Below are positions 1 through 64,000 of a stretch of 64,000 nucleotides of DNA, piece by piece (within the stretch, counting starts at the first letter, position 1; each line of letters opens with the position of its first letter). Location: NCBI RefSeq assembly GCF_900141935.1, contig NZ_FQYX01000009.1, forward strand, positions 1-64,000. Reading direction: 5' to 3'. Under the pieces are notes generated by a model that was given only the letters and a program-made list of their open reading frames with translations, ran no database searches and had not been told where the DNA came from. This stretch comes from Arenibacter nanhaiticus. GTDB lineage: Bacteria; Bacteroidota; Bacteroidia; Flavobacteriales; Flavobacteriaceae. Both the position numbers and the translations under genes were made by a program.

Positions 1-9
1 TTCCTTTTG

Positions 10-94
10 CGGAGAAAGAGGGATTCGAACCCCCGGAGGTGTGACCCTCAACAGTTTTCAAGACTGCCGCATTCGACCACTCTGCCATTTCTCC
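10..94 (-). tRNA. tRNA-Ser (anticodon TGA)
   Basis: The minus strand folds as a class II tRNA of 85 nt. The acceptor halves GGAGAAA and TTTCTCC pair, followed by discriminator G. The anticodon loop reads CTTGAAA (anticodon TGA, UCA codons), a long variable arm follows, and the T loop is GTTCGAATC. CCA is not encoded, so it must be added after transcription. Confidence 0.95.
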
Positions 95-393
95 TTGAGT
101 GTCTCATCAACTATGATTGTTGATTGCGGGTGCAAATATAGGGACCTTTTCTGAATCACAAAGAGTTTTTGTGTCTTTTTTCTGAAAAAAAATATATTGT
201 ATTGATTTACAGGTAATAAAATTTTGTCTTATCGCTTAATTTTGCAAAATCCTAGTAAAACGCAGGGGCAAGGGAGGTTTTAGTTTAAAATTTTCACCTC
301 TAAAAAGAGCATAAAGCTATAATATCTCCCTAGTTCTTGTAACCGTGTTTAGCTTTATTGAATCTAATCTGTTTAATTATAAAATATACTAAT

Positions 394-832
394 ATGAATG
401 CAGATGTTCTATTGGTAAAAACGGTATTAAAATACACTTTTGGTGTGGTGCCAGTAATTACTGGTCTAGACAAATTTGCTAATTTACCGACCGATTGGAG
501 TCACTATATTTCCGAAAATATTGCTGGAATACTACCCTTTGAGTCAGCTGTATTTATGAAGATCGTAGGTGTAATTGAAATTATGGCAGGTATTCTTGTG
601 TTCATAAAAACGAAACAGGGGCCTATGTGGTTGTCGTAATGTTAGAGGTTATTGCTGGGTCGCTGTTGATAGGAGGTAATCATACAGATGTAGCGGTCAG
701 AGATGTTATTATGGGGGTGCTGCATTTTCGCTGGCAATATTATCAGAGGATAAACTCGGGTGTTCCATGTGGACTTTATATGGGTTTTTTATGTATTCGG
801 TAAAAGCTGAAGCAAAAGACGATTTTATTTAA
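394..832 (+). pseudogene. DoxX-like membrane protein, frameshifted
   Basis: The reading frame from ATG 394 encodes about 75 residues of a small DoxX-like integral membrane protein (VITGLDKF, then a helix around EIMAGILVFIK) and then runs into a stop at 637-639. The expected continuation is present in other frames: from about 617 a second frame reads TGAYVVVVMLEVIAG, and from about 720 a third frame reads AFSLAILSEDKLG through to a TAA at 830-832. Two frameshifts therefore break one gene of about 145 codons. Assembly or sequencing error is possible, but two independent indels favour a real pseudogene. DoxX-family proteins are 4-TM membrane proteins of mostly undefined function. Family assignment is by general resemblance only. 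Confidence 0.6.
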
Positions 833-863
833 AGCTAATCATCAGTGGTCATTGCATAATATA

Positions 864-884
864 AAAAAAGGAACTACCCTTTTA
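864..884 (-). terminator. Weak terminator at the end of rtcB
   Basis: On the minus strand AAAAGG, a six-base loop and CCTTTT form a short stem followed by a T run. It overlaps the rtcB stop codon. The stem is short, so confidence is modest. Confidence 0.4.
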
Positions 885-2337
885 TGACTGCGACCGGACG
901 CAGTTTAGCCACTTTCTTGGCGATACCTGAGTCGCTAATCGTCTGGACTACCATATTGACATCTTTGTAAGCTATTGGTGCTTCTTCGGCAATTCCTTTA
1001 TAGGAACCCGCAGTTACAAAAATGCCTTTTTCTTTAAGTTTTTCCTGTAGTACCGGTGCATTTACTTGTTTCTTGGCGGCTGTACGCGATAATCGTCTTC
1101 CAGCACCATGGCAACAAGAACCAAAAGTCAATTCTTCGCTTATTGGAGTGCCGGCCAATACAAAGGAAAAAGTGCCCATGCTGCCAGGAATTATAACGGG
1201 TTGCCCGACGGCTTTATAGTCTTGAGGCAATTCTTTAAATCCTGGACCAAAAGCTCTTGTTGCCCCTTTGCGATGAACGATAAGTTGTGCTTTCTCTCCA
1301 TGGACCAAATGTGTTTCAATTTTGGCAATATTGTGGGCTAAATCGTACATTAATTTTAAAGGCTCAACTTTGGCGCCAAAGATGTTTGCCCATGCTTTTC
1401 TTGCCTCCCATGAAATGATTTCCCTATTACACCAGGCATAGTTGGCCGCAGCACACATGGCCTTAAAATAATTTTGACCTTCTATGGAGTTGAAAGGAAC
1501 ACATGCAAGTTCCCGATCAGGTACTTGCATGCCGTACCTAGGCATGGCCGTAATAATTTGCTTTGTATAGTCCGTTGCTATTTGGTGTCCCAAACCACGG
1601 GATCCTGTGTGTATCATGACCACTATTTGGTCTTTGCAAAGTCCGTATGCCTTGGCGATAGTTTCATCATATACTTCCTCGATATAATCTACTTCAACAA
1701 AATGATTTCCGGAACCAATAGTCCCTAACTGATCGGTGCCTCTTTTTTTGGCCATTGCCGAGACCAAGGAAGGATCGGCGTCTTGAAGTCTTCCATTACT
1801 TTCCATATAAGCTAGGTCTTCTTTTTTTCCATATCCCTTTTCAATAGCCCACTCGGCACCCTTGAGTAATACCTGGTCCATTTCTTGCTCAGAAAGTCTT
1901 ATTTGGCCGCCTTTTCCCATGCCCGAAGGTATCTGTGCGTACATTTCCTTGGAAAGGGCTTCCGTTTTATCTTTAATATGATCTCTTTTTAGGTTCGAAG
2001 TCAACAAGCGAACCCCGCAATTAATGTCATACCCAATACCACCCGGAGATATAGCTCCGTCGGGGAATATGGTGGCCGCGACTCCACCGATAGGGAAACC
2101 ATAACCTTCGTGAACATCTGGCATAACTAGAGCAGCACCTTTGATTCCTGGCAAGGAGGCAACATTAACTAACTGTACCAATGACCTATCTCCCATAATG
2201 TCATCGAGCAAGGGCTCAGAAGCTAGTACCCTTGCAGGGACCCGCATAGCCGGCCTGAAAGATTTAGGGATTTCCCATATATAATCGGTGACCTTATTGA
2301 TGTCTGTTTTGTGAATTTTCATTTTTTTAAATATCAA
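874..2337 (-). CDS. rtcB: RNA-splicing ligase RtcB
   Basis: 487 aa, the usual RtcB length. RtcB joins RNA 2',3'-cyclic phosphate (3'-phosphate) ends to 5'-OH ends using GTP and Mn2+. Diagnostic motifs are present: MPDVHEGYGFPIG (72-84), the metal-binding GYDINCG with D104 and C107, GSGNHFVEV (208-216), HTGSRGLGHQ (243-252), and the guanylylated histidine in HRKGATRAF (H355). The first ATG overlaps archease by 11 bp; a second ATG at codon 6 (2320-2322) lies just after the archease stop and could be the true start. It is the last gene of a three-gene operon with archease, its activator, and a methyltransferase. A role in RNA repair is inferred from the family. Confidence 0.95.
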   Translation of the reverse strand: MIFKKMKIHKTDINKVTDYIWEIPKSFRPAMRVPARVLASEPLLDDIMGDRSLVQLVNVASLPGIKGAALVMPDVHEGYGFPIGGVAATIFPDGAISPGGIGYDINCGVRLLTSNLKRDHIKDKTEALSKEMYAQIPSGMGKGGQIRLSEQEMDQVLLKGAEWAIEKGYGKKEDLAYMESNGRLQDADPSLVSAMAKKRGTDQLGTIGSGNHFVEVDYIEEVYDETIAKAYGLCKDQIVVMIHTGSRGLGHQIATDYTKQIITAMPRYGMQVPDRELACVPFNSIEGQNYFKAMCAAANYAWCNREIISWEARKAWANIFGAKVEPLKLMYDLAHNIAKIETHLVHGEKAQLIVHRKGATRAFGPGFKELPQDYKAVGQPVIIPGSMGTFSFVLAGTPISEELTFGSCCHGAGRRLSRTAAKKQVNAPVLQEKLKEKGIFVTAGSYKGIAEEAPIAYKDVNMVVQTISDSGIAKKVAKLRPVAVIKG

Positions 2338-2740
2338 AAACGACCATAGTTTCCCAATGCCCGTCGTTATTTTTAAATATATCGGCCTCGTGGTAGGTTA
2401 CTGCTTTTATTTCCTCATCAAAACCGAAGACATGCTTCCCATATATTTCGGCAATAGTTTTGATAGGGGTAAATTCTATAAAAATCACCTTGCAAAATAT
2501 CCCTTTTTCGGTGCAGGAAACAGAAAGCACTTCAGACAAAAAATCAATAAGCAAGCAAGTAGGATCCGATGCCGTAATTTCAATTTTTAACTTCTGATCG
2601 AAAGGGTAATCCTGAAGGCAAAAATTCTCCTTTAGGATATTCCCCATTCCTATTATTCCCACATGAAATAGTTCTTGTAAATGAGCAGCTGTAATCCTCA
2701 TCCGTATGTCGGCAGTATGGGGAAGGTATTCTACTTTCAT
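2327..2740 (-). CDS. Archease (RtcB activator)
   Basis: 137 aa. Archease promotes RtcB guanylylation and multiple turnover. The protein begins with the family signature YLPHTADIRMRI (residues 5-16), in which the Asp of HTAD (D11) is a metal-binding residue, and ends with the conserved C-terminal region around METMVVFDI-like sequence (here WETMVVFDI). It overlaps rtcB by 11 bp at its 3' end and the methyltransferase by 4 bp at its 5' end, so the three are translationally coupled. The rtcB-archease pairing is widespread in bacteria and archaea and supports the call. Confidence 0.92.
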   Translation of the reverse strand: MKVEYLPHTADIRMRITAAHLQELFHVGIIGMGNILKENFCLQDYPFDQKLKIEITASDPTCLLIDFLSEVLSVSCTEKGIFCKVIFIEFTPIKTIAEIYGKHVFGFDEEIKAVTYHEADIFKNNDGHWETMVVFDI

Positions 2741-3375
2741 TTTTTGGTCGCTTTCACCACTACAAAAGAACCTTCTCCATGGCCGGGTTTCGGCATTTGT
2801 ACATTTTCTATATCCTCTAAATCGCCAAAAAGTGTCTGGGTGAACTCTAGATCTTTGAATCTCGCTTCCTTTAACAGGGTCTGGATGCGGGCTACAGTAT
2901 AAAAATTAGCCTTTGCGTAGAAGGTGCTTTGTTTCCGTTTTTCGATATATTGTGTCGCTATGCTTCTTTCTTTATCCAAAAATCCGATCAAAACAACCCC
3001 TTGGTGCTTTAATACCCTATAGGCTTCCGATAGGGCGTCTTTTATATCATTTAAATGGCAGATAGTGACAAAAAGTACAAAGTCGAATTGAAGGTCACCA
3101 TACTTAAGGCGCTCTGCGGTTCCTTCCATAACTTCGACCCCTCTTTTTATAGCCTTTTGTGCCATGGCCCTTGAAGGCTCCACACCTTCTTTAATTCCTA
3201 AGGGGACGGAAAATCTACCGGTACCTAAACCTACCTCAATACCTTTAATATTTTCAGGCAGTTTGGATAATTGCTCCCTAATAGCTAGAAGCTCTGATTC
3301 ATATACCTGGGAATGGTCATCGTACCATTTTTCGTATTCTTCAACATGTCGGTCAAATATTTCTGCTTGTGTCAT
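2737..3375 (-). CDS. Class I SAM-dependent methyltransferase
   Basis: 212 aa. Motif I for SAM binding is EVGLGTGRF (47-55) and later motifs FDFVLFVTICHLND and EAYRVLKHQGVVLIGF match the Methyltransf_11 type (UbiE-like fold). The substrate cannot be read from the sequence. Family members of this type act on small molecules or on RNA and protein. It is the first gene of an operon with archease and rtcB (4-bp overlap), which invites the inference of a link to RNA repair, but it could simply be co-transcribed. Confidence 0.85.
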   Translation of the reverse strand: MTQAEIFDRHVEEYEKWYDDHSQVYESELLAIREQLSKLPENIKGIEVGLGTGRFSVPLGIKEGVEPSRAMAQKAIKRGVEVMEGTAERLKYGDLQFDFVLFVTICHLNDIKDALSEAYRVLKHQGVVLIGFLDKERSIATQYIEKRKQSTFYAKANFYTVARIQTLLKEARFKDLEFTQTLFGDLEDIENVQMPKPGHGEGSFVVVKATKK

Positions 3376-3902
3376 CGTTTTTTATTTTATTGTTGACATA
3401 AGGTCCTTATTGTTAGTAGTATACGAAATGACAATTATCAATAAGCGCTAACTTTAACATTAAAATAAGAGCTCTTCCAAACACTGTTAATAAGAACATA
3501 GACCTAGTGTGTTTGTTTTGGAAGTTTAAAAGAAATAGGAGTAGTTGGTTATAATTTTGAAAGCAGGGTATGCATGAGGGCTGTACATCTGTCTACTTGA
3601 AGATACTTTACTTTTATTGTTTCTTTTTTCTTATAGACTTTGGGATTATCAATCCGGGCTTTTTGAAAAATCTACTTGAATCAATTTCTAGTGCGAGATA
3701 CCTTAGTACTTTTAAGGGAGGAATGGGGTATGAAACAAGGAAATAAACTTAACTTTGGCTATCCAACTTATTGCAGGTGTAGAATCAACTTCTAATAGCA
3801 ATAAGGTCTAGGTAGTGATACTTGATAACATCTATTATGAGCAATTAAGTTGTTTTATAGAGGTTATATAAATTATGTGTTAATTAAAAAAAGGAATTTA
3901 CA
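3376..3902. other. Intergenic region, nothing recognised
   Basis: This 527-bp AT-rich gap separates the divergent methyltransferase operon and the nitroreductase gene. No RNA gene, repeat or convincing reading frame was seen; promoters for both neighbours must lie here. Confidence 0.5.
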
Positions 3903-4538
3903 TTGGATGTCATAAAAAAATTAGAGTGGCGGTATGCGGTAAAGAAATTTGATGAAGACAAATTATTGTCCGAAGAAAAATTGAATAAGCTTATACAGGC
4001 CTTTAACTTAACGGCAACTTCCTATGGTTTGCAACCAATTAAGCTATTGGTAGTCCAAAATAAAGAGCTGCAAAAAAAATTAATGTCTCATTCTTATGGG
4101 CAACAACAGGTGGCACAGGCTTCTCACGTTTTTGTGATCTGTATCGAAAAGCATATTGGAGCGGAGTATATCCGTAAATATTTCAATAGGGTCAAACAAT
4201 TGCGAAATACGAAAGATGAAATTCTAGATCCCTTTAAAGGGGCTTTGATTGAGACTTTTTCTAAAAAGGAAATTAACGAGGTTCGTAGTTGGGCTACTAA
4301 CCAAGCTTATTTGGCTCTCGGTACCTTGATGACTGTTTGTGCTATTGAAGATATTGACGCATGTCCTATGGAGGGTTTTGATCCTGTATCCTACGATAAA
4401 GCCTTAGGGCTTAAAGAAAAGGAGTTAACCTCGGTATTGGCTCTTCCGATAGGATATAGGGCCCAAGACGATATGTTTGCAACTTTAAAAAAGGTTCGTA
4501 AGGAATTAGACGAAAGTGTTATCCGTATTTCTGAATAG
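3903..4538 (+). CDS. Nitroreductase family NAD(P)H-dependent oxidoreductase
   Basis: 211 aa, normal for the NfsB-like nitroreductase family, FMN flavoenzymes that reduce nitroaromatics, quinones or flavins. The N-terminal WRYAVKKFD (residues 9-17) is the FMN-phosphate contact typical of the group. LTATSYGLQPIKLLVV (36-51) matches the segment after the first helices, and the C-terminal part contains the ALGTLMTVCAIEDIDACPMEGF motif region. No ATG fits the family N-terminus; a TTG at 3903 is the likely start, after an A/G-rich stretch (AAAAAAAGGAA). The physiological substrate is unknown. Confidence 0.85.
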   Translation: MDVIKKLEWRYAVKKFDEDKLLSEEKLNKLIQAFNLTATSYGLQPIKLLVVQNKELQKKLMSHSYGQQQVAQASHVFVICIEKHIGAEYIRKYFNRVKQLRNTKDEILDPFKGALIETFSKKEINEVRSWATNQAYLALGTLMTVCAIEDIDACPMEGFDPVSYDKALGLKEKELTSVLALPIGYRAQDDMFATLKKVRKELDESVIRISE

Positions 4539-4587
4539 TCCCCTAATTTTAATAATTCACCATTTATCAATAAAAAAAACAATATAT

Positions 4588-5817
4588 ATGCCAGGTTTTG
4601 AACTTTTTGGAGATAAGGAACGCGCCCAAGTAAACGATGTTCTAGATTCAGGGGTGCTGATGCGCTACGGATTCGATGGTAAGCGCCAAGGCCATTGGAA
4701 AGCTAAGGAATTAGAGCAGGCCTTGGAGAAACGGATGCAGGTAAACCATGCCCAATTGGTCAGTAGCGGAACTGCTGCCTTAACGGTTGCTTTAAGTGTT
4801 GCTAAGGTAGGGGCAGGGGACGAGGTGATACTTCCTACTTTTACTTTTGTTGCTAGTTTTGAAGCTGTCTTGTCCGTTGGGGCCATTCCTATTTTGGTAG
4901 ATGTAGACGATACCCTAACCTTGGACCCGGCGGCGGTAGAAAAGGCAATCACTGAAAAAACCAAGGTAATTATGCCCGTCCACATGTGCGGTTCTATGGC
5001 CGATATGGCACCTTTAAAAGCCCTTTGTGATAAACACCACCTGATACTGCTTGAGGATGCTTGTCAGGCAATAGGGGGTTCTTATCAGGGGAAGTTCCTA
5101 GGGAGCTATGGTGATTTAGGATGCTTTTCGTTTGATTATGTCAAGACCATTACTTGTGGAGAAGGGGGAGCTGTAATTACCAATAATGAAACCTATGCTA
5201 TGCGTGCAGACCACTTTTCCGATCATGGACATGACCATATAGGAAAGGACAGGGGAGCGGAGGGGCACCCGATTTTAGGGTATAACTACAGAATTTCGGA
5301 GCTTCATGCTGCCGTTGGGTTGGCACAGATCAGTAGGCTGGACGATATATTAGCAATACAAAAAAGGAATTATACCATTCTAAAAACAGTTCTGGAAGAA
5401 ATCGATGGGCTTAGCTTTAGAAGAGTCCCCGAAGGTGGAGTGGAAAATTATTCTTTTTTGAACTTTTACCTTCCTTCACAGACCTTGGCCAGAATAGCCG
5501 CGACAAAATTGTCGGTAACAGGGGTAGATGGTTGCTTTTATTGGTTCGATAATAATTGGCATTACTATAAAAAATGGGAACATTTAAAGGATTTAAAAAG
5601 TCTGGGGCCAGTTTCGGATCAGGTAAAAAAAGGTCTTCCCGATTACCATAAGACCGATTTTTCAAAATCTGATCATTGGGTAGGACGAAATATTTCTTGC
5701 CTTATCAAACTAAATTGGAGTCTTGAGGAAGTAGAAGAAAGAGCTCGGAAAATGGCTTCTGTTATAAAGACCATAGTAAAAGACCATAGCGTAGCGGAAA
5801 CTAAAGTCAAGGGGTAA
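4588..5817 (+). CDS. DegT/DnrJ/EryC1/StrS-family PLP aminotransferase
   Basis: 409 aa from ATG 4588; the frame is open back to 4516 but the homologous N-terminus is MPGFELFGDKE. It is a fold-type I PLP enzyme of the sugar aminotransferase family. SSGTAALTVAL (59-69) binds the PLP phosphate, EDACQAIGG (156-164) holds the Asp that pairs with the pyridine nitrogen, and K186 in YVKTITCGEGG is the Schiff-base lysine. Family members transaminate nucleotide-linked keto-sugars or scyllo-inosose-type substrates. There are no sugar-biosynthesis neighbours, so the substrate is open. A strong bidirectional terminator follows. Confidence 0.88.
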   Translation: MPGFELFGDKERAQVNDVLDSGVLMRYGFDGKRQGHWKAKELEQALEKRMQVNHAQLVSSGTAALTVALSVAKVGAGDEVILPTFTFVASFEAVLSVGAIPILVDVDDTLTLDPAAVEKAITEKTKVIMPVHMCGSMADMAPLKALCDKHHLILLEDACQAIGGSYQGKFLGSYGDLGCFSFDYVKTITCGEGGAVITNNETYAMRADHFSDHGHDHIGKDRGAEGHPILGYNYRISELHAAVGLAQISRLDDILAIQKRNYTILKTVLEEIDGLSFRRVPEGGVENYSFLNFYLPSQTLARIAATKLSVTGVDGCFYWFDNNWHYYKKWEHLKDLKSLGPVSDQVKKGLPDYHKTDFSKSDHWVGRNISCLIKLNWSLEEVEERARKMASVIKTIVKDHSVAETKVKG

Positions 5818-5840
5818 TTTATTGTACTCATAAAATACAT

Positions 5841-5877
5841 CACAAAAAAGGATAGCCTAACGCTATCCTTTTTTGTG
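5841..5877. terminator. Bidirectional intrinsic terminator
   Basis: A perfect 16-bp stem (CACAAAAAAGGATAGC with its complement) closes a 5-nt loop. A and T tracts lie on both sides, so it can serve the aminotransferase gene (+) and the ribBA gene (-). Confidence 0.92.
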
Positions 5878-5897
5878 TATAATAATGAGGCTATGTC

Positions 5898-7040
5898 TTA
5901 ATAAGATACGTATTCTGTAATCTCCAAGCCGTATCCTACTAATCCTACTCGTTTGGTCTGTGTAGAATTAGATAATAAGCGGATCTTGGCTATGTCTAGA
6001 TCGTGTAAAATTTGTGCTCCTACGCCAAAATCTTTGGCGTCCATATCTATTTTTGGCGCCTTAAAAATTCCTTTTTTCTGCAATTGTTTCAATTCAGCCA
6101 ACCTTCCCAGTAAATTTAAAGTTTCGGTTTCTTGGTTGATAAAAACAATGGCGCCCTTGCCTTCTTTATTGATAGCATTGAACATATCCTCCAATTTTTT
6201 GTCCGGATTGTTCGTAAGCGTGCCTAAAATATCATTGTTAATTAAGGTCGAATTGATGCGGGTAAGAACTTTTTCGTCTTTTTTCCACGTTCCCTTGGTC
6301 AAGGCTATATGAATTTGGTTATTGGTGGTCTGTTGATAAGCACGCAACCTAAATTCACCAAATCTAGTAACAATATCAAAATCTTCCTTTTTCTGGATAA
6401 GGCTATCGTGTTCCATTCTGTAGGCCACCAACGATTCTATAGAAACTATTTTAAGGTCGAAGGTCTTGGCTACCTTCATCAATTGCGGCAACCTGGCCAT
6501 AGTACCATCATCGTTCATAATCTCTACAATAACCCCAGCAGGCTGAAAGCCAGCTAATCTGGCAAAATCTATCGCAGCTTCGGTATGCCCGGTTCTTCTT
6601 AAAACGCCACCTTCCTTGGCGACAAGCGGAAAAATATGTCCTGGTCTTGCCAAATCGTGAGGCTTGGTGCTTTCATTGGTTAAGGCCAAGATGGTTTTGG
6701 AACGATCCGAAGCAGATATGCCCGTGGTCACCCCATATCCTCTTAAATCAACCGATACGGTAAAGGCGGTCTCCATGGGGTCGGTATTGTTATGAACCAT
6801 CATATGAAGGCCTAACTCCTTGCAGCGCCCTTCCGTAAGGGGAGCGCAAATAAGCCCCTTTCCATGGGTAGCCATAAAATTGATCAATTCTGGAGTAACC
6901 ATTTCTGCTGCAGCTAAAAAATCGCCTTCATTCTCCCTGTTCTCGTCATCTACCACAATAATTACCTTGCCCTGTCTAATATCCTCAATCGCTTCTTCTA
7001 TGGTATTCAGCGCAACAGGCTTATCAATCTTCGTTGTCAT
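5898..7040 (-). CDS. ribB: RibBA-type riboflavin protein; GTP cyclohydrolase II half degenerate
   Basis: 380 aa. The N-terminal half (1-205) is a complete 3,4-dihydroxy-2-butanone 4-phosphate synthase: DDENRENEGDF (31-41) binds metal and ribulose 5-phosphate, and RTGHTEAAID provides the second metal site. The C-terminal half aligns with GTP cyclohydrolase II along its length (VLTRINS, DFGVGAQILHDL, GLVGYGLEI), but where the family has the zinc-binding H-S-E-C and C-D-C-G signature it reads VLTRINSTLINNDILGTLTNN with no cysteine, and the GHEGRGIG catalytic loop is also replaced. It should make DHBP but not hydrolyse GTP. From memory, the same degeneration is common in flavobacteria. It overlaps the LptF/G permease gene by 4 bp. 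Confidence 0.93.
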   Translation of the reverse strand: MTTKIDKPVALNTIEEAIEDIRQGKVIIVVDDENRENEGDFLAAAEMVTPELINFMATHGKGLICAPLTEGRCKELGLHMMVHNNTDPMETAFTVSVDLRGYGVTTGISASDRSKTILALTNESTKPHDLARPGHIFPLVAKEGGVLRRTGHTEAAIDFARLAGFQPAGVIVEIMNDDGTMARLPQLMKVAKTFDLKIVSIESLVAYRMEHDSLIQKKEDFDIVTRFGEFRLRAYQQTTNNQIHIALTKGTWKKDEKVLTRINSTLINNDILGTLTNNPDKKLEDMFNAINKEGKGAIVFINQETETLNLLGRLAELKQLQKKGIFKAPKIDMDAKDFGVGAQILHDLDIAKIRLLSNSTQTKRVGLVGYGLEITEYVSY

Positions 7041-8533
7041 GTCGTAGATATTTTTCTTTTCTTTGTAATTAATTTCTTAATATAATCTATAATGCTCCCT
7101 ATGGAAATTAATCCTTTATCGGCGGTAGCTCTTCTTGTTAAGAATATTCCCAAAGGTAACATAATACAGGTAGAAAGCCATGCTCCTAGAACAGGATCAA
7201 TATTGCCTTCCTTAGCGTAGTTGCCGGCAAAAACACCAATAAAGTAATAGGTAAGGAATAAAACGATGGCAATAACCATAGGCAATCCGAGGCCACCTTT
7301 CCTAATAATAGCACCCAAAGGAGCTCCAACAAAAAACAAAATAATACACGATAAGGCTAAAGCATATTTTTTATGCAAGGACAAAATGTGTAGGTTATAA
7401 ATTTTGTATTTTAATTGAAGTTCTTTTTTCTTTCCCTTTATGGTTGTTAAGATATTCGAAGTAGCTGTTTTTGCCGAACCTATAATCTGTGCGGTTTGCC
7501 ATTCTGGAAATAACGCAACAATACTATCGGTAGGGATTTGGGCAAGATCGGAAAAGCGAGGCCTGGGCTTTTGGGCTCTTTTCTCTTCAATGCGTGCCAT
7601 TGTAATGGAGTCGGGTTTTTCGACCACCATAAAAGCTCCCATTCTATTGACTATATTTTTTGAGAAAGCATTTACGACTTTTATATTGTCCTTCTTAAGC
7701 GAATCTATATCCTTGGATAAACGCGAAATGTTTTTCATTTTATCGGTGCTAACATCGCGTTCCTCGTTCATGTCCACATTATTAAGGTCGGACAAATCTT
7801 TATTAATGGTATAGGTCTTAAAATCGGCCTTGGTAAAGGGGTGTTTATTCTTATTCTTATTGCTTTTAGGTTCCATTTCCTTGTAATAATGGCCATCCTT
7901 TAATACCAATTGTAGGAGGTCCGAGTCCTCGCTACTGATAAGCTCTCCAGATTCGGCTTTTATAACCGTGGTATTGACGTTGGTCCTAGATTTTTGATGG
8001 ATAATGACATTCTCCAAAAACCGATCTTTTTCCCCGTGTTTGCGATCTACCTTCATATTCATGTCGGTACCCTCTAAATCGCTAAAAACACCCTCAGAAA
8101 TAATAGCTGCAGGTTTAACCTTTGCGATATTACGTCTTAGGTTGTAGATTTTCTGTTCGGATAAAGGAATGATGTTATTGGCAAAATAAAAGGTTACTCC
8201 TCCTAAAAAGGTCACAAAAATAATCAAACTCAACATAGATCTCTGCAAGGAAATACCAGAAGCCTTCATTGCGGCAAATTCATAGTTTTCCGCAAAAGAG
8301 CCAAAGGTGAGGATCGATGACAAAAGCACCGTCAAGGGAATTACCCGTTCCATTAAATTTGGCATCAAATAAAACATGAATTTCCCTATAATGAAGATGT
8401 CTAGGCCTTTGCCTGCAAAATCATCAATAAAGAGCCAGATCGTTTGGAATATAAAGATAAACATCAATATAAAAAACGAACTGAAAAAATTGTAAAGGAA
8501 GCTGGATAATATATATCGATCTAATATTCTCAA
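7037..8533 (-). CDS. LptF/LptG family permease (YjgP/YjgQ)
   Basis: 498 aa inner-membrane protein. Two N-terminal helices (about 10-35 and 60-85), a third around 100-125, a large periplasmic domain (about 130-370) and three C-terminal helices give the LptF/G layout. The C-terminal LSLHKKYALALSCIILFFVGAPLG is the family hallmark. LptF and LptG form the permease of the LptB2FG ABC exporter that extracts lipopolysaccharide. Bacteroidota often encode the two at separate loci, so F versus G is not assigned. The downstream overlap with ribBA (4 bp) and lolA just upstream suggest one envelope-related transcript. Confidence 0.9.
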   Translation of the reverse strand: MRILDRYILSSFLYNFFSSFFILMFIFIFQTIWLFIDDFAGKGLDIFIIGKFMFYLMPNLMERVIPLTVLLSSILTFGSFAENYEFAAMKASGISLQRSMLSLIIFVTFLGGVTFYFANNIIPLSEQKIYNLRRNIAKVKPAAIISEGVFSDLEGTDMNMKVDRKHGEKDRFLENVIIHQKSRTNVNTTVIKAESGELISSEDSDLLQLVLKDGHYYKEMEPKSNKNKNKHPFTKADFKTYTINKDLSDLNNVDMNEERDVSTDKMKNISRLSKDIDSLKKDNIKVVNAFSKNIVNRMGAFMVVEKPDSITMARIEEKRAQKPRPRFSDLAQIPTDSIVALFPEWQTAQIIGSAKTATSNILTTIKGKKKELQLKYKIYNLHILSLHKKYALALSCIILFFVGAPLGAIIRKGGLGLPMVIAIVLFLTYYFIGVFAGNYAKEGNIDPVLGAWLSTCIMLPLGIFLTRRATADKGLISIGSIIDYIKKLITKKRKISTT

Positions 8534-8536
8534 AGC

Positions 8537-9178
8537 CTAATTTCTTATTATATAATACCCGTCATTTTTGTATCTGCTTTCATCAAAAGTAAATAAGGTT
8601 TTGGATAAAGGCTGATCTATTTTAAAAGAATTCACGGTAATAGTGGTTTTAGTCCCATTTTTACCCGTTTCTATTAGTTTGTAAATATGTTTGGTCTCTA
8701 CATCGACTCCTAATAAAATAGACTTTATTTCTGATTTGGAATCTATGGGCACCAATTTAACAAACTGAATTTTTCGTCCCTGTATATTTTGTAAAATATC
8801 CCAAGAATAACGATGCCCGTCTCTATAGAAAGTCAACATTTTAGAAGGAGTAATAGTGTTTTCGTCTTCGGACTTGGCTTCAATGGTAACTTCTTCGTTT
8901 TCGGGAACAATGGTGTAGACTTTTTTGCCGTCGAACAATTGTTGGGAACCTAAGTAGTTAAACAGGTATTTTTCGCCCTGCATGGTGACATCTCCTCTGG
9001 TTTCTTGGTTTATATTGGCCTCTTTGTTATTTAAGGTGTATTTAAAATCTACATATATATTGTCATAGCTTTTAACTTTGTTGTAAACTTCATCTAACAG
9101 CGATTTAGCTTTTTCGGCATTTTGCGCTATGGATAAAAATGGAATTAATGTTAATGCTATTAAAAGTATTCTTTTCAT
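8537..9178 (-). CDS. lolA: LolA-like outer-membrane lipoprotein carrier
   Basis: 213 aa from ATG 9178, which sits immediately after the ftsK stop codon. An earlier in-frame ATG at 9196 would overlap ftsK and would add six residues ahead of the signal peptide. A clear signal peptide (MKRILLIALTLIPFLSIAQ) is followed by the LolA/LolB unclosed beta-barrel sequence (YVDFKYTLNN, GEKYLFNYLGSQQLFDGKKVYTIVPE). LolA ferries lipoproteins across the periplasm from LolCDE to the outer membrane. It lies between ftsK and the LptF/G permease gene, a common order in flavobacteria. Confidence 0.88.
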   Translation of the reverse strand: MKRILLIALTLIPFLSIAQNAEKAKSLLDEVYNKVKSYDNIYVDFKYTLNNKEANINQETRGDVTMQGEKYLFNYLGSQQLFDGKKVYTIVPENEEVTIEAKSEDENTITPSKMLTFYRDGHRYSWDILQNIQGRKIQFVKLVPIDSKSEIKSILLGVDVETKHIYKLIETGKNGTKTTITVNSFKIDQPLSKTLFTFDESRYKNDGYYIIRN

Positions 9179-9179
9179 G

Positions 9180-11594
9180 TTATTTATTTGATTCATTGGT
9201 AAAAAATTGTTCTAAGGCGATCATATCTGGTATTAACACCTGTCTGGCTTTACTACCTTCAAAGGGGCCTACAATACCAGCTGCTTCTAATTGATCTACG
9301 ATTCTTCCGGCCCTATTATAGCCTAATTTTAATTTGCGTTGTATTAATGAGGCAGAACCCTGCTGTGCAATGACAATTACCTCGGCCGCCTCGCGAAACA
9401 TACTGTCCCTATCAGAGATATTGTAATCAATACTTGTGCCAGAATCGTCATTCCCGACATATTCTGGAAGTAAATGAGCATCAGGGTAAGCTCTTTGGGA
9501 GCCTATAAAATCGGTAATCCTATCTACTTCTGGAGTGTCTACAAAGGCACATTGAATCCTGGTCACATCGTTGCCCTGTGTAAAGAGCATATCTCCACGG
9601 CCAATTAGCTGATCGGCGCCCTGAGTATCTAAAATGGTCCTAGAGTCTATCTTAGACGTAACCCTAAAGGCTATCCTTGCCGGGAAGTTGGCCTTAATAA
9701 TACCGGTAATAACATTTACCGATGGTCTTTGGGTGGCAATAATTAAATGAATACCAACAGCCCTTGCCAACTGGGCCAGTCGTGCAATAGGGGTTTCTAC
9801 TTCTTTTCCGGCAGTCATGATTAAATCAGCGAATTCATCTATGACCAAGACAATATAAGGTAAAAATACATGCCCGTCGTTAGGGTTTAATTTTCGGGCC
9901 TTAAACTTTGCATTGTATTCTTTTATATTTCTAACCATTGCAAGCTTAAGAAGCTCGTAACGGTTATCCATTTCTATACAAAGCGAATTAAGGGTGTTGA
10001 TAACCTTGGCATTGTCTGTTATAATGGCTTCTTCCGAATCGGGAAGCTTGGCCAAGAAATGCCTTTCTATTTTATTGAACAAGGTAAGTTCTACCTTTTT
10101 CGGGTCGATAAGAACGAACTTTACTTCGGCCGGGTGTTTTTTGTACAGTAAGGAGGTTAATACCGCGTTCAATCCTACCGATTTACCTTGTCCGGTAGCC
10201 CCTGCCATTAACATATGGGGCATTTTCGCTAAATCTACAACAAAAGTCTCGTTGCTAATTGTTTTTCCAAAGGCAATAGGCAATTGCATTTCGGCCTTTT
10301 GGAATTTGCTGGAAGCAATGACCGAACGCATAGAAACCATGGTAGCGTTCTTATTGGGCACTTCTATACCAATGGTACCCTTTCCTGGAATGGGGGCTAT
10401 GATACGGATCCCTAAAGCCGCCAAGGATAAGGCAATGTCGTCTTCAAGGTTTTTGATCTTGGAAATACGTACTCCTGCATCCGGAACAATTTCATAAAGA
10501 GTAACGGTAGGCCCTATGGTGGCTTTTATTTGCGCGATGCCAATTTTGTAGTTTTTTAAAGTCTCTACAATTTTATTTTTGTTTTCCTCTAATTCTTCCT
10601 GATTGATGGTAATTCCGCCAGTAGTACCGTGGTTGTCCAATAAATCCAGAGAGGGGAACTTGTAATTGCCCAACTCCAAAGTAGGATCGAATTCTCCAAA
10701 ATCCTCCACAAGTTTTTCGGAAATATTGTCTTTTTCTTCCTTTTCCTCAGCTAATTTGGCAACCTCCATAGCAATATTTTCCTCTTCGGCAAGATCTTCC
10801 TCGGGGGCAATTGCTACTTCAAACTGGTCCTCTGCCTTTTTTGGTTGTATAGGAGGAATGTCTTGTTTATGGGTATAGGTGTCTATTATATTTGTGCTCT
10901 CCTCGGTATCTGCGTGCTCTAGTTCAGGGTCTTCTTCAGAATTGGAATCATCTTTAGGTACAGTGTTGGTAGGGGAGGCCTTTGATTTTAACTCTGCGCG
11001 AATAGCTGCTATCTTAGCTTTTAAAAACACCGCTACGACATCTGGACTAAGCTTAAAGAGTCTGACTAAAATAATGGTCAACCCAAATAAGAGCAAAAGA
11101 ATCACACCTAATTTTCCGGTGTAATCTTGCATAAAATCATTCAGTTCGTAGCCTATTAAGCCCCCTAATAAAGGCTGGTTGGGAGCAAAACATCCAAAGG
11201 CAATAGAAAACCATATAATGAGTACCAAGCCCCAAATCCATTTTCGTAACAAACCATTGGCAGGTTTGCTTAAAAACATATGATAACCACTAATAAATAG
11301 GAGGTAGGTGAATATTATAGAAGCTGGTCCAAAGCCCTTATAAATAAAGAAATGGCTGACACTGGCCCCAAACTTGTTCAATAAGTTTTTTGCTAATTCA
11401 TTTCTATTGGCGAATTCGGTAAGTAGACTTTGGTCTTCTTGCCAGGTGAAATAATAAGATACAAAAGAGAAAAACAAAGCAATGCTAAAGAGCATTAACA
11501 AGCTTCCGGTAATAATTTTATTTTGCTTGGATAATTGTATGGTAAAGTCTTTTTTGATTCCCGAAGACCTTGGTTTTTTTGTTTTCTTTGCCAT
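9180..11594 (-). CDS. ftsK: DNA translocase FtsK/SpoIIIE
   Basis: 804 aa. Four N-terminal membrane helices (within about 25-185) are followed by a short acidic linker (about 200-300), a FtsK alpha/beta region and the RecA-like motor. Walker A is ATGQGKS (near 465) and Walker B is VLVIDEFADL (about 585-595). The C-terminal winged-helix gamma domain (QQGSASLIQRKLKLGYNRAGRIVDQLE) reads KOPS-type DNA signals and activates XerCD at dif. FtsK couples chromosome-dimer resolution to septation. The gene is followed directly by lolA. The linker is short compared with E. coli FtsK, as usual in Bacteroidota. Confidence 0.96.
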   Translation of the reverse strand: MAKKTKKPRSSGIKKDFTIQLSKQNKIITGSLLMLFSIALFFSFVSYYFTWQEDQSLLTEFANRNELAKNLLNKFGASVSHFFIYKGFGPASIIFTYLLFISGYHMFLSKPANGLLRKWIWGLVLIIWFSIAFGCFAPNQPLLGGLIGYELNDFMQDYTGKLGVILLLLFGLTIILVRLFKLSPDVVAVFLKAKIAAIRAELKSKASPTNTVPKDDSNSEEDPELEHADTEESTNIIDTYTHKQDIPPIQPKKAEDQFEVAIAPEEDLAEEENIAMEVAKLAEEKEEKDNISEKLVEDFGEFDPTLELGNYKFPSLDLLDNHGTTGGITINQEELEENKNKIVETLKNYKIGIAQIKATIGPTVTLYEIVPDAGVRISKIKNLEDDIALSLAALGIRIIAPIPGKGTIGIEVPNKNATMVSMRSVIASSKFQKAEMQLPIAFGKTISNETFVVDLAKMPHMLMAGATGQGKSVGLNAVLTSLLYKKHPAEVKFVLIDPKKVELTLFNKIERHFLAKLPDSEEAIITDNAKVINTLNSLCIEMDNRYELLKLAMVRNIKEYNAKFKARKLNPNDGHVFLPYIVLVIDEFADLIMTAGKEVETPIARLAQLARAVGIHLIIATQRPSVNVITGIIKANFPARIAFRVTSKIDSRTILDTQGADQLIGRGDMLFTQGNDVTRIQCAFVDTPEVDRITDFIGSQRAYPDAHLLPEYVGNDDSGTSIDYNISDRDSMFREAAEVIVIAQQGSASLIQRKLKLGYNRAGRIVDQLEAAGIVGPFEGSKARQVLIPDMIALEQFFTNESNK

Positions 11595-11803
11595 TAAATC
11601 TTATATTCTTGGAGCTAAATTACAAATTTACACAGGAACTCATTCTAACTTTTTTGATATGCCCTAAAATTCGTTGACCCTCTATTAGGTTAAGCGCTCT
11701 AATTTACTCCTTTCCTAGAATTGCATTGTTTCAACCTACGATTTGATTAAGAACCTTTACTGTATGTTCATGTCTAAGTTAGATGAGGAAGATAGGTTTT
11801 TTT

Positions 11804-12169
11804 TTATAGTAATTTAGGGATATAGATAATAAGTCCCACAATGCTTGCGGCAATAGATACCAACATCACTGCGCCTGCGGAAACATCCTTAATAAAGCCA
11901 ATTTTAGGATCGTGTTCCGGATGAATAAAATCTGCCAGTTTTTCTACGGCCGTATTCATTCCTTCAGTGCCTAATACCATCGCGATAGCGATTGTTTGAA
12001 GCGCCCATTCTATATTGGAAATATTAAAATAAAAACCAGCGGCAGTGACCACTACCGTAATAAAAACTTGAATCTTAATACTAGGTTCGGTTTTTATTAA
12101 AAGTAGTGCTCCCTTCGCTGCAAATCCAACACTTCTAATTCTGTTGACTATAAAACTTTCCTTAGGCAT
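11804..12169 (-). CDS. dgkA: Diacylglycerol kinase (prokaryotic DgkA type)
   Basis: 121 aa, the normal size for the trimeric three-helix membrane kinase that recycles diacylglycerol to phosphatidic acid (or undecaprenol in some bacteria). The signature GTEGMNTAVEKLADFIHPEHDPKIGFIKDVSAGAV region (about 67-100) contains the catalytic Glu and the Asn-Thr-Ala-Val/Glu helix residues. Helices occur at about 35-50, 53-70 and 98-118. Its start overlaps the tpx stop by 8 bp, so both are likely expressed together. Confidence 0.93.
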   Translation of the reverse strand: MPKESFIVNRIRSVGFAAKGALLLIKTEPSIKIQVFITVVVTAAGFYFNISNIEWALQTIAIAMVLGTEGMNTAVEKLADFIHPEHDPKIGFIKDVSAGAVMLVSIAASIVGLIIYIPKLL

Positions 12170-12668
12170 CTATTAACGCTTGCAATGCTGCCTTGTAGTT
12201 TGGCTCGTCTACCGTTTCGGCAACCTGCTCGTTATAAAGGATTACTCCTTCTTCATTTAGAACAACTATAGATCTGGAAAGTAAAGATTTTAATGGTCCA
12301 TCTTTAAATTCTACGCCGTAAGTCTTACCAAAATTACCGTCTTTAAAATCCGATAACATTTCTACGTTCTCTATTCCTTCTGCTCCACAAAAACGGCCTT
12401 GTGCAAACGGAAGGTCTTTAGAAACACATAATACCTTAGTGTTAGGTAATTCTGCTACCACTTTGTTAAACTGTCTAACGGATTGAGCACAGGTACCTGT
12501 ATCTACACTTGGGAATATGTTAAGCACTAGTTTTTTTCCTTTGTAGTCTTCTAAGGTTGCAGCAGAAAGGTCTCCTTTTGTCAATTCAAAATTTGGAGCC
12601 TTATTGCCAATCTCTGGCAAGTCGCCTATAGTATTTAAAGTATTTCCTTTTAATGTTACAATAGCCAT
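12162..12668 (-). CDS. tpx: Thiol peroxidase Tpx
   Basis: 168 aa, exactly the Tpx size. The peroxidatic cysteine is C60 in SVDTGTCAQSVRQFN and the resolving cysteine is C94 in QGRFCGAEGIENV, the same spacing as E. coli Tpx (61/95). The enzyme is an atypical 2-Cys peroxiredoxin that reduces H2O2 and lipid peroxides with thioredoxin. It is upstream of dgkA with an 8-bp overlap, and close to thioredoxin and peroxiredoxin genes, giving an oxidative-defence cluster. Confidence 0.95.
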   Translation of the reverse strand: MAIVTLKGNTLNTIGDLPEIGNKAPNFELTKGDLSAATLEDYKGKKLVLNIFPSVDTGTCAQSVRQFNKVVAELPNTKVLCVSKDLPFAQGRFCGAEGIENVEMLSDFKDGNFGKTYGVEFKDGPLKSLLSRSIVVLNEEGVILYNEQVAETVDEPNYKAALQALIDA

Positions 12669-12736
12669 AAATAAGATTTTTAAATTTTTGGGTGAAAATA
12701 ACGAATATATAGGTGATTTTTAGAATTTGACCACAA

Positions 12737-12778
12737 AAAAAATAGGATCAAAAAAGTATCTTTTATGAGCCTATTTTT
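12737..12778 (-). terminator. Terminator after the thioredoxin/DUF6952 pair
   Basis: AAAATAGG-a-TCA pairs with TGA-g-CCTATTTT around an AT-rich loop with one mismatch. It lies just downstream (minus strand) of the gene ending at 12796. Confidence 0.65.
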
Positions 12779-12795
12779 AAATTTAATGTAAGTCG

Positions 12796-13053
12796 CTATT
12801 TATCAATGGACCCCACAACGCGTTTCATGAAACTGTTTAATGCGTCTTTTTGAGAGCTACCTTCCTTAATGGACTTGTGTACCTCTATGGCACCATACAT
12901 ATTAGAGATCAATTCTCCAATGACATCTAATTCCTCGTCCTTCAACGAAGGGACCTCTGTTAAGGCTTCTAAGGTTTCAATGGTTTCTATTACGAAATCT
13001 TCATCGTTTTCTTCAATGAAGTTAGTCAGGTGTTTAATTACTGGTAATTTCAC
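12796..13053 (-). CDS. Small conserved protein, DUF6952-like
   Basis: 85 aa, acidic and predicted all-helical, without cysteines. From memory it resembles the small DUF6952 proteins that accompany thioredoxin and peroxiredoxin genes in flavobacteria. Its start lies inside the end of the upstream thioredoxin gene (20-bp overlap), so the two are translationally coupled. No biochemical role is known; partnership with the thioredoxin is an inference from synteny. Confidence 0.7.
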   Translation of the reverse strand: MKLPVIKHLTNFIEENDEDFVIETIETLEALTEVPSLKDEELDVIGELISNMYGAIEVHKSIKEGSSQKDALNSFMKRVVGSIDK

Positions 13054-13348
13054 TTATCAAGTCTTTTAGTACATCATATTTGTTCGTTTGAACCTGGTTT
13101 TTGAATTCCCCATCGGTAAAGGTGGCAAAAGTAGGAAGATTGTCTACATTGGCCAGTTTTCTAGATTCAGGGAACTTTTCCGCATCGGCAAGTACAAAGG
13201 TGATGCCCTCATTTTGAGTAGCCTCTTTTTTGAACTTTGGTTTCATGATTCGGCAGTTACCGCACCAAGTAGCAGAAAATTGTACCACTACCTTTGGGTT
13301 TTGGCTGATAATTTCTCTTAAATTGTCGTTTTCCAATTCTAATAACAT
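13034..13348 (-). CDS. Thioredoxin-family protein
   Basis: 104 aa, a single thioredoxin fold without signal peptide, so cytoplasmic. The active site is WCGNC (C29, C32) in FSATWCGNCRIMKP rather than the standard WCGPC; the Pro-to-Asn change and the following Arg are expected to alter redox potential. The cis-Pro loop is NLPTFATF. It is likely a reductant for the neighbouring peroxiredoxins. It overlaps the downstream 85-aa gene by 20 bp. Confidence 0.88.
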   Translation of the reverse strand: MLLELENDNLREIISQNPKVVVQFSATWCGNCRIMKPKFKKEATQNEGITFVLADAEKFPESRKLANVDNLPTFATFTDGEFKNQVQTNKYDVLKDLISEITSN

Positions 13349-13375
13349 ATTCCTCAGTTTTTAAAATTATAATAT

Positions 13376-13414
13376 AAAAAAAGGAGCCAACTATTGTGAT
13401 AAATATTGACTCCT
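13376..13414 (-). terminator. Terminator after the peroxiredoxin gene
   Basis: On the minus strand GGAGTCAA pairs with TTGGCTCC (one wobble pair) and is followed by seven T. It stands between the peroxiredoxin stop and the thioredoxin start, so these are separate transcripts. Confidence 0.75.
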
Positions 13415-13433
13415 CATTTGTGTTGTTGGGTGT

Positions 13434-14078
13434 TTAGTTTGCGTGAGCCGATAGGTAAGAAGCAACCCCTTTTCTGTCAGCGGTCATAGCCTCTTTTCCT
13501 TCTTCCCAGTTAGCAGGACAAACTTCTCCTTTTTCCTGAACGTGAGCGTAAGCGTCTATTAAACGAAGGAATTCGTTTACGTTTCTTCCTAAAGGCATGT
13601 GGTTAATCCCTTCATGGAATACAGTGCCTTCCTCATCAATTAAATAAGTAGCTCTGTATGTTACGTTGTCTCCTTCTACAGTAACAACTCCAGTTTCGTC
13701 ATTGTACTCTTCATTGGTGATGTCTAATATCCCTAAAGTAGATGCTAGGTTTCTGTTGCTGTCTGCCAAAAGCGGGTAAGTAACACCTTCGATTCCTCCG
13801 TTGTCCTTTGCAGTGTTCAGCCATGCAAAATGTACTTCTGCAGTATCACAAGAAGCACCGATAACAATAGTGTTTCTTCTTTCGAACTCTTTTAAAGCTG
13901 CTTGGAAAGCGTGTAATTCTGTTGGGCAAACAAAAGTGAAATCTTTTGGGTACCAAAATAAGATTACTTTCTTGTTGTTTTTTTGTGCTTCTTCTAAAAC
14001 GTTAATTTTAAAAGTGTCTCCTAAATCATTCATAGCATTAACACTAAGATTTGGGAATTTTTTTCCTACTAAAGCCAT
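13434..14078 (-). CDS. 2-Cys peroxiredoxin (AhpC/Prx1 type)
   Basis: 214 aa from ATG 14078; the frame extends to 14111 but the family N-terminus is MALVGKKFPNL. The peroxidatic cysteine is C51 in KDFTFVCPTEL and the C-terminal resolving cysteine is C187 in GEVCPANW, the typical 2-Cys arrangement. It reduces hydroperoxides in the cytoplasm. The likely electron donor is the WCGNC thioredoxin encoded next to it, although a terminator separates the two genes. Confidence 0.94.
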   Translation of the reverse strand: MALVGKKFPNLSVNAMNDLGDTFKINVLEEAQKNNKKVILFWYPKDFTFVCPTELHAFQAALKEFERRNTIVIGASCDTAEVHFAWLNTAKDNGGIEGVTYPLLADSNRNLASTLGILDITNEEYNDETGVVTVEGDNVTYRATYLIDEEGTVFHEGINHMPLGRNVNEFLRLIDAYAHVQEKGEVCPANWEEGKEAMTADRKGVASYLSAHAN

Positions 14079-14347
14079 ATTTATTCTTTTATCAATTAAT
14101 TTCTGATTCAAAAATACTGCTTATTGTCAATGTTAAGTAAGAATGTCGATCTAAAAAACTTATAGTCTTATAGCTAATCTATATGCTGTAAAAAATGAAG
14201 GCTATTGTTCAGGGGATTAGCCGTATTTAGTAGTGTTTTTTAAACTTGGTTCCTTTTTATTGAAAACCGACTGCCTTGGTTTAAGACGAAGGTTTTATTA
14301 TTCTTCCGATTAATTTAGGGGCTCTCCATTAATGGAATGTAGGGGTG

Positions 14348-15844
14348 TTATTTAGCACTCCCTGTTGCGGTAGCCAACATTTTTATTTTAATGCTCAAGG
14401 CAGCAAAAAGCAAGGTCATAAACGGGCTCAGCCAGTTAAATATGGCATAGAAAAAATAATCTGCCACACTAACACCTAATACACCGCTGTGATAGGCTCC
14501 GCAGGTGTTCCATGGAATAAGAACAGAGGTCACGGTACCCGAATCTTCTAAGGTTCTACTTAGGTTTTCTGGAGCAAGTCCTTTGTCTTGATAGGCTTTA
14601 GAAAACATTTTTCCAGGAACGACGATCGCTAAATATTGGTCAGAAGCCGTAATGTTTAAAGCTAAACAACTAGCGACAGTACTGCTGAAAAGACCGAAGG
14701 TAGATTTGGCCATACTTAATAAAGCAGCGCTTATTCTAGATAGTGCGCCAATACCGTCCATAATGCCGCCAAAGACCATGGCGCAAAGAATAAGCCAGAT
14801 GGTACCAAGCATTCCGCCCATTCCTTTAGACGAAAACAAATCCCTTAAAACGGCGTTTTCAGTAGGAATGGAGGTGCTTTGTGTAATTGCTTTTATGACT
14901 CCTTCATAACCAGAACGAAAGGTTAATTCTTTTGCCTCAGTAATCCCTATAACAACTTCTGGTTGAAATATTAAAGCAAACAAGCCGCCTAAAAGAGTGC
15001 CGATTAATAAAGCTAGTAAAGGAGGAGCCTTTTTTAAAATTAATAGCACAACAGCAACAGGAACTAAAAATAACCAGCCGTTAATTTCAAATGTATCGCT
15101 AATAGAGCCTAGAAGGGCTTGAGTGTCGGTTGATCCCGTAGTGTCTATGGTAAAGCCTAAAACAACAAACACCGTCAAGGTGATCAAAATAGTAGGGATT
15201 GTGGTAATAGACATGTATTTAATATGGGAAAACAAATCGCTGCCGGCCATTGCGGCGGCTAAATTAGTGGTGTCGCTAAGAGGCGACATCTTGTCGCCAA
15301 AATAAGCACCAGAAAGGATGGCACCGGCGGTCATTCCTAATGGGATCCCTAAGGCATTCCCAATTCCTATTAAAGCAATACCTACTGTTGCAGAGGTGGT
15401 CCATGAACTTCCTGTGGCTATAGATATGATGGCGCAGATAATAACCGAGGCCATTAAGAAAATTGTCGGATTTAAAATTTGAAGACCGTAATAAATCATG
15501 GTTGGTATAATACCGCTAATCAGCCAAGTGCCCGATAGGGCACCTACCATCAAAAGAATTAGCAGTGCCCCAGTGGTCGATTTTACGTTTTCGGCAACCT
15601 CAGACATCATTTTGGTGTAGGAGACTTTATTGAAAACCCCTACAATAGCAGCCACAGCTCCTCCTAAGAGAAGAATAAACTGATTGGAGCCGCTTAAAGC
15701 ATCGTCCCCAAAAATAAACACGTTATATGCTAACATGGCTACCAGTGCTATCACCGGTATTAAAGCTTCCCAGATACTTAATTCTTTATTCTCTACTATG
15801 TTTTCAGTTTGCGGCTCTAAGGAATTAAGATCTTGATTCTGCAT
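14348..15844 (-). CDS. nhaC: Na+/H+ antiporter, NhaC family
   Basis: 498 aa with about 12 hydrophobic helices after a 25-residue cytoplasmic N-terminus. Family motifs include IATGSSWTTSATVGIALIGIG (about 143-163) and GAILSGAYFGDKMSPLSDTTNLAAA, the conserved Asp/Ser-rich ion-path segment, as well as the C-terminal LIPWNTCGAY. NhaC proteins exchange external protons for internal Na+ or organic substrates (some relatives exchange malate and lactate). A second NhaC-type gene lies at 47084-48403; the two are clearly different paralogues. Confidence 0.92.
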   Translation of the reverse strand: MQNQDLNSLEPQTENIVENKELSIWEALIPVIALVAMLAYNVFIFGDDALSGSNQFILLLGGAVAAIVGVFNKVSYTKMMSEVAENVKSTTGALLILLMVGALSGTWLISGIIPTMIYYGLQILNPTIFLMASVIICAIISIATGSSWTTSATVGIALIGIGNALGIPLGMTAGAILSGAYFGDKMSPLSDTTNLAAAMAGSDLFSHIKYMSITTIPTILITLTVFVVLGFTIDTTGSTDTQALLGSISDTFEINGWLFLVPVAVVLLILKKAPPLLALLIGTLLGGLFALIFQPEVVIGITEAKELTFRSGYEGVIKAITQSTSIPTENAVLRDLFSSKGMGGMLGTIWLILCAMVFGGIMDGIGALSRISAALLSMAKSTFGLFSSTVASCLALNITASDQYLAIVVPGKMFSKAYQDKGLAPENLSRTLEDSGTVTSVLIPWNTCGAYHSGVLGVSVADYFFYAIFNWLSPFMTLLFAALSIKIKMLATATGSAK

Positions 15845-15902
15845 GTATTCTTGATTAGTTAGGCAGTAATATTACAATTTTGACACCTTTTGTGCAAGTG
15901 TT

Positions 15903-17135
15903 TTAAATTTTGTTTAAATGGGTCTTGTCGTTGCTTTTTAGGATCTCTAATTGTAACATGCAGGTTTTTATGGCAGTATAAGTTCTAGAGATGTCGTTGT
16001 CTAAACCTATGGAAAATCGGATCAGGCCATCGGAAAGTCCCATTTCTTTTTGTTCTTCCAAAGGGATTTCTGAGGATGTAGAGGATCCTGGAGCGCTAAA
16101 AAGGGTTTTATAGAACCCTAAACTCACTGCTAAATACCCCAAATGCCTTTTTTGCATTAATTCCATCAGGGCATTGGCGTTTTTCAAGGAACCTGCGTCT
16201 AAGGTCATGATGCCGCCATATCCAAATTCGGCATTGTATTGTTTTTTCATCACCTCGTGTCCAGGGTGCGATTTTAAACCAGGGTACACTACTTTAAGAC
16301 CATCCTTTTCCAAGTTTTCAGCTAAATACAGGGCGTTTTCACTGTGTTTTTTTATCCGTAGATGCAGGGTGCGCATATTTTTGAGGATAGAAGCTGCTCG
16401 TAAACTGTCCAAAGTGCTTCCCAAAAGCATTCCGGCGCCGTTATTGACATCTTTTAGGCTTAGACAAAATTCTTTGGTGCCACAAACAGCCCCCGCAACG
16501 CAATCACTAGTCCCATTGATAAATTTAGTGAGACTATGTATAACAATGTCGGCACCAAAATTAACAGGGGAAATCGATAAAGGAGAGAATGTGTTGTCTA
16601 CCACTAATGGGATATGGTGGTTTTTAGCCAAGCCAGAAAGAGATTCCAGGTCCGCAATTTCTAGCAACGGATTACTTACCGATTCACAATAAATCATTTT
16701 GGTTATAGGTGTTATCGCCTTTGCAACCGCAGAAGTTTTAGTGATATCTACAAAGGAGACCCCGATATTAAATTTTTTCAAAAAATTTTTCATGAAGGCG
16801 TAGGTGCCTCCGTAGATAGTTCTGCTGCTCACAATATGGTCTCCGGCTTCGCAAAGTTGCAAAATGACAGCTGTAATGGCTCCCATGCCGCTAGCGGTAA
16901 CATTAGCGGTCTCCGTGCCTTCCAAAGCCGCTAAGGCTTCTCCTAAATACAGATTAGACGGAGAAGAATGTCTGGAGTATAAATAACAGCCCTCTGTGTT
17001 TCCTTCAAAGGTGTCGAACATAGTTTTTGCCGATAAAAAAGTATAGGTAGATGAATCAGAGATAGACGGATTAACGCCTCCGTATTCGCCAAAATAATGT
17101 AAATCTTGTAAATTGTCAGGTGCTTTGGAATCCAT
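15903..17135 (-). CDS. PLP-dependent Cys/Met metabolism enzyme (methionine gamma-lyase or cystathionine lyase type)
   Basis: 410 aa, fold-type I PLP enzyme of the trans-sulfuration family. YLYSRHSSPSN (51-61) carries the Tyr/Arg that bind the PLP phosphate of the neighbouring subunit, ASGMGAI (81-87) is the phosphate loop, and K204 in HSLTKFINGTSD is the Schiff-base lysine. Sequence alone does not separate methionine gamma-lyase, cystathionine gamma-lyase and O-acetylhomoserine sulfhydrylase. A divergent Lrp/AsnC regulator gene lies 153 bp away, which suggests amino-acid-responsive control and a catabolic role. Confidence 0.88.
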   Translation of the reverse strand: MDSKAPDNLQDLHYFGEYGGVNPSISDSSTYTFLSAKTMFDTFEGNTEGCYLYSRHSSPSNLYLGEALAALEGTETANVTASGMGAITAVILQLCEAGDHIVSSRTIYGGTYAFMKNFLKKFNIGVSFVDITKTSAVAKAITPITKMIYCESVSNPLLEIADLESLSGLAKNHHIPLVVDNTFSPLSISPVNFGADIVIHSLTKFINGTSDCVAGAVCGTKEFCLSLKDVNNGAGMLLGSTLDSLRAASILKNMRTLHLRIKKHSENALYLAENLEKDGLKVVYPGLKSHPGHEVMKKQYNAEFGYGGIMTLDAGSLKNANALMELMQKRHLGYLAVSLGFYKTLFSAPGSSTSSEIPLEEQKEMGLSDGLIRFSIGLDNDISRTYTAIKTCMLQLEILKSNDKTHLNKI

Positions 17136-17288
17136 AATGTTGTTTTAGTTTTTTTAAAATTAAGGATAATCAGGAGATAAATCAATGTAAACCAAATTCT
17201 ATAGAAAATAAAACTATAAATCTGTATATTAGTAGATTGTGGTTTGTTGTTGAATAGGTTTAGAGTTGATTAAACGAAAATATATCAT

Positions 17289-17747
17289 ATGATGTTTGAT
17301 GAGATTGATATTAAATTATTAGGTATGCTGCAAAACAATGCCAAGCTAACGACTAAGGAATACGCAAATAATTTAAGTCTTTCGGTAACAGATGTTTACG
17401 AGCGGATAAAACGATTAGAAAAAACAGGGGTTATAACCAAGTATGTAGCCTTGGTCGATAAGAAAAAGATAAACAAATCGCATGTTGTCATTTGTCATGT
17501 AAAACTAGCACAACACAATAAAGAGTTTTTAATGCAGTTTGAACGGGAGGTTTTAAAACTTAAAGAGGTGGTAGATTGCTATCATATCAGTGGGGATTAC
17601 GACTATATTTTAAAGATATATGTAAGTGATATGGAAGCGTATCGGGAATTCATGGTGACAAAGCTTACCACAATCCAGCATATTGGGAGTACACAAAGTG
17701 CTTTTGTTATCAAGGAATTGAAAAATACTACCGCAGTAGCTATATGA
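17289..17747 (+). CDS. Lrp/AsnC-family transcriptional regulator
   Basis: 152 aa. An N-terminal winged helix (about 3-60: DEIDIKLLGMLQNNAKLTTKEYA, then a recognition helix VTDVYERIKRLEKTGVI) is followed by the RAM/ActR ligand-binding domain, including the DYDYILKIYVSDMEAY stretch (about 100-115). These regulators form octamers that sense amino acids. The start could be either of two adjacent ATG codons (17289 or 17292). Divergent orientation from the PLP sulfur-amino-acid enzyme suggests that this is its direct regulator. Confidence 0.92.
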   Translation: MMFDEIDIKLLGMLQNNAKLTTKEYANNLSLSVTDVYERIKRLEKTGVITKYVALVDKKKINKSHVVICHVKLAQHNKEFLMQFEREVLKLKEVVDCYHISGDYDYILKIYVSDMEAYREFMVTKLTTIQHIGSTQSAFVIKELKNTTAVAI

Positions 17748-17835
17748 AATTTTTATTGTAATCTGCTTAGATATGTATTGTTTTAAATAAGGAGTTTTTA
17801 AGAATTTATATTTTTCAGTATAAGAAACCGTATTG

Positions 17836-17865
17836 TTGTCAAATAATAAAACATTTGTACTTTTG
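17836..17865 (+). promoter_or_regulatory. Bacteroidota-type promoter of lpd
   Basis: TTG at 17836-17838 is followed after 19 nt by TACTTTTG (17858-17865), matching the TTTG/TAnnTTTG consensus of the Bacteroidota primary sigma factor. The expected transcript start is about 50 nt before the lpd ATG. Confidence 0.7.
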
Positions 17866-17924
17866 CTACGTTAATTATTGCATTAAATTTACCGACACAC
17901 TAATATTCACAATAAAAAAGTAAT

Positions 17925-19331
17925 ATGACCCAATACGATGTAGCCATAATAGGCTCTGGTCCTGGCGGATATGTAGCAGCAATCCGTTGCGCACAATTAG
18001 GAATGAAAACCGCAATCATTGAAAAATATTCCACTTTAGGAGGTACTTGTCTTAATGTAGGTTGTATTCCTTCTAAAGCACTTTTAGATTCTTCGCACCA
18101 TTATGAAGATGCTGTAAAGCACTTTAGCGATCACGGAATAGAAATTCCAGGAGAAATAAAGGTAAACTTGGAGAAAATGATTGGCAGAAAACAAACTGTC
18201 GTAGATCAAACCTGTGCCGGAGTAAAGTTCTTAATGGATAAAAACAAAATAGAAGTTTACGAAGGGGTGGGAAGTTTTAAAGATGCCACTCATCTAAATA
18301 TTGCAAAGAACGACGGGTCTACAGAAACTATCGAGGCTAAGAATACCATCATCGCTACTGGTTCTAAGCCATCTAGCCTGCCTTTTATCAATATTGATAA
18401 AAAACGCGTTATTACTTCTACGGAGGCTTTAAAACTAAAAGAAATTCCGAAGCATCTTATCGTAATTGGTGGTGGTGTTATCGGTCTGGAATTAGGACAG
18501 GTTTACAAGCGTTTGGGCGCAGATGTAACAGTTGTAGAATTTATGGATCGTATTGTGCCAGGAATGGACGGAGCGCTTTCTAAAGAGCTGCTAAAAGTCT
18601 TGAAGAAACAAAAAGTGAAGTTTAATCTTTCGCACAAGGTTAAATCGGTGACTACCAACGGAGACGAGGTTGTGGTGGTAGCCGACGATAAAAAAGGGCA
18701 AGAGGTAACTTTTAAAGGAGATTATTGCTTGGTAAGTGTAGGGCGCCGTCCTTATACCGACGGTCTTAACTTGGAGGCTGCCGGAATAACTATGGAAAAA
18801 AACGGAACAATTGCCGTCAATGACCATTTACAGACCAATGTCGCTAATGTTTACGCTATCGGAGATGTTGTCCGTGGTGCTATGCTAGCCCATAAGGCAG
18901 AAGAAGAAGGCACTATGGTTGCTGAAATATTGGCAGGACAAAAACCACATATCGACTATAACTTAATCCCCGGGGTAGTATATACATGGCCAGAAGTTGC
19001 TGCAGTAGGTAAAACCGAAGAAGAACTGAAAGAAGCTGGTATAGAATACAAAACTGGGCAGTTTCCTATGCGTGCCTTGGGGCGTGCCCGTGCTAGTATG
19101 GATATCGATGGTTTTGTAAAAATATTAGCCGATAAAACTACTGATGAAGTACTGGGAGTGCATATGATCGGAGCTCGTGTAGCCGATTTGATAGCGGAAG
19201 CAGTAACGGCAATGGAATTTAGAGCATCGGCAGAAGATATCTCTAGAATGAGCCATGCGCATCCTACCTATGCTGAGGCTGTAAAAGAAGCTGCACTGGC
19301 TGCTACAGCAGATAGGGCCTTGCATATTTAA
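17925..19331 (+). CDS. lpdA: Dihydrolipoyl dehydrogenase
   Basis: 468 aa, the normal E3 length. FAD-binding GSGPGG (10-15), redox-active disulfide GGTCLNVGCIPSKAL (C42 and C47), NAD-binding GGGVIGLELG and the C-terminal HAHPTYAE with the catalytic His near 446 are all present. E3 reoxidises lipoamide of the 2-oxoacid dehydrogenase complexes and the glycine cleavage system. It is transcribed alone, from a clear promoter to a strong terminator; the partner E1/E2 genes are elsewhere. Confidence 0.97.
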   Translation: MTQYDVAIIGSGPGGYVAAIRCAQLGMKTAIIEKYSTLGGTCLNVGCIPSKALLDSSHHYEDAVKHFSDHGIEIPGEIKVNLEKMIGRKQTVVDQTCAGVKFLMDKNKIEVYEGVGSFKDATHLNIAKNDGSTETIEAKNTIIATGSKPSSLPFINIDKKRVITSTEALKLKEIPKHLIVIGGGVIGLELGQVYKRLGADVTVVEFMDRIVPGMDGALSKELLKVLKKQKVKFNLSHKVKSVTTNGDEVVVVADDKKGQEVTFKGDYCLVSVGRRPYTDGLNLEAAGITMEKNGTIAVNDHLQTNVANVYAIGDVVRGAMLAHKAEEEGTMVAEILAGQKPHIDYNLIPGVVYTWPEVAAVGKTEEELKEAGIEYKTGQFPMRALGRARASMDIDGFVKILADKTTDEVLGVHMIGARVADLIAEAVTAMEFRASAEDISRMSHAHPTYAEAVKEAALAATADRALHI

Positions 19332-19370
19332 AAGACCTAGAGTCGCTTTAAATGGCGATACCGATATAAA

Positions 19371-19405
19371 AAAAGACCTGCCACTAAATAAGTGACAGGT
19401 CTTTT
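19371..19405 (+). terminator. Intrinsic terminator of lpd
   Basis: AAAAGACCTG and CAGGTCTTTT pair, continued by CACT/AGTG across one mismatch, with a 5-nt loop AAATA. A T-rich tail follows. Confidence 0.88.
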
Positions 19406-19460
19406 GCTTTCTAACAATATTGGCTTTTATAAGTGTTAAGAGATTAAGCCTATAGCTAGG

Positions 19461-19697
19461 CTAGTTTTTATGCGACCCATCACAGTATGGTGGGTTCTTG
19501 GTGAGTTTACAAGTGCATAAAAAAGCTTTCTTGTCCTCTTCTGCAATGAAAGTTAATGGTGGTGTTGCTTTTTCTGCTCGGTGCGATCCATCGCATAATG
19601 GCTGATTGTTGCTATGACTGCAAGTACACCAAGAATATTTTTTATCCTTTTCTAATTCCACTGCAATTGGTGAAAAACGCTGATTCGTATCGTTCAT
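19461..19697 (-). CDS. CDGSH iron-sulfur domain protein
   Basis: 78 aa with two tandem CDGSH motifs: CTCSHSNNQPLCDGSH (about 23-38) and CTCKLTKNPPYCDGSH (about 60-75). Each supplies three Cys and one His to a [2Fe-2S] cluster, as in mitoNEET. Bacterial twin-CDGSH proteins are soluble and their role is not settled; redox sensing or cluster transfer are proposals for the family. Encoded alone on the minus strand. Confidence 0.92.
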   Translation of the reverse strand: MNDTNQRFSPIAVELEKDKKYSWCTCSHSNNQPLCDGSHRAEKATPPLTFIAEEDKKAFLCTCKLTKNPPYCDGSHKN

Positions 19698-19754
19698 GAT
19701 TATAGTTTTGATTGCGAAAATAAGCTAATCATAACAAGAAAAACATAGCACCCC

Positions 19755-20954
19755 CTAATTCTTTACGAGTCTAAATAACCTTAACAGGGTTCCTTTAGAT
19801 TTTATGGCAAAAGCCTTTAGAAATCTTAGCGATTCTTCGTGAATTCCCTGTCTTGCTTTCTGGGATATTAACTTGGAGGGTTTCGCAATCGCAGCTTTAA
19901 TCTGTGCTTTGTTTTTTTCGTACCTCAAAGCCAGTACTGTGGTTAACGAGATAAAAATTAAGGCGCCCGGAATAACGATGCTTGGCGGCAAGGTGTGGTG
20001 GAGAAAATAATACAGCCCTAGGCCGGTGAAACTACCGTAAAGAAGCACGTAATGCACCACGTAAATAGATAAGGTACTTTGTCCTATTTGCAACATCTTG
20101 GGATTGGTCATGAATTTTCTAAACAACATAAAGATCGCAAAAACCAACAAAACATCACCTAATCGAATAAATAGGTAATTGTTGAAATAAATTAGGGCAA
20201 ATATCTCCACGCCAGTTTTTTGGGACAGGAAAGCAAAGAGATCAGAAGAGAAAAATATCAGGGACAAGCCCAATGCTATAAAGCTGCTAATTGTAGCGGG
20301 ATATAGAAAGCGATGTGTTTTAAACCTATTAAATATAACCGAAATAAAAGCTCCGATCCCAGCATAGCCAAACCATGGAAATATAGTAAATACAGAGCCA
20401 TTGCTCTTGGTGAAATAATTGGCTAGTAATGATGGTAGATAGTTAAAAGTAAACTGCTTGTAATAGGGTTCAAAAACAAAAAGAAAAACGCTGAGACTAA
20501 TAAGAGTTGCCGCAAATAGATACAAGGATCTTTTGGCTGTTAATAGATAAAGGCCAATGATTCCCAATAGGGATAGCCCAATACAGTGCAAGACATCTAC
20601 AAGGTAAAAGGAGTTGTAAATCTGAAGCTTTAAAAGGCCGAAGAAATTTAACCTTAAAAGGTAGCCAATAAACAAAAGAGACAATCCTCTTTTAATGCCT
20701 TTTTGGACCCGGGGATTGCTTAAGCCAAAAGCATCGCCTTTAATGAGTAGGTACGTAAATATAAAACCGGACACCGTAAAAAATACCGGAGCTGTAATAC
20801 CTCTAAAATATTTCCAAACGGTATAAAAAACATTGGAGTCCACCCGATATGCGTTATCGAGTAAGCCATCTACAAAATGTCCCTGCAACATCATCAGAAT
20901 AGCCCATGCCCTTATGGCATCAATAAAGTAAAGCCGAAATTCGTTTTTTTCCAT
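19755..20954 (-). CDS. Membrane acyltransferase, heparan-alpha-glucosaminide N-acetyltransferase-like
   Basis: 399 aa from ATG 20954. The frame is open to 21038, but a promoter-like element at 21015-21022 (minus strand) lies inside that extension, and homologous proteins begin at the sequence RLYFIDAIRAWAILMMLQGHFVDG. This N-terminal catalytic signature (His in the first helix) and about ten hydrophobic helices fit the DUF1624/HGSNAT branch of multi-pass acyltransferases. A soluble basic tail of about 45 residues follows the last helix. The acceptor is unknown; transfer of acyl groups onto an envelope glycan is plausible. Confidence 0.75.
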   Translation of the reverse strand: MEKNEFRLYFIDAIRAWAILMMLQGHFVDGLLDNAYRVDSNVFYTVWKYFRGITAPVFFTVSGFIFTYLLIKGDAFGLSNPRVQKGIKRGLSLLFIGYLLRLNFFGLLKLQIYNSFYLVDVLHCIGLSLLGIIGLYLLTAKRSLYLFAATLISLSVFLFVFEPYYKQFTFNYLPSLLANYFTKSNGSVFTIFPWFGYAGIGAFISVIFNRFKTHRFLYPATISSFIALGLSLIFFSSDLFAFLSQKTGVEIFALIYFNNYLFIRLGDVLLVFAIFMLFRKFMTNPKMLQIGQSTLSIYVVHYVLLYGSFTGLGLYYFLHHTLPPSIVIPGALIFISLTTVLALRYEKNKAQIKAAIAKPSKLISQKARQGIHEESLRFLKAFAIKSKGTLLRLFRLVKN

Positions 20955-21014
20955 TTTATCTATCAAAGATACCTTATATACTTGGTTAACAGTATGTTTG
21001 GTTTTTAAAGGCTG

Positions 21015-21022
21015 CAAAATTA
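21015..21022 (-). promoter_or_regulatory. Promoter -7 element of the acyltransferase gene
   Basis: The minus strand reads TAATTTTG, the Bacteroidota -7 consensus, with a weak TTG about 18 nt upstream. Its place decides for the ATG at 20954 over the longer frame. Confidence 0.5.
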
Positions 21023-21088
21023 TACAAAATCCTCGCAATTCAATGTAATTTGCGGTAATTTCGTCATACTAAAATTAAAACCGATACT

Positions 21089-21622
21089 ATGGCGAATATT
21101 GTAGCTTTTGCTGGAAGCAATTCTTCAACCTCAATTAATTATCAGTTAACAAGATATACCGTGTCACTTGTAGGAGAGCATAAGAGTCGATTGTTGAATA
21201 TGGTGGACTATAATTTGCCCATGTTTAGCGAGGATTTGGAACGAGAAAAGGGGTATTCTGATGTTTTGATAGATTTAATGGAGCAGATAAAGCTCGCAGA
21301 TGGACTAATTATTTCGGTAAATGAGCACAATAGCAGTCCTTCTGCTTATTTTAAGAATGTGATAGATTGGTTGTCTCGCCTTAATAAGGATTTCTTGCTC
21401 CATAAAAAGGTATTATTAATGTCTACCTCTCGTGGCAAAAGAGGAGGGAGCAGTTCTTTGGGGATTATAAAGGCTATTCTTCCAAGGTTTGGGGCTGATG
21501 TGGTTGCGACATTTTCACTGCCCTCTTTTAATCATACTTTTAACGAGGCTAAGGGTGTCACAGATGCTGAACTTTCTGAAGAACATAAAAAAGCATTGGA
21601 ATTATTTTTATCCAAAATCTAG
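21089..21622 (+). CDS. NADPH-dependent FMN reductase family protein
   Basis: 177 aa flavodoxin-like fold. The FMN phosphate loop is FAGSNSSTSINYQLTRY (7-23), and SVNEHNSSPSAYFKNVIDWLSR (about 76-97) is the conserved PEYNxSxPxxLKNAIDW-type segment of azoreductase and chromate-reductase relatives. Such enzymes reduce quinones, FMN or azo dyes with NAD(P)H. The stop is only 6 bp before the pabB start codon, so both form an operon. Confidence 0.9.
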   Translation: MANIVAFAGSNSSTSINYQLTRYTVSLVGEHKSRLLNMVDYNLPMFSEDLEREKGYSDVLIDLMEQIKLADGLIISVNEHNSSPSAYFKNVIDWLSRLNKDFLLHKKVLLMSTSRGKRGGSSSLGIIKAILPRFGADVVATFSLPSFNHTFNEAKGVTDAELSEEHKKALELFLSKI

Positions 21623-21628
21623 AAACAC

Positions 21629-22924
21629 TTGCGAAAAAAACTCACATTTACGATACCCGATATCGCTCAATTCAAAGAGGCGCTTTTGCAATGGGGCCAG
21701 CAATTCGAAGAAATGGCTTGGTTAGATAGCAATGCTCATCAAAACACCTATAGTTCTTTCGACAGCGTTTTGGCAGTAGATGCCCTAACGGCTATAGAAA
21801 CAGATACGCAGAATGCTTTTGAAGATTTAAAGATTTACCAGTCTAACACAAAGGACTGGCTTTTTGGGTATCTCTCTTATGATCTAAAAAATGATATTGA
21901 GGCGTTGACTTCCACTAATTTTGATGGCCTGCATTTTCCTTCTTTATATTTTTTTCAACCTAAAAAGATTATCACCATCCATAAGAACAGGGTTACTTTC
22001 AACTACCTGAATATGGTTGATGACGAAATAGAAAACGACCTTAAAGATATATCTGAGGGTAATTATTTGCAAAGCCAGCAGAAGCAGTCTAAAAACATAG
22101 GTATTAAGCTAAGGATCTTTAAAGACGAGTATTTTAGGCAGGTAGAAAAGATGTTAGAGCATATTCATAGAGGTGATATTTATGAAGCAAACTTTTGTCA
22201 GGAATTTTATGCCGAAAATGTGGGGATAGATCCGCAGAAGACCTATCAAAAGCTCAATAGTATATCGCGCCCGCCTTTTGCTACATTTTTAAAGCTTAAC
22301 GATAAGTATTTATTATGTGCGTCCCCCGAAAGGTATCTTAAGAAAGAAGCGAATAAAATCATTTCTCAGCCTATTAAAGGCACGGCCAAGCGTTCTGTAG
22401 ATTTGGAAGAAGACAGGCTTTTGGTGACCAACTTAGAGAACGATATAAAGGAAAGAGCAGAAAATGTTATGATCGTAGATTTGGTTCGCAATGATCTTTC
22501 TAAGAGCGCATTAAAAGGTACGGTGACCGTGGAAGAACTGTGCAAGGTGTATACTTTTGATCAGGTGCATCAGATGATCTCGACCATAACTGCTACGGTT
22601 CCTGACAACAAAAATCCGGTTGAGCTTATCAAAGAAACCTTTCCTATGGGTAGTATGACGGGGGCCCCGAAGGTGTCGGCAATGAAAATCATCGAAGAAT
22701 TGGAGGCAAGCAAACGCGGATTGTACAGTGGGGCAGTGGGTTACTTTACGCCGGAAAACGATTTTGATTTTAATGTGGTGATTCGCAGTATATTGTACAA
22801 TTACACAAGGAAATATCTTTCTTTTTCTGTAGGTAGCGCCATTACCGCTAAGTCCGTCCCGGAAAAAGAATACGATGAGTGTCTGCTGAAGGCAAAGGCG
22901 ATGAGGCAGGTTTTGGAAGATTGA
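21629..22924 (+). CDS. pabB: Aminodeoxychorismate/anthranilate synthase component I family (PabB type)
   Basis: 431 aa chorismate-binding enzyme. The C-terminal chorismate domain (about 165-430) carries the hallmarks QPIKGTAKR (about 250-258), IVDLVRNDLS (about 287-296), the GSMTGAPKVSAMKIIEELE segment (near 350-368) and GAVGYFTPENDFDFNVVIRS. The length and IKGT motif favour aminodeoxychorismate synthase (4-aminobenzoate for folate) over TrpE. No ATG precedes the conserved N-terminus; a TTG at 21629, 6 bp after the FMN-reductase gene, is the likely start. Confidence 0.85.
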   Translation: MRKKLTFTIPDIAQFKEALLQWGQQFEEMAWLDSNAHQNTYSSFDSVLAVDALTAIETDTQNAFEDLKIYQSNTKDWLFGYLSYDLKNDIEALTSTNFDGLHFPSLYFFQPKKIITIHKNRVTFNYLNMVDDEIENDLKDISEGNYLQSQQKQSKNIGIKLRIFKDEYFRQVEKMLEHIHRGDIYEANFCQEFYAENVGIDPQKTYQKLNSISRPPFATFLKLNDKYLLCASPERYLKKEANKIISQPIKGTAKRSVDLEEDRLLVTNLENDIKERAENVMIVDLVRNDLSKSALKGTVTVEELCKVYTFDQVHQMISTITATVPDNKNPVELIKETFPMGSMTGAPKVSAMKIIEELEASKRGLYSGAVGYFTPENDFDFNVVIRSILYNYTRKYLSFSVGSAITAKSVPEKEYDECLLKAKAMRQVLED

Positions 22925-22978
22925 AATATGTTCGGTTACAGCTAACGGGAAAGTTCTTAGTCTCTAGTGTATTGGTTT

Positions 22979-23058
22979 GGGCGTTACCTCCTTCCTCGGG
23001 CGGGCCCTTAGCTATATCCCTTGCTTCGCGGCGGGGATGCCGCCGCGGTCCCTAACGC
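22979..23058 (+). repeat. 80-bp GC-rich palindromic repeat, copy 1
   Basis: First of three 80-bp copies (others at 41721-41800 and 51806-51885). It begins GGGCGTT and ends TAACGC, so its ends are inverted. An internal stem pairs ATCCC...GC with GC...GGGGAT. It is far richer in GC than its surroundings and is intergenic between pabB and tilS. Confidence 0.85.
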
Positions 23059-23187
23059 GGGTAAAAGAGAAAATGCAACCTCCTTTACCATAAAGTATCT
23101 GCGCCCGGCCTCAAAAGCCCTATGTCTTTTCGAAGTCATTGGTGTTTCATATTCGTAGGAATCATTTTTGTTCCTTATTTTAGCGAC

Positions 23188-24495
23188 ATGCAAGACGATT
23201 TTAAGCATCATATAGCGGAGTTTTTTCCGCACTTAAGTAACCAGAAGTTCTTATTGGCCAGTAGTGGAGGTATAGATAGTATGGTATTAACCCATTTATG
23301 CGCTAATAGCCGAATGGACTTTTCTATAGCGCATTGTAATTTTCATTTAAGAGGAGAAGCGAGTGATGGAGATGAGGCTTTTGTTCGGGATTTCGCAAAG
23401 ACTTTAGGGCGAGAGATATATGTAACTCATTTTGATACAGAATTTTATGCTGAAACACATAAAGTATCTATTCAGATAGCGGCCAGGGAACTTCGCTACC
23501 AATGGTTTTCAGAAATCATGGAAAAAGAAAATATAAAAACTTTGGTAACTGCTCATCATGCCGATGATAACTTAGAGACTTTTATAATAAACCTATCTAG
23601 AGGGACAGGCTTGGAAGGGCTTTGTGGTATCCCAGCCGATACTGCCACAATTTCCCGGCCTTTACTTAAGTTTTCTAGAGCCCAAATTGTAGCCTATGCA
23701 AAACAGCACCAAATAGCATGGCGAGACGATGCTAGTAATGAAGATACCAAATATTTGAGAAATAATATCCGTCACAATATTGTTCCGTCTTTAAAGAATT
23801 TACACCCTAGTTTTTTGGATAATTTTTTAAAAACCCAGGAACACCTACAGCAAAGCCTAGAAATATTACAAGCTCATATTCAAGGTCTAAGGCAAAGGGT
23901 TTTTAAGTGTGAATCGAACCATATAAAGATCGCAATAGCCGATCTTTTGCCCTTGACTCCTAGAAAGACCTACTTGTTTCATTTCTTTAAAGATTATGGC
24001 TTTACCCAATGGGAGGATATAGATGAGCTGCTTTCCGCAATGAGCGGAAAAGAGGTGCATTCGCCCACTCATAGACTTTTAAAGGATAGGGCATATTTAT
24101 TATTGAAGCTTAAGGAGCAGGAAGATTCACAGGTATTTAACATTCAGGAAGGGCAAAAGGAGATAAAACTGCCCGTTTCGCTTCGTTTAGAGGATGTTAG
24201 GGAAATTAGGGCAATTTCGGCCAATACAGTCTACCTAGATAAAGAAAAGTTAAACTACCCCTTGGTGCTACGGAAATGGGAAAAAGGGGATTATTTTTAC
24301 CCTTTTGGAATGAAGGGCAAGAAAAAAATAGCCAAATATTTCAAAGACCAAAAGATAGATATGTTTGCAAAGGAAAACCAGTGGTTGTTGTGTTCCGGAG
24401 CCGATATTGTCTGGGTCATCGGTAAACGGGCCGACGATCGTTTTAAAGTAACAGGGAGTACTAATAGAATTTTAAAGATTGATTTTATCGAATGA
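23188..24495 (+). CDS. tilS: tRNA(Ile)-lysidine synthase
   Basis: 435 aa from ATG 23188; the longer frame to 23122 adds an unconserved hydrophobic stretch. The PP-loop SGGIDS (26-31) binds ATP, and NFHLRGEASDGDEAFVRDFA, TAHHADDNLETFIINLSRG and the LRNNIRH segment are classic TilS motifs. The C-terminal part (about 330-435) contains the substrate-recognition domain with KKIAKYFKDQKI. The enzyme converts C34 of tRNA-Ile(CAU) to lysidine and is essential. It overlaps the next gene by 4 bp (ATGA). Confidence 0.96.
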   Translation: MQDDFKHHIAEFFPHLSNQKFLLASSGGIDSMVLTHLCANSRMDFSIAHCNFHLRGEASDGDEAFVRDFAKTLGREIYVTHFDTEFYAETHKVSIQIAARELRYQWFSEIMEKENIKTLVTAHHADDNLETFIINLSRGTGLEGLCGIPADTATISRPLLKFSRAQIVAYAKQHQIAWRDDASNEDTKYLRNNIRHNIVPSLKNLHPSFLDNFLKTQEHLQQSLEILQAHIQGLRQRVFKCESNHIKIAIADLLPLTPRKTYLFHFFKDYGFTQWEDIDELLSAMSGKEVHSPTHRLLKDRAYLLLKLKEQEDSQVFNIQEGQKEIKLPVSLRLEDVREIRAISANTVYLDKEKLNYPLVLRKWEKGDYFYPFGMKGKKKIAKYFKDQKIDMFAKENQWLLCSGADIVWVIGKRADDRFKVTGSTNRILKIDFIE

Positions 24496-26477
24496 AGTAT
24501 TATGTAGCATTATCATTACTGGTTTTTAACTTTTTCCTTACCTTTTCCCAGTCCGATGACCAACCTTCTGTGTGGTCTTACGAAGCAATAAAGGTGTCGG
24601 AAACAGAGTTCGATATTGTCATCTCCGGAGATATTTACGATGGGTGGCATATTTATTCACAATTCACAGATGAAAATGGCTCCATGCCTAGTGAATTGAC
24701 CTTTGAAAAGGAGGGAGAGGATTATACATTGCAAGGGAAGGCTTCCGAAAGCAAAACGTATAGAGAATACTCAGATATTTTTGAAGTAGAAGAGACTTTC
24801 TTTAAGAACAAGGCTGTTTTTACTCAAAGGATAGAATTGCTGAAACCTGATTTAAAACAGATTGAAGTGAATCTGTTTTATCAAATATGTAAAGAGGTTT
24901 GTATTCCTAAGGAAGAGGTTTTTTATATATCCCTGACGGGAGAGGCAGCTGTAGTGGTCGATAAAAATGTAGACGATCGCAGCAAGGAACTAAGTGCCGC
25001 CTTGATATTGGACCTTAAGAATAAAGATCTTTTGGCAAGTGGCGGAGCCGATTCCGTAGATGTTAAAACGAGCCTATGGACCATTTTTGGTCTTGGTTTT
25101 TTAGGAGGGTTGATCGCCTTATTGACACCCTGCGTTTTTCCTATGATCCCTTTAACGGTTTCCTTTTTTACCAAACAATCCGGCACCAAATCTAAAGGGA
25201 TAATCAATGCCCTGCTATATGGCTTTTTCATTGTACTTATTTACCTTTTGCTCAGTCTGCCATTTCATTTATTCGACTCCGTAGATTCTCAGATTCTGAA
25301 CACCATAGCGACCAATGTATGGTTAAATGTTGGATTCTTTGTGATCTTTATCTTTTTTGCCTTCTCGTTTTTTGGTTATTACGAACTGACTTTACCAAGC
25401 TCATGGGCTAATAAAATGGATTCGGCCTCTTCCAAAGTAGGAGGTGGTATCGGAATATTTTTCATGGCCGTAACCTTGGCGATTGTTTCTTTCTCTTGTA
25501 CCGGTCCTATCCTAGGAGGGTTGTTGGGAAGTACAGCCTTGGCCGACGGGGACGTAGCCACAAATCTTACCGCTGGAATGCTTGGGTTTGGTGTGGCCTT
25601 GGCCTTGCCCTTTGCCTTGTTTGCTCTTTTTCCAGCTTGGTTAAATTCGCTGCCTAAATCTGGTGGCTGGATGACTACCGTAAAGGTTGCCTTAGGCTTT
25701 TTTGAGTTGGCACTTGCCTTTAAATTCTTGTCCAATGCCGATTTAGTGGCCAATTGGGGGATTTTTAAACGCGAAATATTTATAGGAATCTGGGTAGTGC
25801 TTTTTGTGCTACTGACCTTGTATCTTTTTGGAATCTTTAGGTTCCCGCACGACGGACCTAAACAAAAAATGTCTTTGGGAAGAAAGATTTCTGCCGCCCT
25901 TAGTGCAGCTTTCGCGGTGTATTTGATATTAGGACTGGTGAAAGTGACCGATCTAAAATTGCTGAGCGGTTTCCCGCCTCCAGCCTTTTACAGTGTTATG
26001 GAAACGGAAAGCGATTGCCCTCTGGGGATCGATTGTTTTAAGGATTTTGAAGAAGGTTTGGCATATGCTAAAAAGGCAAACAAGCCTATTTTGCTCGATT
26101 TTACCGGATGGGCATGTGTTAATTGCCGTAAAATGGAAGAGAATGTTTGGAGCGAATCTGATATTTATCCGATCCTAAAAGAAGAATATGTATTAATCTC
26201 TTTGTATATAGACGATAGAAAAGAACTTCCCGAAGCCGAACAATTTGATTTTAAATATGAGTCGGGCAGAGTAAAAACTATTAAGACTATAGGGGAAAAA
26301 TGGGGGACCTTCCAGACCTTAAATTTCAATGCAGCCTCACAACCCTATTATGTAGTGTTGTCGCCAGATTTGGAAGTGCTGAATGCGGCAGTACAATATA
26401 CAGATAAGGACACCTATAGGGAGTGGTTAAAGAAAGGAATATCGAGCTTCCGTAAACTAACCCATCTAAAAGAATAG
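24492..26477 (+). CDS. DsbD-like thiol:disulfide interchange protein
   Basis: 661 aa membrane protein. A signal peptide (residues 1-20) leads into a periplasmic DsbD-alpha/DsbC-like domain (to about 165). A transmembrane DsbD/CcdA domain follows (about 195-480) with redox cysteines in LTPCVFPMIPLT and SFSCTGPILGG. The C-terminal thioredoxin domain has the active site WACVNCRKM (near 540-548). It passes reducing equivalents from cytoplasmic thioredoxin to the periplasm, for example for cytochrome c maturation. The periplasmic alpha-like domain retains the CKEVCIPKEE cysteine pair. The 4-bp overlap with tilS indicates co-translation. Confidence 0.92.
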   Translation: MKYYVALSLLVFNFFLTFSQSDDQPSVWSYEAIKVSETEFDIVISGDIYDGWHIYSQFTDENGSMPSELTFEKEGEDYTLQGKASESKTYREYSDIFEVEETFFKNKAVFTQRIELLKPDLKQIEVNLFYQICKEVCIPKEEVFYISLTGEAAVVVDKNVDDRSKELSAALILDLKNKDLLASGGADSVDVKTSLWTIFGLGFLGGLIALLTPCVFPMIPLTVSFFTKQSGTKSKGIINALLYGFFIVLIYLLLSLPFHLFDSVDSQILNTIATNVWLNVGFFVIFIFFAFSFFGYYELTLPSSWANKMDSASSKVGGGIGIFFMAVTLAIVSFSCTGPILGGLLGSTALADGDVATNLTAGMLGFGVALALPFALFALFPAWLNSLPKSGGWMTTVKVALGFFELALAFKFLSNADLVANWGIFKREIFIGIWVVLFVLLTLYLFGIFRFPHDGPKQKMSLGRKISAALSAAFAVYLILGLVKVTDLKLLSGFPPPAFYSVMETESDCPLGIDCFKDFEEGLAYAKKANKPILLDFTGWACVNCRKMEENVWSESDIYPILKEEYVLISLYIDDRKELPEAEQFDFKYESGRVKTIKTIGEKWGTFQTLNFNAASQPYYVVLSPDLEVLNAAVQYTDKDTYREWLKKGISSFRKLTHLKE

Positions 26478-26550
26478 TATTTAAAACCATCGTTGGTGAC
26501 TTTAGAAAATATCGCGATATTGCGGTTTCTAAAACATCAACATAGTCAAG

Positions 26551-26599
26551 AAAACGCATGGGAATGAATCTAAAAAAGTAGATATCCTATGCGTTTTTT
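26551..26599 (+). terminator. Terminator after the dsbD-like gene
   Basis: ACGCATGGGA pairs with TCCTATGCGT (one G-U) around a loop of about 20 nt, followed by six T. Confidence 0.75.
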
Positions 26600-26721
26600 A
26601 TTAAAACGCATCGCAAAATAACTGAAATTGTTTATGAAATGAGCATGACTGGAAACTAGTCACAACTACGAATTCAGCTATGCGAATTACATATGTCCTT
26701 TAAAACAATAAATATCTAAAC

Positions 26722-28605
26722 ATGAAAAAACTTCTATTTCTATTTCTCGGTCTTATGATAATCTCATGTGGGCGTAGTACTAAAAATTTGCCTTCAGGGG
26801 AAACTACCACATCGGTTGTAGATAATTATAATGTAAAGGACCATTATACCAAAAAGGAGGTTGTTATCGCTATGAGGGACGGAATTAAATTGCACACTAC
26901 TATTTACGCACCTAAAGACGCTTCTAAAAAGTATCCTATTTTACTATCTAGAACACCTTATAGTTGTAAGCCCTATGGAGCGGATAATTTTAGGAACAAA
27001 ATAGCTCCTAATCGCCAAATGATGGAAGAAGGCAATATAGTCGTCTATCAGGATGTGAGGGGGCGATGGAATAGCGAAGGCGTTTATGATAATATGCGCC
27101 CTTATATCCCTTATAAAAAGGAAGGAGATATAGATGAGGCTACCGATACTTATGATACGATAGAATGGCTGGTAAACCATGTAGGGAACAACAACGGCAA
27201 GGTGGGGATTTGGGGAACTTCCTATCCTGGTTTTTATTCAACCTATTCGTTATTAGACGCTCATCCGGCATTAAAGGCGGTATCTCCCCAAGCGCCTATA
27301 GGTGATTTTTATTTTGACGATTTTCACCATAATGGGGCTTATTTGTTGAGTTACTGGCGCGCCACCGCTGTTTTTGGATATATGAAGGACAAGCCTACGA
27401 CCGAAGATTGGTACACTTTCCCCGACTTAGGTACCCAAGATCAGTATCAGTTCTTTTTAGATGTTGGTCCATTAACAAACCTAGATGCCTATTACGATAA
27501 GGACAATGTTTTTTGGCAGCAATTAAAAGATCATCCCGATTATGACGAGTTTTGGCAAAAAAGAGGCATTATTCAACATTTAAAAGATATAAAACCTGCG
27601 GTAATGACCGTTGGGGGTTGGTTTGATGCCGAGGACCTTTACGGGCCATTGAATACCTATGCTGCCATTGAAAAAAACAGCGACAATTATAATACTTTAG
27701 TGATGGGGCCTTGGAGTCATGGAGATTGGTCCAGGGAGAAAAAACGTCAGGCGATAGGCAATGTTTATTTTGGAGACGATATCTCTAAATTTTATCAGGA
27801 AAATATAGAGAGCAAATTTTTTAACCACTTTTTAAAAGGAGAAAGCAGAGAAGCCATTGGTTTGCCCGAGGCATATGTTTTTGATACCGGTATAAAAGCG
27901 TGGAAAAAATTCGATACTTGGCCTCCAAAAGAAACGAGGAAGGAAAGCTATTTCTTGCAGCAAAACCAGCGTTTATCCCAAAAAGCAACTAGGGACTACT
28001 CTTTTGAGGAGTTTATTAGCGACCCTAAAAAGCCAGTGCCGTATTCCGAGGATATAAAAATGGTCTTTACACCGAGAAAATTTATGACAGACGACCAGCG
28101 TTTTGCCGCCCGGAGGCCCGATGTATTGGTTTTTGAAACGGATCCTTTAGAATCGCCGCTGACACTAGCAGGGGATATCTTGGCGAAATTAAAGGTGGCT
28201 ACTACGGGTACCGATGCCGATTGGATCGTGAAGGTCATAGATGTTTATCCGGCAGACCATCCGGAGTACGAGGAAACGCAGGCGTATTTAAAAATGGGGA
28301 ATTACCATCAAATGGTTCGTAGCGAAGTACTTAGAGGAAGGTATAGAAACGATTTCTCTAAACCAGAGCCTTTTGTCCCCAACCAGCAAACAGCCGTCAA
28401 TATTAAACTGCAAGATGTTTTTCATACATTTAAAAAAGGGCATAAGCTTCAGGTGCAAATACAAAGCACTTGGTTTCCCTATATAGATTTGAATCCGCAA
28501 ACTTATGTCGATAATATCTTTAAAGCCAAAGCCGAGGATTTTCAAAAGCAAACCCATAAGGTGTATAATTCCTCTGTTATAGAGTTTACCGTATTGCAAC
28601 CATAA
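26722..28605 (+). CDS. CocE/NonD-family (peptidase S15) lipoprotein hydrolase
   Basis: 627 aa. The N-terminus is a lipoprotein signal (lipobox around IISC, C16), so the enzyme is exported and membrane-anchored. The S15 alpha/beta-hydrolase domain (about 40-340) has the nucleophile elbow GTSYPGF (about 165) and the VMGPWSHGDW histidine segment (about 330-339). A C-terminal jelly-roll domain (about 370-625) follows. Relatives hydrolyse cocaine esters, glutaryl-7-ACA or Xaa-Pro peptides; the true substrate is unknown. It precedes a penicillin-acylase gene, separated by a terminator. Confidence 0.88.
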   Translation: MKKLLFLFLGLMIISCGRSTKNLPSGETTTSVVDNYNVKDHYTKKEVVIAMRDGIKLHTTIYAPKDASKKYPILLSRTPYSCKPYGADNFRNKIAPNRQMMEEGNIVVYQDVRGRWNSEGVYDNMRPYIPYKKEGDIDEATDTYDTIEWLVNHVGNNNGKVGIWGTSYPGFYSTYSLLDAHPALKAVSPQAPIGDFYFDDFHHNGAYLLSYWRATAVFGYMKDKPTTEDWYTFPDLGTQDQYQFFLDVGPLTNLDAYYDKDNVFWQQLKDHPDYDEFWQKRGIIQHLKDIKPAVMTVGGWFDAEDLYGPLNTYAAIEKNSDNYNTLVMGPWSHGDWSREKKRQAIGNVYFGDDISKFYQENIESKFFNHFLKGESREAIGLPEAYVFDTGIKAWKKFDTWPPKETRKESYFLQQNQRLSQKATRDYSFEEFISDPKKPVPYSEDIKMVFTPRKFMTDDQRFAARRPDVLVFETDPLESPLTLAGDILAKLKVATTGTDADWIVKVIDVYPADHPEYEETQAYLKMGNYHQMVRSEVLRGRYRNDFSKPEPFVPNQQTAVNIKLQDVFHTFKKGHKLQVQIQSTWFPYIDLNPQTYVDNIFKAKAEDFQKQTHKVYNSSVIEFTVLQP

Positions 28606-28624
28606 TAAAAGTCTTACATCTAAT

Positions 28625-28657
28625 AAAAAAAGCATCCTAACGAGGGTGCTTTTTTTT
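28625..28657 (+). terminator. Intrinsic terminator of the cocE-like gene
   Basis: AAAAAAGCATCCT pairs with AGGGTGCTTTTTT (one G-U) around the loop AACG, with a T tract. Confidence 0.88.
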
Positions 28658-28689
28658 ATCGTAAAAATTAATATACCTTTAAATCTAAA

Positions 28690-31098
28690 TTGATTTATGT
28701 GAGAACATTTAAAAAGACATTGCTGATTATCTTAGGGGTAATCGCTGTTTTGGCAATGATTGCCACTATAGTTTTTTATCAGCTTTCTCCTAATTATAAT
28801 GGGGAAAAGACGTTGTCTAAACTGACCGAAGAGGTAAAGGTGTATTACGATGCCTACGGTATTCCTCATATATATGGAGAAAATGAAGCCGATGCTTTTA
28901 GAGCCTTAGGGTATGTGCATGCCCAAGACAGGCTGTGGCAAATGGAACTGTTGCGGCGAATAGGAAGGGGTGGACTTTCTGAAGTCTTTGGTGCAGATTT
29001 GTTAGAAACAGATAAGTTCTTTTTATCGCTAGGAATCAATGAAGCTTCAGAAAACACCGTAAAAAACATAGTGCCAACCGAACCAATGGTGCTATTATCG
29101 CAAGCCTATCTGGATGGTATCAATCAGTTTATTGAGCAGGGGCCAACACCGGTCGAATTTTACCTGACGGGGATAGAAAAAAGACCCTTTACTCTAAAAG
29201 ATGTTTTTAATACGGTGGGGTATATGGCCTTTAGTTTTGCTATGGCCCATAAAACAGACCCCTTGCTGACCAATATAAAAAACAAGTTAGGACCAGACTA
29301 TTTGGTTGATTTAGAAATAGACGTAGATAGCAGTACTGTTTGGATTAAAAACCATAAACAATCTTTTCAGGTAGGTGGTGTTCATGAGGTGATAACGAAA
29401 AAATTAAGCGGTATTTTAAAAAACCTTCCGTTGGCACAATTTGAGGGAAGCAATAGCTGGGTAATAGCGCCTGAAAAGACTAAAAACGGAAAAGTTATTT
29501 TTGCGAACGACCCCCATATTGGTTTTGCTCAGCCCTCGGTTTGGTACGAAGCGCATCTGAGTACCCCGGACTATGAAAAATATGGCTATCATTTGGCAGG
29601 TGTGCCGTTTCCATTATTAGGCCATAATAGAAAGTTGGCATACGGACTAACGATGTTCGAAAACGATGATATAGACTTTTATTACGAAGAAGACTCCCCC
29701 TTAGATCGCAATAGTTATAAAACCACGGGTGGTTATGTACCTTATAAATTGGTGCACAACACTATAAGGGTAAAAGATGAGGAGGCGGTAGCGTTCACCT
29801 ATAAAGAATCTGTACATGGCCCTATAGTTCATGGAATAACGACTGAACTTAGCGACGACAAAAGTATTGCTATGTCATGGGCGTACACCAAGGTAGAAAA
29901 CAAAGTTATGGATGCGCTCTATGGTTTGTCTCATGCCAATAATCTATCAGACTTTGAAAAGGCCCTCCCGGATATTCATGCGCCAGGGTTAAATATAATG
30001 TATGGCGATGCTATTGGGAATGTGGCATGGTTTGCAACGGCAAAATTATACGCCATGCCCGATAGTACTAATACCAAGTTTATTTTAGATGGGAGCAGTG
30101 GTAAGGACGAACCCCTTGGTTATTTGGATTTTTCAGAAAACCCTATGGCTATCAATCCCCCTTGGAACTAAGTGTATTCTGCCAACAATCAGCCCGATTC
30201 AATTGCTGGAATCCTTTATCCTGGATATTACTTGCCCGAAAACAGAGCCAAACGCATTGTATCCTTATTAGAGCCTAAAGACGATTGGGATAAGCAGCAG
30301 GTCTCTGAAATGATTCTAGATGTTACCGCTCCGGTAGATATAGATATTGTAAGCAACTTGGTTAAATTAATGGATATAAAAAACTTGTCGGACCAAGAAA
30401 TTCATATTCTGGATAAGTTAAATTTATGGGATGGGAACAACCAGTTGGAAAATATAGAACCTACGATTTATCACCGATGGTTGTATCAGTTATTAAAATA
30501 TGGTTTTGAAGACGAATTGGGGCCTGAAATGTTTCAAGAATTATTGGCTACCCATATGTTTAAAAGACTAATAGCACCCTTATCCGAAAAGGAAACTTCT
30601 GTTTGGTGGGATAATATTTCAACAAAAGACATTGTCGAAACAAAGCAACTGGCCGTAATCGAGTCCTTTAAACTGGCTGTGGCATCACTGGAGGCCGATT
30701 TTGGAAAAAACAACAAGAAGTGGACGTGGGGGAAAGTACATACCCTAGAGCATGGGCATCCGATAGGGCGCATAAAAGCGCTTAGGTCTTTCTTTAATGT
30801 GGGGCCTTTCCCGGCAGTGGGAACTAGGGAAGTTATCAATAACATGGCTTTTAATTATGATGAAACTGGAAAATATCCCGTTACTTCGGGACCTTCGACC
30901 AGAAGGATTATTGATTTTTCGGATATAGAAAATAGCATCAGTATTCTCCCCACCGGGCAATCGGGCAATCCGTTTAGTCCCCATTATAGGGACCAGGCAA
31001 AAATGTTCAACAAAGGTCATTTTCGTAAAATGATGATGAACAAAGAAGAAATTATTAGGACTAAAAAATCCTTGCTCATATTTAAACCAAAGTCGTAG
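28690..31098 (+). pseudogene. Penicillin acylase family (S45) protein with in-frame stop
   Basis: One Ntn-hydrolase gene of about 802 codons is interrupted by a single TAA at 30169-30171. The frame is otherwise intact on both sides: upstream ends INPPWN, downstream continues VYSANNQPDS, and the usual family sequence at this point is NPPWGYV.SANNQP-like, so a Tyr codon most likely became TAA. The first part (493 aa) holds an N-terminal membrane anchor, the alpha-subunit and the catalytic nucleophile Ser in FEGSNSWVI (near residue 254), followed by NDPHIGF. The second part (about 309 residues) carries the rest of the beta-subunit. There is no ATG at the 5' end; TTG 28690 or GTG 28699 is the start. 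Confidence 0.85.
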
Positions 31099-31226
31099 GA
31101 ACCGGGAAGGCAATTATATGCTGTTCATCTTTTTTCTTACTATTTTGGGCTAATTATATAATATCTAGTCTCTTATATACTAAATGTTTTGTTTTATTTA
31201 ACTACTTTTAGTTAAAAGAGATGTAA

Positions 31227-32660
31227 ATGCTTACAAAAGTTTTCGGAAGTGCTGTGTTCGGAGTTGAAGCCACTACAATTACTGTAGAGGTTAATATCGA
31301 TAAGGGGGTTGGGTATCATTTGGTAGGCTTGCCAGACAATGCTATTAAAGAGAGTAACTACCGTATTGCAGCAGGTTTAAAAAACAATGGCTATAAAGTA
31401 CCTGGAAAGAAAATTACCATAAACATGGCCCCAGCCGATCTGCGAAAGGAAGGGTCGGCCTATGACCTTACCTTAGCCTTGGGGATTCTTACCGCCTCTG
31501 GACAAATTAAGTCCGAGAATCTGGAGCGTTATATTATTATGGGAGAAATGTCCTTGGATGGGAGTATTCAACCTATAAAAGGTGCCTTGCCGATCGCTAT
31601 AAAAGCGAAGGAAGAGGGTTTTATAGGGTTTATTTTACCCATGGAAAATGCCAAGGAAGCCGCTATTGTCGAGGGGTTAAAAGTATATGGTGTGGAGAAT
31701 ATAGGAGAGGTCATTGAATTTTTTGATAGCGGTACGCCCCTAGAAGAAACGGTGATAGATACCCAAGCCGAATTTTATAAGAATTTAGATTTTCCAGAAT
31801 TCGATTTTTCAGACGTAAAAGGACAGGAAAGCATCAAACGGTGTATGGAGATAGCGGCGGCAGGCGGACATAATATTATTCTGATAGGCCCTCCAGGGGC
31901 AGGGAAGACCATGCTGGCGAAGCGACTGCCATCTATTTTACCGCCCATGACCTTGGATGAAGCTTTAGAAACCACTAAAATACACAGTGTAGTAGGGAAA
32001 ATAAAGAATATGGGACTCATGAACCAAAGACCTTTTAGAAGTCCCCACCACACCATTAGCGATGTTGCCTTGGTCGGCGGTGGCGCCTATCCACAGCCTG
32101 GGGAAATTTCCCTATCCCATAATGGAGTATTGTTTTTAGATGAATTGCCCGAATTTAAACGCGGGGTATTAGAAGTGATGCGGCAACCGCTCGAAGATAG
32201 GGAGGTTACTATTTCCAGAGCGCGTTTTACGGTTACCTATCCCAGTAGTTTTATGCTGGTGGCAAGTATGAATCCCAGTCCCGGTGGCTATTTCAACGAT
32301 CCCGATGCCCCGGTGACATCCTCCCCGGCAGAAATGCAACGCTATTTAGGAAAGATTTCGGGTCCCTTATTAGACAGGATCGATATTCATATAGAAGTAA
32401 CCCCAGTGCCTTTTGAAAAGCTTTCTGAAGATAGAAAAGGAGAAAGTAGTGTCGAAATTCGCAAGCGGGTTACCGCTGCCAGGAAATTGCAGACCCAACG
32501 CTTTTTTAAGTCCGAGAATGTGCACTACAACGCACAGATGAATACCAAGCAGATTCGAAAGCACTGCCAAATGGACGAGGCCTCTAAAGAGTTGCTTAAA
32601 AATGCCATGGATCGCCTAAATCTCTCTGCCAGAGCCTACGATCGGATTTTGAAAGACTAA
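31227..32660 (+). pseudogene. comM: YifB/ComM-family Mg-chelatase-like ATPase, 3' end displaced by an inserted element
   Basis: 477 codons of a gene normally about 510 long. The N-terminal Lon-like domain (1-180) and AAA+ domain with Walker A GPPGAGKT (near 221) and LFLDELPEF (Walker B) are intact. The C-terminal domain stops at SARAYDRILKD. The Asp and stop codon come from the inserted element. The natural continuation [11 protein letters not shown]...REGWLG lies at 39403-39513. Joining at the shared AA restores an uninterrupted frame of about 512 codons. In Gram-negatives, ComM is a hexameric helicase that promotes branch migration during natural transformation. The truncated protein lacks 36 C-terminal residues, so function is doubtful. 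Confidence 0.92.
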
Positions 32661-32678
32661 TATTTTTATGTATAACCC
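32652..32678 (+). other. attL of the comM element
   Basis: The left junction has chromosomal comM (codons for ILK) up to the crossover AA, then 25 bp of element arm containing TATTTTTATGTATAAC. The arm mirrors the right end of the element. Confidence 0.8.
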
Positions 32679-32820
32679 ATTAACTAAATAATAATCAGCA
32701 TATTATTATTTATTTCGTTTTTCATCTTAATACTTTTCGACTTAATGAAAAGCTTAAACCGTTTTCATAGAGTTAAAAAAAGACCTCAACAATATATTAA
32801 AATATTTAACGCCTTTTCAT

Positions 32821-32934
32821 AATGTTCACTTTGTACAAAAATGAACATTGTTAGGAAATACAGGGGTTTTTGAATAAAACGTATTAATAATGTTCAGTTT
32901 TGTTTTGTAAACTCATTAATGAACATTATATTTG
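32821..32934 (+). promoter_or_regulatory. Promoter and four half-sites upstream of the tyrosine recombinase
   Basis: AATGTTCA occurs at 32821-32828 and 32889-32896, and its complement TGAACATT at 32842-32849 and 32920-32927, making two dyads. The second dyad overlaps a textbook Bacteroidota promoter: TTTG at 32904-32907, 19 nt, then TATATTTG at 32927-32934. A repressor or the recombinase itself binding here would block transcription (inference). Confidence 0.7.
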
Positions 32935-32957
32935 TATCTCACCAAACAATTATAATC

Positions 32958-33497
32958 ATGACTGGATCAACTTACTTGGATTTCGATAGGACTTTAAACA
33001 AAGCTTTTAAAATGATAAAAGATGATAAAGACAAAAGTTTTGCCCTACTGGTTATATGTGGTATTAATTTAGGTCTTAGGATAGATGACCTTACAAACCT
33101 TACTTTTGAAGATTTGCGAAAAGACACCTTTACTATTACTGAAGGGAAGACGAACAAAACTAGAACCCTTGCAGTAAACGACCACATCAAAACGGCTGTA
33201 TCTTACTTCTCTGAAGATGTAAAAGGGTTTGCATTCATTAGCCAAAAGGGAACTAGGTTTAGCTCTCAGCACCTCAACAGGAAGCTTAAAGAAGCATTTA
33301 AAGGCATTGGGAGCGGTAAGGTAACTACTCATTCATTGCGTAAATGTTTCGGGCGTAGGGTCTTCGAATCCAACGGGGAGAGTGAAAAGAGTTTAGTTTA
33401 TTTGTCGCAGCTTTTCAATCATAGTTCTACTCTTGTCACTAGAACCTATCTAGGGATACAACAAGAGGAATTGAACGACATTTACAATAACCTGTAA
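32958..33497 (+). CDS. Tyrosine recombinase, catalytic domain only
   Basis: 179 aa from ATG 32958 (an ATG at 32919 lies in the promoter/operator and is unlikely). The catalytic residues are recognisable: Arg in GLRIDDLTNL, a Lys in the beta-hairpin TEGKTNKTR, HSLRKCF for the His-x-x-Arg pair, His in LFNHSS, and the nucleophile Tyr in TRTYLGI near the C-terminus. The usual N-terminal SAM-like core-binding domain (about 90-100 residues) is missing; the protein begins almost at the catalytic domain. It may resolve, invert or regulate rather than integrate the element. It is transcribed inward from the left end. Confidence 0.85.
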   Translation: MTGSTYLDFDRTLNKAFKMIKDDKDKSFALLVICGINLGLRIDDLTNLTFEDLRKDTFTITEGKTNKTRTLAVNDHIKTAVSYFSEDVKGFAFISQKGTRFSSQHLNRKLKEAFKGIGSGKVTTHSLRKCFGRRVFESNGESEKSLVYLSQLFNHSSTLVTRTYLGIQQEELNDIYNNL

Positions 33498-33562
33498 GAA
33501 AATCCAAAACGAAATTTTTTACCTCTTTTCATAAAGTTGAGGTTACTATAATCAGCCATAAA

Positions 33563-33614
33563 GCTATTTAAGACGTGTATCAGGCGTTTTAAGGAGCTTT
33601 AACACTAAAGTGAC
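33563..33614 (+). repeat. Island repeat A, copy 1
   Basis: One of three related segments of about 50 bp (also 37422-37470 and 37729-37781) sharing GTTTTAAGGAGCTTTA and a following TAAArGyGATA-like end. A nearby CTTTAAAACGTCTG (about 33643-33656) can pair with the core, so the unit is hairpin-forming. Confidence 0.6.
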
Positions 33615-33746
33615 ATATATCACTATATTTAAATCAAAGAGGCTTTAAAACGTCTGAAATGGGTTGAGGTTTAGATTTTACTTTATGTGAAGTGAATAGG
33701 CAAAACTAAAAAAAAGCCCCTAGAAATTAATCTAAGAGCTTTAAAT

Positions 33747-33926
33747 CTATTTTTTAAACACGATAGCCGTACGAATGTGTTTAATATCCTCGGGTCTTAT
33801 CTCCCTTGTATGGCCTACATCCTCGTAAAGCTTGCCATTTTCTAAATCCCTGAACGCTATAGAGCTGACTCTATGGGATGTTATTTGTTCGATTTCTAGT
33901 TTCTCCCGTAGTTTCCTTACACTCAT
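33747..33926 (-). CDS. Small hypothetical protein (59 aa)
   Basis: 59 aa, charged, beginning MSVRKLREKLEIEQ and ending AIVFKK. It is too short for many gene callers but has an ATGA overlap with the stop of the upstream 113-aa gene, which supports translation. It is the last gene of the element's minus-strand operon. Motifs such as FRDLENGKLYEDVGHTREI do not match a family known to me. Function unknown. Confidence 0.65.
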   Translation of the reverse strand: MSVRKLREKLEIEQITSHRVSSIAFRDLENGKLYEDVGHTREIRPEDIKHIRTAIVFKK

Positions 33927-34264
33927 TTTATGCTGTCCTTTAATCGTTGAACCAGTTCGTCTGTCTCGACCTCATCCATTCCATTTAACAAGGTCTTTAT
34001 ACTTTCCTTTTTCGATAAGACATAGGGCAACAGATCCATATGGAGCTTAAGACGAGCGGTCTTATTCAACTCCATATCTTCCTTATAAAGCCCATGTACG
34101 AAATACCTTTCCAAGGATTCCCCTATAGCCTTTCTGATCAAAACATCTGCGGGCTGTTTGAGGCTTCCCTTAGGCCGTCCCGCTTTCCTTTTCGTTTCTT
34201 TTTCTTCTTTATTTTCTTCCAATTTTTTACAATTTTTTAAATTCCATGAACCCAATGCCATCAA
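33923..34264 (-). CDS. Hypothetical protein with GRPKG motif
   Basis: 113 aa. A Lys/Glu-rich N-terminus leads into KRKAGRPKGSLKQPAD (about 27-42), an AT-hook-like GRPKGS motif. A helical region with ARLKLHMDLLPYVLSKKES follows. This layout resembles small Bacteroidota phage and plasmid proteins annotated as hypothetical or terminase-small-subunit-like, but I cannot assign it. It overlaps the downstream 59-aa gene by 4 bp. It is separated from the upstream 214-aa gene by 144 bp that are very T/A-rich, including a run of T at 34300-34318. Confidence 0.6.
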   Translation of the reverse strand: MMALGSWNLKNCKKLEENKEEKETKRKAGRPKGSLKQPADVLIRKAIGESLERYFVHGLYKEDMELNKTARLKLHMDLLPYVLSKKESIKTLLNGMDEVETDELVQRLKDSIK

Positions 34265-34408
34265 GGGCTTAGGCGCAAAAAGAACACCTATAGAAAAAAT
34301 TTTTTTTTATTTTTTTTGTTGGTGTTTACACATCATTTTAACATATTGACTTTAAAACCTAAAAGATTAATAATCAATATGTTAACTTATATTTTTGTCG
34401 ATTTCCGT

Positions 34409-35053
34409 TTATCTAATCGAGGCGATTCTATTATAGTCCACTTTACCCGTATCCAAATCAATGATTTCAGATAGGTTGATCCCCGTATAATGCTTGGATA
34501 CGATCCCTTGTTTTAAACCCCATTCGATTATAGTAGAAAGTTTTTCAGCTAATTGCTTCAATTCGTTTTGCTTGGTGTTCTTACAAAAGGTTGAATAAAT
34601 TTCCTTTAGTACGGTATCTACTTTGGTATTCATTTTAAACTCTTCATTGAGTACAAAGGATTCTAAGGTCAACCCTTTAATGCTCTCTATCTCCTTGTTA
34701 ATGCCCGTAGCCCTTTGGATTAAATTCTTTACTACTGTTACGTCCTCGGGATTCTTGAACATCTCTATTGCTTTTAGCTTTATAAGGCTGGGGTACAGCT
34801 TTCTAACTCCTTGCACCTCATCCCTGTACTTTATGAGGATTATTTCATTTTGCTTGACCTCATCATTTAAATATAGGTCATTTCCGTACGTTCTAATGAA
34901 CTTAATCACTTTGTCCACGCTATTGGTATCATAGTCTATACCCTTGTCGAGGTCAGTCTTTAAATCGGTTATTTCATTTAGTATATCCTGTACCTTGCTT
35001 TCTAGATTCTGCTTTAATGGTTCGTTAACCATTAGTGTTATTTTCTTTTTCAT
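34409..35053 (-). CDS. Hypothetical helical protein of the element
   Basis: 214 aa, rich in Lys/Glu/Ile and predicted mostly helical with coiled-coil tendency in 10-60 and 100-170. There is no signal peptide, membrane helix or cysteine cluster (one Cys only, near 160). No family recognised. It begins 1 bp after the stop of the 140-aa gene, within a tight operon, so it likely functions with that protein. Confidence 0.6.
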   Translation of the reverse strand: MKKKITLMVNEPLKQNLESKVQDILNEITDLKTDLDKGIDYDTNSVDKVIKFIRTYGNDLYLNDEVKQNEIILIKYRDEVQGVRKLYPSLIKLKAIEMFKNPEDVTVVKNLIQRATGINKEIESIKGLTLESFVLNEEFKMNTKVDTVLKEIYSTFCKNTKQNELKQLAEKLSTIIEWGLKQGIVSKHYTGINLSEIIDLDTGKVDYNRIASIR

Positions 35054-35054
35054 G

Positions 35055-35477
35055 TTATTTTATTTTTATTATTTCTTCCTCATTTTCTTTTAGCTCGCTA
35101 AAAAAATCCTGAATTATCATATTCCCGCCTTTGTCGACGTATAGTGATATATCATCCGTTACTTTAGATTCATTTGCATATCGTCCACTAGATGCGACAT
35201 CTAGCGCAAAGAGGGTATCTGATATCTTACGCCCTCGTTCGTCCGTTACGGTGGCTATCCTTGCGTCATATCTGCCCTTTAATTTGTTGGTAAATTTTGA
35301 TGATAGCTTTACGATATATAAATTGGGGTTGTCTGCGTCCTGTTCAATTACATTACCGTCTTTATTGGCAATCAAACTGTCTCCAATGTAGACGGTGAAG
35401 TCTTGGATTGCTAGGTTTAAAAAGACGCCGAAAGTAAAATAGTCCCCCGATTTGATTTCTGCTTTGATGTTGGTCAT
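35055..35477 (-). CDS. Hypothetical protein, possibly Ig-like fold of phage baseplate type
   Basis: 140 aa, predicted beta-rich. The pattern GDYFTFGVFLNLAIQDFTVYIGD, then IVKLSSKFTNKLKGRYDARIATVTDERG, then TLFALDV resembles the small N-terminal Ig-like domains of phage baseplate or fibre proteins (BppU/DUF2479 style). This is a weak fold-level similarity by eye. It sits 3 bp after the 117-aa gene and 1 bp before the 214-aa gene. If the resemblance is right, the element could be phage-derived. Confidence 0.55.
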   Translation of the reverse strand: MTNIKAEIKSGDYFTFGVFLNLAIQDFTVYIGDSLIANKDGNVIEQDADNPNLYIVKLSSKFTNKLKGRYDARIATVTDERGRKISDTLFALDVASSGRYANESKVTDDISLYVDKGGNMIIQDFFSELKENEEEIIKIK

Positions 35478-35480
35478 ATC

Positions 35481-35834
35481 CTAGGTAGTTATGAGGTTCA
35501 TTCCCTTCAGTTTATCCCAGTTGGGGAAGTAATAAAGTCTTTTTGATTTTCTTGCGCTTGGCTCTACCTCGATATATCTCCCATCGACCTTTATCATAAC
35601 CGTAAATAGGTTCATTTCTTCGAGCTTGTTTCGATGTGTGGTAAAAGTTATTGTGCTGATTCTTAGGTTATTTTGCATTTCGCCGTTCTTGATATAGCTA
35701 AGTTTGTCCTTGTTTTTTTGGTGATTTATTAAAATGTAAATAATCATTAATCGTTGTACGAGACCTAACTCTTTGCTGGTGATTGTTGCTTCTAAATTGA
35801 TTTTAAAATCCTGTTTTGGTGATATTTGTTTCAT
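35481..35834 (-). CDS. Hypothetical protein, winged-helix-like
   Basis: 117 aa. The segment SKELGLVQRLMIIYILINHQKNKDKLSYIKNGEMQNNLRISTITFTTHRNKLEEMNLFTV (about 20-78) has the helix spacing of a winged helix-turn-helix, with a possible recognition helix at NLRISTITFTTHRNKLEE. A DNA-binding or replication-accessory role is inferred. It is the third gene of the element's operon, between a larger HTH-like protein and a beta-rich protein. Confidence 0.55.
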   Translation of the reverse strand: MKQISPKQDFKINLEATITSKELGLVQRLMIIYILINHQKNKDKLSYIKNGEMQNNLRISTITFTTHRNKLEEMNLFTVMIKVDGRYIEVEPSARKSKRLYYFPNWDKLKGMNLITT

Positions 35835-35861
35835 ATTGTTTTGTTGTTTTTAATTGTTAAT

Positions 35862-36767
35862 TTATCTGTCTAGTATAAGTTGCAGCTCTTCTATCAAGGG
35901 ACATGGCGAGGTGTTGCATGATTGTTTCCCCTTCATTGCTAGGTGGTTAATTACAGGGGAGTTGTAGGATTGATATTCCTCCAGTGCTAGGTAGTTAATT
36001 ACATCGGCACTTAGTATCATATCTCTAGTAGGGTTGTAGGTTTCCTTGTCATCCTCTAGGATGGAGTTTTCTGCACCAGTGTACCATGCACCGTCTTCAA
36101 ATAGTTCGTCTTCATCCATTTCATCTTTTGCCTCATCTGTATATAAGTGGTCATAGTTCCCTGCATCGAAATTTATTTTAAAATAATTCCAGTCATAGTC
36201 ATCATCTTCGTACAGCTCCTCTTTGTAGAACTTGTTTTTTAGTTCTCGGTATAGTCTCATACTTATTTTTCCCGTTCGTTTACTACAGGCCTTATAACTA
36301 GGTATTGCGTCGTTGTATGATGACAGTATGATTGCCATCAACCTTTTAATGTATGTCCTATAGTCTTTCTTCAGGCCCTCGAATTGTTTCATACTTATTT
36401 TTAGGTATTTGCCTCCTTCGCTTAGCTTGTATTTGCTTTCGTATCGGGTTTTTTTCGACTGTATGAAATGGTTATCAACAAGAACCTTTATTGATTTGAC
36501 TACTGGTGCTTCGGACATTCCGCAGCTCTTTATTATTTCCTTGATAGGAAGCTTTCTGAAGGTTTTTGTGTCGCAGCTTTTCAAAATAGCCATGTACACC
36601 GCTTTATCTCCAATAGATAAGCTTCCATTTAGTATGATGTCGTGATTAACCTTTTTGTAAAAATCCCCTTCCTTAAAGGTATGTTTGATATATCTCTGTA
36701 AAGCTGGCATTTGTTCGTAGGGCTTTTGTCCTTTCCTTTGGCCATTTTTGCCTTGTTCTTTTTTCAT
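35862..36767 (-). CDS. Helix-turn-helix protein, possible replication or regulatory factor
   Basis: 301 aa. A basic N-terminus (KKEQGKNGQRKGQK) precedes a winged helix: LSIGDKAVYMAILKSCDTKTFRKLPIKEIIKSCGMSEAPVVKSIKVLVDNHFI (about 50-102), the layout of DnaD/RepA-type and MarR-like helix-turn-helix domains. A second helical domain follows (about 125-185), then an acidic linker and a C-terminus rich in NSPVINHLA-type repeats (YNSPVINHLAMKG resembles ADVINYLALEE). The adjacent 22-bp iteron-like repeats make a replication-initiator role possible but unproven. Confidence 0.6.
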   Translation of the reverse strand: MKKEQGKNGQRKGQKPYEQMPALQRYIKHTFKEGDFYKKVNHDIILNGSLSIGDKAVYMAILKSCDTKTFRKLPIKEIIKSCGMSEAPVVKSIKVLVDNHFIQSKKTRYESKYKLSEGGKYLKISMKQFEGLKKDYRTYIKRLMAIILSSYNDAIPSYKACSKRTGKISMRLYRELKNKFYKEELYEDDDYDWNYFKINFDAGNYDHLYTDEAKDEMDEDELFEDGAWYTGAENSILEDDKETYNPTRDMILSADVINYLALEEYQSYNSPVINHLAMKGKQSCNTSPCPLIEELQLILDR

Positions 36768-36773
36768 TTTCTT

Positions 36774-36923
36774 TTATTCCTTAGATTTGATTATCAACTT
36801 GTTTTTTACTAGGATTCGAAATAGCTTTGATTTAATCCCTATCCCTTCGCACGCTTCTTTCATATTGCTGTAGGTCACACCATTATACAGGTAGGTATGA
36901 CCCTCTGTTTTTTTTCTTTCCAT
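36774..36923 (-). CDS. Small hypothetical protein (49 aa), possible HTH
   Basis: 49 aa, first gene of the element's operon, ending 6 bp before the start of the 301-aa gene. The sequence YLYNGVTYSNMKEACEGIGI resembles the short NUMOD/helix-turn-helix-like segment in which a residue pattern 'F...eAa..lgI' selects DNA. Six-base spacing to the next gene supports translation. Function unknown; a small DNA-binding regulator is a guess. Confidence 0.55.
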   Translation of the reverse strand: MERKKTEGHTYLYNGVTYSNMKEACEGIGIKSKLFRILVKNKLIIKSKE

Positions 36924-37145
36924 TTTTTTTAAATGCTTTTTTTTGTTAATATAAAAACCGTTATTTCTTCATTATATATTAAGTTAAAAATATATAGATG
37001 TTATATGTTGATTACCAAGTGTTTACAATTTGATTTTAAAACCAGTTTTTTAAAAAAATCGAGGAGATTTGAAGGGGTGCAATGAAAAACTTAATGAGGA
37101 GTGTTGAGGTGTTTTTCTTTAGGATTTATCGAAAAATAGAGTGTA

Positions 37146-37206
37146 TCAAAACAATAGTCTGTATGTTCCAAAACAATAGTCCGTATGTTCCAAAACAATA
37201 GTTTCC
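37146..37206 (+). repeat. 22-bp iteron-like direct repeats
   Basis: Two and three-quarter tandem units of CCAAAACAATAGTCyGTATGTT at 37146-37167, 37168-37189 and 37190-37206 (partial). Spacing of 22 bp is typical of Rep-binding iterons at plasmid origins. They lie about 220 bp upstream of the operon containing the 301-aa HTH protein. Confidence 0.75.
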
Positions 37207-37421
37207 TTTATATTACTTTTCTATAAGAATTAAATATAATAATTGGAAGGATTCCAACTATTGATTTTTTTTTGAGGTTTTTAACTTTATGGGAAGGAGG
37301 TTATTTTCATAGAGTTAAAAAAAGGAATTTAAAATGCGCATTAAAAAAGAACCTCAACAAAATACCAACCTCTCATAAAGTAGATAGGAAAATACATGAC
37401 CGCAAAACCCCTTGTATCTCA

Positions 37422-37470
37422 TTTTAGGTATCCAACAGACGTTTTAAGGAGCTTTAATGTAAAAGCGATA
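37422..37470 (+). repeat. Island repeat A, copy 2
   Basis: Shares GACGTTTTAAGGAGCTTTAA and TAAAAGCGATA with copies at 33563 and 37729. It is followed by GAGGTTATTAAAACCTCTT, a potential stem. Confidence 0.6.
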
Positions 37471-37523
37471 TGTTTGTATAGATGAGGTTATTAAAACCTC
37501 TTAAAAGAGCTAATTACGATTAT

Positions 37524-37565
37524 AGGGTAAATACCCTGTATTTTATATTGTTACATTTGTAACAA
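37524..37565. promoter_or_regulatory. Two adjacent perfect dyads
   Basis: AGGGTA-aa-TACCCT (37524-37537) is followed 10 bp later by TTGTTAC-attt-GTAACAA (37548-37565). Two close perfect dyads in a control region suggest repressor operators. Confidence 0.55.
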
Positions 37566-37728
37566 TTTGTTAAATACTTAACTTAATATGTTGAATAAAA
37601 ATAAAAAAATAATAAATAAAAAAACCTCATCCAAATAGTTGAGGTTAAAGCGTTTCTTTTTAACTCTATGGAAAAACACAATACATCTCCCATAGAGTTA
37701 AAAAGAAACTTCAATACAAACCTAACAA

Positions 37729-37781
37729 GCTGTTTAAGGTGTGTATTAGGCGTTTTAAGGTGCTTTAGTTTAAAAGTGATA
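37729..37781 (+). repeat. Island repeat A, copy 3
   Basis: Shares GTGTATTAGGCGTTTTAAGG and TAAAAGTGATA with copy 1. It lies 50 bp downstream of the serine-recombinase stop codon, so it could also act as part of that gene's 3' end. Confidence 0.6.
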
Positions 37782-37830
37782 GTAAGTACTGCATTGAAAT
37801 ATGCAAAGCTTTAAAAGCTCTTAATATTAC

Positions 37831-39339
37831 TTACTTGCTTTTCTCCTTTAAATAGTCATCTACCATCATATCGATATCATCATCTTCAATGGGAAACCTT
37901 AGGGGTAGTTCTTCATTTTTATATCTTTCGCTCTCGGGCTTTTTAGATTCCCACCCCAATTTACTTGGGTTTGGCTTTTCAAGGTCATAGCTCCACCGCC
38001 CAAAAACATTGATAATAACGCTATTTTTATCAACCTCAACGTAATTAACAACGTCTTTTATTTCGATTTTAAATTCTTCTAGGTCGTCGCTAAAGTGTTT
38101 TATTTCGGATTTTCTGTCATTTCTTAAGAGCTCTATATACTCCTTAAGCTTGGAATTGTCCGCCTTTATTATTTGATATCTTCCCTCTATTTCGCTTCTC
38201 TTGGTCTCCCATTCCTCTTTTGAAAAATCACCGTCCATATACAAATCCATAGCTTTAGATTTCCTTTCGGTGAGTTTTTTTTCTTCTCTGTTGTTTAGTT
38301 GGATTTGAGCTTCAAGGGATGTTATTTGAAGGTCTATATCCTTTTTATATTGTTCGTCTTTTTGCTTCTTTGCGTGCCTTTCAACTACTTTTTTTACCAT
38401 CCGAAATAACCAAGGTCGATTGATAGAGTTTTTGCATTTCGGGTCTTTGCAGATATAAAGATTCAGCCTACCGCTTTCAATAACTCTTTGATACATAGGG
38501 TTTCCGCAGTGGCATTTTATCCTTCCTTCTACTACATTGGTATGTACTTTGGTTTTAGTACCGAATTTACTTCTACTATTCATCGAGTCATTAGCTTTCT
38601 GCCATAGCTCTTTCGATACAATTGGTTCAACTTCTAGTGTTAAATCCATATACACCCTTTCGCCTTTATGAAATGGATTTCGTATGATTCCCCCCAATGT
38701 TGACATGTGAAGTTTGCGGTCAAACTCGGTCTCTATCATAGCCGATATACTCCGCATTCCTAGGCCACTGGCACATAATTCAAAAATCTTTTTGATGATA
38801 GGTGCTTCATCGTTATCAATTATCGGTGTACCGTCTTTACCTTTCTTGAACCCTATTATTTTTCCCCCGAATGCTTTATTTTTTTTTGCACTAGATAATT
38901 TACCCGACTTAATCCTAGAGGACAATAGACGACTTTCATTTGCAACCATTATCCCAAACAAACTGATAAGCATTTCCGAAGCTATAGACCTGCTTCCGTT
39001 GGGTTCAAGTGTAGAGATGCCCAAGTCCTTAAAGTGGATACAGATACCTTGTTCCGCATACTTTTCGACCACATTTAAAATATCTCGGTTTTTCCTTCCA
39101 AGCCTTGATATTTCGAGAACCAATATATCTGTTATATCCTTATTGTCCTCTAGGTACTTCTCTAGCTGGATAAACCCTTCCCTTTGTTCTGCATCTGTCT
39201 TTGAACCACTTACGGTATCTTCAAAGACTCTAACCAGTTTCAGATTTTTTGATGTGGCAAATTCCGCAATATCTTCCCTTTGTCTTTGTAGGTTTTGCTC
39301 CTCACTAGAAACCCGTAAATAGGCTACCGCTTTCCTCAT
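37831..39339 (-). CDS. Large serine recombinase (integrase)
   Basis: 502 aa. The resolvase catalytic domain (1-145) has AYLRVSSEEQN with nucleophile Ser at 11, plus EISRLGRKNRDIL with the catalytic arginine. The recombinase domain (about 155-260) is followed by a zinc ribbon (GRIKCHCGNP with YICKDPKCKN, four Cys) and a long coiled-coil insertion (about 325-400), the canonical large-serine-integrase order. Its start lies 63 bp from the right end of the element, the usual integrase-next-to-att arrangement. The reconstructed att sites (AA core, symmetric arms) fit this enzyme rather than the tyrosine recombinase. Confidence 0.94.
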   Translation of the reverse strand: MRKAVAYLRVSSEEQNLQRQREDIAEFATSKNLKLVRVFEDTVSGSKTDAEQREGFIQLEKYLEDNKDITDILVLEISRLGRKNRDILNVVEKYAEQGICIHFKDLGISTLEPNGSRSIASEMLISLFGIMVANESRLLSSRIKSGKLSSAKKNKAFGGKIIGFKKGKDGTPIIDNDEAPIIKKIFELCASGLGMRSISAMIETEFDRKLHMSTLGGIIRNPFHKGERVYMDLTLEVEPIVSKELWQKANDSMNSRSKFGTKTKVHTNVVEGRIKCHCGNPMYQRVIESGRLNLYICKDPKCKNSINRPWLFRMVKKVVERHAKKQKDEQYKKDIDLQITSLEAQIQLNNREEKKLTERKSKAMDLYMDGDFSKEEWETKRSEIEGRYQIIKADNSKLKEYIELLRNDRKSEIKHFSDDLEEFKIEIKDVVNYVEVDKNSVIINVFGRWSYDLEKPNPSKLGWESKKPESERYKNEELPLRFPIEDDDIDMMVDDYLKEKSK

Positions 39340-39377
39340 AACGTTGTGATTTAAACGATAAAGATAGTTTTAAAAAT

Positions 39378-39405
39378 GAATTATACATAAAAAAGTATAA
39401 CTAAG
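39378..39405 (-). other. attR of the comM element
   Basis: The 25 bp at 39378-39402 are an inverted imperfect copy of the arm at the left end (17 of 25). They are followed by the crossover AA at 39403-39404 and then comM sequence (GGTAGCTAGAACC). Confidence 0.8.
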
Positions 39406-39513
39406 GTAGCTAGAACCATTGCCGATCTAGAAAACGCCCCCGAGGTCAAAGGCAACCATATTGGAGAAGCTATTCAATACAGAAGTTTAGACCGAGAAGG
39501 CTGGTTAGGGTAG
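39403..39513 (+). pseudogene. Displaced 3' end of comM
   Basis: 37 codons including the stop, reading [15 protein letters not shown], then [18 protein letters not shown] and ending LG. This is the conserved C-terminus of YifB/ComM proteins and the exact continuation of the gene truncated at 32654. It is separated from its promoter and body by about 6.75 kb and cannot be translated properly here. Confidence 0.93.
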
Positions 39514-39554
39514 GGGAAATCAGCTTAAATCAGTTCCCGACGATCTATGAAAAA

Positions 39555-39583
39555 GGGGTCGGACTTAAAAAAAGTCCAACCCC
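39555..39583 (+). terminator. Probable native comM terminator
   Basis: GGGGT-c-GGACTT pairs with AAGTCC-a-ACCCC across one mismatch, 41 bp after the displaced comM stop. The following T-rich run is short. Confidence 0.7.
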
Positions 39584-39638
39584 AGTTATTTTACACTTAG
39601 ACGCTGAAACGTATAGTATCCTTTTTTTAAGTGCTCTT

Positions 39639-40301
39639 TTATGTTATATTTTGTCTTACCTCTTGTAGTCTATGATTAAAATCATAACAAAGTGCGTTAT
39701 ATAAAAAATCTGACATAAAATTACACAACATTTCTATAGCACCTTTCGGAGCATCTTTAGGATGGGCTGTTAAAAGGCCATGCGCAAAGCAATTTCTTAG
39801 CATGGCGCTTACATACAATCCTTTTCTAGCACCTTCTCCTTTTCTAAATTCTTTTAGACTTCTACGTTGGGCAAAAGAATTACAGTTTTCTAATAAAAAA
39901 TTAAATATAGCGTCATTGGTGTCAACAATATCAAAAGCATCTTTTATTTGTTTAAACATGGAAGCTGGCACTTTCTGTAATGCCAAATGGTACATGCCTC
40001 CTTCAATTCCCTCACAATCCGTCACATAGCGCTCAAAAGCACTAAACATTAAAAAATGTCTGTTTAGCGCTTCATATCCTTTTGAAGTGCCTTCTCCAAA
40101 ATCATTAAATGTTATTGATTCTATGGACTTTGCAACACGTAATCTACGGGCAAATCCATTAAAACTAGCACGGGATCCAGAAACATAATCAAAATCTTCC
40201 ATGGAAGCTTTATCTACTCCCGCTCTGGTCAAATATCTAAATTCACTAAAACCGGGGAGAACAGATTCCTCATATAGTATTGCAGTTTTTTCTAGGGTCA
40301 T
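39639..40301 (-). CDS. HEPN-motif protein
   Basis: 220 aa, all-helical by sequence, with no signal peptide. Residues 169-174, RNCFAH, match the HEPN RNase signature R-x4-H, in the expected context of a C-terminal helix (GLYVSAMLRNCFAHGLL). Many HEPN proteins are RNases of toxin-antitoxin, abortive-infection or CRISPR-type systems. No antitoxin or MNT partner is adjacent. It sits between two comM 3' ends, probably as cargo of an older integrated element. A role in phage or element defence is inferred only from the motif and place. Confidence 0.65.
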   Translation of the reverse strand: MTLEKTAILYEESVLPGFSEFRYLTRAGVDKASMEDFDYVSGSRASFNGFARRLRVAKSIESITFNDFGEGTSKGYEALNRHFLMFSAFERYVTDCEGIEGGMYHLALQKVPASMFKQIKDAFDIVDTNDAIFNFLLENCNSFAQRRSLKEFRKGEGARKGLYVSAMLRNCFAHGLLTAHPKDAPKGAIEMLCNFMSDFLYNALCYDFNHRLQEVRQNIT

Positions 40302-40560
40302 TATGTTAAAATATTGAATTGCACGATTTAAACCATAAAATTAACAGACTGGGGTAGATTTATAGTCAGTATTTTACAACAATCGCTCATGATTTTTTTG
40401 TTCCTTTATTCCAAATATAGCAACTATTTAAGGTGTAAATTAAAAAAATGTAGGAAATTACCTTTATTATTAATTTGAAGTTGTTTGCATTTTAGAGAGT
40501 CATAGATATTACCTTTTTGACCGCGGTACCTATTCGAATCTAAATGGAATTTGCCTATCC

Positions 40561-40826
40561 CCATATTCATATAGAAGTAACCTTGGTGCCCTTTGAAAAA
40601 CTATCTTAGGATAAAAAAGGAGAAAGCAGTGTAGAAATTCTCAAACGGGTTACCGCGGCCACGGATTTACAGACCTATCGTTTTTTGAGCCTTAGAACGT
40701 ACACTACAACGCACATATGAATACCAAGCAAATTGGGAAGCACTTGAGAACCATCGCCGATCGAGACAATGTACCTGATTTCAATATTAATACAGAAGCG
40801 TGGAGCGAGAAGGTTGGTTGAGGTAG
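40561..40826 (+). pseudogene. Decayed second copy of the comM 3' region
   Basis: The segment aligns with comM from 32383 (ATTCATATAGAAGTAACC) through ATGAATACCAAGCA, then skips about 95 bp and rejoins at AGAACCATCGCCGATC, ending with sequence like the true comM end (GAGAAGG-TTGGTTG-GGTAG). In-frame stops (for example TATCTTAGG) and indels show that it is dead. The skipped part includes the serine-integrase target. It is best explained as the original comM tail displaced by an earlier integration that supplied a new one. Confidence 0.82.
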
Positions 40827-41031
40827 TGATGAATTATATAGTACTAGCGTGACGCTAGCGGGGCATTATGCCTTGCCAATTTGACATTTAAAAAGTGCTT
40901 AATGAATAGTATCGTAGGATTTTTCTTTTTAAAAATGGAGTTGATGCAGTAAAAATGACAGTTTTTTTGGATTGGTATTAAAATTGTTCTTTATAGGGTG
41001 AATTTATTGTTTAACTAAAATTTTATGAATT

Positions 41032-41514
41032 ATGAGCACTTTAGTAAATGTTCCTAAAAATGAAGGTTTGGCAAAGACAAATTCCAATCAGAGGCCAGAC
41101 TTTCCGCTTTGGTCTTCTTTATTCGATGATTTCTTCAATAGAGATTACCCAATGGTTTTGAATTCAAATTTTAATACCGGCATCAGTGTGCCCAAAGTTA
41201 ATATTAAAGAGACCGCAGATGCTTATTTTGTAGAGATGGCCGTTCCGGGGTTAAAGAAATCCGATTTTCAGATAGATTTGGATAATCAACTACTATCAAT
41301 AGCAACTACTATGGAGGTAGAAAATGAACAAAACAAAGAAAATTATTCTCGCAGAGAGTTTGGTTATTCTTCCTTTAAAAGAAGCTTTAAACTGCCCGAA
41401 ACCATAGAGGAAAATAAGATACAAGCTAAGTATAACGATGGTATTCTGAGTATTCATCTGCCTAAAAAGGAAGAGGCGAAACAGAAACCGCCGAGAAGTA
41501 TCAATATTTCTTAA
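41032..41514 (+). CDS. Hsp20/alpha-crystallin small heat-shock protein
   Basis: 160 aa. A short N-terminal arm (1-48) precedes the alpha-crystallin domain (about 50-145: VPKVNIKETADAYFVEMAVPGLKKSDF, then FGYSSFKRSFKLPE and NDGILSIHLPKKEE). The C-terminal tail has no clear I-x-I motif (RSINIS is the nearest). It holds unfolding proteins in a refoldable state. The gene is preceded by about 200 bp free of genes and followed by a strong terminator, so it is monocistronic. Confidence 0.95.
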   Translation: MSTLVNVPKNEGLAKTNSNQRPDFPLWSSLFDDFFNRDYPMVLNSNFNTGISVPKVNIKETADAYFVEMAVPGLKKSDFQIDLDNQLLSIATTMEVENEQNKENYSRREFGYSSFKRSFKLPETIEENKIQAKYNDGILSIHLPKKEEAKQKPPRSINIS

Positions 41515-41527
41515 TCTAAACTTTAGT

Positions 41528-41557
41528 GAAAGGACCAACTTGGTCCTTTCTTTTTTT
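41528..41557 (+). terminator. Intrinsic terminator of the hsp20 gene
   Basis: GAAAGGACC and GGTCCTTTC form a perfect 9-bp stem with loop AACTT, followed by seven T. Confidence 0.93.
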
Positions 41558-41720
41558 ACCAATCTATTAGATGCGAGTAACATAGGGCGATTACAATTTT
41601 TGATTTATTAAGGCTTCCCGAAATTAGTACAACCTTCTACATGTAATTCCCTTATTAGAGCTGTATGGTTTTAGATATTTACATGGATAATTGTTCATTG
41701 TTCCCTATTAATTGGATGCC

Positions 41721-41800
41721 GCGTTAGGGACCGCGGCGGCATCCCCGCAGCGCAGCAAGGGATACAGCCAAGGGCCTGCCCGACGTAGGAGGGAACGCCC
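41721..41800 (-). repeat. 80-bp GC-rich palindromic repeat, copy 2
   Basis: The reverse complement matches copies 1 and 3 over exactly 80 bp, with ends GGGCGTT and TAACGC. It is intergenic between hsp20 and the FNR-type reductase gene. Confidence 0.85.
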
Positions 41801-41869
41801 AAATACAACTGCTTTGGATTATACGTATTGACAACTTGGCTCTAATAATAGCGTCCAAACACATCTTTT

Positions 41870-42002
41870 AAAATTGGTCCATTTGTATTCTTGTTTTAAA
41901 GGTGCTTGGAAGGAAACAGCTGCTAAGGGTAAAAGCTTTAAGGAAATACTTGGGTATCAGCTTGGTATTTCGTATTTTCATGATGCCTTTCTTGAAAAAT
42001 GA
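41870..42002 (+). pseudogene. Possible 3' fragment of an unknown gene
   Basis: An open frame without start codon reads CFKGAWKETAAKGKSFKEIL, continuing with GYQLGISYFHDAFLEK to a TGA at 42000-42002. Its composition is protein-like, and it has no assigned family. It may be a relic left by a deletion associated with the adjacent 80-bp repeat. Confidence 0.3.
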
Positions 42003-42082
42003 AAATTTTAAAGCGGGTAATAGGAGTGAAGGCATACAACTATCGTCCCTTAACTTATAAACTGTATTTAAACGGCTGTATC

Positions 42083-42754
42083 ATGGAACATAGAATAGCA
42101 CTTAAGAAAGTTGAATACGTCACTCACAATGTTTTACATTTAATAGCCGAAAAGCCCAAAGGGTATTCCTTTAGCCCAGGACAAGCTACGGAAGTGTCTA
42201 TAGACAAGGAAGGATTTCGCGCCAAGAAAAGACCATTTACGTTTACCAGTCTGCCCGAGGATGAGGATTTAGAATTTACTATAAAAATATACCCCTCGCA
42301 TGATGGGGTCACCAAAGAATTACATCATCTAAAAGTAGGCGATTGTCTTCTTATTGGCGATGCTTGGGGCACCATACAATACAAAGGTCCGGGAGTTTTT
42401 ATTGCCGGGGGTGCCGGAGTGACCCCATTTATAGCGATTCTTAAGGACCTGAACCGCAAAGGAAAATTAGCGGGACATAGGTTGTTTTTTGCCAATCAAA
42501 AGGAGAAAGATATTATTTATAAAAACAAACTAAAGACTTGGCTTGGCGATGATGTAGTACATATGCTGTCTAAGGAAGATAAAGACCATGTTCCCCATGG
42601 GCATATCAATCGCGCCTTTTTGGAGCAACAGCAAATAGACAGCTCGGGCTATGTATACCTTTGTGGTCCGCCTGCTATGATGGATGCCCTGTCAGCAGAA
42701 ATATATGCCCTTGGAGTACCCAAAGACCATTTGATTACCGAAGATCCGGAATAA
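42083..42754 (+). CDS. FNR-type FAD/NAD(P)-binding reductase
   Basis: 223 aa from ATG 42083, where the family homology (HRIALKKVEYVTHNVLHL) begins; the frame is open from 41999. The FAD-binding beta-barrel has RPFTFTS (FAD contact RxYS-type) and the NAD(P) domain has FIAGGAGVTPFIAIL, with VYLCGPPAMMDAL near the C-terminus. There is no iron-sulfur or globin domain, so it is a stand-alone flavodoxin/ferredoxin reductase-like protein. Electron partner unknown. Confidence 0.87.
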   Translation: MEHRIALKKVEYVTHNVLHLIAEKPKGYSFSPGQATEVSIDKEGFRAKKRPFTFTSLPEDEDLEFTIKIYPSHDGVTKELHHLKVGDCLLIGDAWGTIQYKGPGVFIAGGAGVTPFIAILKDLNRKGKLAGHRLFFANQKEKDIIYKNKLKTWLGDDVVHMLSKEDKDHVPHGHINRAFLEQQQIDSSGYVYLCGPPAMMDALSAEIYALGVPKDHLITEDPE

Positions 42755-42820
42755 AACCTTTGGCTTGGAATACAATGGAACACACTAATTGGACTATGAT
42801 CAATAGCCGTTGACGAAGAA

Positions 42821-44131
42821 TCACTCTACATTAGGGAGTGTATAACTGATATAAGAACCTGCCAACCCAAAAAGGGACAGCACTAAAATAACCCCTTCGG
42901 TAGAGACGACAGAAGCCGCGGCACTTATTCCTCCTGTAATTAAGAGAATACCGCCTATGATGGTATTGCTTACCGCCACATAGTCGGTACGTTTATTGCC
43001 ATGGGCCATATCTACAATATAGGTCTTACGGCCCAAACGAACACCACTATGCGCTATGCCCAAAATAAAGAAAGCCAGCGGATAAAGCCAATAGGCATTT
43101 TTTGCAATGGGTGCAAAGCTCACCAGGCAAAACATGAACACCCCCAACAAGGAGGCTATGATAGCCGCAAACCCCATTACATTTTTACTCGATCTATCGG
43201 CCATTCTGCCCCAAACGGGGGCGCTGATAATAGCGGCTAGACCATTTGCAATGATAAAAAGCCCTAGGAGATAGCTTTCCTTCCCTAGATAACGCTGCGC
43301 TAAAATCACATAAAAAGGAGCGGTCAATGCCGAGCAAAGCAGTAGCGACCTAGCAATTATGAAACGCCTAAATTGCATGTCTGTTCTAAGGAGATCCATC
43401 CGAGCAAGGGCTTCCTTCCACCCGTTTTGTCCACCCGAGGTAGCACCAGGAAACTCTTTGATACCCGCATAAATCAAGGCCGATATAAGCCACATGACGC
43501 TAGCAAAGAAAATAGTATAACTGTAAAAGGTACTATCGGCGCCGTTCTTAGATTGGTACATCATATAAAGTCCGGCTACCAGTACCAAAATGCCCGATAC
43601 GGAAACCGTATATCCTTTGAGCCTTCCTCTACGGCCTTTGGGGATTGTTTTTCCCAAGACATCCTTTGAAGCAACCGAACAGAGGCCGCGAGATAAACTA
43701 AAGGTAATAAGAAATAGTATAATAAGCCAACCCGCTGTACTGCCAGTAGTGTGCAGGGTAACCATACCAATAGCGACCATGGATAAAAATTGAAGCACGG
43801 CCCCAATAACATAGACCCATTTGCGTTTCTCTTTGGTACGGATATAACTGGCAATGATGAGTTGTGGAAGCATAGACCCCGATTCGCGAATAGGGACTAT
43901 AAAACTTATGAGGTAAACCGGGGCGTTTACATAGCTCATTACCCAGGCCAAAACTGTTTTTGGATTACTAAGGGTATCGCCTAGTTTAGAAAAGGTATTG
44001 CTTAAAAGGATCAGGAAATAATTTTTAGGCGTATACTCACAGGCCGATTCGTCGATGTCCTTACAAATGCGGGCATCTTCCTCATTGTTTATATAATCGT
44101 ATAATTTTTCTGTCCAAGAAATAGATTTCAT
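42821..44131 (-). CDS. Major facilitator superfamily transporter
   Basis: 436 aa from ATG 44131; the frame is open to 44302 but homologous sequence starts at MKSISWTEKLYDYINNEEDA. After a 60-residue cytoplasmic N-terminus there are about 12 hydrophobic helices. GRRGRLKGYTVSVSG is the typical loop 2-3 motif region and GRMADRSSKNVMG is the corresponding repeat in the second half. The long N-terminal extension containing EDARICKDIDESACEYTPKN is shared by a Bacteroidota MFS subgroup. The substrate cannot be predicted. Confidence 0.85.
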   Translation of the reverse strand: MKSISWTEKLYDYINNEEDARICKDIDESACEYTPKNYFLILLSNTFSKLGDTLSNPKTVLAWVMSYVNAPVYLISFIVPIRESGSMLPQLIIASYIRTKEKRKWVYVIGAVLQFLSMVAIGMVTLHTTGSTAGWLIILFLITFSLSRGLCSVASKDVLGKTIPKGRRGRLKGYTVSVSGILVLVAGLYMMYQSKNGADSTFYSYTIFFASVMWLISALIYAGIKEFPGATSGGQNGWKEALARMDLLRTDMQFRRFIIARSLLLCSALTAPFYVILAQRYLGKESYLLGLFIIANGLAAIISAPVWGRMADRSSKNVMGFAAIIASLLGVFMFCLVSFAPIAKNAYWLYPLAFFILGIAHSGVRLGRKTYIVDMAHGNKRTDYVAVSNTIIGGILLITGGISAAASVVSTEGVILVLSLFGLAGSYISYTLPNVE

Positions 44132-44321
44132 GCGGTCGTGTTTTTGGAAAGAGTAGTTTACTGCCGTCCATGGAAATAAAAATAAGCATTTAAGGCAGAA
44201 CCCCCTCAAGATAATTAAGGTTTTACGAAGTGTTGAGATTAAAATTAGGGCACTTAAGACGACTTCCTTTATCAGGACAATTTTCCTATCTTTACGAGTC
44301 ACAATTATAACAACATCTTAG

Positions 44322-46451
44322 ATGAAAAACGTTTGTTCCATGTTAATGCTAACGGTTTTGTTTACAGCTTGTAACGATTCCAAATCCAAAAACAAGGCAT
44401 CCGATATGGATGCTATGACACAGAATATGACAGAAAACCCCTTACTTGTCGAAAGCACCTTGCCTTATGGTGCTCCCAATTTTACACAAATTAAAAACAG
44501 CCATTTTAAACCAGCCCTTTTACAAGGAATGGAAGCCCAGCAACAGGCTATCGCAAAAATAGTCAATGCTAGTGAAGCTCCTACCTTTGAAAATACGGTG
44601 TTGGCTTTAGAAAAGAGCGGTGCCTTATTAGACAGGGTAGAAAATGTTTTTTACAGTCTTACCGGAGCTCACACCAACGATACCTTACAAGCTATTCAGG
44701 AAGAAATGGCGCCTAAGTTCTCGGAACAGCGCGATGCCATTTATTTGAATGAAAAGTTATTTGATCGTATAAAAACCTTGCACGAAACAAGGGAGACCTT
44801 AGGATTGGATGCGGAGTCCCTTAAATTATTGGAGAAGTATTTTGAAGATTTCGAAATTGCCGGTGCCAATCTATCTGCGGCCGACAAGGAAACTTTAAAA
44901 ACATATAATTCGCGCTTAGCGACTCTGATCAATACTTTTAACAAAACCCTGTTGGAAGCCAATAATAGTGGTGCTATTGTGTTTACGAAAAAGGAAGATT
45001 TGGCAGGCTTATCAGAAGGAGTATTAAAATCCTTGGAAGACCCAGCTTCTAAAGGTTGGAAGATTCCACTACTGAACACTACGCAACAGCCTTTGTTACA
45101 ATCTTTGGACAATAGGGCTACGAGAGAAAAAATATTTAAAGCAGCTTGGAACAGGGCCGATGGTACTGCTCAGGACACCAAGGCCATTATTGCCGAAATA
45201 GCGGAATTACGTGCGCAAAAAGCAGCCTTGTTAGGTTTTGATAACTATGCATCATGGAGCCTACAAAACACCATGGCAAAAATACCAGAGAATGTCTTTA
45301 ATTTATTTAACGGACTTATTCCTGCGGCTACTGCCAAAGCGGCCGTAGAAGCCAAGGAAATTCAGAAAATGATTCGGCAAAAGGGAGGCGACTTTAGCTT
45401 GGAGCCTTGGGATTGGAATTACTATGGGGAAATGGTGCGTAAAGTCAAGTACGATTTAGACGAAAACCAGATCAAGCCTTATTTTGAAATGAAAACGGTT
45501 TTGGAAAAAGGGGTCTTCTATGCTGCTGAAAAATTGTACGGTCTTACTTTTAAAGAAAGAACAGATATCCCTACCTACCACGATGAGGTTTTAGTGTATG
45601 AGCTTTTCGAAGAAAATGGCGATGCCTTAGGCTTGTTTTATGCCGATTTCTTTGCACGTCCTAGTAAGCGAGGTGGGGCTTGGATGAGCAACTTTGTGAC
45701 GCAATCGAAATTATACGACAAAAAACCGGTAATCTACAATGTGTGTAACTATCCTAAGCCAGCGGAAGGTGAAGCGGCTTTATTGACCTATGATGAGGTA
45801 GAGACTATGTTTCATGAGTTTGGTCACGCTTTGCACGGTTTCTTTGCCGATCAGCAATATCCATCGCTATCCGGGACTTCTGTAGCACGTGATTTTGTTG
45901 AATTCCCATCACAGTTCAACGAAAACTGGGCCTTGTATCCGGAAATCCTTAAGAACTACGCCCTTCATTATAAAACAGGAGAGCAGATTCCACAAGCCTT
46001 GATCGATAAAATCAAGAATTCTGGCACCTTTAACCAGGGGTATAGCCTAACGGAAAATTTGGCGGCTTCTAATTTAGATATGCAATGGCATACTATTGGT
46101 GCTGATAAAAAGATTGATGATGCCAATGCTTTTGAAAAAGAGGCGCTTCGTAAAACGGCGTTAGACGTTGTATCGGCAGTGCCACCACGTTATAGATCTA
46201 CTTACTTCTCCCATGTTTTTGGAAGTGGCTATGCAGCTGGGTATTATTCGTATTTGTGGACAGAGATGTTGCACCACGATGCCTACAATTGGTTTGAAAA
46301 TAATGGTGGACTTACCCGAGAAAACGGACAGCGCCTAAGAGATATGGTACTTTCTCGTGGAAATACCTTGCCACTAGAAGAAATGTATAAAGAGTGGCGC
46401 GGTAGCGAACCAAAAATTGAGCCGATGCTAAAGGCACGTGGCTTAAAATAA
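44322..46451 (+). CDS. M3-family peptidyl-dipeptidase (Dcp-like) lipoprotein
   Basis: 709 aa. The N-terminal signal ends in a lipobox with Cys (TVLFTACNDS, C17), so the enzyme is exported and lipid-anchored. The M3 zinc motif HEFGH lies at about 497-501 (ETMFHEFGHALHGFF), with the third ligand Glu in the following helix region. The helical N-terminal part and C-terminal YLWTEMLHHDAYNWFENNGG are typical of peptidyl-dipeptidase Dcp/oligopeptidase A. It trims dipeptides from oligopeptides in the periplasm. Strong terminator after the gene. Confidence 0.94.
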   Translation: MKNVCSMLMLTVLFTACNDSKSKNKASDMDAMTQNMTENPLLVESTLPYGAPNFTQIKNSHFKPALLQGMEAQQQAIAKIVNASEAPTFENTVLALEKSGALLDRVENVFYSLTGAHTNDTLQAIQEEMAPKFSEQRDAIYLNEKLFDRIKTLHETRETLGLDAESLKLLEKYFEDFEIAGANLSAADKETLKTYNSRLATLINTFNKTLLEANNSGAIVFTKKEDLAGLSEGVLKSLEDPASKGWKIPLLNTTQQPLLQSLDNRATREKIFKAAWNRADGTAQDTKAIIAEIAELRAQKAALLGFDNYASWSLQNTMAKIPENVFNLFNGLIPAATAKAAVEAKEIQKMIRQKGGDFSLEPWDWNYYGEMVRKVKYDLDENQIKPYFEMKTVLEKGVFYAAEKLYGLTFKERTDIPTYHDEVLVYELFEENGDALGLFYADFFARPSKRGGAWMSNFVTQSKLYDKKPVIYNVCNYPKPAEGEAALLTYDEVETMFHEFGHALHGFFADQQYPSLSGTSVARDFVEFPSQFNENWALYPEILKNYALHYKTGEQIPQALIDKIKNSGTFNQGYSLTENLAASNLDMQWHTIGADKKIDDANAFEKEALRKTALDVVSAVPPRYRSTYFSHVFGSGYAAGYYSYLWTEMLHHDAYNWFENNGGLTRENGQRLRDMVLSRGNTLPLEEMYKEWRGSEPKIEPMLKARGLK

Positions 46452-46479
46452 TCGATTTGTGTTATCATACCGTAAAATT

Positions 46480-46505
46480 AAAGGGGCCCTAATGGTCCCT
46501 TTTTT
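46480..46505 (+). terminator. Intrinsic terminator of the M3 peptidase gene
   Basis: AAGGGGCC pairs with GGTCCCTT (one G-U) around CTAAT and is followed by a T run. Confidence 0.85.
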
Positions 46506-46714
46506 GATTTCATAGGACAAGGGAAGGGAGTTCGGTTTGGTGAAAGACAAAAAAAAGAGTGCATAAGGAGTTGTGGCCGATAACCCGAAAATCCGTAAAA
46601 CACCTACGGTTATGCAATGGTGCGATTTGGTGGTAAATTCTTATTTAAGTTTAAAAGCAGATAAAGGTACCCTTTAGGTTACTAAATTAAATCAATCCAC
46701 TTAAATACTATATC

Positions 46715-46960
46715 ATGGCCAATTATTATTGTGAATATTGCGGAGCCAAAAGCGCTACCATCACTACCCTTACTGCCAATAGCTGTCACCGTCATCCTTT
46801 AGGGAAAGGAAAGCATAAATTGTATGAGGGCAGTGAGAAGTCTACCTATAGCTGTAAGCACTGCGGCACCTCTTCAGGAACTATTTCGGGTCTTACGGGT
46901 AATTCGTGCCACAGACACCCGAATGGACCTAGTAAGGGCAAACACGCACCTGCCTTGTAG
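46715..46960 (+). CDS. Small protein with two CxxC/CHxH zinc-finger-like repeats
   Basis: 81 aa, made of two copies of one unit: CEYCGAKSATITTLTANSCHRHP (C6, C9, C24, H25/H27) and CKHCGTSSGTISGLTGNSCHRHP (C47, C50, C65, H66/H68), 41 residues apart, each followed by a GKxKH tail. Each unit offers Cys2-Cys-His ligands for one zinc ion. There is no signal peptide. Residues between the motifs are Ser/Thr/Gly-rich. I recognise no characterised family. Terminators on both sides make it monocistronic. Confidence 0.85.
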   Translation: MANYYCEYCGAKSATITTLTANSCHRHPLGKGKHKLYEGSEKSTYSCKHCGTSSGTISGLTGNSCHRHPNGPSKGKHAPAL

Positions 46961-46991
46961 GGGATCAAAACCTAAAGTCTAGCCAAATTAG

Positions 46992-47041
46992 AAAACACCG
47001 CATACCCCAGACTATTGTATAGAGGACAAGTGCGGTGTTTT
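46992..47041. terminator. Bidirectional terminator
   Basis: AAAACACCGCA (46992-47002) and TGCGGTGTTTT (47031-47041) are perfectly complementary. They lie between the convergent small zinc-finger-like gene and the second nhaC gene. Confidence 0.85.
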
Positions 47042-47083
47042 AAAAAGGAACAGCCTTTTATTGGTAGCCAAAGAGCCTAAACG

Positions 47084-48403
47084 CTAAAAGGCTGGTTTGA
47101 AAACCTTTGATTTAAGAGGCTTATAACCAATAAAGAAAATAGTCCATAATAATAAAAGGAACAAGTACGAGGTATTGGCCATTAAATCCAGGTAATCGAT
47201 TTTTCCTTCCGTAAAACTTAAAATCATTAATACTTGTGCGCCATAAGGTAAGAGGCCTTGTGAAATACAAGAAAATATATCGAGAATAGAAGCGGTTTTT
47301 TTGTTGTCCAATTGGTACTCGTCATTAATTGTTTTAGCGATAGCGCCCACTATAATGATAGAAACGGTGTTATTGGCAATAGCCGTGTTAACACCCCCGA
47401 CCAAGGCAGCGATTCCAAATTGAGCTGAGGTCTTGTTCTTAATCAAAGCTTTTATTTTATTCAGTATATAATCGATCCCTCCATTAAAAGCAACTAAAGC
47501 GGCCAAACCACCAGATAGTAACGACAACAAGAAAATCTCGGTCATATTGGTAAATCCAGTATAGGCTATTCTGGTCGATTCAAGGAGGGTGAAGTTTCCA
47601 TATAAAACACCTAATAGCCCAGCGGAAAGAATACCTAAAAGAAGCACTACAAATACATTAATCCCAATTATTGATAACAGAATCACCAATAGATATGGCA
47701 TAATTTTAATGATAGAATACGTATAGATAGCGGTTTCGGTTGGGGTGGTATTAATATCCATTCCCTGAAAGATTAAAACACCTATAGTCAGCAGCGCTGC
47801 GGGTAGGGCTATTTTAATATTTTGCTTAAACTTGTCGCTCATTTTACAATCTAAGGATTGTGTAGAGGCGATCGTGGTATCTGAAATAAGGGAAAGGTTA
47901 TCACCAAACATAGCGCCTCCTAACAAGGCACCGCACAGTACTGCCAAGGAAACCCCGCCTTTATCGGCAAAACCTACTACAATAGGAGCTAGGGCCACAA
48001 TGGCTCCTACAGAAGTCCCGGTAGACACAGATAGGAAGGAAGCTATAAGGAAAACGCCAATATATATATACTCTATAGCGATATAATCTAACCCAAGATG
48101 GACGATGGCATCGACACTTCCGGTGGCCTCGGTAATCGCAGCAAAGGCTCCGGCAAGCAGATAGATAAGGCACATAGTAAGAATCTTATTATCGCCACAA
48201 CCTTTTAAAAGCGTTTTTATTTTTGAATTTACAGAATGTTTAAATAGTAGAAAAGCAACAATAATTCCTGCCAGTACTGCTATGGGAGAAGGTAGCGCAT
48301 AAAAATCGTTTTGATAGATGCCAACACCTAAAAAAGTGAATACAAATACGAATAAGGGAATCAGTGCAGTAAAACTTGGATTTTTGTCTTTTGAATATGC
48401 CAT
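47084..48403 (-). CDS. Na+/H+ antiporter, NhaC family (second paralogue)
   Basis: 439 aa with about 11-12 helices. GTSVGAIVALAPIVVGFADK (about 129-148) and the segment GAMFGDNLSLISDTTIASTQ (about 162-181) match the conserved NhaC ion-path signature seen also in the gene at 14348-15844. SILDIFSCISQGLLPYGAQ is the second-half counterpart. The protein is shorter at the N-terminus than the first paralogue. It may carry organic anions or amino acids; the exact substrate is undetermined. No operon partners. Confidence 0.87.
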   Translation of the reverse strand: MAYSKDKNPSFTALIPLFVFVFTFLGVGIYQNDFYALPSPIAVLAGIIVAFLLFKHSVNSKIKTLLKGCGDNKILTMCLIYLLAGAFAAITEATGSVDAIVHLGLDYIAIEYIYIGVFLIASFLSVSTGTSVGAIVALAPIVVGFADKGGVSLAVLCGALLGGAMFGDNLSLISDTTIASTQSLDCKMSDKFKQNIKIALPAALLTIGVLIFQGMDINTTPTETAIYTYSIIKIMPYLLVILLSIIGINVFVVLLLGILSAGLLGVLYGNFTLLESTRIAYTGFTNMTEIFLLSLLSGGLAALVAFNGGIDYILNKIKALIKNKTSAQFGIAALVGGVNTAIANNTVSIIIVGAIAKTINDEYQLDNKKTASILDIFSCISQGLLPYGAQVLMILSFTEGKIDYLDLMANTSYLFLLLLWTIFFIGYKPLKSKVFKPAF

Positions 48404-48888
48404 TTTAATATTTTTGGAAGCTCAAAAGAAATGACAGCAAATAGTTGGGAATATGGGTTAACATTTGTTCCAATGATATTTGGCTTATCTATTTAGCACC
48501 TTGCTTGTTAATGCAGGTTGCTATCTCTTTTGAGATTCTTGATAATTAAGGCCGCAAAAGTATGGTATTTGAAGCAAACTGTTTCTTAAAATACTCTTAT
48601 TATTTTATAAAGTTTTTTTCTTCCTTAAGGCGTGTAAAAGACCTTTGCTATATCCTATAGATACAACGATGAGGTACTATAGTTGAGGTTCTTTTTGCTT
48701 TAAAACAAAGAGATAAAACAGTGCTAAGGATTTATAATGTAAACCGAAATTAAGGTAGAGGTGCTTATATGAGGCTACTCTCTAGTCGGAACTCAACTTT
48801 TCAATGGTTTAGCGGCTTATTCCATAGGATTATAAAACTATTGGCAGTATTCCTTGTAAAAGAGCATATCTTTGCCAAAAAATATTTT
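48404..48888. other. Long intergenic region/leader of the DEAD-box helicase gene
   Basis: This 485-bp divergent gap holds promoters of the nhaC paralogue and the helicase. The frame upstream of the helicase start is open from 48769, but its sequence is not protein-like. RNA helicase genes often have long leaders; no known motif was identified. Confidence 0.4.
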
Positions 48889-50229
48889 ATGTCAAAACAG
48901 TTTTCCGATTTAGGAATTAATGAACAAATACTACAAAGTTTAGGCGAATTACAAATCTCTGTACCCACAGATATCCAAAAAAAGACTATTCCCTTAATCC
49001 TAAATCAGAACAAAGATGTCGTTGGTTTGGCAAAAACAGGAACCGGTAAAACGGCTGCTTTTGGATTGCCTTTATTGCATTTGATCGACGAAGAAAATAC
49101 AGCGGTCCAAGCAGTAATACTTGCGCCAACAAGGGAACTTGGGCAACAAATTTATGCGAACCTAACTTCTTTTAGCGCTCATAGTCCAGCTATTTCCATA
49201 GCCTCTGCATTTGGAGGAATCCCTATAAAACCTCAAATAGAACGTTTAAAAAGCCCAACTCATATCGTAGTGGCAACCCCAGGGCGTTTAGTTGATTTGG
49301 TAAATAGACAGGCCATTAGCATCAAAAACATCGCTTATTTAGTGTTAGATGAAGCCGATGAAATGGTTAGTGCCTTAAAAGAAGACTTGGATGTAATTAT
49401 CAAAGAAACGCCTAAGTCTAGAAGAACACTATTATTTACGGCTACTATGCCTGGCGCTATAAAGCAATTGGTACAGAATTATATGTCTAAACATGTTGTG
49501 CAGGTCCAGGCTGACATGGACACTGTAGGACACCAAGGCATAGACCATCAATATATGGTTGTAGAGCCTATTGAAAAATTAGAGGTGCTGCTACACTTTT
49601 TAAATTCTAAAGAAGGCGAACGAGGAATCATTTTTTGTAAAACAAAGGCTGCGGTGAATAAATTAGCCAAAAACTTAGCCATCAATAAATTCTCCTCAGG
49701 AGCTATTCACGGAAGTTTAACCCAAGGAATACGAGATAGGGTTATGGGGCAATTTAGAGAGGGGTATATAGATGTACTTGTGGCTACCGATTTGGCAGCA
49801 CGTGGTATTGACGTTAAAGAAATCTCCTATGTGGTCAATTATCATTTACCAGATACCTACGATACCTATGTTCATAGAAGCGGACGTACGGCAAGGGCAG
49901 GGGCCAAAGGGCTTTCCTTGACTATTTTACAACAAGAAGAAGTAGAAGAGATAGCCGATTTTGAAAAGGAATTAGGCATAGTTTTCCATAAATTTGAAAA
50001 GGCAGATGCACAAAGTATAGAGGAAAACAACAGTTTGGTTTGGGCTAAAAAAATATTTAAGACCAAACCAAACCGCACTGTTTCTAAAGAATTTAAAGAA
50101 AAAATAAGCACCATATTCCATCATCTGACCAAGGAAGAATTGGTAGAGAAAATATTGGCAAATCACCTCGCAGAAACTACGACTGCGAGTCAACCACTAG
50201 AAAAGTCTAAAAAGAAAAAAAGAAATTAG
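48889..50229 (+). CDS. DEAD-box ATP-dependent RNA helicase
   Basis: 446 aa from ATG 48889 (MSKQFSDLGIN); the open frame upstream to 48769 lacks homology. All core motifs occur: Q-motif region (VPTDIQKKTIP), motif I AKTGTGKT, Ia PTRELGQQ, II VLDEADEM, III in its TAT form, and VI HRSGRTARAG. The tail of about 75 residues is lysine-rich and ends KSKKKKRN, helping to bind RNA. Such enzymes serve ribosome assembly and mRNA unwinding, often induced by cold. The nearest E. coli relatives are RhlE and CsdA; exact orthology is not assigned. Confidence 0.94.
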   Translation: MSKQFSDLGINEQILQSLGELQISVPTDIQKKTIPLILNQNKDVVGLAKTGTGKTAAFGLPLLHLIDEENTAVQAVILAPTRELGQQIYANLTSFSAHSPAISIASAFGGIPIKPQIERLKSPTHIVVATPGRLVDLVNRQAISIKNIAYLVLDEADEMVSALKEDLDVIIKETPKSRRTLLFTATMPGAIKQLVQNYMSKHVVQVQADMDTVGHQGIDHQYMVVEPIEKLEVLLHFLNSKEGERGIIFCKTKAAVNKLAKNLAINKFSSGAIHGSLTQGIRDRVMGQFREGYIDVLVATDLAARGIDVKEISYVVNYHLPDTYDTYVHRSGRTARAGAKGLSLTILQQEEVEEIADFEKELGIVFHKFEKADAQSIEENNSLVWAKKIFKTKPNRTVSKEFKEKISTIFHHLTKEELVEKILANHLAETTTASQPLEKSKKKKRN

Positions 50230-50712
50230 CCCAAGATAAAATATACTTTATCGAAAGCTATTGCTGAGGTGTTGTTCTAAACAGTTACCTTAAAAAAATA
50301 ACGATCACAATCGTACCAATAAGTCTCTTAGCCCCTATGTCAATGGGGCTAAGAAATTGTACTTATCTTATAGAAGATAAGCATTCACATGGCTGTAATG
50401 CTACAGAATCACCATTGGTCTTTAACTCCCTAGAGCCATACTTGGTTTAAGTTTAGCGTATTCTTATATTCTCACCACCTTATATGAAGCTGTTTTCTAA
50501 AAACACCCTTCCTTTATTGAGTGTCTAAAGAAAAGGGATTTTGAGATTTTTTACTTATAAAAATCAAGGACGACATTGTGTTCTTCTATGCAACTTTAAT
50601 TTTCATCTGCTAAAAATTGTAGTATCTTAAGACAATTAAATTAGATTTAAAAGAGAAGAGTTCTGCTAGGAATAAAGTTTAAGAATCTTTCTTTTAGATT
50701 AAAATATAAAAC
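50230..50712. other. Intergenic region with one hairpin
   Basis: No gene was found. CTTAGCCCC at 50327-50335 pairs perfectly with GGGGCTAAG at 50345-50353 (9-nt loop), but no T run follows on the plus strand, so its role as helicase terminator is uncertain. Confidence 0.45.
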
Positions 50713-51726
50713 ATGAAAGCAATAGGATTTAAACAATCGTTACCCATCACGGAAAAGGACAGTTTTATGGCGTTTGAAACTGAAAAACCCATGCCAGAAG
50801 GATATGACCTATTGGTGAAAATAGCGGCCGTATCCGTAAATCCGGTCGATTTTAAAGTCAGGCAAAATGCCGCAAAGGATACGGTCCTAGATACTCCAAA
50901 AATTATTGGATGGGATGCCGCGGGCACGGTAGAGGCCGTAGGCGATAAAACAACAAAATTTAAGGTAGGCGATCAAGTCTACTATGCAGGCGATATAACC
51001 AGAAGCGGTAGTAATGCAGAATACCAACTGGTAGATGAACGCATCGTTGGCCATAAACCAAAAAGTCTGACGCTGGCCGAAGCTGCCGCCATTCCATTAA
51101 CCGGATTAACGGCCTGGGAATCGCTTTTCGATCGTATTAAAATAAATCCAGAAAAGGATAAAGAAAAAACAGTGTTAATTTTAGCCGGGGCCGGTGGCGT
51201 AGGATCTATAGCCATCCAATTAGCAAAAAAAGTAGGCGGACTTATCGTACTGGCTACGGCTTCAAGACCAGCATCCATAGAATGGTGCAAAGCGCTGGGA
51301 GCGGATTATGTGGTAAATCACCATCGCCTAAAGGAAGAATTAGAGAAAATAGGGCATAGTCAAATGGACTATATTTTAGATTTTGTGGATTTAGAAGGGT
51401 ATTGGGAAATGGCTGCAGATATAATAAAACCTCAGGGACATATTGTTACCATTACCGGTAGCAACAATCCATTACCTCTAAATGTATTAAAAAATAAGAG
51501 CGTTACCCTTTCCTATGAATTCATGTACACTCGGTCTATGTATACTACGGACGATATCGAAAAACAACATCAAATTCTGAATAAAATTGGGGAATTATTC
51601 GATGCCGGTACGCTCAAATCCACTTTGACTACTACTTTGAAGGGGTTTACGGTAGAGAATCTTAAAAAGGCACATCAATTGCAAGAGTCTGGAAGGAGCA
51701 TCGGAAAAACGGTGATTCAGTTTTAA
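50713..51726 (+). CDS. Zinc-independent alcohol dehydrogenase/quinone oxidoreductase (MDR family)
   Basis: 337 aa. The medium-chain dehydrogenase fold has the substrate domain (1-130, SVNPVDFKVRQ, GWDAAGTVEAVGD) and the Rossmann domain with GAGGVGSIAIQLAKK (near 155-170) for NADPH. The zinc-ligand residues of true alcohol dehydrogenases are missing, placing it with quinone oxidoreductase and enoyl reductase relatives (ZADH1/YhdH-like). The substrate is unknown. It is flanked downstream by an 80-bp repeat. Confidence 0.88.
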   Translation: MKAIGFKQSLPITEKDSFMAFETEKPMPEGYDLLVKIAAVSVNPVDFKVRQNAAKDTVLDTPKIIGWDAAGTVEAVGDKTTKFKVGDQVYYAGDITRSGSNAEYQLVDERIVGHKPKSLTLAEAAAIPLTGLTAWESLFDRIKINPEKDKEKTVLILAGAGGVGSIAIQLAKKVGGLIVLATASRPASIEWCKALGADYVVNHHRLKEELEKIGHSQMDYILDFVDLEGYWEMAADIIKPQGHIVTITGSNNPLPLNVLKNKSVTLSYEFMYTRSMYTTDDIEKQHQILNKIGELFDAGTLKSTLTTTLKGFTVENLKKAHQLQESGRSIGKTVIQF

Positions 51727-51805
51727 GCCTAAGCAATAAGACCAGTATCAAAAGAGTTAGGGGAAAGGGTGCTGATATTTTCTATAAATTTCAGCCGAAT
51801 TATTT

Positions 51806-51885
51806 GGGCGTTCCCTCCTTCGTCGGGCGGGCCCTTGGCTATATCCCTTGCTATGCTGCGGGGATGCCGCCGCTGTCCCTAACGC
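51806..51885 (+). repeat. 80-bp GC-rich palindromic repeat, copy 3
   Basis: Same orientation as copy 1. Ends GGGCGTT and TAACGC; internal ATCCCTTGC/GCTGCGGGGAT half-palindrome. It lies between two convergent genes. Confidence 0.85.
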
Positions 51886-51969
51886 ATACTAGTTGAAAAA
51901 TGAAGCTACCATCCCAATGTTTGAGTTTATTCTAAACCATCTGTTGTTGTCTGAATAAAAACCGGAAGG

Positions 51970-53805
51970 TCATAACATTGAATTCAGCAACAAGGTGCCC
52001 AATATCAGGAGAACTATGGAAATAATGCCTCCTATCATTGCAAAGTGTTTGAATTTATAAATCCCCATGCTATAGATCAAGGAGTTGGTCTGATAGCCCA
52101 CGGGGGTGAAAAAACTAAAATTGGATGCGAACATCACTGCCAGTATAAAAGGTTTCACTTCTAAGTCCATTCCCGTAGCTACAGAAATTGCGATTGGAGT
52201 CATAATAATAGCCGTTGCATTGTTAGATATAACGGCGCTTAACAGCATGGTTGCGAAAAACAGCGTTCCTATCGAAAACATGGAAGGCCTGCCTTGCATA
52301 AAAATTAATAGCTTGTCGGATAACCAGTCATCTGCACCGGTATTGTGCATGGCAATTCCAAGAGGAATCATTCCAGCCAATAAAAACAAGATCTGCCAAT
52401 TAATTTTTTTGTACACGCTCTCTAGCGTAACATGGTTCAGCAACAGAAGAGCCACGGCACCCAATAGGGTGCTCGTTAAGATTGATAGAATGCCTGTTGC
52501 AGCTAGGAGTATTACTCCCAATAAAATAAGGAGTGTCATATTCCGTTTTGGGGACTCGGAGATTTCGGGCGCCTCATATTGTTGTAAGATAGCAACGTTA
52601 TCAGAGAGATCAAAATCCTTTATCTTATCAGGATCAATGTCAAGCAGCACTCGGTCACCAACTTTTAGCCGTGTAAATTCTAGCGTATCCGGGGATACCC
52701 TCTCCTTAAAATGGCGGAGATTTTTTCTCTTTTTTATGGCCAATGGAATAGCATCGTGCATCATCATATTTTTTAGTTCATTAAGGGATTTTCCTAAAAA
52801 ACGAGCCCCTGGCAACATCATCATTTCTACGAGAACAGTTTGTACTTCTCTATCTTTGATCGGTTTGTCAGCTAGCTCCTTTTCTTTGAATTCATATTGA
52901 CCATACACGTTTTTAGCTGCTTCACTATGCGAAATAATGACTTCGGAGTCACTCTTAATCCGTAAAAGATGATCAAGGGTGCAGGACAACATAAGACGAT
53001 CTCCTTTTTGAAGCGTTATTCTATTCATATTGAGTGGACTATCAAATCCTGACCTAAAAAGTTTCAGTACCGAAATACCAGAAGCTCCCAAGAAGGAATC
53101 TTCTAACCGCTTCCCTATAAGGCTAGAATTAGGGGCAAGCTCCAAGGTTGTTATGTAGCTATCTACATTGTACTGCTCCCGTAGTTTATCCTTCGAATCC
53201 TTAGGGAGTAGCGGTGCCAAAAAGCTTATCAGTACAATGGATACCAATAAAAAGATAGCCCCAAACCAAGAAAATTCAAAAAACATAAATTCTTTCCCTA
53301 AGCGCTCGGTATAAATAGAATTCACAATAAGATTGGTAGAAGTTCCCATTAAGGTGCAGCTACCCCCAAGTATACTGGCAAAAGATATCGGCATTAAAAG
53401 TTTACTCTTGGAGATATCGTATTTATCAGAAAGTTCCGTGACAATTTTAATGAATACGATGACTACAGCCGTAGAGCTGATAAATGCCGAAATAGTGCCG
53501 GTGATGAACATAAAAGCCGGAACCATTAATAAAACCGGCCAATTTCGAAACTTTTTTAGACCATGGGCCATCCATGAAATCACACCATTCTGCTCTAGGG
53601 CTACGGCTATAATCATAAGACATAAAATGGTGATAACAGCAGTATTAGAAAATCCGCTAATAGCCTCTTCAGGAGTAATAAGGCCAAAGAACACTAAAAA
53701 CCCTATGGTACAAAAGGCTATTTTGTCCATAGTGAATATTTCTAGAGCAAACAGTACCACTATGGTGGCTATAATTAAGAATGTTAAAGCGATCTCTAAA
53801 GTCAT
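51970..53805 (-). CDS. SLC13-family permease with TrkA-C domains
   Basis: 611 aa. The two halves of the DASS/SLC13 anion transporter (helices about 1-205 and 425-611) flank a soluble segment with two TrkA-C-like (RCK-C) domains (about 215-300 and 320-400). SSTAVVIVFIKIV and GGSCTLMGTSTNLIVNS are the first-half SNT motif, and SAVISNNATAIIMTPIAI is the second. This layout occurs in bacterial Na+/sulfate or dicarboxylate carriers (SLT/YfbS type). TrkA-C domains usually sense small ligands. Sulfate is the most common substrate inferred for the group. Confidence 0.9.
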   Translation of the reverse strand: MTLEIALTFLIIATIVVLFALEIFTMDKIAFCTIGFLVFFGLITPEEAISGFSNTAVITILCLMIIAVALEQNGVISWMAHGLKKFRNWPVLLMVPAFMFITGTISAFISSTAVVIVFIKIVTELSDKYDISKSKLLMPISFASILGGSCTLMGTSTNLIVNSIYTERLGKEFMFFEFSWFGAIFLLVSIVLISFLAPLLPKDSKDKLREQYNVDSYITTLELAPNSSLIGKRLEDSFLGASGISVLKLFRSGFDSPLNMNRITLQKGDRLMLSCTLDHLLRIKSDSEVIISHSEAAKNVYGQYEFKEKELADKPIKDREVQTVLVEMMMLPGARFLGKSLNELKNMMMHDAIPLAIKKRKNLRHFKERVSPDTLEFTRLKVGDRVLLDIDPDKIKDFDLSDNVAILQQYEAPEISESPKRNMTLLILLGVILLAATGILSILTSTLLGAVALLLLNHVTLESVYKKINWQILFLLAGMIPLGIAMHNTGADDWLSDKLLIFMQGRPSMFSIGTLFFATMLLSAVISNNATAIIMTPIAISVATGMDLEVKPFILAVMFASNFSFFTPVGYQTNSLIYSMGIYKFKHFAMIGGIISIVLLILGTLLLNSML

Positions 53806-54072
53806 TTTCTTAATTTATCTGGCTACTATAAATATAGGTTAATGGAGCGGGTTGGGAAAACGTATCGGCGTTTACTGTTTTCTTAATCACTAGATTATAC
53901 TAATTAATTCATATAAATTAAATATGTTTTGGTGTAAATATTTAGAAAAGAACCAAAAATCAACATCCAAATAAATGGGGCCAAAGCCAGGAAAATAGAA
54001 TCTTCAATAAATCTAGGTAGTTGAGGCCAAAGCTTCAGCCCACAGCAAATTTCAGAGACACTTAGTTTCTAC
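53806..54072. other. Intergenic region, nothing recognised
   Basis: AT-rich sequence between the SLC13 gene and the first 160-bp repeat. The promoter of the SLC13 gene is expected here; nothing else was seen. Confidence 0.4.
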
Positions 54073-54232
54073 TCTATTTTACATAATGTAAAGCGCGATC
54101 CCAAATTCATACTCAGCAAGGAAGGGGTGGTTTAATGGCAAGGTCAAATCTCAAATTCTTCGAAAAATTAAGCTTCTCATAATTCGCGTATTTAAAAATT
54201 TATGGACTCTAGTCCAGAATATGAAAGTTATG
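54073..54232 (+). repeat. 160-bp cassette-type repeat, copy 1
   Basis: It starts TCTATTTTACATAATGT and ends with TTCGCGTATTT ... AGTCCAGAATATGAAAGTTATG spread over its last 50 bp. The middle about 75 bp differ between copies. The three other copies are at 55142, 56593 and 58247, all in this orientation. Confidence 0.85.
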
Positions 54233-54464
54233 GAAAACCTTGTATTAGCCAGGATTAACTAAATGGGTCTAGGCTGTTAGATGTTATTCAGGAAATTTAT
54301 AGAGTATAGGAACTGTATTAAAAGGATTTCTTTTTTAACCTCATAAAGAATGTCGTTAAGGGAATAAAATGCCTCTTCCTTATACCGTGAACAGAAAAAA
54401 GAACTTGTCTGAAAAGATGGGCTATTTGAAAACAGTGATAAAAGCAAACGCAATGTTTATATCG

Positions 54465-54503
54465 AAATGCGGAATTACTATAAAGTAGTTCCGCATTTTT
54501 TAT
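54465..54503 (+). terminator. Strong terminator without a plus-strand gene
   Basis: AAATGCGGAATTACT pairs with AGTAGTTCCGCATTT (15 bp, one G-U) around ATAA, with a T run. No plus-strand gene lies between the SLC13 gene and this point; only repeat copy 1 does. Confidence 0.85.
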
Positions 54504-54688
54504 TAGGTCTTTGATGTTGGTCCGTTCTTTTCCTTCTGATAACTTTTCAAAAGCGCTCCTAACTCTCCTTTTTGATACTCATAGAAGTTGCACATAATCA
54601 AATTTGGAAATGCCTTCGGGATAAAACTGTTAAAGCAAAAAAGATTGTTGTCGTGTGGCTGTTTTAGGATCGTTTGTTTTAATTTCAA
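54503..54688 (-). CDS. Doubtful small protein (61 aa or shorter)
   Basis: The frame gives 61 aa, or 30 aa from the internal ATG (MCNFYEYQKGELGALL). It resembles no family known to me. It lies 13 bp downstream of the 106-aa gene on the same strand, ends on the terminator hairpin, and could be a coupled small gene or a relic. Confidence 0.3.
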   Translation of the reverse strand: MKLKQTILKQPHDNNLFCFNSFIPKAFPNLIMCNFYEYQKGELGALLKSYQKEKNGPTSKT

Positions 54689-54701
54689 CCTTAGTCAAGG
54701 A

Positions 54702-55022
54702 TTATTCCTCTTGAGTGTCTTCCCAAATTAAATATTCCCGGTACCATTCCCAGGCACGGTCCAAAACCTCTATTTCGCTTTGACTAGAAGCAGCGGTATT
54801 GTTGGTCTGATAGAATAAGGTAAAATCTTCTCCAAAATAAGAAAAGTGCTTGCTCGTTTTATCGTCAAAAGCAATATTTTCTAATTCATCCTGCGGTATT
54901 ACCTCAATTAGGGATATTCCCTTATGGAGTATAAATTGGCGCTGGTCGTGAATGCTGTCGTTCTTTATAGGGAATTCCCCGAAAATAAATTCGGGTAAGG
55001 AAAGATCTTCTATTGTCATCAA
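54702..55022 (-). CDS. Hypothetical acidic protein between repeats 1 and 2
   Basis: 106 aa (start ATG at 55022 or 55019), acidic, with no cysteine and no membrane helix. Aromatic and acidic content (FSYFGEDFTLFYQTN, AWEWYREYLIWEDTQEE) suggests a soluble folded protein. No family recognised. It is the sole convincing gene in the interval bounded by 160-bp repeat copies 1 and 2 and runs opposite to the repeats. Its 5' end lies 120 bp from repeat 2. Confidence 0.6.
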   Translation of the reverse strand: MMTIEDLSLPEFIFGEFPIKNDSIHDQRQFILHKGISLIEVIPQDELENIAFDDKTSKHFSYFGEDFTLFYQTNNTAASSQSEIEVLDRAWEWYREYLIWEDTQEE

Positions 55023-55141
55023 TTTTTTTAAAATCTAAAATAAGGAGTTTTCTTCTAATAGCGCCTATACCTAACCAACTCTTTGAACAGTGGACGGTAG
55101 TGTTTCTTTCGTCCTTTGAAGTATCAATAATTACATTGACT

Positions 55142-55300
55142 TCTATTTTACATAATGTATGGAGCGGTTGAAAATTGCCTTCAGTAGGGAAGGGGAGGTT
55201 TAAGATCAAGGTGAGATCTCAAAACCACCAAAATACTAAGCCTCCCATAATTTGCGTATTTGAAAATAATTGACCTTTGGTACGGAATATGAAAACTATG
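55142..55300 (+). repeat. 160-bp cassette-type repeat, copy 2
   Basis: Conserved start TCTATTTTACATAATGT and conserved 3' part (TTTGCGTATTTGAAAAT, ACGGAATATGAAAACTATG). The middle contains GGGAAGGGGAGG, which can pair with GCCTCCC near its end, and a palindrome GAGATCTC. Confidence 0.85.
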
Positions 55301-55476
55301 AGAAGAATAAAAACAGCGCTTTTATCCTAATTCATCCTTCTTCATTGTACATTTTATTCACATATTAAGGATTACTACCCTTGGCCTTCATGGTCTATGG
55401 GGCTTTTAATATAAAGATTATGCTATTACTTTCAAAGAACGCCGGTAAGTGATTCTCTTCGAGTACGCAACGAGTC

Positions 55477-55674
55477 CTAGTTAATCAGATAATGGATTGG
55501 GATTTGTAATTCTATTGTTCCCCATAAATAGCCTTTGATGACAGCTACCCAGCCTAAAATACAGACAGGGCTGATATTTAAGCCCAACAAGAATATAAAA
55601 GGAAATAACTTATAAAACCCTGGTTTTATTTGGATTTCTGCTAAAAATTGATAGATTTTATATGGAATACTGAA
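55477..55674 (-). pseudogene. Possible membrane-protein relic
   Basis: A 65-codon open frame without start codon reads as a membrane protein fragment: GFYKLFPFIFLLGLNISPV, then LGWVAVIKGYLWGTIELQIP. No family assigned. It lies between repeat copies 2 and 3 and may be the remains of an older cassette gene. The rest of the gap to 56018 shows nothing convincing. Confidence 0.3.
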
Positions 55675-56018
55675 CTAAACAGGTTTTTATGTGTTAGCTG
55701 ATGGCGCAAAAGCAAAGGATCTTCATGTAAGCGTCGTCTAAGTTAAAAGTGCTTCGAAAATTCTGGAAGACAGCTGTGGTTGGATACGCCCTTGAAGAAG
55801 GAAGAGATTTATGCACTATACAGCTTGGTGAAATCAAAAGAATTATAAAAACCCGACAAGGGGGATTTCAAAGATTCTCGTCATGCTACTGACGGAAAGA
55901 GAAAGTGACATCAACAAGGCTTTACAACGGAATCTGGGATATAATTCAATGAGTGTCATTGCAACAGGTCCGCAATAAGGTTTTGTGGACATATTCGTAA
56001 TACTAAAAAAAAAGATCT

Positions 56019-56219
56019 ATGTTAAAAATTGAAATAAAAGAAGGGGAACATATCGAAAGAGCCTTAAAACGCTACAAAAGAAAATATCGACGGACAAAAG
56101 TGCTTGAGAATATCAAAAACAACCAACACTATGTCAAACCATCGAATGAACGACGGCACGCTTTACAGAAAGCGAAGTACCGGCAAAAATACTACCTTGA
56201 AAAGGAAGAATTATTTTAA
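56019..56219 (+). CDS. Divergent ribosomal protein S21 (bS21) paralogue
   Basis: 66 aa, the usual bS21 length. It keeps the family pattern: GEHIERALKRYKRKYRRT (8-25), then the loop HYVKPSNERRHALQKAKYRQK (38-58) corresponding to the YeKPSexRk segment. The sequence differs from what is usual for the flavobacterial housekeeping S21 (from memory), and the gene sits among 160-bp repeats with no ribosomal or sigma-factor neighbours. No Shine-Dalgarno precedes the ATG (AAAAAAAAAGATCT). S21 binds near the 16S 3' end and affects translation initiation; phages also carry S21 genes. A specialised or phage-derived copy is likely. Confidence 0.82.
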   Translation: MLKIEIKEGEHIERALKRYKRKYRRTKVLENIKNNQHYVKPSNERRHALQKAKYRQKYYLEKEELF

Positions 56220-56299
56220 AAAGATGCTCTAGGCCCTCTTCCAAAAACAGGACAAAATTTGGGGTATAAATTAAAATTAATTGATATTCATGTTTTTAT

Positions 56300-56542
56300 C
56301 TATGTAAGATTAGTTGTTATCCTAATTCCATGAAGACGTTTTTTATAACAATCACGGGCAATCAGTTTGAGGGTTACCAGTAGCGAGAATAACTTCAATT
56401 TAGAGGCTAGTTCTCCCCATGCGCCAATTAGATAGCTCCCTCTCCTTCCTAATAGGTCTCCGATAGACAAAAGGCATAATTGATATATTGTGTTGGTAGG
56501 ATTAGGTTTGTTTTTAAAAACTGCACCCCTCAAAATTGGCAA
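56300..56542 (-). CDS. Doubtful hypothetical protein (80 aa)
   Basis: An 80-aa basic frame with a mild hydrophobic stretch (YLIGAWGELASKLKLFSLLVTLKL). No family recognised, no clear ribosome-binding site. It may be a relic in the interval between the S21 gene and repeat copy 3. Confidence 0.25.
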   Translation of the reverse strand: MPILRGAVFKNKPNPTNTIYQLCLLSIGDLLGRRGSYLIGAWGELASKLKLFSLLVTLKLIARDCYKKRLHGIRITTNLT

Positions 56543-56560
56543 ACTTTTTAATTTCGAGGG

Positions 56561-56575
56561 TATTTTACATAATGT
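56561..56575 (+). repeat. Isolated copy of the repeat start motif
   Basis: TATTTTACATAATGT, identical to the first bases of the 160-bp repeat, stands 34 bp upstream of copy 3 without the rest of the unit. Confidence 0.6.
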
Positions 56576-56592
56576 GCAACTTCATGATGATT

Positions 56593-56754
56593 TCTATTTT
56601 ACATAATGTTAAGGCCGTTTGAAAAATATCACTAATAGGGAAGAGGTGGTTTATTCCCCAAGACAAAAGTGATAAAACTACAGCTGATTGGTGATTTGTC
56701 ATAAATCGCGTATTTGAATATTTCCGACCCTTGATCCAGAATATAAGAATTATA
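56593..56754 (+). repeat. 160-bp cassette-type repeat, copy 3
   Basis: Conserved start TCTATTTTACATAATGT and end (AAATCGCGTATTTGAA, GATCCAGAATATAAGAATTATAG). The middle can form a stem TATCACT/AGTGATA not present in other copies. It ends 128 bp before the aminopeptidase start. Confidence 0.85.
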
Positions 56755-56881
56755 GCACATGGTATTTATATTCCAATTTATCTTATGGGATCAGCATAAT
56801 ATCAGCGGTATTTGAAGAAATTGGATTTACTAATCCTTATATTGAACCCCTTTAGATTTAAATAGAAAATTTATACTACAA

Positions 56882-58149
56882 ATGATAAATAAAAGGCTAG
56901 AAAAGCTTCGTCAACAGTTGTCTAAATATAATTTAGACGCAGTTATTATTCCATCTACAGATCCCCATCAATCCGAATATGTTGCAAAACATTGGAAAGT
57001 AAGAGAATATTTTTCAGGATTTACCGGATCAGCTGGAGTATTGGTTGTAAAGCGTGATGAAACGGCACTATGGACAGATTCACGTTATTTTTTACAATTT
57101 GAAGAAGAATGCAAGGCTTATGAAATTACCCTATATAAACAATCCATTCCCTATGCCCCCGAACACGTTCAATGGTTATGCGATAGTTTAGAAGAACATG
57201 CGGTTATTGGAGTAGATTTTTTACAGTTTTCCAAGGCCCAAATGGACCATATCAAGGAAATATCGAAATCAAAAAATATTGAACTTAAAAATATAACAGA
57301 ACTGGTGGGTGAAATCTGGACAGACAGACCTAGTCTACCTGATTTTCCAATAGATATACATCCGTTAGAATTTAGCGGTGAAACAACACGCTCTAAAATT
57401 CAAAAAGACAACAACAAGAATTCTATATGGGCGAATCTTTTGCTGCTATTGTTGGCTACAAGGGTAATGGAGCAATCATTCACTATACCGCCTCTGAAAA
57501 AGGTGCTGCCATGGTGAAAAATAAAGATATTCTGTTAGTTGATAGTGGTGCACAATATAAGGATGGCACTACAGATATTACCCGTACAGTTTGGTTAGGA
57601 GGTACACCATCCGATGAAATAAAAAAGGCCTATACTGCCGTTTTAAAGGGATATATAGCGTTGGAACAATTGCAATTCCCTAAAGGGACCGTAGGAATGC
57701 AAATAGATGCCTTTGCACGCTTATATTTATGGAAACTAGGCCTAGACTATCCTCATGGTACAGGACACGGTATTGGGAGTTTTGGAATGGTACATGAACC
57801 TGGGCAAGGCTTTACAACGAATCCTACCACCAGTACCGGTAGTACAGAACATGCACCAAATCAATTAACAACCATAGAACCTGGTTGTTATAAAAAGGAT
57901 GCTTTTGGAATTCGCATTGAAAATGTAGTCCTTTCGTCTCTAAAAGAAACCACGGCATTTGGAGAGTTTATAGGCTTTACTCCCATTACCCTCTTTCCGA
58001 TAGACAGACAGCTGATAAAGGATTCGCTATTGACAACTTCGGAGAAAAAATGGTTTAATGAGTATCATAAAATGGTTTTCGAAGAATTATCACCTAAGTT
58101 GGACAATGATGAAAAAGAATGGCTCAGGAAAATGTGTCAAAAATTATAA
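56882..58149 (+). pseudogene. pepP: Xaa-Pro aminopeptidase (M24B) with internal deletion and frameshift
   Basis: The first frame (56882 to about 57411) encodes the N-terminal creatinase-like domain: INKRLEKLRQQLSKYNLDAVIIPSTDPHQSEYV, FTGSAGVLVV. The second frame (from about 57406 to 58149) resumes at RQQQEFYMGESFAAIVGY and contains all metal ligands: LLVDSGAQYKDGTTDITR, HGTGHGIGSF, TIEPGCY and GIRIENV. Full-length relatives are about 590 aa; here roughly 160-170 residues (second N-terminal domain and the first part of the catalytic domain) are missing and the frame changes at the join. A functional enzyme is unlikely. It lies between repeat copies 3 and 4. Confidence 0.85.
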
Positions 58150-58246
58150 ATAGTTAGTAATTAAAACTTTATATGATTTTAAACCTCAATATCTATTTAA
58201 TAAATATTGAGCTTTATTTTTTAAGTCTTAAAGTTCCTACTTCACC

Positions 58247-58406
58247 TCTATTTTACATAATGTTCATGCCGGTTAAAAAAATACTCTCAGGGTAGAGGGC
58301 ATGTCTTTAATACCGCAGAAAAGTTTAAAATTTCGTTTACAACCGGCTTCCTGAGAATCGCGTATTTGAAAATTTCTGGCCCATAGTCCGGAATATTGAA
58401 GTTATG
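58247..58406 (+). repeat. 160-bp cassette-type repeat, copy 4
   Basis: Conserved start and end (AATCGCGTATTTGAAAATTT, AGTCCGGAATATTGAAGTTATG). The middle pairs GCCGGTT with AACCGGC and TCTCAGG with CCTGAGA. It ends 134 bp before the DUF6642-like gene. Confidence 0.85.
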
Positions 58407-58540
58407 AAAAGGGTGATTATTACTAAATGACAAGGCATGAGTAAATGTATGTGGAATGGTATTTTATAAAAAAACGATTAAAAGAATAGCAGAGTTATAT
58501 TAATTTTGTAATTCCTATACTTTCATTTAAATTCAAAAAC

Positions 58541-59140
58541 TTGTTAGAGAAAAGACAACAATTACCCCAAGAACAATTTATAGATACAGATTATTTTATT
58601 TATTGTTTAGAAGGGGTTCATGAAATAGAAACGGACAAATTTACCGAAGCACAAGAAAATTTGGAACAATTGGCCTTGAATTATGGAATAGCAAGTATCT
58701 ATAAAACATGCGATACCATTGAAGGACTGGAAGATAGTTTAAATGCACTGGTATTGGATGATCATAATTTTAAAGACTATGAAATAATTTACTTTGTTAT
58801 AACAGGTGAAGCAAATAGTATTTGTTTAAATGACTACCACTATAGTTTTCAGGAAATTGCAGAAATTTTTGAAGGAAGGTTAAAAGGTAAGATTTTACAT
58901 TTTTCAAATGCGAAAATTCTAGATTTAGACGAAGAGGAAGCACAATATTTTTTAGATATCACTGGCGCTAAAGGGGTTTCTGGCTATGGAAATGAATTTA
59001 ATGGAATAAGCAGCTCGAATCTTGATATAGCACTCTTTAACTTATTTAAAGAAGATGATAATATGTTAGATGTTGTAGAAGAATTGCATCAAAGACATTA
59101 CAATGTCTGTAAATTACTTGATTTTAGATTGTATTATTAA
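58541..59140 (+). CDS. Conserved hypothetical protein, DUF6642-like
   Basis: 199 aa, acidic, soluble. From memory it resembles the DUF6642 proteins of Bacteroidota (FIYCLEGVHEIETD, ALNYGIASIYKTCDTIEGLE, and a C-terminal NVCKLLDFRLYY). Function unknown. No ATG fits the conserved start; a TTG at 58541 is likely. It follows repeat copy 4 by 134 bp, nearly the same spacing as pepP has from copy 3, which suggests that the repeat or the sequence just after it provides the promoter. Confidence 0.72.
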   Translation: MLEKRQQLPQEQFIDTDYFIYCLEGVHEIETDKFTEAQENLEQLALNYGIASIYKTCDTIEGLEDSLNALVLDDHNFKDYEIIYFVITGEANSICLNDYHYSFQEIAEIFEGRLKGKILHFSNAKILDLDEEEAQYFLDITGAKGVSGYGNEFNGISSSNLDIALFNLFKEDDNMLDVVEELHQRHYNVCKLLDFRLYY

Positions 59141-59341
59141 GTCCATATATAGCGACTACCTTGGCGTTGGCAAGCGGCTAATTATAAATATCAATTAAAA
59201 CATGGGGCCCAGACACCGCTAAGAAAGATTCATGACCTGGTCATAATTCGCTTAATTAATAAAATACCCAGGGATATTTTGAATAATCGAATTATAGTTA
59301 ACCAATGGAAAACCATTATTTGAGTATAGCGTGTTTGTTTC
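59141..59341. other. Possible decayed 3' half of a fifth 160-bp repeat
   Basis: Around 59230-59300, CATAATTCGC, a T/A-rich stretch, CAGGGATATT and GAATTATAG appear in the same order as in the 3' half of the 160-bp repeats, but the 5' start motif is absent. Nothing else seen in the gap. Confidence 0.35.
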
Positions 59342-59463
59342 CTTTGACATAATATCTGCCGATATAGTCCTAACGGCCGATATCTGATATTATATCAAAT
59401 AGCACAGCTATACGGAAACTGTACATCAAGCAGGTGTTCTATAATTTATATTATGTCAAATAG
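59342..59463. repeat. Inverted repeat with XerD-like ends
   Basis: TTTGACATAATAT (59342-59354) is exactly inverted as ATATTATGTCAAA near 59448-59460. A related GATATTATATCAAATAG lies between them. The ends resemble the XerD half of dif-type sites (TTATGTTAAAT). Confidence 0.6.
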
Positions 59464-59486
59464 AATAAGTTTAAAGCTGCTTTTTG

Positions 59487-59825
59487 CTATTTTATATGGG
59501 ATTCATAATCCGAAAGCGTTTGATACAAATCAGAAAGTCCCTCGAGCTGTTTAGCTACTTTTAAAGTCATATAGTCCTTTTGTTCTTCTTCCCTTTTAAT
59601 TAATTCAATTAAGTCTTGATTGCTTTTAATAAGCGTCTTCACTCTTTTTTTGATAGACTCAGATTTTAAAAACATTACGTAAGTATTTGGCTCAAAGGTA
59701 TAAGAGCAAATTTTTTGCTCAATTTGAAGTAAATCGGTATAGTTTCGCCGGAGTTTGATTAAACATTCCATGCTACTAGGTGTAATACAATTTGTTTTCC
59801 AAAAATTTCTATAGGTTAATTCCAT
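59487..59825 (-). CDS. Hypothetical helical protein (112 aa)
   Basis: 112 aa, basic, helical, with a Lys/Glu-rich middle (KSESIKKRVKTLIKSNQDLIELIKREEEQKDY) and coiled-coil tendency. Two or three scattered Cys do not form a motif. No family recognised. It stands alone at the edge of the repeat region, beside the inverted repeat at 59342-59463. Confidence 0.55.
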   Translation of the reverse strand: MELTYRNFWKTNCITPSSMECLIKLRRNYTDLLQIEQKICSYTFEPNTYVMFLKSESIKKRVKTLIKSNQDLIELIKREEEQKDYMTLKVAKQLEGLSDLYQTLSDYESHIK

Positions 59826-60400
59826 ACTGAATAAGTTTTAACATAAATTAACTAACGGGGAATTTTTGCTAAAGATAGCACACAATACTCGAAAAATCTT
59901 ACAAAAAATAAAGGATAACAATTTCTTAAAATTAATTTTTTTTACAAATCAATGGCTATATTATTACTGCTCCTACCCTTTTTATTTAGTGTAACACAGT
60001 TTTTTATTATAGATTATGTTGCTGTAAATAACTGTATTTTAGCGTATTTAATGCGACTTAGGGTGATTTTAATAGATTAAAGCCTTAGATCAAACAATTG
60101 GTCTTAAATAAAGGAAAAGTGTTTTTAAATCATTATTTATTGATGATACAGAACCTTAATTTAAACAATATTAAGGCCGCGGGTGAAATAATTCTAGCAG
60201 CAGTCTAAAAAAACGATAAAAGAACAAAAATCCAATAATCAGAAAATTGAAGCTCTATAACTATAATAGCAGAGATCATTGCAGAGGATACTACTAGATG
60301 CTGTTATTTAATTACCTGTATTTTTCTTATAATTTATATGAATGAGAGGTGATTACGAACGATTTGGGTATCGTTAATATCTAGACGTACAAAAACAAAA
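59826..60400. other. Intergenic region, nothing recognised
   Basis: AT-rich gap between the 112-aa gene and the lipoprotein terminator. No gene, RNA or repeat family was recognised. Confidence 0.4.
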
Positions 60401-60431
60401 AAAATCCCCTGACGCTATGTCAAGGGATTTT
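60401..60431 (-). terminator. Terminator of the lipoprotein gene
   Basis: AAAATCCC-c-TGAC pairs with GTCA-a-GGGATTTT (one mismatch) with loop GCTAT. On the minus strand a T run follows. Confidence 0.85.
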
Positions 60432-60456
60432 AAATAATAGTATCGATATAATTGTT

Positions 60457-61236
60457 TTACCAAGAATATTCCTCGCTTTTTCCGTTCGGATAAATCAACA
60501 TGCCTTTTTGATCGCAAGCCCCATCACCAAAATCGATCTTTGCCGTTAACTCATTCATCTCTATAGAAATAACCCCAGAAGTTATATAAGGACATCCTAT
60601 TTTCCCTGAGAGAGGTGATTTTATTTCGAAATTAAAGGTAGTATCCTCTAGAACTATGTCCCATTGCCCGGTACAAGAAAAATCTGGTCCTTCACCATTA
60701 AAATTACTTAAATACCAGGTTAGTTCCTTAGTGCCAGTATGGATCGTTGATACGTTATTGGGATGTGTCACGATAATATCAGTCTTTATAATAAATATTG
60801 GTTCGTTCTCCTTTGAAAAATCAAAAGTAACATCCTTTGTTCCTTCCAATAAATACCCGTTGAAGGTAAAAGAGCTAAAAGTAATCGTAAGTGGCGATCC
60901 TATAGATTCCTCCATACTCTCTCCTGTAATAACTAGGGTTCCGTCCAAGAGATTGTCATTTACCTCACATTGGTTGTATACTATGGAAATACTTTTATCC
61001 GAAGAACTTATTGTAGCGCAACCGGCTCCAGTCTTATTGGCTGTATCCTGATTTTTAGACATTATCAATTCTGATAAAAGCTCATCGAATCCTTCGGAAA
61101 CATTATTAATGTCCATTTGAGCCATTACTTGACCCTTGCTTAAACTGTTATCATTTAATTGATTTAATGCATCCTGACTACATCCGGCAAATAAAGTGAT
61201 CCCTAAAATTAAAAATAACACCTTATAATTCCTCAT
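60457..61236 (-). CDS. Exported lipoprotein of unknown function
   Basis: 259 aa. A lipoprotein signal ends at ITLFAGCSQD (Cys 19), so the protein is anchored to a membrane. The mature part is beta-rich (repeated strands such as GTLVITGESM, LTITFSSFTFNGYLL, TDIIVTHPN, GVISIEMNELTAKIDFG) and has several Cys (CATISS, YNQCEVND, FSCTGQWD, GCPYIT, GACDQKG) that could form disulfides. The final KIDFGDGACDQKGMLIYPNG occurs, by my recollection, in other flavobacterial lipoproteins. No function assigned. Confidence 0.8.
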   Translation of the reverse strand: MRNYKVLFLILGITLFAGCSQDALNQLNDNSLSKGQVMAQMDINNVSEGFDELLSELIMSKNQDTANKTGAGCATISSSDKSISIVYNQCEVNDNLLDGTLVITGESMEESIGSPLTITFSSFTFNGYLLEGTKDVTFDFSKENEPIFIIKTDIIVTHPNNVSTIHTGTKELTWYLSNFNGEGPDFSCTGQWDIVLEDTTFNFEIKSPLSGKIGCPYITSGVISIEMNELTAKIDFGDGACDQKGMLIYPNGKSEEYSW

Positions 61237-61440
61237 AATTATTCTATTTTCAAATGTTATAGAAGCGTGTAAAATTAGATATGTATTTTAATTGTTACTA
61301 AAATAATGACAATAATTCGACCAAACACCTGTTTTTATAATATAAACCCTTCATATAATGTGTTTTTTTCAACAAAAAACCTCTTAATAAATGTTTAAAC
61401 CAAGGTTTATTTGGCCAATAAGGTCGCTAAAATAAGTTTT

Positions 61441-62520
61441 TCAATCTAATTGAATACTAAATTCTTGATAGCTTTCCCGTTTATAGGCCATGTGTCTAGT
61501 AGCGGGCGATATGGCAAAATAAGGAGAAAAAGTAATAACCTTAACTGTTTTTCCATCGGGTAAAAACTCTAATATCCGGAGCCACCCGTCACCGCCATTG
61601 CCATGCCATCCTCCTCCCATGGCCTGGGCATTAAAGGTAATCTGACTTACTTTTTTACCACCGGCATTTATATCTGTTTTAAATGCGGTATGGGCTTTAA
61701 AATTATCTGGAGTACCGATATGGCCAGAGATCACCATTTGAATGTTTTTAGAGGGAGCTACCAGATTTTCCCAAATAGCCTTGCCATAATTTCCGTCCTT
61801 TATAGGATAGTTCTCTGATTCAATATGCTCGTTCTTTTCATTTAAATAGGAGTGCGTAAGAACTATAACCCTATGATCTTTATAACGATCTTTATCTACC
61901 TCCTTCATTGCCCACTGTAAAATGGTATCTCGTGGCGCAAATTCAAGGTTTAGAAATAAATATTTCCTTTGATTTGGTGTGGTAAGTTCAAAAGTCGCAT
62001 TCTCAAGAGTGGGCTTCCCATGTACATTATACGCCGCAGCGCGTAGTCCCTTATGATTCAAGACATTCCGATGAGCCGGAAAAAATTCATCATAATTGGA
62101 AGATCTATTTTCTATATTTTTATAACCAAAATCGTGGTTTCCAGCCGCTAAAATATAAGGCACGTGCCCATCTAATTTTTCAAAGGCTCTGGATACAGCC
62201 TGCCATTGATTCCTACTAGGCTCATTCCCGTTAATATGATCGGGTACCAATAATTCATTTTGTTCTACCAAATCTCCGGTACATAAAACCATTTCAATAT
62301 TTAATGGGGCAATATTTTCACGAATCCAACCTGTCATTACCTCCAAAATACCTTGATTTCTCTTAAATTTTGCATAAGTCTGTGTGTCTGGAAGTAAAAT
62401 CACGGACCAAGAATCTGGGTGGGATAGTTTTGGTGGATCGAAGGTTTCCTGCCCAGTAATCGTATGTTGTAGAAACAGCAGCGTGACTAAAGACATTATA
62501 GTCGATAGGTTTAATTTCAT
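61441..62520 (-). CDS. Secreted metallophosphoesterase (calcineurin-like)
   Basis: 359 aa with signal peptide (1-23). The metal-binding blocks are complete: LLPDTQTYAKF (D-x-Q form, near 43), LCTGDLVEQ (GD, about 79), AAGNHDFGYK (GNHD, about 125), VLTHSYLN (H) and ISGHIGTPDN (GH, about 265). This is the dinuclear phosphoesterase family with DTQ instead of DxH, common in secreted proteins of Bacteroidota. The substrate may be a phosphorylated glycan, nucleotide or phosphodiester; unknown. Confidence 0.9.
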   Translation of the reverse strand: MKLNLSTIMSLVTLLFLQHTITGQETFDPPKLSHPDSWSVILLPDTQTYAKFKRNQGILEVMTGWIRENIAPLNIEMVLCTGDLVEQNELLVPDHINGNEPSRNQWQAVSRAFEKLDGHVPYILAAGNHDFGYKNIENRSSNYDEFFPAHRNVLNHKGLRAAAYNVHGKPTLENATFELTTPNQRKYLFLNLEFAPRDTILQWAMKEVDKDRYKDHRVIVLTHSYLNEKNEHIESENYPIKDGNYGKAIWENLVAPSKNIQMVISGHIGTPDNFKAHTAFKTDINAGGKKVSQITFNAQAMGGGWHGNGGDGWLRILEFLPDGKTVKVITFSPYFAISPATRHMAYKRESYQEFSIQLD

Positions 62521-62708
62521 TTTAATATTATTAAATTAATACTATATTTTCCTGCTAAAATACTATTTTAAAATGCTCCACATCTTTAAGGTTGGTAACT
62601 CTTAGATATTTTTTTTGCAGAAAAACCAAGAAGAGAAATAATTGTATTGTACGCTTATATTTAAAGTAAAATACCCACAGGAATGTTCCTTTAAGGGATT
62701 TAAATCTT

Positions 62709-62716
62709 TAATTTTG
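62709..62716 (+). promoter_or_regulatory. Promoter -7 element of recQ
   Basis: TAATTTTG matches the Bacteroidota -7 consensus, 28 nt before the ATG at 62745. No good -33 TTTG is seen at the right distance. Confidence 0.5.
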
Positions 62717-62744
62717 CAGCTTTCCGATTTCTAAACAAATAAAA

Positions 62745-64000
62745 ATGTCATTGACCGATTCTACAAGTAAATTGCTTCCCGTACTTAAGAAATATTTTGG
62801 ATACGATAGTTTCAGAAATCAACAAGAAGCCATTATTACATCGGTTCTTGATAAGCAAGACAATTTAGTAATTATGCCCACCGGTGGGGGAAAATCGATC
62901 TGTTTTCAATTACCTGCCCTTCTTTTTGATGGGGTTACCATAGTGCTTTCTCCCCTTATAGCACTAATGAAGGATCAGGTTGATGGCTTAAAGGCGAACG
63001 GTATTCCGGCTGCCTATTTTAATAGCAGCCAGTCTGGAGAGGAACAAGAGCATATTATAGATCAGACCGTAAAAGGTTTGTTAAAATTATTGTATGTGGC
63101 CCCTGAAAGTTTGGCTGGTTTGACCAATGTGTTAAAAGAACAGTATGTGAGTTGTATCGCGGTTGATGAAGCTCATTGTATTTCTTCATGGGGACACGAT
63201 TTTAGGCCTTCCTACCAACAACTTGGTTTTATAAAAAAAACACTTCCGAACACACCAATCATAGCATTGACCGCAACTGCGGATAAAGCTACTAGACAAG
63301 ATATTGTAAACCAATTACAAATTCCAAATGCCCAACAATTTTTAACCTCCTTCGATAGAAAGAACATTTCCCTAGAAGTACGTCCGGCCCACGATAGGGT
63401 GGGACAAATCCTAAAATTTATAGCACGCAGGCCCAATGAGTCGGGTATTATCTACTGTTTGAGTAGGAAATCGACCGAAAACCTAGTAGATAAACTGCGC
63501 CTAAAAGGGATTAAGGCGACGGCCTATCATGCTGGACTCGATTTTGAGAGTAGAACTAAGGTGCAGGAAGATTTCATTTTTGACAAAACACAAATTGTAT
63601 GCGCTACGGTAGCCTTTGGAATGGGGATTGACAAGTCTAATGTTCGCTGGGTCATACATTATAATATGCCTAAGAATATAGAAGGTTATTACCAGGAAAT
63701 TGGGCGGGCAGGAAGAGATGGACTCAAGGCAAGAGCCTTACTTTTCCATAGTTATGGCGATGTAATGCAGCTGCGTAAATTCGCAGAAGGTTCGGCCAAT
63801 GAAGAAGTGCAAATAGCCAAGCTAGATCGTATGAAGCAATTTTCTGAAGCCCCTACCTGCAGAAGAAAGATATTGTTGAGCTACTTCGGGGAGTTTTTAA
63901 AGAAAGACTGCGGAAACTGCGATGTATGCAAAAATCCACCACAGTTTTTTGACGGAACTGTTATAGCACAAAAAATCTTATCCACTATTGTAAGAATAAA
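62745..64000 (+). CDS. recQ: ATP-dependent DNA helicase RecQ (5' part, runs off the window)
   Basis: 418 codons are present and the gene continues past the window. Motif I MPTGGGKS (about 45-52), DEAH box AVDEAHCISSWGHDFRP (about 140-156), TATAD (motif III), YCLSRKSTENL (IV), AFGMGIDKSNVRWVIH (V) and QEIGRAGRDG (VI) are intact. The zinc-binding RQC cysteines CRR...CGNCDVC follow at about 368-395. RecQ unwinds DNA in recombination and replication-fork repair. There is no sign of truncation within the visible part. Confidence 0.96.
   Translation, partial: MSLTDSTSKLLPVLKKYFGYDSFRNQQEAIITSVLDKQDNLVIMPTGGGKSICFQLPALLFDGVTIVLSPLIALMKDQVDGLKANGIPAAYFNSSQSGEEQEHIIDQTVKGLLKLLYVAPESLAGLTNVLKEQYVSCIAVDEAHCISSWGHDFRPSYQQLGFIKKTLPNTPIIALTATADKATRQDIVNQLQIPNAQQFLTSFDRKNISLEVRPAHDRVGQILKFIARRPNESGIIYCLSRKSTENLVDKLRLKGIKATAYHAGLDFESRTKVQEDFIFDKTQIVCATVAFGMGIDKSNVRWVIHYNMPKNIEGYYQEIGRAGRDGLKARALLFHSYGDVMQLRKFAEGSANEEVQIAKLDRMKQFSEAPTCRRKILLSYFGEFLKKDCGNCDVCKNPPQFFDGTVIAQKILSTIVRI

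Follow-up and report, generated by a model that had tools for sequence, protein, structure and literature searches.

In the window, a 64,000-nucleotide stretch of Arenibacter nanhaiticus DNA, comM/yifB is interrupted at codon 476 by an insert of 6,751 bp. We consider it likely, at roughly 80%, that this is an integrative element which entered at the AA dinucleotide of that codon by means of its own large serine recombinase (LSR).

comM is interrupted and its 3′ end is intact

The comM/yifB frame (31227..32660, + strand) ends in SARAYDRILKD and a stop, and is now an open reading frame of 477 codons. The ComM continuation, ending in REGWLG and a stop, starts at 39403, where codons 476-511 and the stop are intact (39403..39513, + strand), and joining both parts at the shared AA (32652-32653 and 39403-39404) yields an uninterrupted reading frame of 511 residues. 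The genome with the closest comM, from the same genus (G210), carries an intact 511-codon gene. Since 33 of the 36 tail residues are identical to those of G210, the joined ComM is 97% identical to it over 511/511 residues and both flanks of the window match it collinearly (89.7% DNA identity for 30902-32655 and 89.2% for 39403-40493), the match of the tail is not a chance one.

The joined frame and the empty site of G210 agree with the initial annotation, which had described comM as split by a 6.75-kb element with its 3′ end intact on the far side. Its count of 36 missing residues has to be corrected, because the left side of the insert restores K476 and the loss is thus of 35 residues (477-511). 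It had also proposed a search for an empty site: codon 476 is uninterrupted, as an empty attB, in 15/15 non-occupied Arenibacter genomes, so that the contrary situation it had named, an equally short comM in close relatives that lack the tail, did not occur among them. In 3/18 genomes of the genus the site is occupied, each time with a related LSR adjoining the tail. As to a possible assembly break at either junction, both lie inside a 136-kb contig and the same architecture is found on one contig in A. troitsensis; the identical junction in separately assembled genomes rules out an assembly artefact.

Attachment sites and the large serine recombinase

By junction comparison, attL spans 32627..32690, where the B half from comM meets the P′ half from the element at the AA core (32652-32653), and attR spans 39365..39430, where the element contributes the P half and comM the B′ half on either side of the second AA (39403-39404). 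When attP is rebuilt, its halves form an inverted repeat about this AA, with arms of 19 nt at 32663..32681 and 39375..39393 that are 89% complementary. In 5/5 elements with both ends available the crossover falls on the AA dinucleotide of codon 476, with no long repeat; a sixth element, PS02337, presents its right end only and hence stands outside this count. Half-site identity over 30 positions amounts to 20 in the window, 20 in G223, 17 in G203, 20 in Gaetbulibacter and 23 in F. ustbae (shuffle p from 0.00005 to 0.0016); shifting the register by one, tried in two cases, leaves 4 and 6 of 30.

The LSR itself (502 aa, 37831..39339, − strand) matches Resolvase (8.3e-27) and Recombinase (1.5e-9) in Pfam and PHROG 95, integrase (9.5e-64). 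Its Resolvase, Recombinase and zinc-ribbon parts are all present, with the YLRVS motif and Cys cluster intact; among the six related LSRs YLRVS is found in all and the Cys cluster pattern in five, the Gaetbulibacter cluster being spelt differently and therefore missed by the pattern. A weak NCBIfam match to an IS607 serine recombinase (3.1e-7) reflects the shared resolvase domain. The start of the gene lies 63 bases from the right core in the window and less than 100 bases from it in four other elements; in Gaetbulibacter the distance to the att site is about 0.7 kb, with a 211-aa open reading frame in between.

The window LSR had no match at E ≤ 1e-20 in 50,697 phage records, and IMG/VR returned six matches at 24-27% identity only. 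Among 198 family genomes besides its own there was a single match at 1e-30 (37% identity, G102), in a genome whose comM is intact and on another contig, and an LSR profile at E ≤ 1e-90 matched none of 394 order genomes besides its own; these genome samples were evenly drawn, and the known relatives are not among them.

Gene content of the window element

At the left end, a short tyrosine recombinase of 192 aa (32919..33497, + strand) consists of the catalytic domain only (Pfam Phage_integrase 6.3e-15; PHROG 216 1.6e-32), and its best NCBIfam matches, XerA/XerC, are far under the cut-offs. In five relatives a small serine recombinase of about 200 aa stands in its place. Four core proteins, all encoded on the − strand, are common to three other elements: one of 59 aa (33747..33926), one of 97/113 aa (33923..34264), one of 214 aa (34409..35053) and one of 49 aa (36774..36923). 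The 214-aa protein occurs in 3/18 Arenibacter genomes, all three with a comM element; the 97-aa protein was found in none of 396 family genomes besides the window's own, and two core proteins had no relative in IMG/VR. A 140-aa protein (35055..35477, − strand), present in the window element only among the six, gave no convincing match. By eye it resembled the N-terminal domain of the product encoded after the virion gene in the phages, a likeness that was rejected, given an hhalign probability of 0.2, equal to that of the reversed sequence, and no match in phage records at E ≤ 1.

A 301-aa protein (35862..36767, − strand) is a putative O-like replication initiator. It matches HTH_45 at 0.0013, under that profile's cut-off, and shares 32% identity with a 197-aa protein of the Gaetbulibacter element that in turn matches PHROG 678, 'replication initiation O-like' (2.3e-5), and PHROG 270 (2.2e-4). 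A poor fold prediction from two rows (pLDDT 38.0) contains only a winged-helix-like stretch of middling confidence. Upstream of the gene are iteron-like 22-bp direct repeats (37127..37202), and a repeat array likewise precedes the homologous gene in the Gaetbulibacter element. Initiator and iterons would together form a putative phage-type replication module of the element's own.

The same initiator and iterons, along with the small recombinase, could also be taken for a plasmid-like module, as in a mobilisable element that excises, replicates and moves by conjugation through the machinery of another element. We find this improbable: the initiator matched none of 72,556 plasmid records at E ≤ 0.01, no relaxase was matched in the window element's proteins (8/9, all but the 49-aa one, by Pfam and PHROG; 7/9 by NCBIfam), and the genes shared with phages, described below, would be left unexplained.

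Related elements at the same comM codon

This comM 3′ end adjoins a related element in six cases, the window's own included, with LSRs that are 58-79% identical. Arenibacter hosts three of them; the others sit against the comM tail in a Flavobacterium, a Gaetbulibacter and an unclassified flavobacterium. Related elements occupy one comM codon in three named genera. Those with both ends on one contig measure 6.75, 10.8, 12.4 and 12.8 kb, and in the Arenibacter and Gaetbulibacter elements the core genes recur in an identical order, their frames open.

Cargo varies from element to element and is defence-like in the relatives: ABC-3C CTD10 and DUF2326 / PDC-M68B in A. troitsensis, Abi_C in A. hampyeongensis and an OLD-like nuclease in Gaetbulibacter. 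In the window element's own proteins, Pfam, PHROG and NCBIfam brought up nothing defence-like. Portal, terminase and major capsid proteins had no match in the proteins scanned (8/9 of the window element and part of those of the relatives), nor had tail genes in the same 8/9 window proteins by Pfam and PHROG. Likewise, out of 213 open reading frames of 45 aa or more in the six elements (PS02337 being partial), none is related to the portal, terminase, major capsid or tail genes of phages phiST, Larrie and phi13:1, and an Rfam scan gave no match.

Phage-related genes in the relatives

Two Arenibacter elements encode a 189-aa protein that is 78-79% identical to a virion protein of phiST and phi13:1, annotated in the latter, a Cellulophaga phage, from MS/MS proteomics. 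Its gene is found in 2/18 Arenibacter genomes, both times inside the comM element, and in 2/6 elements, those without it being the window element and three others, among them the incomplete PS02337; antisense shadows of the gene and a 50-aa F. ustbae open reading frame (E 0.0015) were not counted as matches. The two copies are 76% identical to each other, each being slightly closer to phiST. Their dN/dS is low, a selection that may have acted in phages if the copies were captured separately, and a tree of 12 rows does not separate one capture from two: as drawn it needs two changes, its well-supported branches force one, and 7/9 inner branches are open. Used as a single query in IMG/VR the protein returned nothing; used as an alignment it returned eight matches, including a 7.1-kb contig that is a piece of a tailed phage. 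Fold prediction of the protein alone was poor (pLDDT 34.7), and the 133-aa protein adjoining it had no phage match.

A second link to the same phages comes from a protein of 201-207 aa that both other Arenibacter elements encode. Its C-terminal part is shared with a phage replication protein, the similarity extending over about 70 residues (profile E of 4.1e-9 for Larrie and about 1e-5 for phiST and phi13:1). A phage replication protein is also the only PHROG hit of the 207-aa version at E ≤ 0.1 (E 0.0027), whereas the replication-initiation profile to which the phage protein scores 3e-18 finds no match in the element protein up to E 0.1. The window element encodes a shorter relative of 117 aa (35481..35834, − strand) without the C-terminal part in question.

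The virion gene in two Arenibacter elements, the C-terminal part shared with a phage replication protein and the defence-like cargo of relatives suggest a lineage of phage satellites, and we regard this as the likeliest life style of the family, at somewhat short of an even chance. On the other side, no further structural or packaging gene was recognised among the proteins scanned, and the virion gene was seen in 2/6 elements. For the window's own element satellite status is only suggested, and we infer it there, because the virion gene is absent.

The differing, defensive-looking cargo and the four of six elements in which the virion gene was not seen (PS02337 being incomplete) would also suit a defence island moved by its LSR, bearing an anti-phage load and keeping the virion gene as a captured decoy or sensor, without packaging. 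This account strikes us as rather unlikely, however, since a silent island would not need the putative initiator and iterons, Pfam, PHROG and NCBIfam recognised no defence-like gene in the window element, and two diverged elements both have the virion gene at full length and without interruption.

One virion gene next to phage-type replication genes could, alternatively, be the residue of a small temperate phage, and about half of LSR-carrying elements (50.7%) are predicted prophages (PMC10083194). Decay of a prophage nevertheless seems very improbable to us in view of the shared core order and open frames of the Arenibacter and Gaetbulibacter elements, and of the absent portal, terminase and major capsid matches in the proteins scanned. 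Moreover, phiST, Larrie and phi13:1 have no integrase annotated, and Larrie is reported as being without integration genes (PMC10013915).

A proposed mechanism

The element most likely entered comM when its own LSR recombined attP with attB in one crossover at the AA of codon 476, as comparison of the empty site, the junctions, the conserved core, the symmetry of attP and the common target of six related elements shows. While it is resident the host has a ComM without 35 conserved C-terminal residues; in this truncated protein Pfam matches Mg_chelatase, ChlI and Mg_chelatase_C, but the match to the last profile stops at position 68 of its 94, and the protein is probably inactive. A directionality factor would lead to excision of the element as a circle and to a restored comM, the circle would replicate from the iteron origin through the O-like initiator, and the small second recombinase would keep it monomeric. 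We speculate that the two larger Arenibacter elements exploit Cbastvirus-like siphophages, their own copy of the virion protein altering or sharing the phage particle, and that the protein with the C-terminal part of the phage replication protein redirects or jams phage replication. The smaller window element retains the integration, putative replication and core genes, without the virion gene and without the phage-shared C-terminal part.

Taken together, a new flavobacterial satellite lineage is possible, though we propose it tentatively: LSR elements integrated in comM, exploiting Cbastvirus-like siphophages with their own virion copy and an altered phage replication protein, carrying swappable anti-phage cargo, and keeping comM off when resident until a phage-triggered excision restores it.

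Relation to known systems

PLE is an LSR-carrying satellite of the Vibrio phage ICP1. Likened by description alone, PLE and the elements presented here are both small islands with an LSR integrase, a replication module (a putative one here) and, if the satellite reading holds, a phage helper, but differ in host phylum, target site and helper. AbaR islands are transposon-type resistance islands whose backbone carries transposase genes. They too interrupt comM, in Acinetobacter, but by transposon-type insertion as opposed to serine-recombinase integration at the 3′ end; in the window element, no transposase family was matched among the 8/9 proteins scanned by Pfam and PHROG. Curing AbaR and repairing comM reportedly raised transformation (PMC7508600). 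With the Cbastvirus phages phiST, phi13:1 and Larrie, two Arenibacter relatives share the homologue of a virion protein of about 190 aa and the C-terminal part of the replication protein; these phages are, however, tailed phages of 77-79 kb, and the window LSR has no match at E ≤ 1e-20 in the 50,697 phage records.

Among published LSR targets is a magnesium chelatase/ATP-dependent protease gene, which we take to be comM/yifB. Of the LSRs predicted to be site-specific, 12.4% enter that gene (Durrant et al. 2022, PMC10083194). Those elements share with ours the LSR, the target gene and the attP/attB crossover; they are reported in bulk as a class, and in the part of that paper covered this family, codon and gene content are not named. 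In Wolbachia phage WO, a serine recombinase of prophage sr1WO inserts in the magnesium chelatase gene and leaves gene portions on both sides (PMC9203015), there as a Wolbachia prophage and here as small elements without a recognised virion gene set. With LSRs into this gene already published, comM is not new as their target. Of the independent exploitation of comM envisaged by the initial annotation, the mobile element, the target in the last codons and a route other than that of AbaR (a serine recombinase with a 2-bp core) stand, and the novelty does not. The type of element looks new: at 6.7-12.8 kb it has no recognised virion gene set, and it combines a putative initiator of phage type and iterons with, in relatives, cargo resembling defence genes and, in two Arenibacter elements, a virion homologue. 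No description of such elements was found in the open-licence papers searched.

If the satellite reading holds, it would provide Bacteroidota with a satellite lineage linked to phages in culture and to two strains from public collections (A. troitsensis DSM 19835 and A. hampyeongensis JCM 17788), and for that reason directly testable. The same codon hit by diverged elements in several genera also offers a simple setting for the question why a transformation gene is so frequent a target of serine recombinases. If the integration part alone holds, what remains would be a clear-cut new family at an already known hot spot, and its matched attB/attP pairs may serve as flavobacterial integration tools.

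comM is split at codon 476

In the window, the comM (yifB) frame opens at 31227 and closes at 32660, with ...SARAYDRILKD as its last residues. The rest of the gene begins at 39403, across an insert of 6,751 bp with a G+C content of 34.5% against 44.7% for comM, and joining both parts at a shared AA dinucleotide gives 511 residues free of stops. The initial annotation had proposed this split and the intact 3′ end beyond the insert, and both are borne out; the loss of the C-terminal end of ComM also stands, at 35 residues rather than the 36 given there. The empty site sought in relatives exists in G210, the nearest relative by comM, where the gene is intact and both window flanks align with ~89% DNA identity.

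Three of 18 Arenibacter genomes (the window, A. hampyeongensis JCM 17788 and A. troitsensis DSM 19835) have comM cut at the identical residue, with a related large serine recombinase (LSR) adjoining the tail. Relatives with a short comM and no homology to the tail, named earlier as the case against an insertion, were not seen: the codon 476 site is uninterrupted in all 15 remaining, element-free genomes, two of which carry a partial comM (reaching the contig edge in G208, lacking the first 271 residues in G204). An LSR alignment run against 84,980 species genomes, with a reach limited by the two peptide patterns used, confirmed five loci among 163 pattern matches: the two other Arenibacter, Flavobacterium ustbae, Gaetbulibacter sp. 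S0825 and Flavobacteriaceae bacterium PS02337. At each of these loci the start of the LSR lies close to the comM 3′ end, with a 211-aa ORF in between in Gaetbulibacter. The far-side 5′ part of comM stops at residue 476 in F. ustbae and Gaetbulibacter, and PS02337 is seen at its right end only. LSRs of the six elements, window included, are 58-79% identical in pairwise comparison.

Integration by a large serine recombinase

The window LSR (502 aa) lies at the right end of the insert and reads inward, with 63 bases from its start to the core. Each of the five elements covered at both ends has the AA of codon 476 as its common dinucleotide, and the element halves around it form an inverted repeat (20/30 matches in the window, A. 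troitsensis and Gaetbulibacter, 17/30 in A. hampyeongensis, 23/30 in F. ustbae). Shuffles of one arm match these scores with p from 0.00005 to 0.0016, uncorrected for choice of register; shifting the register by one leaves 4/30 in A. troitsensis and 6/30 in A. hampyeongensis. The arms are alike within each element and different among elements, at a constant position. LSR attP sites are known to have this form, with inverted-repeat arms around a core, so LSR-driven integration at codon 476 is well supported.

The target is already a known LSR hot spot, since 12.4% of predicted site-specific LSRs enter the magnesium chelatase gene according to Durrant et al. (PMC10083194), as does Wolbachia sr1WO (PMC9203015). 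We take the target gene of Durrant et al. to be comM/yifB, names that are absent from its main text.

Gene content of the elements

Leftwards from the window LSR, on the minus strand, a non-coding stretch with repeats is followed by genes for 49-, 301-, 117-, 140-, 214-, 113- and 59-aa proteins; at the left end, a 192-aa tyrosine recombinase is encoded on the plus strand. Four families, of 59, 97/113, 214 and 49 aa, recur together with the LSR in the window, A. troitsensis, A. hampyeongensis and Gaetbulibacter elements. That core, the LSR apart, is absent from the F. ustbae and PS02337 elements, which have in common the LSR, a small serine recombinase and two further families particular to this pair, in a comparison where the A. 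hampyeongensis and PS02337 sequences are incomplete.

Iteron-like 22-bp repeats stand at 37127-37202 in the non-coding stretch. The window 301-aa protein, itself with weak profile matches only, shares 32% identity with a Gaetbulibacter protein of 197 aa, for which phage "replication initiation O-like" profiles give a match (2.3e-5) and whose gene also has a repeat array upstream. From these features we infer a putative origin and initiator in the window element. Dispersed non-coding repeats of 71-88% identity were also seen inside it (32766, 33561, 37308, 37422, 37652-37709 and 37727), one perfect 20-bp inverted repeat among them; Rfam gave no match for the dispersed repeats.

Defence-like genes differ from one related element to another: DUF2326/PDC-M68B with ABC-3C CTD10 in A. 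troitsensis (L035 7253-9731), Abi_C in A. hampyeongensis (L029 7010-7843) and an OLD-like nuclease in Gaetbulibacter (L048 17903-19903). PADLOC returned matches for two of ten element proteins submitted. Within the PS02337 element, itself sitting in a transformation gene, a gene of the DprA family (L047 11657-13722; Pfam DNA_processg_A, 2.1e-54) neighbours a weak phosphoribosyltransferase match.

Protein similarities to phages

PHROG 19979 (virion structural) matches almost all of a 189-aa protein encoded by the A. troitsensis and A. hampyeongensis elements (2.4e-105 and 3.2e-103). The identity of this protein is 79% and 78% with a protein of Cellulophaga phages phiST and phi13:1; with one of Tenacibaculum phage Larrie it is ~60%. 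The phi13:1 homologue is a structural protein annotated from MS/MS proteomics in the phage record; in the phages this protein is preceded by a ~330-aa structural protein, likely the major capsid protein judging by gene order. The family occurs in two of 18 genus genomes, only inside these comM elements, and is absent from all 14 control genomes. Comparing the two copies in the elements gives a dN of 0.17 and a saturated dS; selection may have acted in the elements or in phages.

A 201-207-aa protein of the same two elements has its C-terminal ~70 residues in common with a phage protein encoded near the primase/helicase, with profile E values of 4.1e-9 (Larrie), 1.1e-5 (phiST) and 1.2e-5 (phi13:1). 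A replication initiation profile covers residues 64-157 of the phage protein (3e-18) and does not match the A. troitsensis protein at E<=0.1; the A. hampyeongensis one weakly matches a "DnaD-like helicase loader" (0.0018), and the 117-aa window relative lacks the C-terminal part. Profiles of nine element families were compared with these phage genomes, three in all, and the seven besides these two found nothing at E<=0.5. An RNase H-like protein of F. ustbae did match there (4e-18), such proteins being common.

Together, several features agree more closely with a phage satellite than with a prophage remnant, an IME or a plain defence island. They are small size, the LSR, a putative initiator with iterons, the lack of a recognised virion gene set, a virion gene and part of a replication gene that are both related to one phage genus, and exchangeable defence-like cargo (ABC-3C CTD10 with DUF2326, Abi_C, OLD-like nuclease). 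This case is built on two of the six elements. The window element would be a satellite by kinship with the others. No satellite of this kind was found for Bacteroidota or flavobacteria in the open-licence papers searched (including PMC12324425 and PMC8682789), nor anything of the kind on Arenibacter islands.

Effect on ComM

Some 1 kb beyond the real tail, at 40563-40826, lies an incomplete, degraded copy of the 3′ half of comM; it joins residues about 387-440 to part of the tail and carries a stop and a deletion. Its end part also occurs in G210, so the copy is older than the element. Between tail and copy, in a stretch common to G210, a 220-aa protein (39639-40301) has no match in Pfam or NCBIfam. 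Extra comM tail copies also stand downstream of comM in A. troitsensis (a 169-bp tandem repeat) and in the genus genomes G202 and G222.

In G204, an ORF that looks HNH nuclease-like by eye lies directly upstream of the shortened comM (L033 about 6866-7585). With this gene also broken, comM is disrupted in at least four of 18 genus genomes. The 35 residues lost to the element show strong conservation wherever the gene is intact, both within the genus and in other families of the order (22 loci shown), and most align with the end of solved ComM structures (8rxd and others); the truncated ComM is therefore probably inactive. In Acinetobacter, transformation rose after AbaR curing and comM repair (PMC7508600).
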